Part shown: positions 1-40,832 of the stretch, one piece after another
Position numbering within the stretch: position 1 is the first letter of the stretch
Layout of the letters: each line of letters opens with the position of its first letter
Assembly: GCA_021295965.1 (NCBI GenBank)
Contig: JAGWBI010000033.1
Coordinates: 439 to 41,270 of the forward strand
Direction of reading: 5' to 3'
From: Dehalococcoidia bacterium
Lineage (GTDB): Bacteria > Chloroflexota > Dehalococcoidia > Lucifugimonadales > UBA3495
Length of the DNA: 40,832 bases
Position numbers and translations under genes: made by a program
The notes under the pieces: model-generated
The model's database searches: none
Told to the model about the DNA's origin: nothing
What the model saw: only the letters and a program-made list of their open reading frames with translations

Positions 1-849
1 CGTGCGGTTGCGCAAACGCTGCTCCTGCGACCATTCCGGATTGCCCATTATCTGCAGCAGGCGGCCCCACTGCCGGCCTTCGGGAGAACCGACAAAGATA
101 TGCCCGTCCTTGCAGCGCAGGATGCAGTTGGGATAGGGGAAATCCAGGGCATGGTGACCGGTGCGTCGGGTTACCCGCCACTCGTACACGGCCATCAGAG
201 CCTCCGGGCCGTTGTACAGGCCGGCCATGGTCTCCGCCTCGGCTATGTCGATGTGCTGCCCGCCGTGGGTGTCGCGACCCAGCAGCGCCATCGCTATGGC
301 CGACGCGGCAGCCATGCCGGCGAAGTAACCCACCTCCGGCGTCCCGAAGGTCAGCGGCTCCCGGTCGGCTTCGCCCAATCCCTCGCAGATGCCGCCGGCC
401 GCGGCAAGGTTGATGTCGTAAGCCTTGTAATCCCGCCACAGGCCGGACAAGCCCCACGGACTGATGCTTGCCATCACCAGGTTGGGGTTCTCAGCCGCCA
501 GGGCGTCGTAATCCAGCCCCAACCGCTCCATATCCGACGGCGGCACGTTGTGTACCACCACGTCGGATGTTTCGACCAGGCGGCGCATGATGCTGCGCCC
601 GGTGGGAGTCTCCAGGTTGACGGTTATGCCCTGCTTGTTGGCGTTGAGGTAGAGAAACAGGCCGCTCCGCTCCGGGTGGGGTATGTCATCCGGCCAGGGA
701 CCGTAGCGACGGGCGGCTTCGCCCACCTCCGGGGGTTCCAACTTGACCACGCGTGCGCCGGCATCGGCCAGCAATTTACCGCAATACGGAGCGGATAGCA
801 TACTGCCGATTTCGAGGACGCGGAGATCGGAAAGGAGGGAGTACGTCAT
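1..849 (-). CDS. CaiB/BaiF family (class III) CoA transferase, 3' part outside window
   Basis: Class III CoA transferases move CoA between carboxylic acids through an enzyme-bound anhydride/thioester on a catalytic Asp. The first 283 residues are visible and the gene runs off the left edge. It opens with the family N-terminus (LRVLEIGSMLSAPYCGKLLA, then GARVVKLEPP), followed by the segment NVPPSDMERLGLDYDAL and the block GYFAGMAAASAAMALLG. In E. coli CaiB the catalytic Asp169 sits directly before YFSG; here the aligned residue 174 is Gly (codon at 328-330). The protein may therefore be inactive, act on another acyl chemistry, or use a different residue. The ATG at 849 has no clear Shine-Dalgarno sequence. 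It is transcribed divergently from the gene at 1100. The family call is firm, the substrate unknown. Confidence 0.9.
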   Translation of the reverse strand, partial: MTYSLLSDLRVLEIGSMLSAPYCGKLLADAGARVVKLEPPEVGEAARRYGPWPDDIPHPERSGLFLYLNANKQGITVNLETPTGRSIMRRLVETSDVVVHNVPPSDMERLGLDYDALAAENPNLVMASISPWGLSGLWRDYKAYDINLAAAGGICEGLGEADREPLTFGTPEVGYFAGMAAASAIAMALLGRDTHGGQHIDIAEAETMAGLYNGPEALMAVYEWRVTRRTGHHALDFPYPNCILRCKDGHIFVGSPEGRQWGRLLQIMGNPEWSQEQRLRNRT

Positions 850-1099
850 GACGGCGATGATTGTACAGGCTACCGCTGTCCGTCCGCAAAGCGCGTTCGG
901 GTTCGCCGGCGGATCATTGCCAAGTTCGGGTGCATGTGTGCGTCGAGACAAGACTGTGAAAACTTCGCATATTGATCTTCGTTACATTGCCGCTGTGAAT
1001 CACTAGCTCTCGTGGGCGGCAACTTGTCTGCCTCTGTGCTACACTGCCAGGCGCCACCCTAATTTCCCGCACGACGTTTCCCAATTCAGGAGGCCCACT

Positions 1100-1762
1100 A
1101 TGCCCAGCAAGAAGCGCGGCACCGGCTTGATGATGGTCTGGTGCGAAGTCCCCGCCGACGTAGAGGAAGAATTCAATCAGTGGTACAACACCGAGCACCT
1201 GCAGGAGTTGCTGTCCGTGCCCGGCGTGCTCAACGCCGCCCGCTACGAGGCCACCAGCAGCGGTCCCAAGCACCTGGCGATGTACGAACTGGAATCCGCC
1301 GACGTGATCAACACTGACGCCTTCAAGAACCGCCCGCCCACTCCGTGGGGCCAGAAGGTCGGCCCCAGGGCGGTGGCAACCACCCTCATCAACAATGTGT
1401 ACACGATGATCCATCCCACCGGACTGTCCGATGTGTTGGCCAACGCGGATATGTCGCCCGCTTTGCAGATCGGGCGCATGGACGTGCCGGCGGCCAATGA
1501 CGACGAATGGAACAACTGGTACTCCACCGTGTACGTTCCCAACTACGAGAAGGTGCCCGGGTGCATCCGCGGCCGGCGCTGGAAGGCCGTGCGCGGCGAG
1601 CCGGCCTACGCCACGGTGTACGAGTTGGCAGACCCACAAGTGTCGTCCACCCCGGCCTGGCTGGAGCAGCGAGAAGCCCATCCCGACAACGGCCGTATGC
1701 GGGACGTCATGACCCACGCCCCCGGCTCGCCGGGCATCTGGCGCAAGACCTTCCAACCGTAA
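1100..1762 (+). CDS. Two-repeat dimeric alpha+beta barrel (Dabb-like) protein
   Basis: A 220-residue soluble protein made of two similar halves. Residues about 20-50 carry FNQWYNTEHLQELLSVPG and residues about 135-165 carry WNNWYSTVYVPNYEKVPG. This W-x-x-WY-x-x-x-(H/Y)-(L/V)-P-x-x-x-x-VPG pattern is typical of the ferredoxin-like dimeric alpha/beta-barrel superfamily (EthD/NIPSNAP-like), which includes small-molecule monooxygenases and isomerases. A fused tandem copy would form the barrel within one chain. The ATG is well placed behind AGGAGG at 1088-1093 (6-base spacing). It has no obvious operon partner. The substrate cannot be told from sequence. Confidence 0.8.
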   Translation: MPSKKRGTGLMMVWCEVPADVEEEFNQWYNTEHLQELLSVPGVLNAARYEATSSGPKHLAMYELESADVINTDAFKNRPPTPWGQKVGPRAVATTLINNVYTMIHPTGLSDVLANADMSPALQIGRMDVPAANDDEWNNWYSTVYVPNYEKVPGCIRGRRWKAVRGEPAYATVYELADPQVSSTPAWLEQREAHPDNGRMRDVMTHAPGSPGIWRKTFQP

Positions 1763-1794
1763 CGCCTTGCGGCGGAACCAATGTCGTACAATAT

Positions 1795-1818
1795 AGGGGC
1801 GAATGATTATTCGCCCCT
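1795..1818. repeat. 24-bp near-perfect palindrome, family copy 1
   Basis: Two arms, AGGGGCGAAT and ATTCGCCCCT, close around a 4-base centre. The reverse complement of this exact 24-mer occurs at 5271-5294, and a variant lies at 19892-19919. There is no T-run on either side, so it is not a standard terminator. It lies between the stop at 1762 and the preferred start at 1847. Confidence 0.85.
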
Positions 1819-1846
1819 TCGTTATTTCCCCACGGTTCGGTCACCA

Positions 1847-2419
1847 ATGCCCGGTCACTCCACAACAAAGCTGCTAGCGTTGGCGCTTCTCCCGCTTCTG
1901 ACCGTTTCGTTGTTCTTGTCGCCATCGGTCGCGGCTCAGGACATAGTTGGCGAAGGAACGCGTCGCGCCGAATCCGTAACCGGCCCGTACACCGTTGTGG
2001 TCGATGCCCAGATGCTCCCGTCGCTGCAATCCGCGCAGTTCTTCATCCGCGTGACCGAAACTGACACCGGAGCGCCGGCGGACGATGTCACGGTCACTAT
2101 CCTGACCACTTGGAGCGGCGGCGACGAAACCGGCGAAAATGTCGCCCTCAGCCCCAATGTCCCCGGCTTCTATGCTGCGACCCTCACCTTTGATCCGGGA
2201 CGCTGGGAGACGATCGTGCTGATCGAACCGCCCGGGGGCGGCTCCTATGGCGCAGACGGTTTCGTTTTCGAAATCCCGGAGCCTTCCAACAATCTCGAAG
2301 CCGGCTTCGTTTTTCTCGGCGTGTCGGTGGTCCTGATGGCCGGCGCCGGTTACCTGGTGTGGCGCGTCCGCCAGGCGCAAAGGGCACGAAACGCCGGATC
2401 TGAGGAAACGCCCGTATGA
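1847..2419 (+). CDS. FixH/YtkA-like secreted membrane-anchored protein upstream of ctaG
   Basis: About 190 residues. An N-terminal signal sequence (LLALALLPLLTVSLFLSPSVAAQD) is followed by an Ig-like extracytoplasmic domain of about 100 residues (YTVVVDAQMLPSLQSAQFFI, later GFYAATLTFDPGRW). Near the C-terminus is one membrane helix (FVFLGVSVVLMAGAGYLVW) with a short basic tail. The beta-rich domain with GxYxAxxxFxxxGxW resembles FixH/YtkA domains, which are linked to copper delivery and terminal-oxidase assembly. Its stop overlaps the start of ctaG (ATGA at 2416-2419), so the two are translationally coupled. A start at 1781 would read through the palindrome, so ATG 1847 is preferred. The domain assignment is by pattern only. 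Confidence 0.7.
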   Translation: MPGHSTTKLLALALLPLLTVSLFLSPSVAAQDIVGEGTRRAESVTGPYTVVVDAQMLPSLQSAQFFIRVTETDTGAPADDVTVTILTTWSGGDETGENVALSPNVPGFYAATLTFDPGRWETIVLIEPPGGGSYGADGFVFEIPEPSNNLEAGFVFLGVSVVLMAGAGYLVWRVRQAQRARNAGSEETPV

Positions 2420-3402
2420 ACGTTGCGGCAGCAATTCGCCTGGGCCGTTGGACGGTTGGCGTTTCGATAGGCGGGCTGGCCGCCTTGGCCCTGGGAATCG
2501 GCGTGGCGTCGGCTCACCAGGGAATACCGCCGGGCCAGACGCCGGCGACGGCTTGGGGTTTCATCACCAATCCGGTGCCCAGCCTGTTCCTGCTGGCGGC
2601 GGTGTACTTCTACATCAACGGGCTGAACAACTGGCCCAACAAGACGCACCCCATCAACATCTGGCAGAAAGCCAGTTTCTTCGCCGGCATCCTGGTGCTT
2701 TTCTTCGCCTTGCAATCCCCCATGGAGCCGTTGGCAGAGCATTATTTCTCCGTTCACCAGGTGCAGCACTTGCTGGTCCGCATGGTGGGGCCGCTGTTGA
2801 TCTTGCTGGGAGCGCCATTAACTCCCATCCTGCGGGGGATGCCGCCCTGGTTGCGACAGAATGTGATACGCCGGATCGTTCGGCAGCCGGCCGCCCGGTG
2901 GGTTTACGGCAAAATCACCAACCCCGTATTCACGGTGGCAACGTTTCTCGCGCTGCTGTACTTCTGGCAAGCGCCGGGTCCCCACGACCTGGCGGTGCAT
3001 AACGATTGGGTGCACGAACTGATGCACGGGACCATGCTCATCAGCGGGTTCCTCTTCTGGTGGATCGTGATCGACCCCAAACCCCATCGTTCGCGCCTTC
3101 ACTACGGCCTGCGGGTGCTGTATCTGGGCCTCATCGTGCTGCCCAACACCCTGCTGGGCGCGGCCATCGTCTTCCAGGAAGGATTGATCTATTCCGCCTA
3201 CCAGGAACTGCCTCGTCCCTGGGAAGGCTTTTCGCACCAGTCTGACCAAATTCTAGGCGGCCTGATGCTGTGGGTGCCGGGCGACATGATGAGCATTATC
3301 GCCGCCGGCATCGTGATGTTCATGTGGTACCAGAGGGAAATGGAGGAGAACCCAAACCCGCCGCTGCCGACTCCAGAGTTGGACGGGGACGATGAAAGTT
3401 GA
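2416..3402 (+). CDS. ctaG: Caa3-type cytochrome c oxidase assembly factor CtaG
   Basis: A 328-residue polytopic membrane protein with about seven helices. It matches the Caa3_CtaG family, which serves copper-centre formation in caa3-type cytochrome c oxidase and is unrelated to the Cox11-type CtaG of proteobacteria. Family landmarks visible are MEPLAEHYFSVHQVQHLLV with paired histidines, GAPLTPILRGMP, HNDWVHELMHGTMLISGFLF and the late DQILGGLMLWVPGDM. The C-terminal tail is short and acidic. It overlaps the FixH-like gene by four bases, which supports a two-gene oxidase-assembly unit. No oxidase subunit genes lie in the window. Confidence 0.88.
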   Translation: MNVAAAIRLGRWTVGVSIGGLAALALGIGVASAHQGIPPGQTPATAWGFITNPVPSLFLLAAVYFYINGLNNWPNKTHPINIWQKASFFAGILVLFFALQSPMEPLAEHYFSVHQVQHLLVRMVGPLLILLGAPLTPILRGMPPWLRQNVIRRIVRQPAARWVYGKITNPVFTVATFLALLYFWQAPGPHDLAVHNDWVHELMHGTMLISGFLFWWIVIDPKPHRSRLHYGLRVLYLGLIVLPNTLLGAAIVFQEGLIYSAYQELPRPWEGFSHQSDQILGGLMLWVPGDMMSIIAAGIVMFMWYQREMEENPNPPLPTPELDGDDES

Positions 3403-3430
3403 TCACAATCCGTAGGCGGCAGATTTGAGA

Positions 3431-3465
3431 TTAACGCAAAGGCGCAGAGGCGCGAAGACGCAAAG
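3431..3465 (+). repeat. Left inverted repeat of GxxExxY unit (GGCGCAAAG-type units)
   Basis: It begins TTAACGCAAAGGCGCAGAGG and ends GACGCAAAGT. It is the inverted counterpart of 3971-4014. Similarity continues inward for about 15 bases (AATGAACTTTCTT here, TATGAATTTTATT in the other arm read inward). It may also continue outward: CCGTAGGCGGCAG at 3411-3423 resembles CCGTCGGCAG on the other side. Confidence 0.8.
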
Positions 3466-3530
3466 TAATGAACTTTCTTATGATACCTTGCTTCTCCGCA
3501 TCGAGGCTTATGCCGGCCGACTGACTGACG

Positions 3531-3914
3531 ATGAGTACGGAAAACGAAATCAGTCACGAAATTATTCGGTGCGCTATCGAGGTACATCGCACTTTGGGCG
3601 GGCCCGGGTTGCTGGAGCAGGTTTATGAGGAGGCTCTGGTATGGGAACTTTCCGAGTCCGGTCTGAACGTTGACCGACAAGTTACGGTTCCCCTCTCGTA
3701 CAAGGGCAAGAAACTGTCTGCTCCCCTGCGAATTGACCTGATCGTTGACGGCAAAGTCATCGTCGAGTGCAAAGCGACGGCCCGTTATAACGATTTCTTT
3801 GCTGCCCAGACGCTAACCTGCTTGCGCTTAACGGGGTTGAAGCTGGGCTTGGTAATCAATTTTGGGGAGCGAATGGTTGGCAATGGCGTCCGCCGCGTAG
3901 TGAACGATTTGTAA
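3531..3914 (+). CDS. GxxExxY family protein (PD-(D/E)XK-like fold)
   Basis: A 127-residue protein matching the GxxExxY family. The name motif is at residues 26-32 (GLLEQVY). A nuclease-like core follows: RIDLIVDGKVIVECKA with D69, E79 and K81 in PD-(D/E)XK order, then LRLTGLKLGLVINFG. The family is widespread in environmental bacteria and its function is not established; the residues suggest a metal-dependent nuclease. The gene is bounded by inverted repeats (3431-3465 and 3971-4014), so it looks like cargo of a small mobile unit rather than part of the ctaG operon. Base composition is visibly more AT-rich than its neighbours. Confidence 0.85.
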   Translation: MSTENEISHEIIRCAIEVHRTLGGPGLLEQVYEEALVWELSESGLNVDRQVTVPLSYKGKKLSAPLRIDLIVDGKVIVECKATARYNDFFAAQTLTCLRLTGLKLGLVINFGERMVGNGVRRVVNDL

Positions 3915-3970
3915 AGAACGACTTCTGCACGAGTAGAAGGATTGCACTGCCGCCGGCAATAAAATTCATA

Positions 3971-4014
3971 ACTTTGCGTCTCTGCGCCTTTGCGCCTTTG
4001 CGCCTTTGCGTTTA
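3971..4014 (-). repeat. Right inverted repeat of GxxExxY unit
   Basis: Read on the minus strand it is TAAACGCAAAGGCGCAAAGG, further nine-base GGCGCAAAG units, then GACGCAAAGT. It carries one more nine-base unit than the left arm. Together with 3431-3465 it bounds a unit of about 584 bp. Confidence 0.8.
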
Positions 4015-4120
4015 TTACTGCCGACGGGTATGCAGGGATTACCGGAAATTGACCACTTTCGCTAACTGATTGTAGGATGTTCCCCGTCCCCATTCCGAGG
4101 AAACAGGCGACTGGTGATTT

Positions 4121-5236
4121 ATGACCATTAGCAACGGACATCGCCCTGAACCCCGCTTCGACTGGTTTATCCCCATTGACGGCGACGGCGACCGCGCCGG
4201 CACGCTGCGGGCGCAACGCCCACCGACGTTCGACTATCTCCGTAAGGTGGCTCAAACCGCTGAGGATTGCGGGTTTTATTCCATGCTCATCCCCACTCGG
4301 TTCGCCAACGGTCTGTTCGCCGAGGACGCGCCCCTGGCCGAAACCTGGACCACCGCAACGGCCCTGGCGGCGGTCACGTCGCGCATCCGATTTCTGGTCG
4401 CAGTCCGGCCGGGCTTCATCACCCTGGGCCTGTTCGCGCAGATGGCGGCCGCATTCCATGAAATTTCCGGAGGACGGCTGGACATCAATATCGTGCCCGG
4501 TGGCATTCAGAACGACTTCGAGCGCGTTGGAGAGGTCAGCGACCACGCCACCCGCTACGAGCGCGCCGAGGAGTTTATCGAGGCCTGCCGCGCCCTGTGG
4601 CAGCAAACCCAGCCCGTGAGCTACGCCGGCGATTTCTACCGGCTGGAGGGAGCCTACTGCGCTCCGGCGCCTGGAGATGACGCGCCGCGGTTCTACCTGG
4701 GCGGCGCATCGCCCCGCGCCCTCGGCCTCTCGGCCCGCCAGGCCGACGTGCATCTGGGCTGGATAGAACCGGTGGAAGACACTGCCCAGCGCATCGCCGA
4801 CCTGCGAGGGCAGAGCGACGCCACCGGCCGTCCGGTGAAGTTGGGTCTCCGCACCCATCTGGTTATTCGGGATGACGAAGAGGAGGCGTGGGCATCCGCC
4901 CGCAGCCTCATTGCCGACGCCGCCCCGGAGGTCAAGGCGCAACGTCAGTCCGCTATCGCCGGCACTCCCATGGTGGGCCAGAAGGCCCAGGCGCGGGAGG
5001 CCGAAGACCATCGCCTCGCCCGACACCTGTGGAACGGACTGTCGGAGGTGCGGGTCAACTGCGGCAGCGCCCTGGTGGGCACTCCCGACCAGGTGGCCGA
5101 CGAACTGCTGGCCTACTGGCGTCTGGGCATCGACGAATTCATCCTGAGCGGTTTCCCCCACGTGGAAGAATGCCACCGCGCCGCCGACGAGTTGTTGCCC
5201 CGTCTGCGCCAACTGATCGAGGCGGAACGGGCATGA
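4121..5236 (+). CDS. LLM-class flavin-dependent monooxygenase (SsuD-like)
   Basis: A 371-residue bacterial-luciferase-family protein. These enzymes use FMNH2 and O2 to oxidise substrates such as alkanesulfonates. The N-terminus FDWFIPIDGDG leads into a TIM barrel with TAEDCGFYSMLIP, TSRIRFLVAVRPG, MAAAFHEISGGRLDINIVPG, RYERAEEFIEACRALW and FYLGGASPRALGLSARQADV. All are close to the alkanesulfonate monooxygenase (SsuD) pattern. The C-terminal VGTPDQVADELLAYW and GIDEFILSGFPHVEE blocks are also typical. Length is normal. No reductase or sulfonate transporter lies beside it, so the substrate is not fixed. The palindrome at 5271 separates it from the FtsX gene. Confidence 0.88.
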   Translation: MTISNGHRPEPRFDWFIPIDGDGDRAGTLRAQRPPTFDYLRKVAQTAEDCGFYSMLIPTRFANGLFAEDAPLAETWTTATALAAVTSRIRFLVAVRPGFITLGLFAQMAAAFHEISGGRLDINIVPGGIQNDFERVGEVSDHATRYERAEEFIEACRALWQQTQPVSYAGDFYRLEGAYCAPAPGDDAPRFYLGGASPRALGLSARQADVHLGWIEPVEDTAQRIADLRGQSDATGRPVKLGLRTHLVIRDDEEEAWASARSLIADAAPEVKAQRQSAIAGTPMVGQKAQAREAEDHRLARHLWNGLSEVRVNCGSALVGTPDQVADELLAYWRLGIDEFILSGFPHVEECHRAADELLPRLRQLIEAERA

Positions 5237-5270
5237 TGACGGACTGGCAGGGGTCGTCGGGTACCACCGT

Positions 5271-5294
5271 AGGGGCGAATAATCATTCGCCCCT
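5271..5294. repeat. 24-bp palindrome, family copy 2
   Basis: Exact reverse complement of the 24-mer at 1795-1818, here flanked by T and A that extend the pairing by one. It lies 19 bases before the start of the first FtsX gene. Confidence 0.85.
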
Positions 5295-5312
5295 ACTGCA
5301 GCAGGGTACGCG

Positions 5313-8300
5313 ATGATCCGCAGTTTCGGCCTCCTGCTCTGGCTTTTGCCGCGTCGTATTCGCTCGGCATGGGGCCTGCTGGCGGTGACCGCCTTCGGAG
5401 TGCTGGCGGCGGTAACCATTATGGCCCTGGGAGCCATGTACTCCCAGGCCTTGGCCGAGGCCGGCTTGCGTCACTCCCTGGCCGTCACGTCGGCCACCGT
5501 GATCAACACCCAGATTGTCGTCCGCAACCGTCCGTTGGGGCCGGAGGACTATGCCGCGCTGCGCACCGACATCGAGGCCATCATCGACGATACGGTTGGC
5601 TACCTGCGGCGAGACCAGAACCGCTACGCCAAGATGCTGCCCACCCTGCCCTTTACCCAGGTGGGCGCGCCCTTCGGCATCAACGACGTTCCGCTGGGCC
5701 GGCCCTTGTTCCAGACGGGATTTACCGAGCATTCCCGCCTCCTAGAAGGCCGCTGGCCGTCTGACGCGATAACCCGCGACCCTGCCGGATGCTCTAACCT
5801 GGAAGGAGGCTGCCCCCGAATTGAGGGGGTATTGGGAATTGACACGTCGCGGCTCATGGGTTGGGGCGTCGGCAAGGAAGCCTGGCTGGTGGTATTCCCG
5901 GCGGACGAGGAGACCCTCCCGCAGTACATCGCCGTTACCATCGTGGGAATCGCTGAAGCCATCGACCCCAGGGCGGAATATTGGATGGGTTCCGCAGACC
6001 ATTTCCGCATGGGCGACTGGGAAGGCCGTCCCGTTGCGCCGATCTACGTGACGGAGAACGCCTATTTCAACGCCATCGGCAAGGATTACCCTACGTTGGT
6101 GGGCGATTATGGCTGGTTTGTGTACATCAACCCCGACGTCATCACCGCCGGCACGGTGCAGGACACCCGAGACAACCTGACCGCCCTGGAAACGGACATC
6201 AACAGCCGGTTCCCCCGATCCTACATCATCACCGGGTTGGAAAACAGCCGCAACACCGGCCTGCTGGCGACCTATCAGCGGGAACTGACGCTGGCCCGCG
6301 CCCCGTTGTTCCTGTTCATTTCCCTGGTGGTGGTGGTCATACTGTACTTCCTCGCTCTGGCGGTGGGCCTGCTCGCCGGCGCCCGGTCCTCCGAGTCGTC
6401 GATGTTGCGCAGCCGGGGCGCCAGCGTCGGTCAGGTGGGCGGCCTGCTGGCGGTGGGCGAGGGCCTTGTCGTGTTGGCCGCCACCCTCGTGGGGCCGTTG
6501 ATCGCATGGGCCATCGGCAGCGTGCTGGTTGAGACCATCAATCCCGCATCCCGGGCCGGCGCGGGAGAAACGCCGTTGGTGGTCTCGCTGTCCTGGCAGA
6601 TGTACGCCATGGGGGCAGTGGGCGGCCTGCTCAGCCTGGCCGTGTTGACTGTCGCCGGCGGCAGCCTGGCCCGTTTGGGCATCCTGGATTTCCTGCGCGC
6701 CCGCGCCCGTCCTCCATCCGCGCCCTGGATACAACGCTACTATATCGACGTGCTGGCCGTGATCGCGCTCGCCGTCCTCATCTGGCAGATCCGGCAGCGC
6801 GGCGGATTCGTGGAAGGCGAACTGACCGGCCGGGGGCCGTCGTTGGACCCGTCGCTGTTGCTGGCGCCATCGGCGGCGTTGCTCACATTGGCCTTCCTCT
6901 TGCTGCGGGCTTTGCCGTGGATCATGACCGGTACCGCCTGGGCGGCGCAGCGGACGGCTCCGGCCTGGGTCGCGCTGTCGCTGCGTCGGATGGCGCGCCA
7001 CCCGCTGCCCTATGCCTCGTTGACGGTGGTGGTCACGCTGGCGGCGGCGCTGGGCGTGTTTGCCGGATCATTTCAGACCACCCTGGCCCTCAGCGAGGCG
7101 GATCAGGCCAGGCACCGCATCGGCGGCGACATAACCCTCGGCGGCACCAGCTTCATCGGTCGCACCGCTGAGGATCGCATAGCCAGCTTGAACGCCGTTG
7201 ACGGCGTGGAAGCGGTCAGCCCGGTCATACGGGAATCGGTGGGCTTCGTAGATGGCCCGACCCAGCGCGGCGCCGTGCTGGGCGTAGATCCCCTCACCAT
7301 CCACCAAACCTCCTGGTGGCGGGATGACTTCGCCGACGACGAGCCGGCGCCGCTGGATACATTGATGGCGCCGCTCCGCCGCACCCTGGCGCCCCTGGAG
7401 GCCGGCATAGCCTTGCCCGAAGGTACGGATCGGGTTGGCATCTGGGTGCGGCGCGATGACGGCGAAAACGTCGGTTCAGCCGTTCCGCTGCCTACCTACC
7501 GTCTCTGGATGCGCATCGGCAATGACCGCGGGTTTTATCGCAACCTGGAGTTGGGGACGCTGGCGCCCTTTACCGGCGGCGGGTCCGGAAACGATGGTTG
7601 GCAGGAAATGATCGCGTCGTTACCCGAGGAGAGCATCACCGCTTTGGCCGACGACCGGTGGCGGGTGGTGGCGGTGTTCCTGTCGGGAGACTCCTTCGCC
7701 CGTACTCCGCCGGGAGGATTGTCTTTCGATGACGTCACCGCGTATGGTTCGGGCCTGCCGGCATCAGGGGAAGTCGTGGATGGATTTGAGGATGTTGGCC
7801 CGTGGGAGGCGCTCCCCCAGGGTGGCAACGTGACCGACCGACTTGAACGCAATCCCCAGGCGGCGCGCCGGGGAGACAATGGCCTGTCCATCATCTGGGA
7901 AGAACCCTTGGGACGCTCGCCCCGGGGCATCGTGATCCCGCCGGGGCCGCTGCCCCTGCCGGCGGTGGCCGGGCCGGGCTTCACGCCGGGGCAACCCGTG
8001 CGGTTCACCGTTGACGGATACATCGTGCCCGCCCAGGTCACCAGCACGGTGAACCACTACCCGACGATGGACTCCCGACGATCGTTCCTGGTGGTGTCAG
8101 TCCACGAGTTGCGAGCGTGGCTGGCCCAGGCGCCCGGCGCGCAGACTATCACGCCTGATGAATGGTGGTTCGGCTTGGCCGAGGACGCTGACCGGGAAGC
8201 CGCCGCCGCCGCCATACTGGACGTGGGCTACCGCCTTTCGTTCCTGCGGGACCGGGACGGAGCCGTGGACCTGGCCACCCGCAACCCGTTGGCCGGCGGC

Positions 8301-8723
8301 GCGTGGGACGCGCTCACCGGCATCGGACTGGCCGCGTTGGCGCTGGCGGTGGGTCTTGCGTTGTGCGCCCACGCTGCGGTGGCCGTCCGTGAGCAGCGAG
8401 TGGACATGTCGGTGGGCGCCGCGTTGGGACTGCCCCGTTGGCAGCGGTTCGCAGGACTGGCACTGGAACGCGCCATCATCGCGGTGTTGGGCATCGTGGT
8501 AGGCGGCCTTTCCGGCTGGGCGCTGGCCCGCTGGACCCTGGGTGAACTGGCCGGCAACGCGGCCGGCGGCCCGGTCACCCCGCCCATCGTATTCGTAGCC
8601 CAGGGGCCGTGGCTGGCGGCCACGTTCCTCTGCCTGGTCATCGGAGCCGCCGCAGCCATCACCCTGGCTGGCGCGGTGGCCGCCCGGCTGCGCCCGCCGG
8701 AAGTGCTGCGGGAGGCGGAGTAA
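5313..8723 (+). CDS. Large double-FtsX-domain permease (ABC-type, MacB-like), copy 1
   Basis: An 1136-residue membrane protein with the layout of duplicated FtsX/MacB permeases. There is an N-terminal helix (about 20-42) and an extracytoplasmic domain (about 45-325). A helix bundle follows at about 331-355, 377-400 and 429-450, with the FtsX marker MLRSRGASVGQV between the first two. Further helices lie at about 476-493, 515-535 and 565-585. A second extracytoplasmic domain (about 590-995) precedes three C-terminal helices (about 1001-1022, 1050-1070, 1097-1120). Such permeases work with a LolD/MacB-type ATPase in lipoprotein or lipid handling or efflux. No such ATPase is encoded in this window. 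It is paralogous to 10924-14328 along its whole length. No strong ribosome site precedes ATG 5313. Confidence 0.85.
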   Translation: MIRSFGLLLWLLPRRIRSAWGLLAVTAFGVLAAVTIMALGAMYSQALAEAGLRHSLAVTSATVINTQIVVRNRPLGPEDYAALRTDIEAIIDDTVGYLRRDQNRYAKMLPTLPFTQVGAPFGINDVPLGRPLFQTGFTEHSRLLEGRWPSDAITRDPAGCSNLEGGCPRIEGVLGIDTSRLMGWGVGKEAWLVVFPADEETLPQYIAVTIVGIAEAIDPRAEYWMGSADHFRMGDWEGRPVAPIYVTENAYFNAIGKDYPTLVGDYGWFVYINPDVITAGTVQDTRDNLTALETDINSRFPRSYIITGLENSRNTGLLATYQRELTLARAPLFLFISLVVVVILYFLALAVGLLAGARSSESSMLRSRGASVGQVGGLLAVGEGLVVLAATLVGPLIAWAIGSVLVETINPASRAGAGETPLVVSLSWQMYAMGAVGGLLSLAVLTVAGGSLARLGILDFLRARARPPSAPWIQRYYIDVLAVIALAVLIWQIRQRGGFVEGELTGRGPSLDPSLLLAPSAALLTLAFLLLRALPWIMTGTAWAAQRTAPAWVALSLRRMARHPLPYASLTVVVTLAAALGVFAGSFQTTLALSEADQARHRIGGDITLGGTSFIGRTAEDRIASLNAVDGVEAVSPVIRESVGFVDGPTQRGAVLGVDPLTIHQTSWWRDDFADDEPAPLDTLMAPLRRTLAPLEAGIALPEGTDRVGIWVRRDDGENVGSAVPLPTYRLWMRIGNDRGFYRNLELGTLAPFTGGGSGNDGWQEMIASLPEESITALADDRWRVVAVFLSGDSFARTPPGGLSFDDVTAYGSGLPASGEVVDGFEDVGPWEALPQGGNVTDRLERNPQAARRGDNGLSIIWEEPLGRSPRGIVIPPGPLPLPAVAGPGFTPGQPVRFTVDGYIVPAQVTSTVNHYPTMDSRRSFLVVSVHELRAWLAQAPGAQTITPDEWWFGLAEDADREAAAAAILDVGYRLSFLRDRDGAVDLATRNPLAGGAWDALTGIGLAALALAVGLALCAHAAVAVREQRVDMSVGAALGLPRWQRFAGLALERAIIAVLGIVVGGLSGWALARWTLGELAGNAAGGPVTPPIVFVAQGPWLAATFLCLVIGAAAAITLAGAVAARLRPPEVLREAE

Positions 8724-8834
8724 TCAGCGCGCGATGACCGTGTTGGGCAGGAATTTTGGTGACAGGAGGCCGTTGCGTAACTAGTCGGATGGGCATTACC
8801 ATGCCGCAGGAACTACGAAACCACGAGGCAGGTC

Positions 8835-9422
8835 ATGGCTACTTATACTCAATACTTACCCTCGATTGATGAATTGGTCAGCCGTGGCTGGATCATCGTT
8901 TACGATGAAGACGCCGATGATGCCGTTGCAATCAGGTCGGTTATACGTCGGTGGGGTCAATTGACCTGGGCTAAACAAACCTACTACCGCGCCAAGTACG
9001 GTTTTGACGAAAGGGGTGTACTGGACATAAGCCTGCCGCTGGTCAAAGTGGCTCCCGGCCCGCGTACTGGCTGCTTTTACCCCAACACTAACGTCAACCC
9101 CGGCGAGTTCCCCACACCGGATGTTTCTATGCAGGGCTCAGATAACCGCTTGAAAGCAATCTTGGAGAGGAGTCGCATTGCGGTGCATCGCAACCGCTAT
9201 GATGATTCGGCTCTGACGCACGTTGGCCCGGACAACACGCTGATCCTCACTAACGCGGCCGGATGGGGGCCACCACGAACCGAACCTTACGGCTATGCCG
9301 AGCTGGATGATAGATATATTTGTCTTTGGGAATACAGTCTCGATACCTGGGGTACCGAGGCTCCATGGTGGGCAGACCCGGATGACTACGAGCATTGCAC
9401 ATTCTGGTATGGAGATCCCTAA
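8835..9422 (+). CDS. Unknown 195-residue protein, first gene of nuclease cassette
   Basis: Not recognised. A soluble-looking protein of 195 residues, rich in Tyr, Trp and Asp (for example WGTEAPWWADPDDYEHCTFW near the C-terminus), with no signal peptide or membrane segment. It starts at ATG 8835 behind GAGGCAGG. It has no methyltransferase motifs (no PCQ, no DPPY/NPPY-type motif), so it is not an obvious modification enzyme. Its stop ends two bases before the HNH gene, which suggests a common transcript and translational coupling. Base composition is lower in GC than the flanking FtsX genes, as in the next two genes. A regulator, immunity factor or accessory subunit are possible roles, but nothing in the sequence shows it. 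Confidence 0.65.
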   Translation: MATYTQYLPSIDELVSRGWIIVYDEDADDAVAIRSVIRRWGQLTWAKQTYYRAKYGFDERGVLDISLPLVKVAPGPRTGCFYPNTNVNPGEFPTPDVSMQGSDNRLKAILERSRIAVHRNRYDDSALTHVGPDNTLILTNAAGWGPPRTEPYGYAELDDRYICLWEYSLDTWGTEAPWWADPDDYEHCTFWYGDP

Positions 9423-9424
9423 CT

Positions 9425-10192
9425 ATGCCTGCGGCATCCGGCTGGACACGGCAGCAATTGTTAGTGGCTTTTGCGCTGTACTGCCGCTTGCCCTTTGGAA
9501 GATTGCATTACCGGAACCCGGAAATCGTCCGGTTTGCGAATGCCATCGGGCGGTCTCCATCGGCGTTAGCAATGAAGCTCACCAACATTGCGAGCCTAGA
9601 CCCGGCAATTACATCCACAGGCCGCGCCGGGTTGAGAGGGGCATCAGCTAATGACCGCGCAATGTGGGAGGAAATGCAAAGCGATTGGGAAGGTTTTGCG
9701 GTGGAGTCCCAGCGGGCCGTTGGTGAAGCGATGGATGCGGCAGAGCCTGATGACGAAGTCGTGGGAGAAGCGGATGCGGACCGTGTTGGAGAGGACCGAG
9801 CCACGCAGACCACGACGCGCATCGGTCAAAGTTTCTTCCGTGCAACAGTATTAAGCGCTTATAACGGACGATGTTGCATCACCGGATTGTCCTTGCCCAC
9901 TTTGCTAAGAGCAGGCCACATCATTCCTTGGCACGTTGATAAATCTAACCGGGTGAACCCTAGAAACGGTCTGCTACTGTCTGTGTTGCACGAGAGGGCT
10001 TTCGACGCCGGCCTGATTACCATTAACGACGATATGACGGTTCGCGTATCCTGTAGGCAGGCCGTGGACAACGACGATTTCTACACAACGTCCGTCTCAC
10101 GATATGATCAACAGCCGATTAATCTTCCTGAAAAATTTGGCCCTGATCAAAAGTTTCTCGCTTATCACCGAGAAAACATCTTTCAACAATAA
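9425..10192 (+). CDS. HNH endonuclease (HNH_2 type) with N-terminal specificity-like domain
   Basis: A 255-residue putative DNA endonuclease. Residues 7-60 (WTRQQLLVAFALYCRLPFG, RNPEIVRFANAIGRSPSALA, KLTNIASLDP) form the helical N-terminal domain common in a family of putative HNH restriction enzymes. An acidic linker (about 100-130) follows. The C-terminal HNH_2 domain has CCITG (150-154), AGHIIPWH (163-170), NPRNGLLL (178-185) and LHERAFDAG (188-196), giving the expected H165, N181 and H189. ATG 9425 is chosen because GGAG at 9411-9414 lies 10 bases upstream and the previous gene stops at 9422. It sits between the unknown gene and an EcoRII-C nuclease on the same strand, in AT-richer DNA (one 60-base line at 10081 counts 42% GC). 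Confidence 0.85.
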   Translation: MPAASGWTRQQLLVAFALYCRLPFGRLHYRNPEIVRFANAIGRSPSALAMKLTNIASLDPAITSTGRAGLRGASANDRAMWEEMQSDWEGFAVESQRAVGEAMDAAEPDDEVVGEADADRVGEDRATQTTTRIGQSFFRATVLSAYNGRCCITGLSLPTLLRAGHIIPWHVDKSNRVNPRNGLLLSVLHERAFDAGLITINDDMTVRVSCRQAVDNDDFYTTSVSRYDQQPINLPEKFGPDQKFLAYHRENIFQQ

Positions 10193-10203
10193 ACATATCC
10201 GAT

Positions 10204-10917
10204 ATGGTTACCCTTGCCGACGCCGTGGTTGGGCGTGGAGACGTCCGTTGCTGGCTAGCCCCTGAACAAATGCCGGAGCGGTGGCTTGAACGATTCCCAA
10301 CGCCTCAAGAGATATTTGACAGGGCATTGGCGTTGCAGGCCCATCGTGGCTTGCCAATGGACGAACGTATGATACGGTGCAGGGATTGCGAATATGCTGT
10401 TTTTCGGAGCGTTGAGCATGCTGTCGAATCCAGAGTAATTGAGGAGGGCTTCAACTCCATTGACGAGTTCCTCGCCAGAGCCCAAACGATATTGCAACGA
10501 CGTAAATCACGAGCGGGCCGGTCGCTGGAATTGCAATTGCGCGCTATTCTTGATGAGGAAAATACCGCCTACGCATTCCAGCCGACAACCGAATCCGGCA
10601 ACCACCCTGACTTCATATTCCCTTCGCAAGAGGCTTATGACGACCCGGACTATCCGGTCAGCAGATTAAGGATGCTGGCTGCCAAAACGACCGTCAGAGA
10701 ACGTTGGCGGCAAATTCTCAACGAGGCTGACCGCATTCCAGTGAAGCATCTTTTTACTCTGCAAGAAGGTATGTCGGAAAACCAATTTGCTCAGATGCGC
10801 GATGAAAACGTCCGCCTTGTGGTACCAATCCTATTGCATACTCGGTATCCGCAATCGGTGAGGGGTGAGTTGATGACACTGCAAGATTTCGTGAGCGAAA
10901 CCCGCGCCATAGCCTAA
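10204..10917 (+). CDS. EcoRII-C-type restriction endonuclease (catalytic domain form)
   Basis: A 237-residue type II restriction nuclease homologous to the C-terminal catalytic domain of EcoRII (CCWGG specificity in EcoRII). Visible blocks are RRKSRAGRSLE (99-109), NHPDFIFPSQEAY (133-145), LAAKTTVRERWRQILNEADR (158-177), HLFTLQEGMSENQ and ENVRLVVP. D136 and K161 are 25 residues apart, as are PD and AK in EcoRII, and Y145 and E174 are also at the EcoRII spacing. The N-terminal 95 residues are short, contain CRDC (59-62) and are not the EcoRII effector domain, so this resembles single-domain relatives. No cytosine methyltransferase is encoded nearby, which is unusual for this family. The start has no clear Shine-Dalgarno. 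The next FtsX gene starts six bases after its stop. Confidence 0.88.
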   Translation: MVTLADAVVGRGDVRCWLAPEQMPERWLERFPTPQEIFDRALALQAHRGLPMDERMIRCRDCEYAVFRSVEHAVESRVIEEGFNSIDEFLARAQTILQRRKSRAGRSLELQLRAILDEENTAYAFQPTTESGNHPDFIFPSQEAYDDPDYPVSRLRMLAAKTTVRERWRQILNEADRIPVKHLFTLQEGMSENQFAQMRDENVRLVVPILLHTRYPQSVRGELMTLQDFVSETRAIA

Positions 10918-10923
10918 CCAACC

Positions 10924-13900
10924 ATGACCGCAATCCTAAATCTCGGCTACGTCCTCGCCCGGCGGCGGCTGATGTCGTCCTTCCGCATCGAGCTTACGGT
11001 GCTGCTGGGCGTTACGCTGGCGGTGGTGCTGCTGTCCAGCGCGGTGGTGTTCAACGACTTGCTGGCGGAGACGGCCCTGCGCCGCGCCCTGGCCGACGCC
11101 GAGCCCAGCAACGTGAACATCTGGGTCCGAGTGTTCAACGACCTGGACGACCCGCGCACGGCCACGCCGTCCAGCGACCGTTACTTGACCAGCCACCAGT
11201 TCGTCGCTCATCGTGTGCTGCCTCCCCTGGGCGACGCCGTTGGCGCTTTATCTTTCCAGGTGGAGACCGCCACCTTCTATTTCACCGGCCGGCCCAACCT
11301 GGATTTGCCAAACGACGTGCGCCCCCGAGGACGCATGCAATACCTCTCCGGGCTGCGGGAGGGAAAGGGCACGCTGGTGCAAGGCCGTTGGCCGGAGTTG
11401 CCCGCCGATGGTGGCTATGACGACAGTACCGGCAACACCGACGACGTAGTCATTGAAGTCGCCGTGGATTCGACTGGCTTTGAGTTCCTCGACATTCCCT
11501 TGGGCGAAGGTTTCGGCATCGTTCCCGCCACCGGCGGCGACGGACAGGCCACCACTCAGGTAGTGCTGGTAGGGGTGGTCGAGCCAACCGACCCGGACGA
11601 GGAATACTGGTATCGCCGGCAAAAGTTGCTTTCATATCACGACGACGACTGGACCCTGGTGCCCATGTTCGTGGCGGAAGACGCCCTGCGCCAGCAGGTG
11701 GGACGCCGTTATCCGGGCATCTACACCAGTTCGGCCTGGTTCCTGCAGACCGACCGGGAAGGCATCCCGGCCAAGAAGGTTGACGAGCTGCAACAGTCGC
11801 TCCGACAGGTCCGCCGCAACGTGGCCAACCACCTGCCCAACGGCAGCACGTCCACCGGCCTGGCGCGAATCCTGGAAGACCATGAGGAGCAGCTGCTTCT
11901 GGCGCGCATCCCGCTGTTCCTGATGGTGTTCCTGGTCACGGGCATCCTGGCCTATTACCTGACCATCACGGCCGGCATGGTCATACGGGCGCGGGGCAGC
12001 GAAATCGCCATGCTGAAAAGCCGTGGCGCGACCACGGTGCAGATCGGCATACTGACCCTGGTGGAGGGATTGCTGCTGGCCGGTCCCGCGCTGGTTGCCG
12101 GCGCCTTGCTGTCGCCTCTATTGGCCCGAGGTTTGGGCGGGCTGGTGTTCGACGCCGAGTCCGCGGGCGCGCCGGTGTCGTTATCCTGGCAGGCTTTCGG
12201 CATGGGCGCGGCCGGCGCGGTCCTGGCGGTGGTGGTGTTGTCGCTGGCCACCCTGGCCGCTGCCAGCAAGGGCATAGTGGAGTTCCGCCAGGCCGGAGCC
12301 AGACCGGCCCGTACGCCCTTCGTTCACCGCTACTACCTGGATCTTCTGGCGCTAGCGGTCATCGCCTTCCTTTGGTGGCAGATTTCCAACCGGGGCACGG
12401 TGCTGACCCGCAGCCTGGGAGGTCGGGAGCTGGAGGTGGATTTCGCTCTGCTGCTGGGACCGGCATTGGGACTGGTCGCGCTGGGACTGCTGGTGATGCG
12501 TGTATTCCCGTTGGCGATGGGGCTGTCGGCCCGGGTGGTAGGCCCGGTGGGTCCGGGCTGGTTGGTACAGGGACTGCGCCGCATCGCCCGGGACCCCATC
12601 GCGCCGGGCAGCCTGGTTGCCCTGCTCATGCTGGCAACGGCTCTGGGCGTGGTGGGCAGCGCATTTTCGGCGACGCTGACCAAGAGCACGGACGATCGCG
12701 TGCGCTACGACGTTGGCGCTGACATACGCATACAGCACGACGGTGGGCGCATCGCCCGCGCCTTCACCGGCGCGTCCGAGATGCTGCCCGGAGGCGCCGA
12801 GGCGATGCGGACCGAAGGCAGCCTGCTCACCGAGGGATTCGGCTCCCAGCGGGTATCGGTGCTGGCCGTTGAATCGGACCGCCTGGCCGACGTGGCCTGG
12901 TGGCGAGAGGATTTCGGCGACGGCAATACGCTGCCGGAACTGATGGCCTTGATCGCACCGAACCCCAACGCGCCGGAGGGCTTGCCGTTGCCCGAGAACA
13001 TCACCGGCCTATCGCTGTGGGCGCGTACCGGCGGGCTTCAGGACCGGCTGGTCGCCGTGGCAGCAAGGCTGCGGGACGGCGCCGGTCGGCATTACGACGT
13101 CCGCATGGGCGACGTCAGCGGTCACCAATGGGAGCGGCTGGATGGAGACATTGCTCTGCGCTTGGGACGCACCGGTCGCCGCACCGAGGACGAAGACCGG
13201 CCCCGCCTGGATGTGCCTCCCTACACCCTGATCAACCTGCAAATCGTGGGGCGTACCAGCGCCGACCGACCCGGTGTGTTGTTCATGGATGGGCTCACCG
13301 CCCAAACGCCCCAGGGCGACGTGGTGATCTCCGATTTGGCCTCCGCGGCGGGTTGGAGCGTCATCGAGGACTACGTGCGACCGGGGTTGTATTCGCTGGA
13401 GACCAGCCGCAACGTGGCCCGGCCGGGGGCGCAGGGTTCAGTGGTATTCAGTTGGGCCCCCGGCGGCATTGGAGTGCCCGGCCTCCGACCCGGCGAAAAC
13501 TCGCCGCCGCTTCCGGCGGTGGTCAGCCCCGAAATCCTGGACGCCACGGGCGCAGAAGTCGGCGATGAAATCAGCCTGGGAATGTCCACCTTCGCATTGC
13601 CCCTGGTGATCACCGGCGTGGCCGAATTCTTCCCCACCGTCGATCCCAGGTCACAGCCCTTCGTAATCGCTGATCTGGGCGAGTTCGTGGACTACGCCAA
13701 CCGCCACAGCCGCCGGATTTTCGGAGGAGCCAGCGAGGTTTGGTTGGACCGGGAAATATTGCCGGGAGACCTGGAAACCGCTTTGGCCGCCGCCGATGAC
13801 GCCACGGGCCAGATATCCCAGCTGGGCGTGAACAGTGGGGAGGTAATGGTGGCGGAGGAAGAGGCGGCCCTGCGCGGGAAAGAACCGCTGGCCAACGCCG

Positions 13901-14328
13901 GTTGGGGCGGACTGTTGGTGATCATGTTCCTGGCCCTCGCCCTGGCCAGCGCCACCGGCATCGCGCTGTATTGCTGGCTGGACACCAGGGAGCGGCAGAC
14001 CGAGTTCGCCCTGCTGCGCACGCTGGGCAGCAGTCGCGGGCAACTCAACGCCGTGGTGTGGTTCAACCTCGCTGTTGTGGTCGTCGCCGGCGTGGCGGTG
14101 GGCACGTGGGCCGGAGCTCAGATCGGCGCAGCCCTGCTGCCGGTGCTGGAAGTGGCCGAGGGTGGCGTCCGCGCCACTCCGCCGCTGACCTTCGAAACCG
14201 ACTGGCGGATGCTGGCCCTGGCCTACGCCGTTCTGGCCGTGGTGAGCGTAGTGACGGTGATCTGGCTGGCATTCGTCACCAACCGGTTGGAAGTGCAACG
14301 GGTGCTGCGGGCCGGCGAAGGGGGATAG
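10924..14328 (+). CDS. Large double-FtsX-domain permease, copy 2
   Basis: 1134 residues, with helices at nearly the same positions as copy 1: about 20-42, 330-353, 375-400, 423-446, 470-487, 507-530, 560-581, then 994-1018, 1045-1068 and 1095-1118. The FtsX marker MLKSRGATTVQI follows the second helix. Two large extracytoplasmic domains (about 45-325 and 585-990) lie between the helix groups, and the late ALLRTLGSSRGQL block is typical of FtsX C-terminal bundles. It is probably a partner of copy 1 in one ABC-type complex; this is inferred from adjacency and shared layout. It begins six bases after the restriction nuclease stop and shows no ribosome site of its own, so its expression may now depend on the cassette. 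Confidence 0.85.
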   Translation: MTAILNLGYVLARRRLMSSFRIELTVLLGVTLAVVLLSSAVVFNDLLAETALRRALADAEPSNVNIWVRVFNDLDDPRTATPSSDRYLTSHQFVAHRVLPPLGDAVGALSFQVETATFYFTGRPNLDLPNDVRPRGRMQYLSGLREGKGTLVQGRWPELPADGGYDDSTGNTDDVVIEVAVDSTGFEFLDIPLGEGFGIVPATGGDGQATTQVVLVGVVEPTDPDEEYWYRRQKLLSYHDDDWTLVPMFVAEDALRQQVGRRYPGIYTSSAWFLQTDREGIPAKKVDELQQSLRQVRRNVANHLPNGSTSTGLARILEDHEEQLLLARIPLFLMVFLVTGILAYYLTITAGMVIRARGSEIAMLKSRGATTVQIGILTLVEGLLLAGPALVAGALLSPLLARGLGGLVFDAESAGAPVSLSWQAFGMGAAGAVLAVVVLSLATLAAASKGIVEFRQAGARPARTPFVHRYYLDLLALAVIAFLWWQISNRGTVLTRSLGGRELEVDFALLLGPALGLVALGLLVMRVFPLAMGLSARVVGPVGPGWLVQGLRRIARDPIAPGSLVALLMLATALGVVGSAFSATLTKSTDDRVRYDVGADIRIQHDGGRIARAFTGASEMLPGGAEAMRTEGSLLTEGFGSQRVSVLAVESDRLADVAWWREDFGDGNTLPELMALIAPNPNAPEGLPLPENITGLSLWARTGGLQDRLVAVAARLRDGAGRHYDVRMGDVSGHQWERLDGDIALRLGRTGRRTEDEDRPRLDVPPYTLINLQIVGRTSADRPGVLFMDGLTAQTPQGDVVISDLASAAGWSVIEDYVRPGLYSLETSRNVARPGAQGSVVFSWAPGGIGVPGLRPGENSPPLPAVVSPEILDATGAEVGDEISLGMSTFALPLVITGVAEFFPTVDPRSQPFVIADLGEFVDYANRHSRRIFGGASEVWLDREILPGDLETALAAADDATGQISQLGVNSGEVMVAEEEAALRGKEPLANAGWGGLLVIMFLALALASATGIALYCWLDTRERQTEFALLRTLGSSRGQLNAVVWFNLAVVVVAGVAVGTWAGAQIGAALLPVLEVAEGGVRATPPLTFETDWRMLALAYAVLAVVSVVTVIWLAFVTNRLEVQRVLRAGEGG

Positions 14329-14429
14329 TTCAGCGGCACATCCGTCAGGCGCTGCCCATCGTATCCCTTTGAAAACGGTCGCGGCGCGCATATCTTCTTT
14401 GCGCGGCGGATTTGGAGCGATCCCATCCA

Positions 14430-15461
14430 ATGCGCTTCCCCTGGGCCAACATCGCTCTGATTGTTCTGTTCGTCGCCGAATTGCTTACCGGGTATTTGGG
14501 CCTCACCCACTCCAATCCGGAATGGATCGGCGCGATGCACCTGCATCGCATCTTCGGCTTCGCCATTCTGGCCCTGTTCCTCTGGAAATCCCGCAACATC
14601 CTTGGTTCGCTGCGGACCCGGCGCAACTGGCATGTCGCGCGCGGAACGATGGTCAGCTCCATTGCCCTGCTCGCCGGACTGCTGATCGTAGTGGGCTTGG
14701 GGCTGGCCTGGAGCCACCTGGGGCCTTACGACTGGATGGGATTTTCAGGTACTACCATCCACATGAACCTGGCCTGGATGCTGATCCCCCTGCTGCTCTG
14801 GCACACCTTCCGCCACCGGATCAGCCTCCGGACCCGCTACCTGGCCGACCGCCGCCACGCACTGCGCGTTGTTGCGCTGGCGTTGGCCGGCCTGATGCTG
14901 TGGCGCACTGCTGAGTTGACCAACGTGCTGGCGGCCGGGCCGGGGGCCACCCGCCGCTACACCGGCTCTTATCCCGAAGACGGCGCCGATTTTCCCGTGA
15001 CCATGTGGCTCAACGACCGGACGCCTCACGTTGACGCGGACAGTTGGCGCGTCAGCGTGGACGGCCACGTGGCAAACCCCTTTGAGATGGGCCTTGCCGA
15101 GTTGCAAAGCTGGGAACGCAAACTCACGGCCACGCTGGATTGCACCGGTGGTTGGCACACCACCCGCGAATGGGCCGGCGTTCCGGTCACTGAGTTGCTG
15201 GCCCGGGCCCAACCCAAACCCGGCGCCGCCAGCATCACGATCCGCTCGCGCACCGGCTACTTCCGTCGTTACTCCCTGGACGAAGCAGCGCGCGCGCTGT
15301 TGGCCAGCCGAGTTGATGGCGCCCCTCTCTCAGCCGGACACGGCTTCCCCGCCCGCATGGTGGAACCCCATAAGCGCGGCTACGATTGGGTGAAATGGGT
15401 GGACTCCATCACCGTCAACGACACGGGAAAACTCTGGCAGCCGCCGTTGCCGCTGACGTAA
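14430..15461 (+). CDS. Cytochrome-b-like membrane domain fused to molybdopterin oxidoreductase (sulfite oxidase/YedY type)
   Basis: About 343 residues in two parts. Residues 1-150 form four membrane helices with histidines placed as in b-type cytochromes (HLHRIFG, TTIHMNLAWML, LLWHTFRHR). Residues about 180-343 are a sulfite-oxidase-type molybdopterin domain: WRVSVDGHVANPFEMGLAEL, then DCTGGWHTTREWAGVPV with the Mo-ligand Cys238, and AGHGFPARMVEPHKRGYDWV. The fusion puts the heme electron donor/acceptor and the Mo centre in one chain, where MsrPQ (YedYZ) uses two proteins. No Tat signal is seen, in keeping with anchoring by the b-type part. ATG 14430 is chosen over an in-frame TTG 18 bases upstream that would overlap the likely GGAG at 14414. 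The substrate is unknown. Confidence 0.85.
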   Translation: MRFPWANIALIVLFVAELLTGYLGLTHSNPEWIGAMHLHRIFGFAILALFLWKSRNILGSLRTRRNWHVARGTMVSSIALLAGLLIVVGLGLAWSHLGPYDWMGFSGTTIHMNLAWMLIPLLLWHTFRHRISLRTRYLADRRHALRVVALALAGLMLWRTAELTNVLAAGPGATRRYTGSYPEDGADFPVTMWLNDRTPHVDADSWRVSVDGHVANPFEMGLAELQSWERKLTATLDCTGGWHTTREWAGVPVTELLARAQPKPGAASITIRSRTGYFRRYSLDEAARALLASRVDGAPLSAGHGFPARMVEPHKRGYDWVKWVDSITVNDTGKLWQPPLPLT

Positions 15462-15481
15462 AAGGCACGCGTCACTCGGTA

Positions 15482-15775
15482 TTAGGACGCCGGCGCGTCC
15501 GGGGATTGCTCGGCGTTGCCATTCTCCAGTCGGCGGATACGTTCCTGCAAATCCTCGATTATAGGCTCAAGTTCAGCCCTAACCTCAGCTCGCCCTTCTT
15601 CGCGGCCCTCTTCACGGCCCTCTACCCGGCCTTCTTCGCGTTCAATACGCATACGTTTTCTAGCAAGCACCATGATGATGACCTCTGTGATGACCGTGAA
15701 AATCAGCGCCGGGATTACAGAATCTTCCGCATAAGCCCTCAAGTTGTCGTAGGCTGCCCAAAAGCCGACCCACAA
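15482..15775 (-). CDS. Small membrane/coiled-coil protein with EEGR repeats
   Basis: A 97-residue protein with one helix (VIPALIFTVITEVIIMVLA) followed by a charged stretch of GREEGREEGRAE repeats and a coiled coil ending LQERIRRLEN. It starts at TTG 15775, supported by AAGGAG at 15786-15781 with five-base spacing. That site overlaps the stop of the next small gene upstream, so the two are coupled. It converges with the oxidoreductase gene, 20 bases stop to stop. No function is recognised. Confidence 0.6.
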   Translation of the reverse strand: MWVGFWAAYDNLRAYAEDSVIPALIFTVITEVIIMVLARKRMRIEREEGRVEGREEGREEGRAEVRAELEPIIEDLQERIRRLENGNAEQSPDAPAS

Positions 15776-15786
15776 AGCCTCTCCTT

Positions 15787-15930
15787 CTAGGATGTATCAT
15801 TCCATACCGCTGCGGCGAATCTCGCCAGTGTGAAAACCGCAAAGAAGACCAACAACTCCACCGCCCAGCCCGGGAAAGCCGTGCGTTGTCGGAGATAGTC
15901 AACGATGGAGGTAAGCATGGAGTCGAGCAT
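15787..15930 (-). CDS. Very small membrane protein
   Basis: 47 residues starting MLDSMLTSIVDYL, with one hydrophobic helix (WAVELLVFFAVFTLARFAAA). The stop overlaps the ribosome site of the downstream coiled-coil gene. ATG 15918 is an alternative start; neither has a good Shine-Dalgarno. A two-gene unit of small membrane proteins is inferred from coupling. Confidence 0.45.
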   Translation of the reverse strand: MLDSMLTSIVDYLRQRTAFPGWAVELLVFFAVFTLARFAAAVWNDTS

Positions 15931-16017
15931 GGTGGGCGATTGTATCAGCCCAGGTTGGGGCGGACGCCGCCCCTGTGCTAAAATCGCCCCCAAGCATCAC
16001 CTGCAGAGAGGCAATTT

Positions 16018-18282
16018 ATGACTAACATCGTGCTCTCCAACACCAATTACCAGGTCGTGGGTACGCGGCCCATCCGCCACGACGGAGCCGACAAGGTTAC
16101 CGGGCGCGCGAAATATGGCGCCGATTTTGAGATGAGCGGAATGCTTTTCGGCAAGGTGCTGAGGAGCCCTCATGCTCACGCCCGTATCAAGTCTATCGAC
16201 ACCGCGGCGGCCGAGGCCCTGCCCGGGGTCCGCGCGGTCGTAACCGGCGCCGACCTGCCCATTGCCGCCAAGGACAACCCGCCGCTGTCGGCCCGCGCCG
16301 CCAGCGACAACGTCCTCGCCGGAGCGAAGGCTCTGTTCCGTGGCCACCCCATCGCGGCGGTAGCCGCCGACTCGGCCCACGTCGCCGAGGAAGCAGTCGG
16401 CTTGATCAAGGTGGAATACGAGGTCCTGAGCGCCAGCACCAACGTCCTGGACGCCATGAAGGACGACGCCGAGCTACTCCACGACGACCTCACCACCACC
16501 GAGCTCGGCGAAGATACCGATAAGCACAGCAACGTCTCGAACCGCTTCGTGTACGAGCAGGGCGACGTGGAAGCGGCGTTCGCCGAGGCCGACTTCGTCA
16601 TCGAGCGCGAGTTCAACACCCGCACCGTCCACCAAGGCTACATCGAGCCGCAGAACGCTTCCGCTTTTTGGAATGCGGACGGACACCTGACGGTGTGGAC
16701 CAGCACCCAGGGAGCTTTCGTAGCCCGTGACGCTCTGGCCGGTGTGCTGGAGTTGCCGGTTTCCCAGATCAAGGTAGTCCCCATGGAGATCGGCGGCGGG
16801 TTCGGCGGCAAGATTCCGGTGTACCTCGAGCCGGTAGCCGCGCTCCTTTCCAAGAAAAGCGGCCGGCCCGTCAAGATGCAGATGAGCCGCACCGAGACCT
16901 TCGAGGCCACCGGTCCCACCGCCGGCGCGTGGGTCAAGATCAAGATGGGCGCCAAGCAGGACGGCACCCTGGTGGCGGCCGACGCGGTACTCATCTACGA
17001 AGCCGGCGCATTCCCCGGCTCTTCGCCCGTGACCGCCGGCGCCCAGTGCGTGTTCGCGCCCTACGACCTGGCCAATCAACGGGTTGAGGGATACGACGTG
17101 GTCACCAACAAGCCGCGATCCTTCGCCTATCGCGCTCCGGGCGCTCCGATCTCCGCTTTCGGCGGCGAGCAGGTCGTGGACGAGCTGGCCGCCAAGTGTG
17201 GCATAGACCCGCTGGAGTTCCGCCTGAAGAACGCCAGCAAAGAAGGCAGTCGCCGGGTCGATGGTCCTCAGTTCCGCGTGATCGGCAACATCGAAACCCT
17301 GGAGGCCGCGAAGGACACCGACCACTACAAATCCGATTTGTCCGGCCCCAACCGCGGTCGCGGCGTGGCCAGCGGCTACTGGATGAATATCGGTTTGGCG
17401 TCCAGCGCCAGTATCAGCGTTAACGCTGACGGCACCATCGGCCTGGTGGAAGGATCGACGGACATCGGCGGCTCCCGCGCCTCCATCGCCATGCAGGCGG
17501 CCGAGGTGCTGGGGATCCCGGCAGAGGATGTCCGCCCCAGCGTCGCCGACACCGACTCGGTTGGGTACACCTTCCTGACCGGCGGCAGCCGCACCACCTT
17601 TGCCACCGGATGGGCCGCGTACGAATGCGCCCAGGAGATCAAGCGGAAGATGATCGACCGCGCCGGTCAGATCTGGGAGAAAGACGCCGACGAGATTGAC
17701 CTCGCCGACGGCATCTTCAAGCACAACTCCGATGAGGACCTTCAGATGTCCTTCAAGGAACTCGCCTCGCAGTTGGCGCGGACGGGTGGGCCGATTTCCG
17801 CGCAGGTAAGCGTGAGCCCCGGCGGAGAAGGCGGAGCTTTCGGCACCCACCTGGTTGACGTGGAGGTTGACACCGACACCGGCAAGGTGGACGTCCTGCG
17901 GTACACCGTCGTACAAGACGCCGGCAAAGCCATCCACCCCAGCTATGTGGAAGGCCAGATGCAGGGCGGCGCCGTCCAGGGCATCGGCTGGGCGCTTAAC
18001 GAAGAGTATTACATGAACGACTCCGGCGACATGGTCAACTCCAGCTTCCTGGACTATCGGATGCCCACCAGCCTGGACCTGCCCATGATCGACACCGTCA
18101 TCGTGGAGAAGGCCAACCCGGGCCACCCCTACGGCGTGCGCGGTGTCGGCGAAGTGCCCATCGTCCCGCCCATGGCCGCCATCGCCAACGCCATCCACGA
18201 CGCCATCGGTGTCCGCATGGACAACCTGCCCATGTCCCCCGGCGCCATCCTAGAAGAACTTTGGGAAAAGAACGGCGGCTAG
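16018..18282 (+). CDS. Xanthine dehydrogenase/CO dehydrogenase-type molybdopterin-binding large subunit
   Basis: A 754-residue molybdenum hydroxylase large subunit. The N-terminal a/b-hammerhead domain shows VTGRAKYGADFEMSGMLFGK and RSPHAHARIKSID. The Mo-cofactor domains show GGGFGGKIPVYLEPVAALLS, AYRAPGAPISAFGGEQVVDE and GGSRTTFATGWAAYECAQEI. GVRGVGEVPIVPP near the end carries the catalytic Glu at residue 712. Such enzymes hydroxylate heterocycles, aldehydes or CO with electrons leaving through 2Fe-2S and FAD subunits. Neither subunit gene is adjacent, which is unusual. GAGAGG about six bases upstream supports ATG 16018. Substrate unknown. Confidence 0.9.
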   Translation: MTNIVLSNTNYQVVGTRPIRHDGADKVTGRAKYGADFEMSGMLFGKVLRSPHAHARIKSIDTAAAEALPGVRAVVTGADLPIAAKDNPPLSARAASDNVLAGAKALFRGHPIAAVAADSAHVAEEAVGLIKVEYEVLSASTNVLDAMKDDAELLHDDLTTTELGEDTDKHSNVSNRFVYEQGDVEAAFAEADFVIEREFNTRTVHQGYIEPQNASAFWNADGHLTVWTSTQGAFVARDALAGVLELPVSQIKVVPMEIGGGFGGKIPVYLEPVAALLSKKSGRPVKMQMSRTETFEATGPTAGAWVKIKMGAKQDGTLVAADAVLIYEAGAFPGSSPVTAGAQCVFAPYDLANQRVEGYDVVTNKPRSFAYRAPGAPISAFGGEQVVDELAAKCGIDPLEFRLKNASKEGSRRVDGPQFRVIGNIETLEAAKDTDHYKSDLSGPNRGRGVASGYWMNIGLASSASISVNADGTIGLVEGSTDIGGSRASIAMQAAEVLGIPAEDVRPSVADTDSVGYTFLTGGSRTTFATGWAAYECAQEIKRKMIDRAGQIWEKDADEIDLADGIFKHNSDEDLQMSFKELASQLARTGGPISAQVSVSPGGEGGAFGTHLVDVEVDTDTGKVDVLRYTVVQDAGKAIHPSYVEGQMQGGAVQGIGWALNEEYYMNDSGDMVNSSFLDYRMPTSLDLPMIDTVIVEKANPGHPYGVRGVGEVPIVPPMAAIANAIHDAIGVRMDNLPMSPGAILEELWEKNGG

Positions 18283-18309
18283 CTCGCCTTGCGCGGCAGA
18301 TACCCGGAA

Positions 18310-18337
18310 CGATGCGGCGGGTTGAACCGCCGCATCG
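18310..18337. other. Perfect GC-rich hairpin between genes
   Basis: An 11-bp perfect stem, CGATGCGGCGG against CCGCCGCATCG, around a GTTGAA loop, 27 bases after the hydroxylase stop and 24 bases before the next start. There is no T-run after it, so if it is a terminator it is not the intrinsic type. It could also protect the 3' end of the upstream mRNA. Confidence 0.6.
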
Positions 18338-18361
18338 TATGATTATCGCGATGGAGGTTGT

Positions 18362-18733
18362 ATGACCACGCAAGCAACGCCGGCATTTGATATTGATGAG
18401 CGGTTATCGCGACTGGAAACCACGTTGGCGCTGTTCATGGAAGAGCAACGGGAGTGGCGCACTCAGTTCGTGGAAGATCAACGGGAATGGCGCGCTCAGT
18501 TCGTGGAAGATCAACGGGAATGGCGCGCTCAGTTCATGGAAGAGCAACGGGAGTGGCGCACTCAGTTCATGGAAGAGCAACGGGAGTGGCGTAGAGAGTT
18601 CAATGCCAGTTTGAACCGATTGGAAGCGCGCATCGATAAACTGGATGCCAACATCAACCGCCTGTACTTCGCAACATTCAGTGTGGTTGGCGCATTGGCC
18701 GTTGCAGTAATCGTCGCCAGCATATTCTCATAA
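18362..18733 (+). CDS. Tail-anchored coiled-coil protein with 11-residue repeats
   Basis: A 123-residue protein. Residues about 25-79 are five tandem 11-residue repeats of FMEEQREWRTQ type, predicted to be a long amphipathic helix. A short coiled coil (LNRLEARIDKLDANINRL) and a C-terminal membrane helix (FSVVGALAVAVIVASIF) follow. The repeats are nearly identical in DNA (33 bp), so they arose by recent tandem duplication or are kept homogeneous. An 11-residue periodicity gives a right-handed or straight helical bundle, as in some stalk proteins. ATGGAGG just upstream of the ATG acts as ribosome site. Function unknown. Confidence 0.7.
   Translation: MTTQATPAFDIDERLSRLETTLALFMEEQREWRTQFVEDQREWRAQFVEDQREWRAQFMEEQREWRTQFMEEQREWRREFNASLNRLEARIDKLDANINRLYFATFSVVGALAVAVIVASIFS
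18434..18598 (+). repeat. Five tandem 33-bp coding repeats
   Basis: Units start at 18434, 18467, 18500, 18533 and 18566. Units 1 and 4 start TTCATGGAAGAGCAACGGGA; units 2 and 3 start TTCGTGGAAGATCAACGGGA or very near it. The last unit diverges at its end (AGAGAG instead of ACTCAG). Confidence 0.9.
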
Positions 18734-18764
18734 ATCTGCTCGAACCGTGGAGGCAAAAAATACC

Positions 18765-19313
18765 ATGGCACGCGTACCCTTCGCTACCAGAGACAACATG
18801 GACGCCGCCGGACAGGCGGTATGGGACGAGATTGAATCCTCTCGCGGCGGCGTGCAGCGCAACTACGCCGCCATCCTCAACAACCCCCAGGCGGCCGGCA
18901 ACTTCGCCCACCTGGGAGGCTACGTCCGTTTTGAAACGCCGCTGCCGGCTCGCGTGAAAGCCGTCGCTGTCCTGACGGCGGCGCGGGAAGCCTGTGGCCA
19001 CTACGTCTGGACGGTCAACCAGCCGGCCGCGCGCAACGCCGGTCTCACCGATGCCGACATCGCGGCCATCCACGAGTACCGCGCGCCCAACGGCCTGTCG
19101 GGCGATGACGCTGCCGTGTCCGGTTTCGTGATCGAGCTACTGCGCCAGCACCGCGTCTCCGACAGCACCTTCGAGGCCCTGCGGGGCATCATCGGCGACG
19201 CCGGCATCGTTGACCTTCTGGTGGTCGTCGCCTACTACCACGGCCTGGCTCACACCCTGCAGGCCCTGGCCGTGGAACTGCCCGAAGGCACGGCGGACGC
19301 TCTGACCTATTGA
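18765..19313 (+). CDS. Carboxymuconolactone decarboxylase/AhpD-like protein
   Basis: 182 residues, all-helical. Family features are FATRDNMDAAGQAVWDEI near the start, LPARVKAVAVLTAAREACGH in the core, ARNAGLTDADIAAI and the late LLVVVAYYHGLAHTLQAL. The core has a single Cys before HYVW and lacks the CxxC pair of redox-active AhpD proteins. The usual His seven residues after that block is Asn (VNQ), so decarboxylase or peroxidase chemistry cannot be assumed. ATG 18765 is chosen as the start before ARVPF; GGAGG at 18749-18753 is upstream. It follows the coiled-coil gene by 31 bases. Confidence 0.8.
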   Translation: MARVPFATRDNMDAAGQAVWDEIESSRGGVQRNYAAILNNPQAAGNFAHLGGYVRFETPLPARVKAVAVLTAAREACGHYVWTVNQPAARNAGLTDADIAAIHEYRAPNGLSGDDAAVSGFVIELLRQHRVSDSTFEALRGIIGDAGIVDLLVVVAYYHGLAHTLQALAVELPEGTADALTY

Positions 19314-19624
19314 TCCTGCCCGTGTGCCCCATTTGCGCATTCGCGTGGGTCTTTCCAGGTCAATGTGCACCGCCAGCGAAGCGTATAGGATCCCATGCCC
19401 AAAGGCCATTTTATTTGGAGACTGGCCTAGCCTGGTTTTACCAGATAGCAACCCGGCCTGCCGTGCGCTATTTCCACTGCCGCAGCCGGCATTGCATGGA
19501 GAGGGCGTCAGGCGGGTGATAGTTGTTCTGGACTGAAAACCACGAGTTGAAGCTGTTCCGGTTCGGCGCGCGCGGCGATCCAATCGGCGCCGGGCGCCGT
19601 GGTCATCATCCCTGGCGGCCCATC

Positions 19625-19800
19625 TCATTCCCGAGTCCCACCGGCAGGGGTGAGGGGCGCGTCCACCATCAACCGCTCCCAAATGTCCGTCAGCCCGTAA
19701 GTGCTGAAGTATGAGCGGCCTTTCTTGCCCACGCTGTCCTCGGGATCGGTGGGGATCAACGAGTCTCGTTGTTCAGTGGCCGGCCCCCTAGCCGATGGCC
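19625..19800 (-). pseudogene. Possible C-terminal gene remnant
   Basis: On the minus strand an in-frame stretch reads TEQRDSLIPTDPEDSVGKKG, then RSYFSTYGLTDIWERLMVDA, and stops at 19625-19627. It reads like the end of a real protein, but no start or upstream part is present; the frame closes at a TAG a little further upstream. The family is not recognised. Confidence 0.3.
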
Positions 19801-19891
19801 AACACCGCTCCTACCTGCCGCAGCGATGACACCCGCGAACGACAACGCACTGCTGTTGCCGGTAGCGTTGTAATTTAGGCGGTTTCGATCT

Positions 19892-19919
19892 GCAGGGGCG
19901 GATGATTATGCGCCCCTGC
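19892..19919. repeat. 28-bp palindrome, family copy 3
   Basis: Arms GCAGGGGCG and CGCCCCTGC flank GATGATTATG. It shares the AGGGGCG...GATTAT...CGCCCCT core with 1795-1818. Confidence 0.8.
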
Positions 19920-20105
19920 CTCCGTTGACAGCGATGTTGGCGGGAATTACACCACCCAATCCGAAACGCTACCGTTGTTCACGACGCGGTTACTCTCCCC
20001 GACACTTGGGTTAGCTCATCCAGCAAACCGAAGCTGCCTCGACGCGCATCGGTTCGCATCGCTTACCACAATAATAGCGACGCATAATAATTGTTATTCC
20101 GTATA

Positions 20106-20134
20106 TTGACATGACCGAAACCGTTGGATAGACT
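20106..20134 (+). promoter_or_regulatory. Candidate sigma-70 promoter for the peptide importer operon
   Basis: A perfect TTGACA at 20106-20111, then 17 bases, then TAGACT at 20129-20134 (four of six matches to TATAAT). It lies about 135 bases upstream of the binding-protein start, in locally AT-rich DNA. Confidence 0.4.
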
Positions 20135-20270
20135 ACGCCACCAACTTGTACGTCGGCATTGGACGAGATATGTCCAGCGAAATCAGAAAAATACAGTCGG
20201 TTACGGTACGTCAAGCGTCAGGTCCTACTAGCGGTTCCTTCGTAACGCAACGCTGCCAGGAGGTGGCCCG

Positions 20271-22190
20271 ATGAGTTGGTTCAAGATTAGCCGCCAAAAT
20301 TTTATTCCTTTGGTGATCGCGACCTTGCTTTTGACCCCGATCATCGCGTGCGGCACGGCCGGCGAAACGGAAACGCCGGTCCAGCAGCCCGCCGCCGCTC
20401 AGCAACAGCCGGCCGCTCAGCAGTCGGCGCCCGCGCAACCCGCTCCTACCGAGCCGTCGGCGGCAGTCCAGTCGGCGCCCGCCTTGTCGGCGCCCGCCCA
20501 GGCGGGTGCTGCCGGCCAGACTTCCGGGCAAACCTCCGGACAGACGGCTCCCGCCCAGGTCGCGCCTACCGCCGTGCCACAATCCGCCGCCCCCTCCAGC
20601 GATACCGCCATGGCCGCGGAACCCATGGGCACCCTGAACACCGGTCTAAAAGAGATGGGCCCCTTCTTCCTGCACCCCAGCAACCTGGGCAACCCGCAGA
20701 TTTTCGTCCACGGCACCGCGCCCATCGGCGAGGGGTTGATACAGAAGGACATCAACCGGGAAGTCAGCGGCCTCCTGGCCAGTTCGTGGGAAATCTCCGA
20801 GGACTTCCTGACCTGGACCTTTGAGTTGAACGAAGGCGTCCAGTTCCACAAGGGATACGGGGAGATGACGTCGGAAGACGTGGTCTGGTCCATGCGTCAA
20901 TGGGGATTGAGCAAGCACCCCCGCGCCGGACAGTTGGCCAACTTCTGGGAGGAGCGCCCCGGTTCCGGGATCATCGACGACTATACCTTCAAGGTACACA
21001 CCGGCGAGCCCTTTGTGGAAGTAATCGCCCGACAATGGTTCATGACCCCGGGCGGCGGTTCCACCTTCATCGCCAGCAAGAAACAGACCGACGAGTTGGG
21101 CGTGGAAGCCGCCAGCATGGACATGGCCGCCACCGGCCCCTGGGAAATCGCGGAACATCGCACCGGAGAGTTCTGGAAGATGTCAGCGGTGCGCGACCAC
21201 TGGCGCCACACTCCGGCGTTCGCCGAGTTCATCATGTGGGAGATTCCCGAGGAAGCCTCGCGCGTGGCCGGCTTTCAGACTGGAAATCTGGATACCTTCC
21301 TGATGTCCTTCGACACCATTCCTGCCGTACTGCAAGTGGAAGGCGCCAGGCTGCTGACGGTGCCCAACGCCATCGAAATGGGCCTGCGCATCTATGGTAA
21401 CTGGTATCCTGTTGAGGGCGTGGAAACCCGCCCCGGGTACGACCCCGAACTGCCCTGGGTTTCTCCCACCGATGACATCACCTCGCCGGAATGGGAAGAG
21501 GCCCGCAAGGTTCGCTTGGCCCTGATCACAGCCATCGACCGCCAGGGTCTGGTTGACACCATCCTGTCTGGTTATGGACACATTGAGACATCCATGAGGA
21601 ACTACTCCGGCTTCGAACACTACCTGGACGGAAGGGACTGGGAGTTCAACCCGGACCGCGCCAGAGAACTGCTGGCAGAAGCCGGTTACCCGGATGGGTT
21701 CAGCATAACCCTGACTCCTTCCATCCGAGGCGCGCCGGCCGAGGTGGAAGGTTGTGAGGCCATCGCGCAGATGTGGCACGACATCGGATTGGACGTGGAC
21801 TTCCAGCGCGTGCCCTACACGACCCTGCGGCCTCAGCTGGTCGGACGCACCTACCAGGGCGCCACCTGCCACGCCGGCACCCCGCCGCCCACCCCCGCCA
21901 CCGGATATGGCAGCTACATCAGCGCCAACCCCTTCAATCGCGGACTGGAGCACCAGTGGTCTGAGGACAAAATGCTGGAGGCCCAGGCCGCCGTTGATCC
22001 GGCCGAGCGCGAAGCTTTAGAGCGCGAAATTGGACAGTGGTTGTTCGACCACGTCCTGACCGACATCAATTACTATACAATTGACGCTGTCTGGCCCGTG
22101 GGTCCTCGCATCGAACCTTGGCTCGAGCACGTCCGCACCACCGACGTCCGCCAGATCAATGGTTATGAGTACATCCGCCCTCGGCAGTAA
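20271..22190 (+). CDS. Peptide/nickel-type ABC transporter substrate-binding lipoprotein, copy 1
   Basis: A 639-residue family-5 extracellular solute-binding protein. The lipoprotein signal ends at the lipobox IIAC with Cys27, followed by a Gln/Ala/Pro/Ser-rich linker of about 80 residues that would hold the domain off the membrane. The binding domain begins near GTLNTGLKEMGPFFLHP. It contains SWEISEDFLTWTFELNEGVQ, the family motif YGEMTSEDVVWSMRQW, and FNPDRARELLAEAGYPDGFS. It captures oligopeptides or similar solutes for the permease encoded downstream. AGGAGGTGG shortly before ATG 20271 is a strong ribosome site. It is paralogous to the next gene. The ligand is unknown. Confidence 0.9.
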   Translation: MSWFKISRQNFIPLVIATLLLTPIIACGTAGETETPVQQPAAAQQQPAAQQSAPAQPAPTEPSAAVQSAPALSAPAQAGAAGQTSGQTSGQTAPAQVAPTAVPQSAAPSSDTAMAAEPMGTLNTGLKEMGPFFLHPSNLGNPQIFVHGTAPIGEGLIQKDINREVSGLLASSWEISEDFLTWTFELNEGVQFHKGYGEMTSEDVVWSMRQWGLSKHPRAGQLANFWEERPGSGIIDDYTFKVHTGEPFVEVIARQWFMTPGGGSTFIASKKQTDELGVEAASMDMAATGPWEIAEHRTGEFWKMSAVRDHWRHTPAFAEFIMWEIPEEASRVAGFQTGNLDTFLMSFDTIPAVLQVEGARLLTVPNAIEMGLRIYGNWYPVEGVETRPGYDPELPWVSPTDDITSPEWEEARKVRLALITAIDRQGLVDTILSGYGHIETSMRNYSGFEHYLDGRDWEFNPDRARELLAEAGYPDGFSITLTPSIRGAPAEVEGCEAIAQMWHDIGLDVDFQRVPYTTLRPQLVGRTYQGATCHAGTPPPTPATGYGSYISANPFNRGLEHQWSEDKMLEAQAAVDPAEREALEREIGQWLFDHVLTDINYYTIDAVWPVGPRIEPWLEHVRTTDVRQINGYEYIRPRQ

Positions 22191-22232
22191 CAGTGCCGGT
22201 ATCCAAAATCCATCAACAATTTTGAGGTGAAC

Positions 22233-24158
22233 ATGCCGCGTTTTCCCGGAATCTCCACTACTATGAGTCTGCTGGCGCTGCCATTGTTGTTGGCGCTGGT
22301 GGTTGCCTGCGGCGGCGCATCCCCAACGGAAGCGCCGTCAACCGAACAATCGCAGCCGGCCGCCGCGCAACAATCGTCCGAACAGCAGACGGCTCCGCAA
22401 CAGCAGACAGCCTCACAACAGCAGGCCCCCGCACAGCAATCTGCCCCGCAACAGGCGGCTCCGCGGCAGCAGGCTACCCCACAACCAGGAGATCCTACGA
22501 GAGTTCCCATTGCCACCGCCGCCCCCACTCCCGAAACGGCGATGCCCGAGGTTATGGAGAAACCGGAGGGAACCCTCAATGTCGGGCAAAAAGAGCTTGG
22601 CCCGTTCATGGGCCACCCCGCCCTGACCGGCAACCCGCAGATTTTCCTCCTGCAAACCGCGCCCATCGGCGAATCGCTGTTGACGGTTTCCAGCGAGCTG
22701 AGGCCCGTGGGAATGCTGGCCAGAGAGTGGGAAGTGTCTGAGGACGGTTCCACTTGGACATTCCGCCTGAATGAGGGCGTCATGTTCCACAAGGGATATG
22801 GCGAGATGACCGCCGAGGACATAATCTGGAGCATGCGCGCCTTTGGGGCCGAGGGTTCCAAGCACCCCCGGGCCTCCAACATGCGCGGTATCTGGGAGAA
22901 CCCGGAGGGGCACGCCAAGGCCATTGACGATTACACCGTTGAGGTCAATACCGGCGAACCTTGGTCGGAGGTTCCGGTCAACGAGATCCTGACCAGCGCC
23001 GGCGGCGGCGGAACTTGGATCGTCAGCAAGAAGCAGCACGACGAACTGGGAGCCGAAGAGGCCAACGATAAGATTGCCGGCACGGGCTCCTGGGACTTGG
23101 TGGAATACCGCACCGGCGAGTTCTGGCGCATGGAGGCCGTGGAAGACCACTGGCGCAAAACCCCCCACTTCGCCGATATGATCTTCCGCGAAATTCCCGA
23201 GGAGTCTTCCCGTCTCGCGGGGTTCCAAACCGGCAACTTGGATACCACCATCGTCGCCTTTGACTCCCTCTCCCTCATCGAAGAGGTGGAAGGCGCGGAA
23301 ATCATGCGTATCCCCGGTGGTGGTGAGGCGGCGCTGACCTTCTACGGCCAGTACTACGTAGGCGCCGGCACCGATGACGAGCAACCGGGTTACGATCCCG
23401 AACTGCCCTGGGTGTCATCCAATCCCGACATTAATTCCGAAGAGTGGAAGAACGCCGCCAAGATCCGCACCGCGCTGTCCATCGCCATTGACCGGCAGGG
23501 CATTGTAGATACCCTGCTCCAGGGCTACGGTTACCCGGCGGTGCTGTGGGACTTCGGTCGATACGAAGACAGCTGGCTGCCCCAGGAACTGCGCTGGGAG
23601 TTCAACCCCGAACGTGCCAAGCAACTGATCACCGAGGCCGGCTACCCCGACGGGTTCAGCATCACCCTGACGCCAGCCCGGCGCGGCGCCCCGGTGGAAG
23701 TGGAAGCCTGTGAAGCCATCGCCACGATGTGGGGCGACATCGGCGTGGACGTGAAGTTCCAGGTACTCCCCTACGCGACGCTGCGGCCCAGCCTGATTGC
23801 CCGCAACTACCAGGGATCCACCTGCCACGCCGGCGGCATCCGGTTGGAGCCGGGACAAGGCTTTTCCGGTATGCTGTCCAAGCTACACCACCAGGCCGTC
23901 TGGAACCGGGGCATCGAGCATCCCTGGTTTGACGAGAAGGTGTCCGAGCACATGGGCGAAGTAAACACCGAAAAGCGTCGGGAACTGGCGGTCGAGATCG
24001 CTACCTTCATGTTCGAGAACGCCATCACCGGCATTGGCCTGTACAACTTCGATGCTCTGTGGCCAGTGGGTCCCAACATCCAGCCGTGGGTTGAGGGCGT
24101 GCGCTACCGCGACTTGCGGAATATCAACGGCTACGAGTACATTCGGCCCAGAGAGTAA
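22233..24158 (+). CDS. Peptide/nickel-type ABC transporter substrate-binding lipoprotein, copy 2
   Basis: About 641 residues. The signal peptide ends at lipobox VVAC with Cys26, followed by a Gln-rich linker (repeats of QQQTA, QQQAP type). The family-5 binding domain closely parallels copy 1: GTLNVGQKELGPFMGHP, YGEMTAEDIIWSMRAF, FNPERAKQLITEAGYPDGFS and a C-terminal NINGYEYIRP like the NGYEYIRP of copy 1. The pair is a tandem duplication with diverged ligand pockets. ATG 22233 is chosen because GAGG at 22224-22227 sits five bases before it; a GTG six bases upstream overlaps that site. It lies 42 bases after copy 1. Confidence 0.9.
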   Translation: MPRFPGISTTMSLLALPLLLALVVACGGASPTEAPSTEQSQPAAAQQSSEQQTAPQQQTASQQQAPAQQSAPQQAAPRQQATPQPGDPTRVPIATAAPTPETAMPEVMEKPEGTLNVGQKELGPFMGHPALTGNPQIFLLQTAPIGESLLTVSSELRPVGMLAREWEVSEDGSTWTFRLNEGVMFHKGYGEMTAEDIIWSMRAFGAEGSKHPRASNMRGIWENPEGHAKAIDDYTVEVNTGEPWSEVPVNEILTSAGGGGTWIVSKKQHDELGAEEANDKIAGTGSWDLVEYRTGEFWRMEAVEDHWRKTPHFADMIFREIPEESSRLAGFQTGNLDTTIVAFDSLSLIEEVEGAEIMRIPGGGEAALTFYGQYYVGAGTDDEQPGYDPELPWVSSNPDINSEEWKNAAKIRTALSIAIDRQGIVDTLLQGYGYPAVLWDFGRYEDSWLPQELRWEFNPERAKQLITEAGYPDGFSITLTPARRGAPVEVEACEAIATMWGDIGVDVKFQVLPYATLRPSLIARNYQGSTCHAGGIRLEPGQGFSGMLSKLHHQAVWNRGIEHPWFDEKVSEHMGEVNTEKRRELAVEIATFMFENAITGIGLYNFDALWPVGPNIQPWVEGVRYRDLRNINGYEYIRPRE

Positions 24159-24193
24159 TCAGATGGCAAGCAGGTTGAGCAGGCGACTTTAAT

Positions 24194-24703
24194 ATGGTGT
24201 GGCGCAAGCCTGGAATCTCAGTTTTGTTCCGGACGCTGTTCGGGTTGCCGTTGGCGGGTGTGCTGGGGGTTATCGGGATGGCGATTGCATCGGCCATGGC
24301 GGTATTCTTCGGAGTATCGGGCCTGAACGCCCTGCTCACCCTGCTGATGATCGGCGCTGGCATCGGCGCCGGAATCGGAGCGGGGGTGATGATGCTGAGG
24401 ATCGATGCCATCCCGCATTGGACGATACTGCTGGCCGTGGGCCTGGTCCTGTCGGCGGTGGGCGCCGGCGGCGGCTGGGCGGGTTTCCAGATCGGAGACT
24501 GGATCTCCGCCATCGAGGACGCCAACTGTGTGGGGGTGTGCGGATACTTCCTCAGGCCGAGAACGTACATCGTCCTGGGAGCGGCACTCGTGCCAAACTG
24601 TATCGTGCTGGTGTTCAACATCAGTTATGAAGGAGGGTTCGGACGGTGGGCTTCGTCCAAACCCCGGGCTGTCGGCCCGGCGGGGGAGGCCCAGCGTCGC
24701 TGA
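24194..24703 (+). CDS. Unknown polytopic membrane protein within the importer operon
   Basis: 169 residues with about four hydrophobic helices, including LPLAGVLGVIGMAIASAMAV, LLTLLMIGAGIGAGIGAGVM, ILLAVGLVLSAVGAGGGWAG and IVLGAALVPNCIVLVF. It is very rich in Gly and Ala. It lies between the binding-protein genes and the permease gene, on the same strand and 35 bases after copy 2, so it is probably co-transcribed. It is not a standard subunit of this transporter class and no family is recognised. Confidence 0.6.
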   Translation: MVWRKPGISVLFRTLFGLPLAGVLGVIGMAIASAMAVFFGVSGLNALLTLLMIGAGIGAGIGAGVMMLRIDAIPHWTILLAVGLVLSAVGAGGGWAGFQIGDWISAIEDANCVGVCGYFLRPRTYIVLGAALVPNCIVLVFNISYEGGFGRWASSKPRAVGPAGEAQRR

Positions 24704-24842
24704 TCGCCACCACTGTGGGATGGGAAAACGCCATGAGACGGCTCAGGGGTAGTTGGTCCCGGTATGATGACAACGGCCGTGAAACCATGACCGCCACGTG
24801 GCCGTCAACTGCAGAAGGAACCGGTTTGTGAGGGAGTGAAAT

Positions 24843-25737
24843 ATGCAGCGGTATTTGTTGCGACGCATCCTGCTCGCGCTGCTGACGTTGCTGGCCGTTT
24901 CGCTCATCATCTTTGTGATGAGCCGGGCGGCGGGCGATCCCAGGCATATCTACCTGGACGACTATTCCACCCAGGAAGACTGGGACCGGCTCACTGAGAC
25001 CCTGGGGTTGGATAAACCCTACTACCATCAGTACGGGATATTCCTGGGCAGCGCGCTCAAGGGTGATTTTGGCGAGTCCATCAAAGAGGGCCGCCCCTCA
25101 ATGGACGTTATAATCGAGCGGATCCCGGCCACACTGCAATTGGGTCTGGCAGCCTTCATTTTCTCCGTCGTGGTGGGCGTTCCCCTGGGCATCCTGTCGG
25201 CGGTGAAACGGGGCAGTATCCTCGACATGATGGGAAAGATCGTCGCCCTGGTGGGTCAGTCTGATGCTGGTGTTCCTGTTCGCGGTGCGGTTGGAGTGGC
25301 TGCCACCCTACGGTCGGCAGGAGATTGCCAGCATCGTTCTGCCCGCCGTGGCGTTGGGCTGGTTCTACGCGGCGGCCAACCTGCGGTTGCTGCGGTCCGC
25401 CATGTTGAACGTGATGGACTCCGAATACGTCAAACTGGCTCGGGCCAAGGGCGTGTCCAACAACGCCGTGATCTGGAAACATTCCTTGCGCAACGCCTTG
25501 ATCCCGGTGTTGACCTTCGCGGGTATCACCCTGGGCAGCCTGGTAACCGGCTCACTGGTGGTTGAAACCGTGTTCGCTTGGCCCGGGCTGGGGCAATTGG
25601 CCATCCAGGCGCTGGCCGGTAACGATTATCCGCTGCTGCAGGCCGTGGTGATAGTATTCACGCTGATGTACGTCACGGCGGCTCTGTTGGTGGACATAAT
25701 GTACGCATACATTGATCCCAGGATCAGGTACGGATAG
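24843..25737 (+). pseudogene. OppB/DppB-type permease, frameshifted
   Basis: The inner-membrane permease B of a peptide importer, split over two frames. From ATG 24843 (GGGAG at 24832-24836) it reads MQRYLLRRILLALLTLLAVS to GKIVALVGQS. It then switches at about 25260 to a frame shifted by one, reading LMLVFLFAVRLEWLPPYGR to the normal end AYIDPRIRYG at 25737. In intact relatives a short stretch of the type xPxFWLG lies between GQS and LMLV. A deletion of about 23 bases at that point explains both the missing residues and the shift. The EAA-type loop (VKLARAKGVSNNAVIWKHSL) is intact. The rest of the operon looks functional, so the break may be recent, strain-specific or an assembly error. Confidence 0.82.
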
Positions 25738-25751
25738 GGGAGGAGCGCATC

Positions 25752-26651
25752 GTGGCAGCAGAAGCAACTCTGGTCGTACAGCCGGCCCCGGTGCCGGTTC
25801 GCATCGCCAGGCGAGCCTGGGGGTTGCGGCGTTGGCCGCTCATTCCCATGTTCGTTCTGGCGGTATTCATCACCACCGGGATATTCGCCCCCCTCATCGC
25901 GCCCCACGACCCGGAGCGAGGAGGTCTCCGCGAACGCAACCTCCCGCCGTCGTGGGAGGAAGGAGGCACCTCGAAATTCTTGCTGGGAACCGACCACCTC
26001 GGCCGCGATATGCTGAGCCGGGTTATATTCGGCGCCCGCATTTCGCTGGTCGTCGCCGCCGTAACCCTGGGCGTGGGCATGGGCATCGGCGTGGTCAGCG
26101 GTCTGGCTGCGGGCTGGTATGGCGGTTGGATCGACGAGCTCTTGATGAGGGTGGTGGACATCAAGCTGGCAATACCAACGATTTTGCTGGCTTTGGTGCT
26201 GGTATTAGCCCTCGGCCAGTCGTTCATGATTATCGTGGCTGTATTGGCTATCGCCGTGTGGCCCCGTTTTGCGAGAAACGTGCGCGGCGAAGTGCTGCAA
26301 CTGAAAACCATGGACTTCGTCGCCCTGGCCAAGGTTGCCGGGGCATCGACCCCACGCATACTGTTCATCCACATCTTCCCGGGGGTGATCAACACGCTAA
26401 TCGTGCTGGCAACCTTGGAAGTGGGTATCGTGATCCTGTTGGAATCCACGCTCAGCTTCCTGGGCGCCGGCGTTCCTCCGCCGACACCCGCTTGGGGATC
26501 GATGGTGTCGGACGGCCGGGACCGTCTGGCAGTTGCCTGGTGGATCTCGACAATGCCCGGCTTGGCAATAATGATGTCGGTGCTGTCGATGAACTTGTTC
26601 GGCGACTGGCTCAGGGATCGGCTCGATCCCAGGCTCAGGCAACTGAACTAG
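25752..26651 (+). CDS. OppC/DppC-type peptide ABC transporter permease
   Basis: 299 residues. The OppC N-terminal region is followed by FVLAVFITTGIFAPLIAPHD, then LGTDHLGRDMLSRVIFGAR, a motif typical of the C permease. Five further helices surround the EAA loop, with MDFVALAKVAGASTPRILF contacting the ATPase. It would form the channel with permease B. It starts at GTG 25752, six bases after GGGGAGGAG at 25737-25745, which overlaps the end of permease B and suggests coupling. Length is normal. Confidence 0.9.
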   Translation: MAAEATLVVQPAPVPVRIARRAWGLRRWPLIPMFVLAVFITTGIFAPLIAPHDPERGGLRERNLPPSWEEGGTSKFLLGTDHLGRDMLSRVIFGARISLVVAAVTLGVGMGIGVVSGLAAGWYGGWIDELLMRVVDIKLAIPTILLALVLVLALGQSFMIIVAVLAIAVWPRFARNVRGEVLQLKTMDFVALAKVAGASTPRILFIHIFPGVINTLIVLATLEVGIVILLESTLSFLGAGVPPPTPAWGSMVSDGRDRLAVAWWISTMPGLAIMMSVLSMNLFGDWLRDRLDPRLRQLN

Positions 26652-26712
26652 CAGCGCGGGACCGCAATCACCGAGAACCAACGCTCTATTGAGCTGGGAA
26701 GTGGGTTGAAGC

Positions 26713-27705
26713 ATGAGTACCAATACGGCTATCAATGGAAACCCTGTGGTATTGCAGGTAGAAGGTCTCAAAACCTACTTCGAAACCCGCTGGGGTACGG
26801 TCAAGGCGGTTGACGGCGTGAGTTTTGACCTCAGGAAAGGTGAAACGCTGGGCATCGTCGGCGAGTCCGGTTCCGGCAAGTCGGTGACCATGCTGTCACT
26901 GATGCGGTTGATACCCAGCCCGCCCGGGCAAATCGTCGACGGTCGGATCCTGCTGGAAGGGCAGGACCTCGTGCAGTTTTCCGATAAAGAGATGAGCGCC
27001 GTCCGGGGCAGCCAGATCGCGCTCATCATTCAGGACCCTATGACGTCTCTGAATCCGGTCTTTTCCATCGGCAACCAGGTGGGCGAAGCCATCAAGATTC
27101 ACCAGGACATTCCCAAACGCACGGTGGTGCAGCAGGTGCTGGACGTCCTGCGGAAAGTCAACATTCCGGCGGCGGAAACCCGGGTGCGGGACTATCCGCA
27201 CCAAATGAGCGGCGGGATGCGTCAACGTGTGGTCGGAGCCATCGGCATATCCTGCGAGCCAATGGTGCTGATCGCCGACGAACCGACCACATCGCTGGAC
27301 GTGACGATCCAGGCCCAGTACCTGAAGCTCCTGAAGGAACTTCAGGAAGCGTCGAACATCGCGCTGATCTTCATCACCCACGACTTCGGTATCGTCGCCA
27401 AGATGTGCGACCGCGTGGCCGTGATGTATGCTGGGCGCATCGTTGAGATGGGCGACGTTCGGGACATCTTCAACAACCCGTCCCATCCCTACACCGAAGC
27501 GTTGTTGTCGTCGGTACCGAAACTGGAAGAGGACGTGGATCGACTGTACTCCATTGAAGGTCAGCCGCCCACCCTCCATGACCTGCCGCCGGGATGCCCT
27601 TTCGCTCCAAGGTGTCAGTACGCGATGGAAAAGTGCTCTCAGGTCTATCCGTCCGAGTTCAACGTAACGGGTAGCCACTACGCGGCTTGCTGGAGGCTCG
27701 AATGA
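26713..27705 (+). CDS. OppD/DppD-type peptide ABC transporter ATPase
   Basis: 330 residues, complete ABC ATPase. Walker A is GESGSGKS at 50-57, the Q-loop IIQDPMTSLNP, the signature MSGGM at 165-169, Walker B ends D189-E190 (VLIADEPTTSLD), and the switch His follows in FITHDFG. The C-terminal oligopeptide-transporter domain carries the cysteine-rich segment CPFAPRCQYAMEKC, which in some relatives binds an iron-sulfur cluster. It pairs with the next gene as a heterodimer energising the importer. Its last bases overlap the next start (ATGA at 27702-27705). Confidence 0.92.
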   Translation: MSTNTAINGNPVVLQVEGLKTYFETRWGTVKAVDGVSFDLRKGETLGIVGESGSGKSVTMLSLMRLIPSPPGQIVDGRILLEGQDLVQFSDKEMSAVRGSQIALIIQDPMTSLNPVFSIGNQVGEAIKIHQDIPKRTVVQQVLDVLRKVNIPAAETRVRDYPHQMSGGMRQRVVGAIGISCEPMVLIADEPTTSLDVTIQAQYLKLLKELQEASNIALIFITHDFGIVAKMCDRVAVMYAGRIVEMGDVRDIFNNPSHPYTEALLSSVPKLEEDVDRLYSIEGQPPTLHDLPPGCPFAPRCQYAMEKCSQVYPSEFNVTGSHYAACWRLE

Positions 27706-28712
27706 CCACCACTACTCTGGACGCCCGGTCGATGACAGATACCGGAAACGAGGTGCTGCTTGAGGCGGAAGGCCTGAAAAAATACTTCCCGGTCACCAAG
27801 GGCCTGCTGATCTCCAAAGTCACCGGCTGGATTAAAGCGGTGGACGGCGTATCCTTTCAGATCCGGGCCGGTGAAACCCTCGGTATCGTGGGCGAATCCG
27901 GATGCGGCAAGAGCACCACGGCGAAAATGCTCCTGCAGCTCGAAGAACCCACCGAAGGCACCATCCGGTATCAGGGGCGAGAAATTCACAACGCCACTGC
28001 GGACGAGCGCCGGTCGTACCGGAGTTCGGTCCAGGCCGTTTTCCAGGACCCCTGGAGCTCGTTGAACCCCAGGATGCGGGTCCGCGACCTTATCGCCGAA
28101 CCCATGGTGATCAACCTCAACCTCAGCCGCCGGGAGATGCAGGACCGTGTCGCCAAGTTGCTCGAAGACGTGGGGTTGAGCGGTTATCACGCGAATCTGT
28201 ATCCACATGAGTTCAGCGGAGGACAGCGGCAACGGCTGGCGATTGCCCGCGCCTTGTCCGTGGAGCCGCGTGTCATAGTGCTCGACGAACCCGTGTCAGC
28301 TTTGGACGTCTCGATCCGCGCCCAGATAATGAACCTGCTGAAAGACCTCCAGCAGGAATACAACGTGAGCTACCTGCTGATCGCTCATCACCTGGCGACG
28401 GTCCGGTATATGTGCGATTGGGTAGCCGTGATGTACCTGGGACAGATCGTTGAGTTTGGACCGACCAAACAACTGTTTGAAAACGCCTCCCACCCCTACA
28501 CCAAGGCGCTCATGAACGCTGCCCTGCCCTCGCACCCGGACATCGAGCAGGAAGAAATGATTCTGACCGGTGAGGTCCCCTCACCGCTGAACCCGCCGGA
28601 GGGGTGCCGTTTCCATCCTCGATGTCCTTTCGTAATCGAACAGTGTTCGACTGTGGTTCCTACGGTAAGGGAGATGACGCCTGGACACATGGTTTCGTGC
28701 CACCTGTACTGA
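27702..28712 (+). CDS. OppF/DppF-type peptide ABC transporter ATPase
   Basis: 336 residues. Walker A is GESGCGKS at 64-71, signature FSGGQ at 171-175, Walker B VIVLDEPVSALDVS, and the switch region LLIAHHLATVRYM has a double His. The C-terminal domain has CRFHPRCPFVIEQC, matching the cysteine pattern of the partner. ATG 27702 overlaps the OppD stop and follows GGAGG at 27692-27696. An in-frame start 15 bases upstream is less likely. This is the last gene of the importer operon. No intrinsic terminator is obvious after it. Confidence 0.92.
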   Translation: MTTTTLDARSMTDTGNEVLLEAEGLKKYFPVTKGLLISKVTGWIKAVDGVSFQIRAGETLGIVGESGCGKSTTAKMLLQLEEPTEGTIRYQGREIHNATADERRSYRSSVQAVFQDPWSSLNPRMRVRDLIAEPMVINLNLSRREMQDRVAKLLEDVGLSGYHANLYPHEFSGGQRQRLAIARALSVEPRVIVLDEPVSALDVSIRAQIMNLLKDLQQEYNVSYLLIAHHLATVRYMCDWVAVMYLGQIVEFGPTKQLFENASHPYTKALMNAALPSHPDIEQEEMILTGEVPSPLNPPEGCRFHPRCPFVIEQCSTVVPTVREMTPGHMVSCHLY

Positions 28713-29514
28713 ACCGTTTTCCAGCGACGCTCTCGCCGGCCCCGTGACCCCATTGGTCGCCTGCAATGGTGGCCCGTCCGAGGGTCAATAGTTCAGGGCG
28801 TCGAACTGTCCACAGGCGTCGCCAGCCCACGGTGGTCTTCCCGTAGCGACACGCCTCGCTACATGGCTCGCAACGTGTCCGCCATCGAGCTCGGGTGGGG
28901 GGTGCAATATGCCGCGCCGGGTGTCAATCGGGATGCTGTCTCTGCTGGCGGTTCTGTTGATGGGCTATGTGGCATTCTCGTTGTATTACTTCGGCGTCTG
29001 GCCCAAACCGTCGATGACCCGGCGATCAGCGAGTGGCTCCAAAACGGGGACGTCGTCATCCACCCCAGGGGTTTCAACCGTGATCCCCTGAGCCCTCATT
29101 TATACCTCGACCCAGGGGAGACCGTTGACGAAGGGTGCCAGTGGCACACACGCCTCTCTCTGCAGGGGGGCGACCCCGGCCCGCGGGTCGCTCGAACCCT
29201 GGCAACCAACTACGGGACTTGCGAGCGACTGGTGATAGAAGGCGTCTCGCCTCGCTGAACTGTTTGAAGCAGGACCGGATTACCCAGGCGGGTTAATCGT
29301 AGCCGCCGGAGTTGCCGGAGCAGTCGAATCTTCGGTCGTGACCATTAATCGTTGGGCCGAACGGTATCTATGCTTGGGTCTCCCTGTCGCTAAAACGCCA
29401 TTGTATGGGCGCAACTTTCTTTTGATCGGGTTGATCGTGGGCGCGAGCGAAGTCATCGTTAAACGCCAGGCCGATTCCCGGCCACGCGGCAAAGGTGGAT
29501 GGCCGGTGGAAAAC
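28713..29514. other. Intergenic region, about 800 bases, with a possible broken small gene
   Basis: Between the importer operon and the 3' end of the helicase gene. Apart from the possible signal-anchored gene at 28909-29258, nothing is recognised. No clear terminator hairpin with T-run was seen. Confidence 0.6.
28909..29258 (+). pseudogene. Possible frameshifted small signal-anchored protein
   Basis: From ATG 28909 the frame gives MPRRVSIGMLSLLAVLLMGY and VAFSLYYFGVWP, a convincing signal anchor, and then becomes a low-quality Ser/Thr/Lys stretch ending at 29091. Another frame, readable from near 29000 to 29258, looks more protein-like after that point (VDDPAISEWLQNGDVVIHPR, then LDPGETVDEGCQWHTRLSL, ending VIEGVSPR). 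Joining them at about 29000-29010 would give a membrane-anchored protein of about 115 residues. This could be a single-base indel or an assembly error. The family is not recognised. Confidence 0.35.
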
Positions 29515-32500
29515 TCAGTTGAGGTTGAAACGGGTGGCGGGTGCGGGCTCCAGCACGGCATGGTCCGGCAATGGCCAAGCCTGTTGGATAGAGCCCTGGT
29601 AGGCGTCGAAAGGCCGACGCTGTTCCGGCTGGGGAGGTCGGATAGGACCGTAGAGGAGATCTACGGCGGCGGTCATGGCGTCCGAATCGGCGTTGCTGCG
29701 GTTGACGACAACGCCCTTTTCCAGGGACGCCACCGGAACGCCGTCGCGGAACACGACCCGGTTCCCCGGCTGGGACGGAACCCGCTCGCCGGGCGTGACG
29801 ATGCCGACCAGGTTCAGGGGGTCGCAGGCCGAAACGGCCTCCAGGGCGCCGGTGGCCGGAGCGCGGTGGGCTTCCCGCAGGGCGGTGACGGCATCGGGCA
29901 AGGCGAACTGCTCGCCGACGAAACCGGACACGAACCGGCCGCCTCTAATCTCTCCCCGGGCCTCCAGACGACGATAGATCCGCACCAGATCCCGCCAGCG
30001 GGGTGCCATCTTTTCCCTGGCCATCAACTCGGGGAAAACCACGCCGTATCGGTGCAGCAGTTGCATGGCTTTGTATTCCAGGGGGTCTTCCACCGGGTCG
30101 AGGGACTCCAGCAGGGACCACCGTCCCGCGCTGACCTGCCGCTGCGAACGAGAGCGTTGGGACGCCAGCGGTTGGCTGTCGCCGGTGCGGGCGCTCAGGG
30201 AACCGGATTCGCGGCTACCGTTGCGGCGGGAGCGTTTCCCGTCCGCCCGGCCTCGGTGTTTTTTTCCCCGGACCTGTTTTCCATCAATGCGGGCGCGGAG
30301 GGGGATGACGCTGTCAGATGTCACCAGCCCGTTGGCTGCCAGCGCCCAAAGGGCTTCCTCCACGTCCGAGGGCAGACGACGGGTGTGGGCGATCAGGTCG
30401 CTCTGGAAGCAGGCGCCCCGGATGGACAGGATTTCCGTTATTTCCGCCATCGCTCCCCGCAGGCTGTCAACGCTCTCGGGGGCCGGGTCCAACAGCCAGT
30501 CTAGGGACTCGCGCAGGGAAATAGCGATGCTGGACGTACGGGTCAGTGGCGCGGCGCGAGGGCCGGAACTGATGCCCGACGTGGCGTTGTTCCCCCGTGA
30601 CAAACGTCCCCAGACGACCTCGCCGCCGGTGCAGAGGCGGTCCAGCAGCTCCGGCCGGTAGTCCGTGACGCGGCGCGCCAGCAGCTCCGGCTCCCACGCG
30701 GCGGCGGCGGTCTCGAACCCCTGGAGCTTGTCGATGACGTCCAGCAGTCCGCCCTCACCGGTGGTTTGCCAACCGGTCGCGGCGTGCTGCCATCGGAACA
30801 GGAAGCGCATGAAGGACGATTGCGGAACCGGTTCGATCTCCCGCCGCAGGCGGCCCACGGTGGCGCGGTGGATGCGGGCGAGGATACGCCGGTCGCAGAA
30901 TTCCTCCTCGTCAACGCCGGAGCGGAAGCTGCCCCGCAGGATCAGCCCTTCGTTTTCCAGTGCGGCTGTGGCTGTATCGACGTCGGATCGAGACAGGCCG
31001 AGCATCCCGGCCATCTCGCTGGCGGTGAAGGGACCCGAGCACTCGGCCCAGCCCCGAACCAGGTGAAGTACCGCATCTTCCCGGTCTAATCCATCCCCAT
31101 CCGTTCCGCCTGCCGGCGGCAAAAGGCTGGCTCTTCCTTCCAATGCGGCATCGGGATAGGCGGCTGAGACCAGGGCGGCGTGCTCGGCGGCCAGCCAGAG
31201 GGTGGCTCCCTCTGATCGGATCATGCGCAGTGCCCGCCCCGCCCGGTCCAAATCTTCCAGCCATCCCATGAGCGTCTCCCGGGAAACCGCCTCGGTGCGC
31301 GACGCCAGCTCGTCCGGCGGAGCGACACCCAGGGTCAGCAGGGCGTCGTGAAGCTCGTCGGCGTCGCGGATGGCCGGCCAGGCATAAGCCGCCTCTACCT
31401 TGATTGCGTCCGGGTCCAGCGCGGAAAGGTCACGGGAGTCCTCGGGTAAGGCGCGGCGCAGCGAAACGGCCCGGGCTCGCCGCTCCTCCAACGGCGCATC
31501 GTCCAGGAAGGCATAGGGCATGGCGTTGAGAATCTGGTGAGCGAACACCGAGGGCTGCACCGTGTCCCGGGCGAGCACCTCGATGTTGCCGGAACGGATG
31601 GACTCCAGGACACTCTTGAGCCCTTCCAGGCTCATGGCCTCGGTGAGGCAGTCGCGGGTGGTCTCAAACACCAGCGGGTGGTCCGGCGGATCGATGTCTC
31701 CGGGCGCGGCGTTGTCCTGGCACTGCACCTGAGCCGGGAACACGGCGGCCAACAGGTCGTCGGAACGCATTCTTTGCAGCGGCGCCGGCACCTTCTTCCC
31801 TCCGCTGTGCCGCAGCAGGGCCAGAAATCGTGAGGCGTTCCAACGCCAGCGTGTGCCGAACAAAGGCGCCTGGAACACCGCTTGGGTCAGCACCTCTTCC
31901 ACCGTGTTGGGCGACAGGTAATTGAACACGTCGCCCAGGGGGAAGGCCATGCTGGGTCCCAGGGAAAAGTTCAGTCCGTCGTCGGTGGCCGTGGCCTGGA
32001 GCTCGAAGTCAAAGGTGCGGCAGATGCGCTTCCGCAGCGCCATGCCCCAGGCCCGGTTGATGGCCGCGCCGAAGGGAGCGTGAATCACCAGCTGCATACC
32101 GCCGCTTTCGTCGAAAAACCGTTCGGCCACCACCCGGTTGGCGGTGGGAACCACGCCCAGCACCCGCTTTCCTTCGATCAGATAGGCCACCAACTGACGC
32201 GCTACCTCCGGCGATACCCCGGCTTCGGAGATCACCCACGCCGCAGCGTTCTGCGGATTGTCCAGGAGCCGGTCGATGCCGTCCCGAAGTTGCGTGATCT
32301 CGTCGGAGAGTTCCCGGGTGCGGCCCGGAGCCTCGCCCAGCCAGAAGGGGATGGTCGGCAAATTGCCCTGGGCGTCTTCGACCCGGACCCGTCCGCTTTC
32401 CACCCGGCGCACTTTCCACGGAGTATTGCCCAGCAGGAAGATGTCGCCGGCCATGCTCTCGATGGCGAAGTCCTCGTTTATCGTGCCGACGAAAGTCCCT

Positions 32501-34035
32501 TCCGGGTCGGCCACCACATCGTAATCCGCGTTGTCGGGAATGGCCCCGCCGCTGGTCAGGGCGGCCAGGCGGGCGCCCCGGCGTCCCTTCACCCGGTGGT
32601 TGATGCCGTCCCGGTGCAGATGGGCGCCGTTACGTCCCTGACGGGGGGCGAACCCCTGGGAAAGGGACTCCACCACCTGGCCGAACCGGTCCCGGGGCAG
32701 GTTCCGGTAGGGGTAGGCGCGCCGGCACAGCTCGAACAGCGCATCCTCATCCCAGTCCTCACACGAGGAGGCGGCCACCATCTGCTGCGCCATCACATCC
32801 AGCGGCCATGACGGAATTACGAAGGTGTCCAAATTGCCGCATAGCAATGCCCGGGACAGCGCGGCGCACTCCAGCATTTCGTCCCTGGTTAGCGGGAACA
32901 TCTTGCCCTTCGGCACACCGCCGACGGTGTGTCCCGACCGTCCCACCCGCTGCACCAGCAACCCAATGGAGCGCGGCGAACCGATCTGGCATACCAGGTC
33001 TATCTCGCCGATGTCGATGCCCAGTTCCAGCGAAGCCGTGGCGACGCAGACCTTGACCTGGCCGTTTTTCAGCTTCTGCTCGGCGTCCCATCGGGTGGCC
33101 CGGGACAGGCTGCCGTGGTGGGCCACCACCGCCTCTTCTCCCAGGCGCGACGAAAGCTGGTGGGCCACCCGCTCCACCAGCCGGCGAGTATTGACGAAGA
33201 CCAGGGTGATGGCGTGGGTCTGGGTGAGGCCGGCGATGGCGTCCAGGGTCTCGCCCCAGATTTCGTGGGTAGCGATGGGGCCAAGTTCCTGTTCCGGCAG
33301 TTCCACGGACAGGTCGATCTTCCGACGGCTGCCCGTGTCCACGACCACGCAATCCGGATTGCCATCGGCATCGATGTGCCGGTTGCCCACCAGGAAACGG
33401 GCCATTTCCGACAGGGGACGCTGGGTGGCGGACAGACCAATGCGGGTGATGGGTTCCTCGGAAAGCTGACACAGGCGCTCCACCGAGAGGGCCAGGTGTG
33501 CGCCCCGCTTGTCGTCGGCCACTGCGTGAATCTCGTCCAGGATCAGCGTCCTGACGTGCTTCAGCCCCCGTCGCCCGCTATCCGAGGTCAGCAGGATGTA
33601 AAGCGACTCGGGGGTGGTGATGAGGATGTGCGGCGGCCGTTTGGCCAGCTTCTGCCGTTCCGACGCCGGGGTGTCTCCGGTGCGTACCGCCGTGGTTATC
33701 TGCGGTATCGGAGTTCCGGTCTCCTCGGCGAGAGCGGCTATCTCTTCCAGGGGGTTCGCCAGGTTTTTCTGGATGTCGTTGGACAGGGCTTTCAGGGGCG
33801 AAACGTACACCACCTGCGTCGCGTCGGACAGCCCCGTATCCATGCCTTGCCGCACCAGTTGATCGATGCAGGTCAGGAAGGCGGTGAGGGTCTTGCCCGA
33901 CCCGGTGGGAGCGGCGATGAGCGTGTGCCGTCCTTGGGCAATGGCGGGCCAACCGGCAGCCTGAGCCTCCGTCGGAGCGTCAAACCGGCTGCGGAACCAG
34001 CGTTGAATGACCGGATGAAACGCGGATAGCGGCAT
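29515..34035 (-). CDS. lhr: Lhr-type large DEAD/DEAH helicase
   Basis: About 1506 residues, the full size of long bacterial Lhr proteins. The N-terminal RecA-like core has AAPTGSGKT (41-49, Walker A), VVYVSPLKALSNDIQ, ILITTPESLYILL and DEIH (167-170). The second RecA domain has ITLVFVNTRRLVERVAHQL, HHGSLSR, VATASLELGIDIGEIDLV and QRVGRSGH. The winged-helix and Lhr-core domains and a long C-terminal extension (about 850-1506) follow. Lhr is a 3'-5' DNA/RNA-DNA helicase tied to DNA repair and RNA processing. A 75-base longer start is possible, but ATG 34035 (MPLSAFHPVIQRWF) matches the usual family beginning. It follows the hydrolase gene by 49 bases on the same strand. Confidence 0.92.
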   Translation of the reverse strand: MPLSAFHPVIQRWFRSRFDAPTEAQAAGWPAIAQGRHTLIAAPTGSGKTLTAFLTCIDQLVRQGMDTGLSDATQVVYVSPLKALSNDIQKNLANPLEEIAALAEETGTPIPQITTAVRTGDTPASERQKLAKRPPHILITTPESLYILLTSDSGRRGLKHVRTLILDEIHAVADDKRGAHLALSVERLCQLSEEPITRIGLSATQRPLSEMARFLVGNRHIDADGNPDCVVVDTGSRRKIDLSVELPEQELGPIATHEIWGETLDAIAGLTQTHAITLVFVNTRRLVERVAHQLSSRLGEEAVVAHHGSLSRATRWDAEQKLKNGQVKVCVATASLELGIDIGEIDLVCQIGSPRSIGLLVQRVGRSGHTVGGVPKGKMFPLTRDEMLECAALSRALLCGNLDTFVIPSWPLDVMAQQMVAASSCEDWDEDALFELCRRAYPYRNLPRDRFGQVVESLSQGFAPRQGRNGAHLHRDGINHRVKGRRGARLAALTSGGAIPDNADYDVVADPEGTFVGTINEDFAIESMAGDIFLLGNTPWKVRRVESGRVRVEDAQGNLPTIPFWLGEAPGRTRELSDEITQLRDGIDRLLDNPQNAAAWVISEAGVSPEVARQLVAYLIEGKRVLGVVPTANRVVAERFFDESGGMQLVIHAPFGAAINRAWGMALRKRICRTFDFELQATATDDGLNFSLGPSMAFPLGDVFNYLSPNTVEEVLTQAVFQAPLFGTRWRWNASRFLALLRHSGGKKVPAPLQRMRSDDLLAAVFPAQVQCQDNAAPGDIDPPDHPLVFETTRDCLTEAMSLEGLKSVLESIRSGNIEVLARDTVQPSVFAHQILNAMPYAFLDDAPLEERRARAVSLRRALPEDSRDLSALDPDAIKVEAAYAWPAIRDADELHDALLTLGVAPPDELASRTEAVSRETLMGWLEDLDRAGRALRMIRSEGATLWLAAEHAALVSAAYPDAALEGRASLLPPAGGTDGDGLDREDAVLHLVRGWAECSGPFTASEMAGMLGLSRSDVDTATAALENEGLILRGSFRSGVDEEEFCDRRILARIHRATVGRLRREIEPVPQSSFMRFLFRWQHAATGWQTTGEGGLLDVIDKLQGFETAAAAWEPELLARRVTDYRPELLDRLCTGGEVVWGRLSRGNNATSGISSGPRAAPLTRTSSIAISLRESLDWLLDPAPESVDSLRGAMAEITEILSIRGACFQSDLIAHTRRLPSDVEEALWALAANGLVTSDSVIPLRARIDGKQVRGKKHRGRADGKRSRRNGSRESGSLSARTGDSQPLASQRSRSQRQVSAGRWSLLESLDPVEDPLEYKAMQLLHRYGVVFPELMAREKMAPRWRDLVRIYRRLEARGEIRGGRFVSGFVGEQFALPDAVTALREAHRAPATGALEAVSACDPLNLVGIVTPGERVPSQPGNRVVFRDGVPVASLEKGVVVNRSNADSDAMTAAVDLLYGPIRPPQPEQRRPFDAYQGSIQQAWPLPDHAVLEPAPATRFNLN

Positions 34036-34084
34036 GGCTGGAATTTTAACACAGCGCCGGCCGGAGCGAATCCCTCGAATGTCA

Positions 34085-34873
34085 CTAGCGGAGGGGAATC
34101 GGCCCACCATACCGGGTCATAAAGCCCCGGATTGCGTTGAAATACTCCCGGAAGCCCACGTACATCAGGTCGTTATGCCCCGCGCCCGGAATAATTTCCA
34201 GGTGCTTGTTGGCCGTTTCCAGCTTGTTGAACATATCCACCGCTTCGGCCAACGGCGCCGATTCGTCCCACTGCCCGTGGATCACCAGCGCGGGGATGTT
34301 GATGGCGTAGAACTTTGCCTGGTAGTCGTCCTCCAGCGCCTGTGTCACCTCCGGGTCCAGTCCCTCGGCTATCCGTCCCAGGTTGGCCCGCCCACTCTCG
34401 ATGATGACGCCGTTGATCCGGTCTCCGGCGGTAATGGCAAGTTCCCCGGCGGAGTGACGCCCCATAGAGCGGCCCATGACGTACAGCGGTCCCGTGAACC
34501 GCAACGCCCGCATCGTCTCCTGGAGCCAGTCCAGCACCGCGTGCGCATCCGACAGTATGGTGTTGAAACTCGGCGACCCGTTGGACGCGCCGAAGCCCCG
34601 GTAGTCGGCGACAAAAAAGTTCGCGCCGATTCCGTTGTAGTGCGGCGCGATGTCGTCGTAGCGGGCAACGTTCTCGCCGCCGCCGTAGAAAAACAGCACC
34701 GTGGGGTTTTCCCGCCCCACCGCGAAAAACCGGCACGATAGCGTGGTCCCGTCGCCCAGGGTCACCCCGTAGTCTATCGCTCCGGGGGGTGTGTCGGTCC
34801 AGCCCCGCAACGGATGGAAAGATCGGGCCGACGTCTCGGGGTTCTCCAGCACGGAGTAATCAACGGCAGTCAT
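34085..34873 (-). CDS. Alpha/beta-fold hydrolase
   Basis: 262 residues. Canonical fold elements are LFFYGGGENVARYDDIAPHY, FVADYRGFGASNGSPS (oxyanion region), the nucleophile elbow GRSMG with Ser136, the acid in HGQWDES (Asp203) and the base in GAGHNDLM (His233). There is no signal peptide, so it is cytoplasmic. It resembles serine hydrolases of the BEM46/FrsA-like group. The ATG is preceded by GGGGGAG at four-base spacing. It is first in a likely two-gene unit with the Lhr helicase. The substrate is unknown and a link with helicase function is not evident. Confidence 0.87.
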   Translation of the reverse strand: MTAVDYSVLENPETSARSFHPLRGWTDTPPGAIDYGVTLGDGTTLSCRFFAVGRENPTVLFFYGGGENVARYDDIAPHYNGIGANFFVADYRGFGASNGSPSFNTILSDAHAVLDWLQETMRALRFTGPLYVMGRSMGRHSAGELAITAGDRINGVIIESGRANLGRIAEGLDPEVTQALEDDYQAKFYAINIPALVIHGQWDESAPLAEAVDMFNKLETANKHLEIIPGAGHNDLMYVGFREYFNAIRGFMTRYGGPIPLR

Positions 34874-34962
34874 GGCGCTCCCCCAAGTTGGTAGTGGGCC
34901 CCATTATACCGCCGTGCGGGTCACAGCCACAGCACCGGCGGGCCCTTTCGATTCTTGTCTTG

Positions 34963-35088
34963 GTCATTGCGACCCCGCACTTGATACGGGGGTGGCAATC
35001 TCGTTGCAGTGAGGTGTTCGGCACGGCAGACGCTCTAATGCGCCGAGATTGCCATCCGCCTGCGGCGGACTACGCTCCTCCCAATGAC
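34963..35088. repeat. Composite palindromic intergenic repeat (GTCATTGC type), copy 1
   Basis: It begins GTCATTGCGA and ends CAATGAC. Inside, GGCAATCTCG is mirrored by CGAGATTGCC, followed by ATCCGCCTGCGGCGGACT. It also carries the smaller palindrome CCCCGCACTTGATACGGGG. It shares ends and core with 37057-37155 and lies between two gene ends/starts without entering a gene. Confidence 0.8.
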
Positions 35089-35121
35089 AACCGAAAGACC
35101 TTGATGGAGACCACCGTTGGC

Positions 35122-35898
35122 TCAATTCAAGACCTCGGCCGCTATCGAAATGGCATTCAACGCCGCCGGATAGCCAGCGTACCCCCCGGTCTGGATTAGC
35201 ACCTCCACCATCTCCTCCTTGGAGAGGCCCACCCGAGGCCCGGCGCGCAGGAGGTTCCGCAACTGGCCATCGGCCCTCAGCGCCGTCAGCGCAGCCGTTG
35301 CGCACACCACCCGGGATTTCAGGTCCAGACCGGGACGGAAGAAGATCTCGCCGAACCCGTACTGGTAGGTCAGGATCCGCAGGTCTGGCGCCAGGTCTTC
35401 CAACGCGCTGGCGTAACCCTGCTGTCCCTCAGCCCCGAAGAGTTGTTCTCGAAGCTGACGCCCTCGCGCCTCCATCTCCTCCAGGCTGACCTCAGGAACC
35501 TCCGTCTGGGGCGCCTCGATGCCTCTCTCACGGAAGGCCTCATGGACCAGTTCCAGGGAGTTCACCGCCGAGGGGAACCCGGCGTAGAGGGAGCAATGGA
35601 TTGGTACTTCCTGTATCTCCTCCGCGCTCAATCCCAGGTTCAGCGCGCTGTGTACGTAGGTCTGAAACTGCGAAAGGCGCTGGAGCGAGGTCAGGACGGA
35701 CAGGGTCGCCAGCATCCGGTAGCGGATGTCCAGGCCGGAACGGGCCCACACCGCGCCGAAGATAGCCTCCCCGGTGTAGTTTCTCAGGCCGGGGATGCTG
35801 GTCGTCGCCCGGGGCCTCTCCCGCACCGGGTAGGTGCCGTGTTGCAGGCGCTCCCGTATCTCGTTGCCCTTGCGCCTGAGTTCCTCACGTTTGCTCAT
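35122..35898 (-). CDS. Double-domain carboxymuconolactone decarboxylase family protein
   Basis: 258 residues with two carboxymuconolactone-decarboxylase-like halves. The first half (about 45-130) contains SGLDIRYRMLATLSVLTSLQ, LNLGLSAEEIQEVPIHCSLY and AGFPSAVNSLELV. The second half (about 155-258) contains PGLDLKSRVVCATAALTALR, GLSKEEMVEVLIQTGGYAGY and PAALNAISIA. This matches gamma-carboxymuconolactone decarboxylase-like fusion proteins, but no protocatechuate pathway genes are near, so catalysis is unproven. ATG 35898 is supported by GGAG seven bases upstream. A start 36 bases earlier lacks this support. Confidence 0.85.
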   Translation of the reverse strand: MSKREELRRKGNEIRERLQHGTYPVRERPRATTSIPGLRNYTGEAIFGAVWARSGLDIRYRMLATLSVLTSLQRLSQFQTYVHSALNLGLSAEEIQEVPIHCSLYAGFPSAVNSLELVHEAFRERGIEAPQTEVPEVSLEEMEARGRQLREQLFGAEGQQGYASALEDLAPDLRILTYQYGFGEIFFRPGLDLKSRVVCATAALTALRADGQLRNLLRAGPRVGLSKEEMVEVLIQTGGYAGYPAALNAISIAAEVLN

Positions 35899-36274
35899 TG
35901 CTAAACTCCAGTTCGTGTCTTTATGCCATCTCAACGCCGTTCACCCGCTCGCCGCGTCGTTCCGCGCCGGTGGGAATCCACTATCCAACCCTTCTGCGAC
36001 CGAACATTTGGGGAGCGTGGCGCGTTTCGAGATAGTTGCCGGTGTGGTCGGCCGTAGCCGCCTTCCGCATTCTACCTGTTGCACGACGGCCTAAGCACCC
36101 CCAAATCACTCCGCACCAGGGGCCTATGATCCTTCTTTGGGTTCAATGCCGACATCCCGAACCCGCGCGGCCTGGCGCCATCGGTCGTGTCGGGCCCGAG
36201 AAAAATTTCGCCCAAATCCACCGAAAGTATCTGACACCCTGAGGAAGGAAGGGATGAGACGGGCCGGATAGAGA
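35899..36274. other. Intergenic region before the transposase remnants
   Basis: About 375 bases with no gene seen. At 36205-36245 the text AAGTATCTGACACCC follows an AT-rich AAAAATTTCGCCCAAAT; this might be the degraded end of the adjoining insertion sequence, but no matching partner end was found. Confidence 0.4.
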
Positions 36275-36975
36275 CGGGGTGGTTTTGATCGGCTCCAAAC
36301 CGGCTGGGCGCAGGCGGTGCTCGATGAGTTTGTGCCTCGGTTCAACCGGCGCTTCGGCGTTCCCCCACAGCGCGTCGAGACGGCGTTGCGGCGTCTGGAC
36401 CCGGAGATGAGCCTGGAACAGGTCCTGCGCTTCGAGCACCGCCGGAAGGTGGACCGGGACAACACGGTGCGCGGGTCCAGTTGCGGACACTCCAGCTGCT
36501 GCCCTCGTCGGAACGCCCCAGCTATGCCGGTGCAACGGTGGAAGTCCTGGAAAGGCTGGACGGCCGGATCGGAGTGCGCTACGAGAGGCGCATCGTCATT
36601 GCACGGGAAGCCCCCCGCCAAATTCGGCATTCCTGCGCAATGGTCATGAGCCATACGCAGCACATCCAGAAGCGCCCATCGGGGCGAACCACTGGGATGA
36701 ACGCTGGACGGCGCACCTCATGCCCCTGGCCTCAAGCCAAGAACACCACTCGGATCAAGAGGGGGCCACCGACGGTGAACCCGTTGCCACGCCATCTGCG
36801 ACTGTCGCTCCGCGCAAGCCGGCCTTCCTGCAGCAGGAACGATGGAAGGTGGTCCAGAAAGCCCGGCGTAAGGGCATGTCACTGCGGACCATCGAACGGG
36901 AGTTGGGCATCCACAGGTCCACCGTCAGGAGTTATCTGGAGGCCGGAGGCCCTCCCAACCGGAAGCAGATGATGC
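36275..36975 (+). pseudogene. Decayed ISNCY/IS481-like DDE transposase (C-terminal part)
   Basis: Three fragments in three frames. First, VLDEFVPRFNRRFGVPPQ to RKVDRDNTVR (about 36280-36478), the end of an integrase-core domain. Second, LRTLQLLPSSERPSYAGATV to VIAREAPRQIR (about 36481-36630). Third, about 36720-36970, a C-terminal extension with the helix-turn-helix RKGMSLRTIERELGIHRSTV. The order matches transposases of this group, and the frame changes show decay. The catalytic core upstream is missing. Family placement is from pattern memory. Confidence 0.72.
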
Positions 36976-37041
36976 CAACGCGCTGCGCGCTGGCAGAACC
37001 GAGCCGGTGCTGGGCTGCGCAGTCAAAGCACCATCCCCCTT

Positions 37042-37178
37042 ACGCGTACCCGGTTTGTCATTGCGAGGAGCGGAGCGACGCGGCAATCTCGCAGGCTGAG
37101 GGGCGGTTCCTTCGGCAGCGAGATTGCCATCCGCCAGAGGCGGACTCGCAATGACAGATTATCAAAGTGGGTACGCGT
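37042..37178. repeat. Composite palindromic repeat (GTCATTGC type), copy 2, with outer arms
   Basis: The core 37057-37155 runs from GTCATTGCGAGGAGCGGAGC to GGACTCGCAATGAC and shares GGCAATCTCG / CGAGATTGCCATCCGCC with 34963-35088. Around it lie further inverted arms, ACGCGTACCC (37042-37051) and GGGTACGCGT (37169-37178). The nested structure separates the first two transposase remnants. Confidence 0.8.
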
Positions 37179-37239
37179 GAGACCATCCACCCTGGGGACC
37201 TTTCGGCGCAGTTTCCGGTGGGGCCACGTCCGCCATTGG

Positions 37240-37695
37240 ATCGGGTAAGCCGGGAAGTGCTGGCCCGGGCGTGGGCCGCCACCGACCGGGACGACGATAC
37301 CCTGGAACCGGAGGCCGACCCAATCCAACAATTGGTCCGGGCCACGCCGAGATCGAGGACGCCATCCGCGACCCCGCATCAAGTGCGGGGCAGGCTCTGA
37401 AGTACGGCGTTGGCCCCGACCACCTACCCTCGGGACGCTTTCCCGCCAACGCCATCTGGCTGGCGGTGCTGGTGATGGCCCATCCGCCTTTAGCGGAGCC
37501 CGCTGGACTGGGCGCATCGGTCTGGGCGAGCCGGTGGCAACCACCAAGACCCTCCGGCGACGCTTCTTCTCCCTAGCCGGACGGCTCACCCGCAAAGCAC
37601 GCCGTCTCACCCTGCATCTTCCCCAAGGTTGGCCCTGGCAAAGTCAGTTCAGCTCTGCCCTGGCGAGACTGCGTGCCTTGCCCCTGGCTTCCTGA
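37240..37695 (+). pseudogene. Decayed IS1380-family transposase C-terminus
   Basis: Early fragment EVLARAWAATDRDDDTLE, then IEDAIRD, then LKYGVGPDHLPSGRFPANAI and WLAVLVMAHPP, and in another frame IGLGEPVATTKTLRRRFFSL, AGRLTRKARRLTLHLPQGWP and ALARLRALPLAS before TGA at 37693. These are hallmarks of IS1380 transposase C-termini. At least two frame changes are needed. A short palindrome (about 37366-37392) sits between IRD and LKYG, where intact relatives are continuous. Confidence 0.75.
37366..37392. repeat. Small CCCCGCA palindrome inside the IS1380 remnant
   Basis: CCCCGCATCAAGTGCGGGG with GCAGGCT after it. The same CCCCGCACTTGAT...CGGGG design occurs inside the repeat at 34970-34990, in the opposite orientation. 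Confidence 0.65.
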
Positions 37696-38003
37696 TGCCG
37701 GCCTCAGCGTTTGACCTGTCCACGATGACGCTCCGCGCCTAACCGATCAGCGTACAGGCTGGTCTCTGACGGTCTCGGCGGACGATTTCCGCTGATGATC
37801 GCCCCCTGCGCCGCTACCATGGGCCGTCAAAACCCCTCTGGCGTAGCAACCATATTCTGCAGCGTCCATTTCATCGGCATCAGGTCTTCGCCAGCTCGTT
37901 CCCCGGCTCCGGATCCTTGGTCTAGCCACTGCCGCCATACCCCTTCGGTGGATTCGGGTTTAGGCAAATACGAAGCTATACAGGAAGTGATACACGGGTC
38001 GCG
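37696..38003. other. Gap between IS1380 remnant and tRNA terminator
   Basis: About 300 bases without a supportable gene. A minus-strand stretch at about 37830-37980 reads PKPESTEGVWRQWLDQGSG then MKWTLQNMVATPEGF, but its start would run through the tRNA terminator, so it is not called as a gene. Confidence 0.5.
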
Positions 38004-38031
38004 TAAAAGAAAATCCCTACTCAAAGTAGGG
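38004..38031 (-). terminator. Intrinsic terminator of the tRNA-Gly gene
   Basis: On the minus strand, directly after the tRNA: stem CCCTAC / GTAGGG with loop TTTGA (38015-38031), then ATTTTCTTTT. Confidence 0.85.
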
Positions 38032-38037
38032 AGGTGT

Positions 38038-38112
38038 TGGAGCGGAAGACGGGATTCGAACCCGCGACCTTCTCCTTGGCAAGGAGACGCTCTACCACTG
38101 AGCCACTTCCGC
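38038..38112 (-). tRNA. tRNA-Gly (anticodon GCC), CCA encoded
   Basis: Minus strand. The acceptor arms GCGGAAG and CTTCCGC pair fully, discriminator T, followed by an encoded CCA (38040-38038). D-arm GCTC/GAGC, anticodon stem TCTCC/GGAGA with loop TTGCCAA (anticodon GCC), T-arm GCGGG/CCCGT around TTCGAAT. It reads GGC/GGT glycine codons. An intrinsic terminator follows, so the tRNA is a single-gene transcript. It sits in the middle of the transposase-remnant region, and tRNA genes are frequent integration points. Confidence 0.96.
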
Positions 38113-38209
38113 AGGGGCTACCGCAACATCAGATTAACACAAAGGGCGGCGCCCTGTAAAGGAAGTCATCCCGTTGTACAGGGCAATCGCATTTGGGGCT
38201 CCACATATC

Positions 38210-38237
38210 CGTCATTCCCGCGAAAGCGGGAATCCAG
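38210..38237 (+). repeat. 28-bp repeat CGTCATTCCCGC..., copy 1
   Basis: Stem ATTCCCGC, loop GAAA, stem GCGGGAAT, within a 28-base unit from CGTC to CCAG. This type is widespread as intergenic repeats in many environmental bacteria. Confidence 0.8.
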
Positions 38238-38284
38238 TGGCCACAATTGGTTGTCTCGTTGCAGATGGACTGACTTTTGGGTTA

Positions 38285-38999
<715 letters not shown>

Positions 39000-39005
<6 letters not shown>

Positions 39006-39590
39006 CGGCTCGAGGGTGATCAGGACGATCGTCTGCTCGTCTTTGACGGAAATGCTGTCGATGGCCAGCGAGTCCGCTGACGCCGGCGACAGGCGGATGA
39101 CCCTCTCCAGGGACGCCTTGACCGCTTGGGCGTCCATTACCGCGCCGTTGTGGACGGTGACCCCGGTGCGAAGCCAAATCTTCCAGGTCAGCGGGTCGAT
39201 TTGCACTGCGCCCGTGGCCAGCCAGGGCTCGGGGCTGAGGTCCGAGGCGGACCGACGGAACAGGTTCTCCGACAATCCCGACTGGTTGGCAACCCGTCCA
39301 CTCTCCACCTGATCCAACGGTGTGCTGAGCCAGATCACTCCGGCGCTCAGGGTGGGACGCTCCACTTCGGTATCAGCGACAGTAGATGCCTGCTCAACCG
39401 CAGCAGCGGGCGCCGTCGGCTGTTCCGATGCTCCGGCCGCTGGAGAATGTTGTTGCGAAACCGTAGTTGCCGCAGGGGGTGGTTGCGATTCTGTGGCGGA
39501 AGTCTGCGCGGTGTTTCCCGTGGTGGCGGCTGGCGCCCCGCAGGCAACGGCCAACGTCAGCCAAAGCCCCAGTACAATCAGGAAGATTGT
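39000..39590 (-). pseudogene. Truncated family-5 peptide-binding lipoprotein gene
   Basis: Minus strand. A signal sequence FLIVLGLWLTLAVAC with lipobox Cys and an Ala/Ser/Gln/Pro-rich linker are followed by the start of a family-5 solute-binding domain: FRRSASDLSPEPWLATGAVQ, IWLRTGVTVHNGAVMDAQAV, LERVIRLSPASADSLAIDSI. Only about 190 residues remain. After VLITLEPRPTLL the frame runs into IS110 remnant sequence. No ATG, GTG or TTG precedes the signal sequence in frame (a TAA lies just upstream), so the start is also lost. It is a third, dead relative of the binding proteins at 20271 and 22233. Confidence 0.75.
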
Positions 39591-40089
39591 ACTGATATGT
39601 TATATCAATATATTTTGCGTAATGAGCCTCCAACTGGGTTTCGATGGACGAGAATCCGCTCTACCGGCTCTGGTTACTTGCGGTTAGCGAGTGCGGGCTT
39701 ATCGAGTTTGCTCGTAACTTCGGTGACGGGTCCCACCGTGTGGCCTTCGGAACAGCCTCAGCGATTGCCTGCGACGGCCTCGTCGTCTAACAACGCTTCT
39801 TGCTGTTGTCAACGAAAATACCATACGCGACCGCACCGAGAGGCTGCGGCGCAGTCCGCGGCCTGGAATTCCCTCGGTTCGGCGGAGACTCGATCCGGCA
39901 TGACGGGGACCCGAGCAACCACATCGCCACGTTTCGTTAGCCTAACCCCGGGCAAATCAATTTGCCTGGGGCTCTTTTCAAAAAGTCCCGGCAATTGCCC
40001 TTCCTGGTTTTTCGGGAATCTCCATCGACCACATTGGGTTAGAATAAGGCGAGTTAACCTTAAGACAGCCATAGCCGGGAGGTGATGCA
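39591..40089. other. Intergenic region upstream of the second CoA transferase
   Basis: About 500 bases with no protein-coding gene seen. It contains an intrinsic-terminator-like hairpin on the plus strand (39946-39978) with no identifiable gene before it. Confidence 0.6.
39946..39978 (+). terminator. Intrinsic-terminator-like hairpin without an upstream gene
   Basis: Stem CCCCGGGCAAA / TTTGCCTGGGG (11 pairs with one G-T), loop TCAA, then CTCTTTTC. It lies 111 bases before the CoA transferase start, so it may end a small RNA or act as a leader attenuator. Confidence 0.6.
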
Positions 40090-40832
40090 ATGGTGCAGAG
40101 CGGAGCAGAAGCGCCAACTACACCGGGAGCTTTGTCAGGAATCCGAGTGTTGGACTTCACCTGGGTCCGGGCGGGTCCCTGGTGCACCCGATGGCTGGGA
40201 GCGTTGGGAGCCGAGGTTATCAAGGTTGAATGGCCCCAGAGGCCCAATACTCGGGGCGACAACATTGCGACGGGAGCGGGTACCCCCGAGGGCCTGCCGG
40301 CCAATCTCAACACCAACGGCCATTTCAGCGACACCAACTCCAACAAGCTGAGCGTCACCCTGAACACTCGCACACCCCGAGGGATTGACCTTACCCGGCG
40401 CCTGGTGGCCATGTCCGATATCGTCATCGAGAACTTCGCCTACGGCGTACTGGAGCGATGGGGTCTGGGCTACGAGGAAATGAAGAAGCTCCGGCCTGAC
40501 ATCATTTACCTCTCCATGTCCGGCTTCGGCCACACGGGTCGGGACCGAGACTATCAAACGATGGGAGCCATTGCGCAGGCCCTGTCCGGTTTGACCTACA
40601 CGTCGGGCCTGCCGGACAAGCCACCCGCCGGGTGGGGCTGGTCCTACCTGGACGACACCGGCGGCTTATACGGGGCCATGTATGCTCTGAGTGCGATTTA
40701 CCATCGCAACGTGACCGGTCAGGGACAGCATGTCGACAGTTCCCAGTGGATCCTCGGCGTCCCCCTCAATGGTCCCGCTTTTCTGGACATCCAGGCCAAC
40801 GGTCGTTCCACCATGCGAGAGGGTTACCCGCC
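40090..40832 (+). CDS. CaiB/BaiF family (class III) CoA transferase, 3' part outside window
   Basis: The first 247 residues are visible and the gene runs off the right edge. Family features are LSGIRVLDFTWVRAGPWCTR, LGALGAEVIKVEWPQRPNTR, NFAYGVLERWGLGYEEMKKL, LSMSGFGHTGRDRDY and GQGQHVDSSQW. The catalytic Asp position is kept (Asp188/Asp189 in YLDDTGG), unlike in the protein at 1-849. ATG 40090 has GGGAGGTG ending about five bases upstream. CoA transferases of this family activate carboxylic acids for degradation; the acid is unknown. Confidence 0.92.
   Translation, partial: MVQSGAEAPTTPGALSGIRVLDFTWVRAGPWCTRWLGALGAEVIKVEWPQRPNTRGDNIATGAGTPEGLPANLNTNGHFSDTNSNKLSVTLNTRTPRGIDLTRRLVAMSDIVIENFAYGVLERWGLGYEEMKKLRPDIIYLSMSGFGHTGRDRDYQTMGAIAQALSGLTYTSGLPDKPPAGWGWSYLDDTGGLYGAMYALSAIYHRNVTGQGQHVDSSQWILGVPLNGPAFLDIQANGRSTMREGYP

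Follow-up and report, generated by a model that had tools for sequence, protein, structure and literature searches.

Three tightly spaced open reading frames lie on the + strand between two FtsX genes in the window, by which we mean the whole 40,832-nucleotide stretch of DNA that was analysed. Their products are a protein without a family (gene1), a nuclease of the HNH type and the catalytic domain of EcoRII standing alone (EcoRII-C). The features of the locus are as follows; the name FtsX is that given by the preliminary description of this DNA.

5313-8723 (stop 8721-8723), + strand: FtsX1, the upstream host-context gene
8724-10923: inserted segment between FtsX1 and FtsX2
8734-8740, + strand: copy of ATGACCG at the 5' edge of the insert
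8835-9422, + strand: gene1, 195 amino acids, family-less protein
9425-10192, + strand: HNH nuclease, 255 amino acids from the ATG at 9425
10204-10917, + strand: EcoRII-C, stand-alone catalytic domain, 237 amino acids
10924-10930, + strand: second copy of ATGACCG, where FtsX2 begins, at the insert's 3' edge
10924-14328, + strand: FtsX2, the downstream host-context gene

For the HNH gene we used the ATG at 9425; the mechanical list of open reading frames starts it at TTG 9395. The preliminary description was accurate on layout and composition: gaps of 2 bases (gene1 to HNH) and 11 bases (HNH to EcoRII-C) separate the genes, and the trio is AT-richer than both neighbours, with a GC content of 53-54% and GC3 of 56-59% against 67% and 81-82% in the FtsX genes. 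The seven bases ATGACCG that begin FtsX2 recur at the 5' edge of the insert (chance about 0.001 on a rough base-composition estimate), and the pair is a possible target-site duplication or microhomology. A promoter and terminator scan of 8600-11000 gave scores below the shuffled means. The window contains 252 CCWGG sites, and the stretches counted showed no avoidance of this motif, so an active enzyme acting on unprotected DNA has left no visible pressure there.

Three proteins and their relatives

The three assignments made from the letters alone (an unknown protein, HNH_2 and EcoRII-C) agree with Pfam. gene1 has no family match in Pfam, NCBIfam or PADLOC. We found it in only three of the genomes searched (the window's own genome, G000, and G041 and G035), directly upstream of HNH in all three; a pattern scan of viral contigs and a plasmid search at E 0.01 gave no match. 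Its predicted model is of low confidence (pLDDT 58), Foldseek recovered no fold match to that model at E<=0.001, and the two weak matches among PDB sequences (E 0.33 and 2.2) are to unrelated enzymes.

The HNH protein matches HNH_2 in Pfam (E=1.2e-12) and, over nearly its full length, the PADLOC model PDLC04132 (E 1.2e-117), which carries no description. Tested for domain kind, its C-terminal domain is an HNH_2 of the modification-dependent VcaM4I/TagI sort. The N-terminus is predicted to form three helices (residues 9-21, 32-40 and 45-56; block-mean pLDDT 94-97); we recovered no structure match that covers this part well, and the EVE and SRA sensor domains are absent by Pfam. The gene is present in 26 of 393 genomes of the class, and 4 of its 39 loci carry EcoRII sequence. 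Most lie away from EcoRII, with varied neighbours such as Vsr, an SNF2 helicase and ASCH. The window protein was aligned with 29 relatives, and an HNH tree did not show the EcoRII-adjacent rows as a single clade.

The window's genome holds a second HNH copy, 63% identical, on contig 45 (L046 7005-10584), between Vsr and an ASCH-domain gene and near a 134-residue fragment of a C5 methylase. In two congeners, G007 and G006, HNH stands in a cluster with a C5 methylase, a GmrSD_N-like protein, an unknown protein and Vsr (L050 4322-8747, L051 5148-10021); the G006 version has an additional, second Vsr. The C5 methylase of this cluster differs from that of the EcoRII system. Given these clusters, HNH and methylases may be partners and not opponents.

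EcoRII-C matches PF09019 over the entire model (positions 1-165 of 165, E=6.1e-62), and its residues 23-234 align with the catalytic domain of EcoRII (E=3e-60). Among the best 20 of 2595 plasmid records with a match, all with the annotation restriction endonuclease, identity is 46-54% along 93-99% of the gene. The EcoRII-N effector domain (PF09217) is absent from all three proteins and leaves no significant trace in 8500-11000. The match to EcoRII is far beyond chance, but it covers only the catalytic half of the enzyme.

We compared EcoRII-C with the EcoRII of G007, whose catalytic domain is 76% identical; the window protein, at 237 against 400 residues, is more than 20% shorter. Its reading frame is open, with no frame damage, and the residues conserved in the family are kept. 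The dN/dS ratio is 0.096. When differences were polarised, 17 fell on the window and 24 on G007, and at 66 columns invariant in five outgroups the window deviates at 8 and G007 at 9, 7 of them shared. There is no excess of changes over G007, so decay of EcoRII-C is not visible, and the gene was either truncated recently or is still selected for. At 1.64, dS for EcoRII-C is twice that for FtsX (0.76-0.82), a comparison between genes that differ in codon bias. By eye, we saw no Shine-Dalgarno-like sequence before the EcoRII-C ATG; such sequences precede gene1 and HNH, and also EcoRII in G007 and in G065. A first scan of a collection of genome contigs with EcoRII-C as query gave no match.

The FtsX junction, the methylase and EcoRII loci elsewhere

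FtsX2 was found at cut-off in 13 of 14 genomes sampled from the genus, the window's included. In 10 of the 13 the junction is empty, with the two FtsX genes abutting or overlapping, and in G003 an amidase-like gene, identified by eye, lies upstream. In G007, Pfam names four genes at the same junction: C5 methylase, Vsr, an EcoRII-N on its own and a complete EcoRII. A cognate methylase beside EcoRII in a close relative is a find that the preliminary description had set against its own proposal of a new system. The solo EcoRII-N of G007 (L007 12417-12923) precedes the full gene and is 61% identical to its N-domain, a duplicated effector domain.

In G007 as in the window, 6 bases separate the end of EcoRII from FtsX2, and 4 of the 6 agree, so that the two inserts seem to share their 3' edge. 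At the 5' side they differ. The junction is best read as one at which an EcoRII system had its 5' part swapped for gene1-HNH; alternatively, two insertions at one preferred site are possible. Comparison of the sequences shows the two junction states, that of G007 and that of the window, and from them we infer the order and mechanism of replacement.

The window holds no methylase, as first noted. Whole-genome searches with PF00145 and PF01555 gave none on its contig (C34, 41,270 bases) among the matches listed, and the methylase and Vsr of G007 as queries found nothing in the window at E<=0.1. A remote methylase, which the preliminary description had offered as a protector, was not borne out for C5 enzymes either: searches of the genome, which is 86.6% complete, found none of M.EcoRII type, and the only C5 matches to the cognate enzyme, one 33% identical across roughly half the query and the other 39% identical across 79 residues, belong to a single gene in pieces. 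A remote methylase of another type is possible, with eight N6/N4 matches above cut-off. The one that aligns best with the N6/N4 methylases paired with EcoRII-C-like enzymes (26%) has an NgoMIV-like partner: on contig 65 (L159 6254-8430) this restriction gene adjoins it in an apparently complete R-M system. Contig 7 (L001 1387-2850) encodes a fusion of C5 methylase and Vsr domains, with two upstream genes that lack a Pfam match. When 36 HNH-bearing genomes were searched with the G007 methylase, G007 and G015 alone gave close matches of nearly full length; 11 others, including G041, gave weaker part-length ones (35-47%).

We sought EcoRII-C in 60 relatives, 393 genomes of the class and 400 of the phylum, overlapping sets searched at differing cut-offs, and found it in a union of 19 genomes. 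At 16 of the 19 loci a methylase lies within about 1 kb. It is of C5 type in 11 (G007, G015, G075, G340, G307, G149, G665, G694, G771, G697, G480) and of N6/N4 type in 5 (G373, G087, G140, G366, G673); G087, G140, G366 and G673 (distant relatives) and G480 (EcoRII with stops) are weak cases. EcoRII is broken at two of the 16: in G149 by a frameshift and deletion that leave N and C parts in different frames, and in G480 by the stops. HNH was found at none of the 16 at E 1e-5. By contrast, it lies directly upstream at all three methylase-less loci in the stretches fetched (the window, G041 and G065). For 3/3 against 0/16, Fisher's test gives 0.001, or 0.003 without the five weak cases, for three loci that are perhaps not wholly independent. 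Outside the 19 falls G125, from the same genus as G065, which has HNH and EcoRII-N only. Counting it, HNH is directly upstream of EcoRII sequence on the same strand in four of four loci.

The pieces of EcoRII kept beside HNH vary: C only, a C remnant, N with a damaged C, and N only. The G041 remnant is truncated and frameshifted, and that of G065, by comparison of alignments, is without the block that carries a conserved lysine, which we take to be catalytic. No EcoRII was found at the gene1 locus of G035. Across a 57-residue comparison, a weak one because the G041 piece is from a pseudogene, G041 shares 67% identity with G065 and 54% with the window, and the window is 88% identical to G007. 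In G041, direct repeats of 137 bases, 88% alike, flank the gene1-HNH-EcoRII remnant (L009 8788-8924 and 10840-10976), and one copy overlaps the start of a neighbouring gene; long duplications of the target have been reported around R-M genes, and these repeats are like them.

Four plasmid loci (of 20 listed among 2595 matching records), in Devosia, Acidiphilium, Sphingomonas and Raoultella, stand outside the count of 19. C5 methylase sequence lies near EcoRII in all four, split over two frames in Devosia. HNH of the window type is absent from them at E 1e-3, save for a 25-residue scrap in Acidiphilium (E 0.001); another gene annotated as HNH is present in two of the four.

These surveys divide what had been proposed for the trio. 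HNH with EcoRII and no methylase does recur in other lineages; gene1 was found in only three of the genomes searched. A conserved three-gene module with two working nucleases is not supported, with EcoRII broken or partial at the other methylase-less loci. The idea of a gated, modification-dependent system survives for HNH but not for EcoRII-C.

Readings of the locus

We favour, at a probability of roughly one half (0.52), the reading that an R-M locus has turned into a methylation-dependent, Type IV-like HNH locus in which EcoRII-C is an intact-looking leftover. An EcoRII-type system of C5 methylase, Vsr and EcoRII would once have stood between the FtsX genes, an arrangement that G007 retains. 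In the window's lineage, methylase, Vsr and the EcoRII N-terminal domain would have been replaced by gene1-HNH, leaving the catalytic domain behind. The HNH protein is most likely the working part today: it would bind DNA through the three-helix domain predicted at its N-terminus and, with its VcaM4I/TagI-like domain, cut DNA bearing foreign cytosine methylation, plausibly the C5mCWGG of the lost methylase. Such a nuclease would need no host methylase, would be harmless to a host free of that mark and would conflict with a methylase of the M.EcoRII type. M.EcoRII would place that mark on the DNA of its own host, and this would account for the missing methylase at the EcoRII loci in which HNH was found. 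gene1 would be an accessory of HNH, in a role that we leave unspecified. EcoRII-C itself is most likely weakly translated or silent, to judge from the lack of a Shine-Dalgarno-like sequence, the CCWGG-rich host DNA and the failure to find a cognate methylase; with so many sites in the window alone, an EcoRII left behind could not remain active unprotected. In a wider form of this account, EcoRII loci would repeatedly flip polarity, with a PcaRCII-like HNH that attacks C5mCWGG entering the locus and displacing the methylase that makes this mark, the stranded EcoRII decaying and the window, its catalytic domain still intact, representing an early stage. We consider this generalization rather doubtful. 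At the window locus, cutting of unmethylated CCWGG may have given way to cutting of methylated CCWGG.

Some findings count against the favoured reading, namely the undecayed EcoRII-C, the two broken EcoRII genes at the 16 methylase loci, the presence in G007 of both a complete EcoRII system and an HNH of the window family (63%), and the G007 and G006 HNH clusters with their other C5 methylase. The incompleteness of the genome, the small number of loci (three) behind the contrast of 3/3 with 0/16 and the want of a structure match that covers the HNH N-terminus well also weigh against it. G149 and G480 reject the notion that EcoRII breaks only where the methylase is missing; since decay is not confined to methylase-less loci, they slightly lower the odds of both the favoured reading and repeated polarity flips and raise those of chance association. 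Similarly, G007 rejects a strict per-genome exclusion of HNH and M.EcoRII, and both also occur in G015, where the HNH is a more distant one. Simple vertical decay from the G007 arrangement is insufficient, because G041 and the G065/G125 pair share the HNH position with another EcoRII lineage.

Chance association would make HNH a solitary defence gene that landed beside a dying EcoRII, through hitchhiking in defence islands and survivorship, with rearrangement tolerated only at loci that had lost their methylase. The scatter of HNH over the class, its varied partners and the rarity of EcoRII among its loci fit this view, as does the decay of EcoRII at two methylase loci that have no HNH. It does not account well for the constant upstream, same-strand position of HNH in four of four loci or for the contrast of 3/3 with 0/16, and we regard it as a possibility to be taken seriously, although not as probable. 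EcoRII-C could instead be an active single-site CCWGG nuclease whose methylase lies elsewhere, with HNH an unrelated neighbour. Its intact frame, the purifying selection and the lack of decay relative to G007 speak for such a separated R-M system, as do the candidates in the genome (the eight N6/N4 matches, the C5 methylase-Vsr fusion and the C5 fragment, with about 13% of the genome missing), the pairing of N6/N4-type methylases with EcoRII-C-like enzymes at 5 of the 19 loci and documented cases of the kind (PMC3488263). Yet the C5 matches are part-length pieces of a single gene, the best-aligning N6/N4 gene is already partnered and the presence of HNH at methylase-less loci is left unexplained; we think this unlikely.

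A single working module, in which gene1 or HNH gates EcoRII-C, would suit the tight co-directional spacing, the order of gene1 before HNH in all three genomes and the intact EcoRII-C of the window. At the other gene1 loci, however, EcoRII is broken (G041) or not found (G035), and the pieces retained differ from locus to locus, which makes such gating highly improbable. An independent, novel trio was rejected: gene1-HNH-EcoRII occurs in two genomes of the three with gene1, and EcoRII is intact only in the window.

Relation to known systems

Solitary restriction endonuclease genes are already known (PMC3488263), as is conflict between an HNH nuclease and a methylase, from an experimental case in Pectobacterium (PMC8989522). 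In the literature searched, which comprised open-licence papers, we found no report of an HNH gene replacing the methylase in EcoRII loci, and the part of the PMC3488263 survey of solitary restriction endonucleases that we could consult does not describe it. If the favoured reading is true, this conflict was settled at one genomic address by replacement of the methylase, and more than once; a single locus would have read one and the same CCWGG site in two opposite ways and would offer a worked case for the origin of solitary restriction genes, a long-noted puzzle.

The window resembles the Type IIE enzyme EcoRII in its catalytic domain and in the full system at the same site in G007. It differs in having no N-terminal effector domain, no Vsr in the window and no adjacent M.EcoRII-type methylase, and no such methylase was found elsewhere in the 86.6%-complete genome. 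As a restriction gene without a methylase in its vicinity, EcoRII-C is like the solitary endonucleases of PMC3488263, and by the length rule of that paper (more than 20% shorter than its homologue, here that of G007) it would be classed as a 'probably truncated RE'. VcaM4I is an EVE-HNH protein and TagI an SRA-HNH protein; the window HNH, unlike these, has neither sensor by Pfam and is predicted to have a helical N-terminus. R.PcaRCII of Pectobacterium is described as a solitary nuclease in which a bundle of three helices precedes a C-terminal HNH domain like that of VcaM4I and TagI; its gene is chromosomal and conserved, is not part of the R-M system, from which it lies apart, and is silenced by the methylase of that system (PMC8989522). 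The window HNH has a similar predicted layout and no methylase nearby, a likeness drawn from description and not from sequence; unlike PcaRCII, whose gene stands apart from the R-M system, it would sit inside a former R-M locus.
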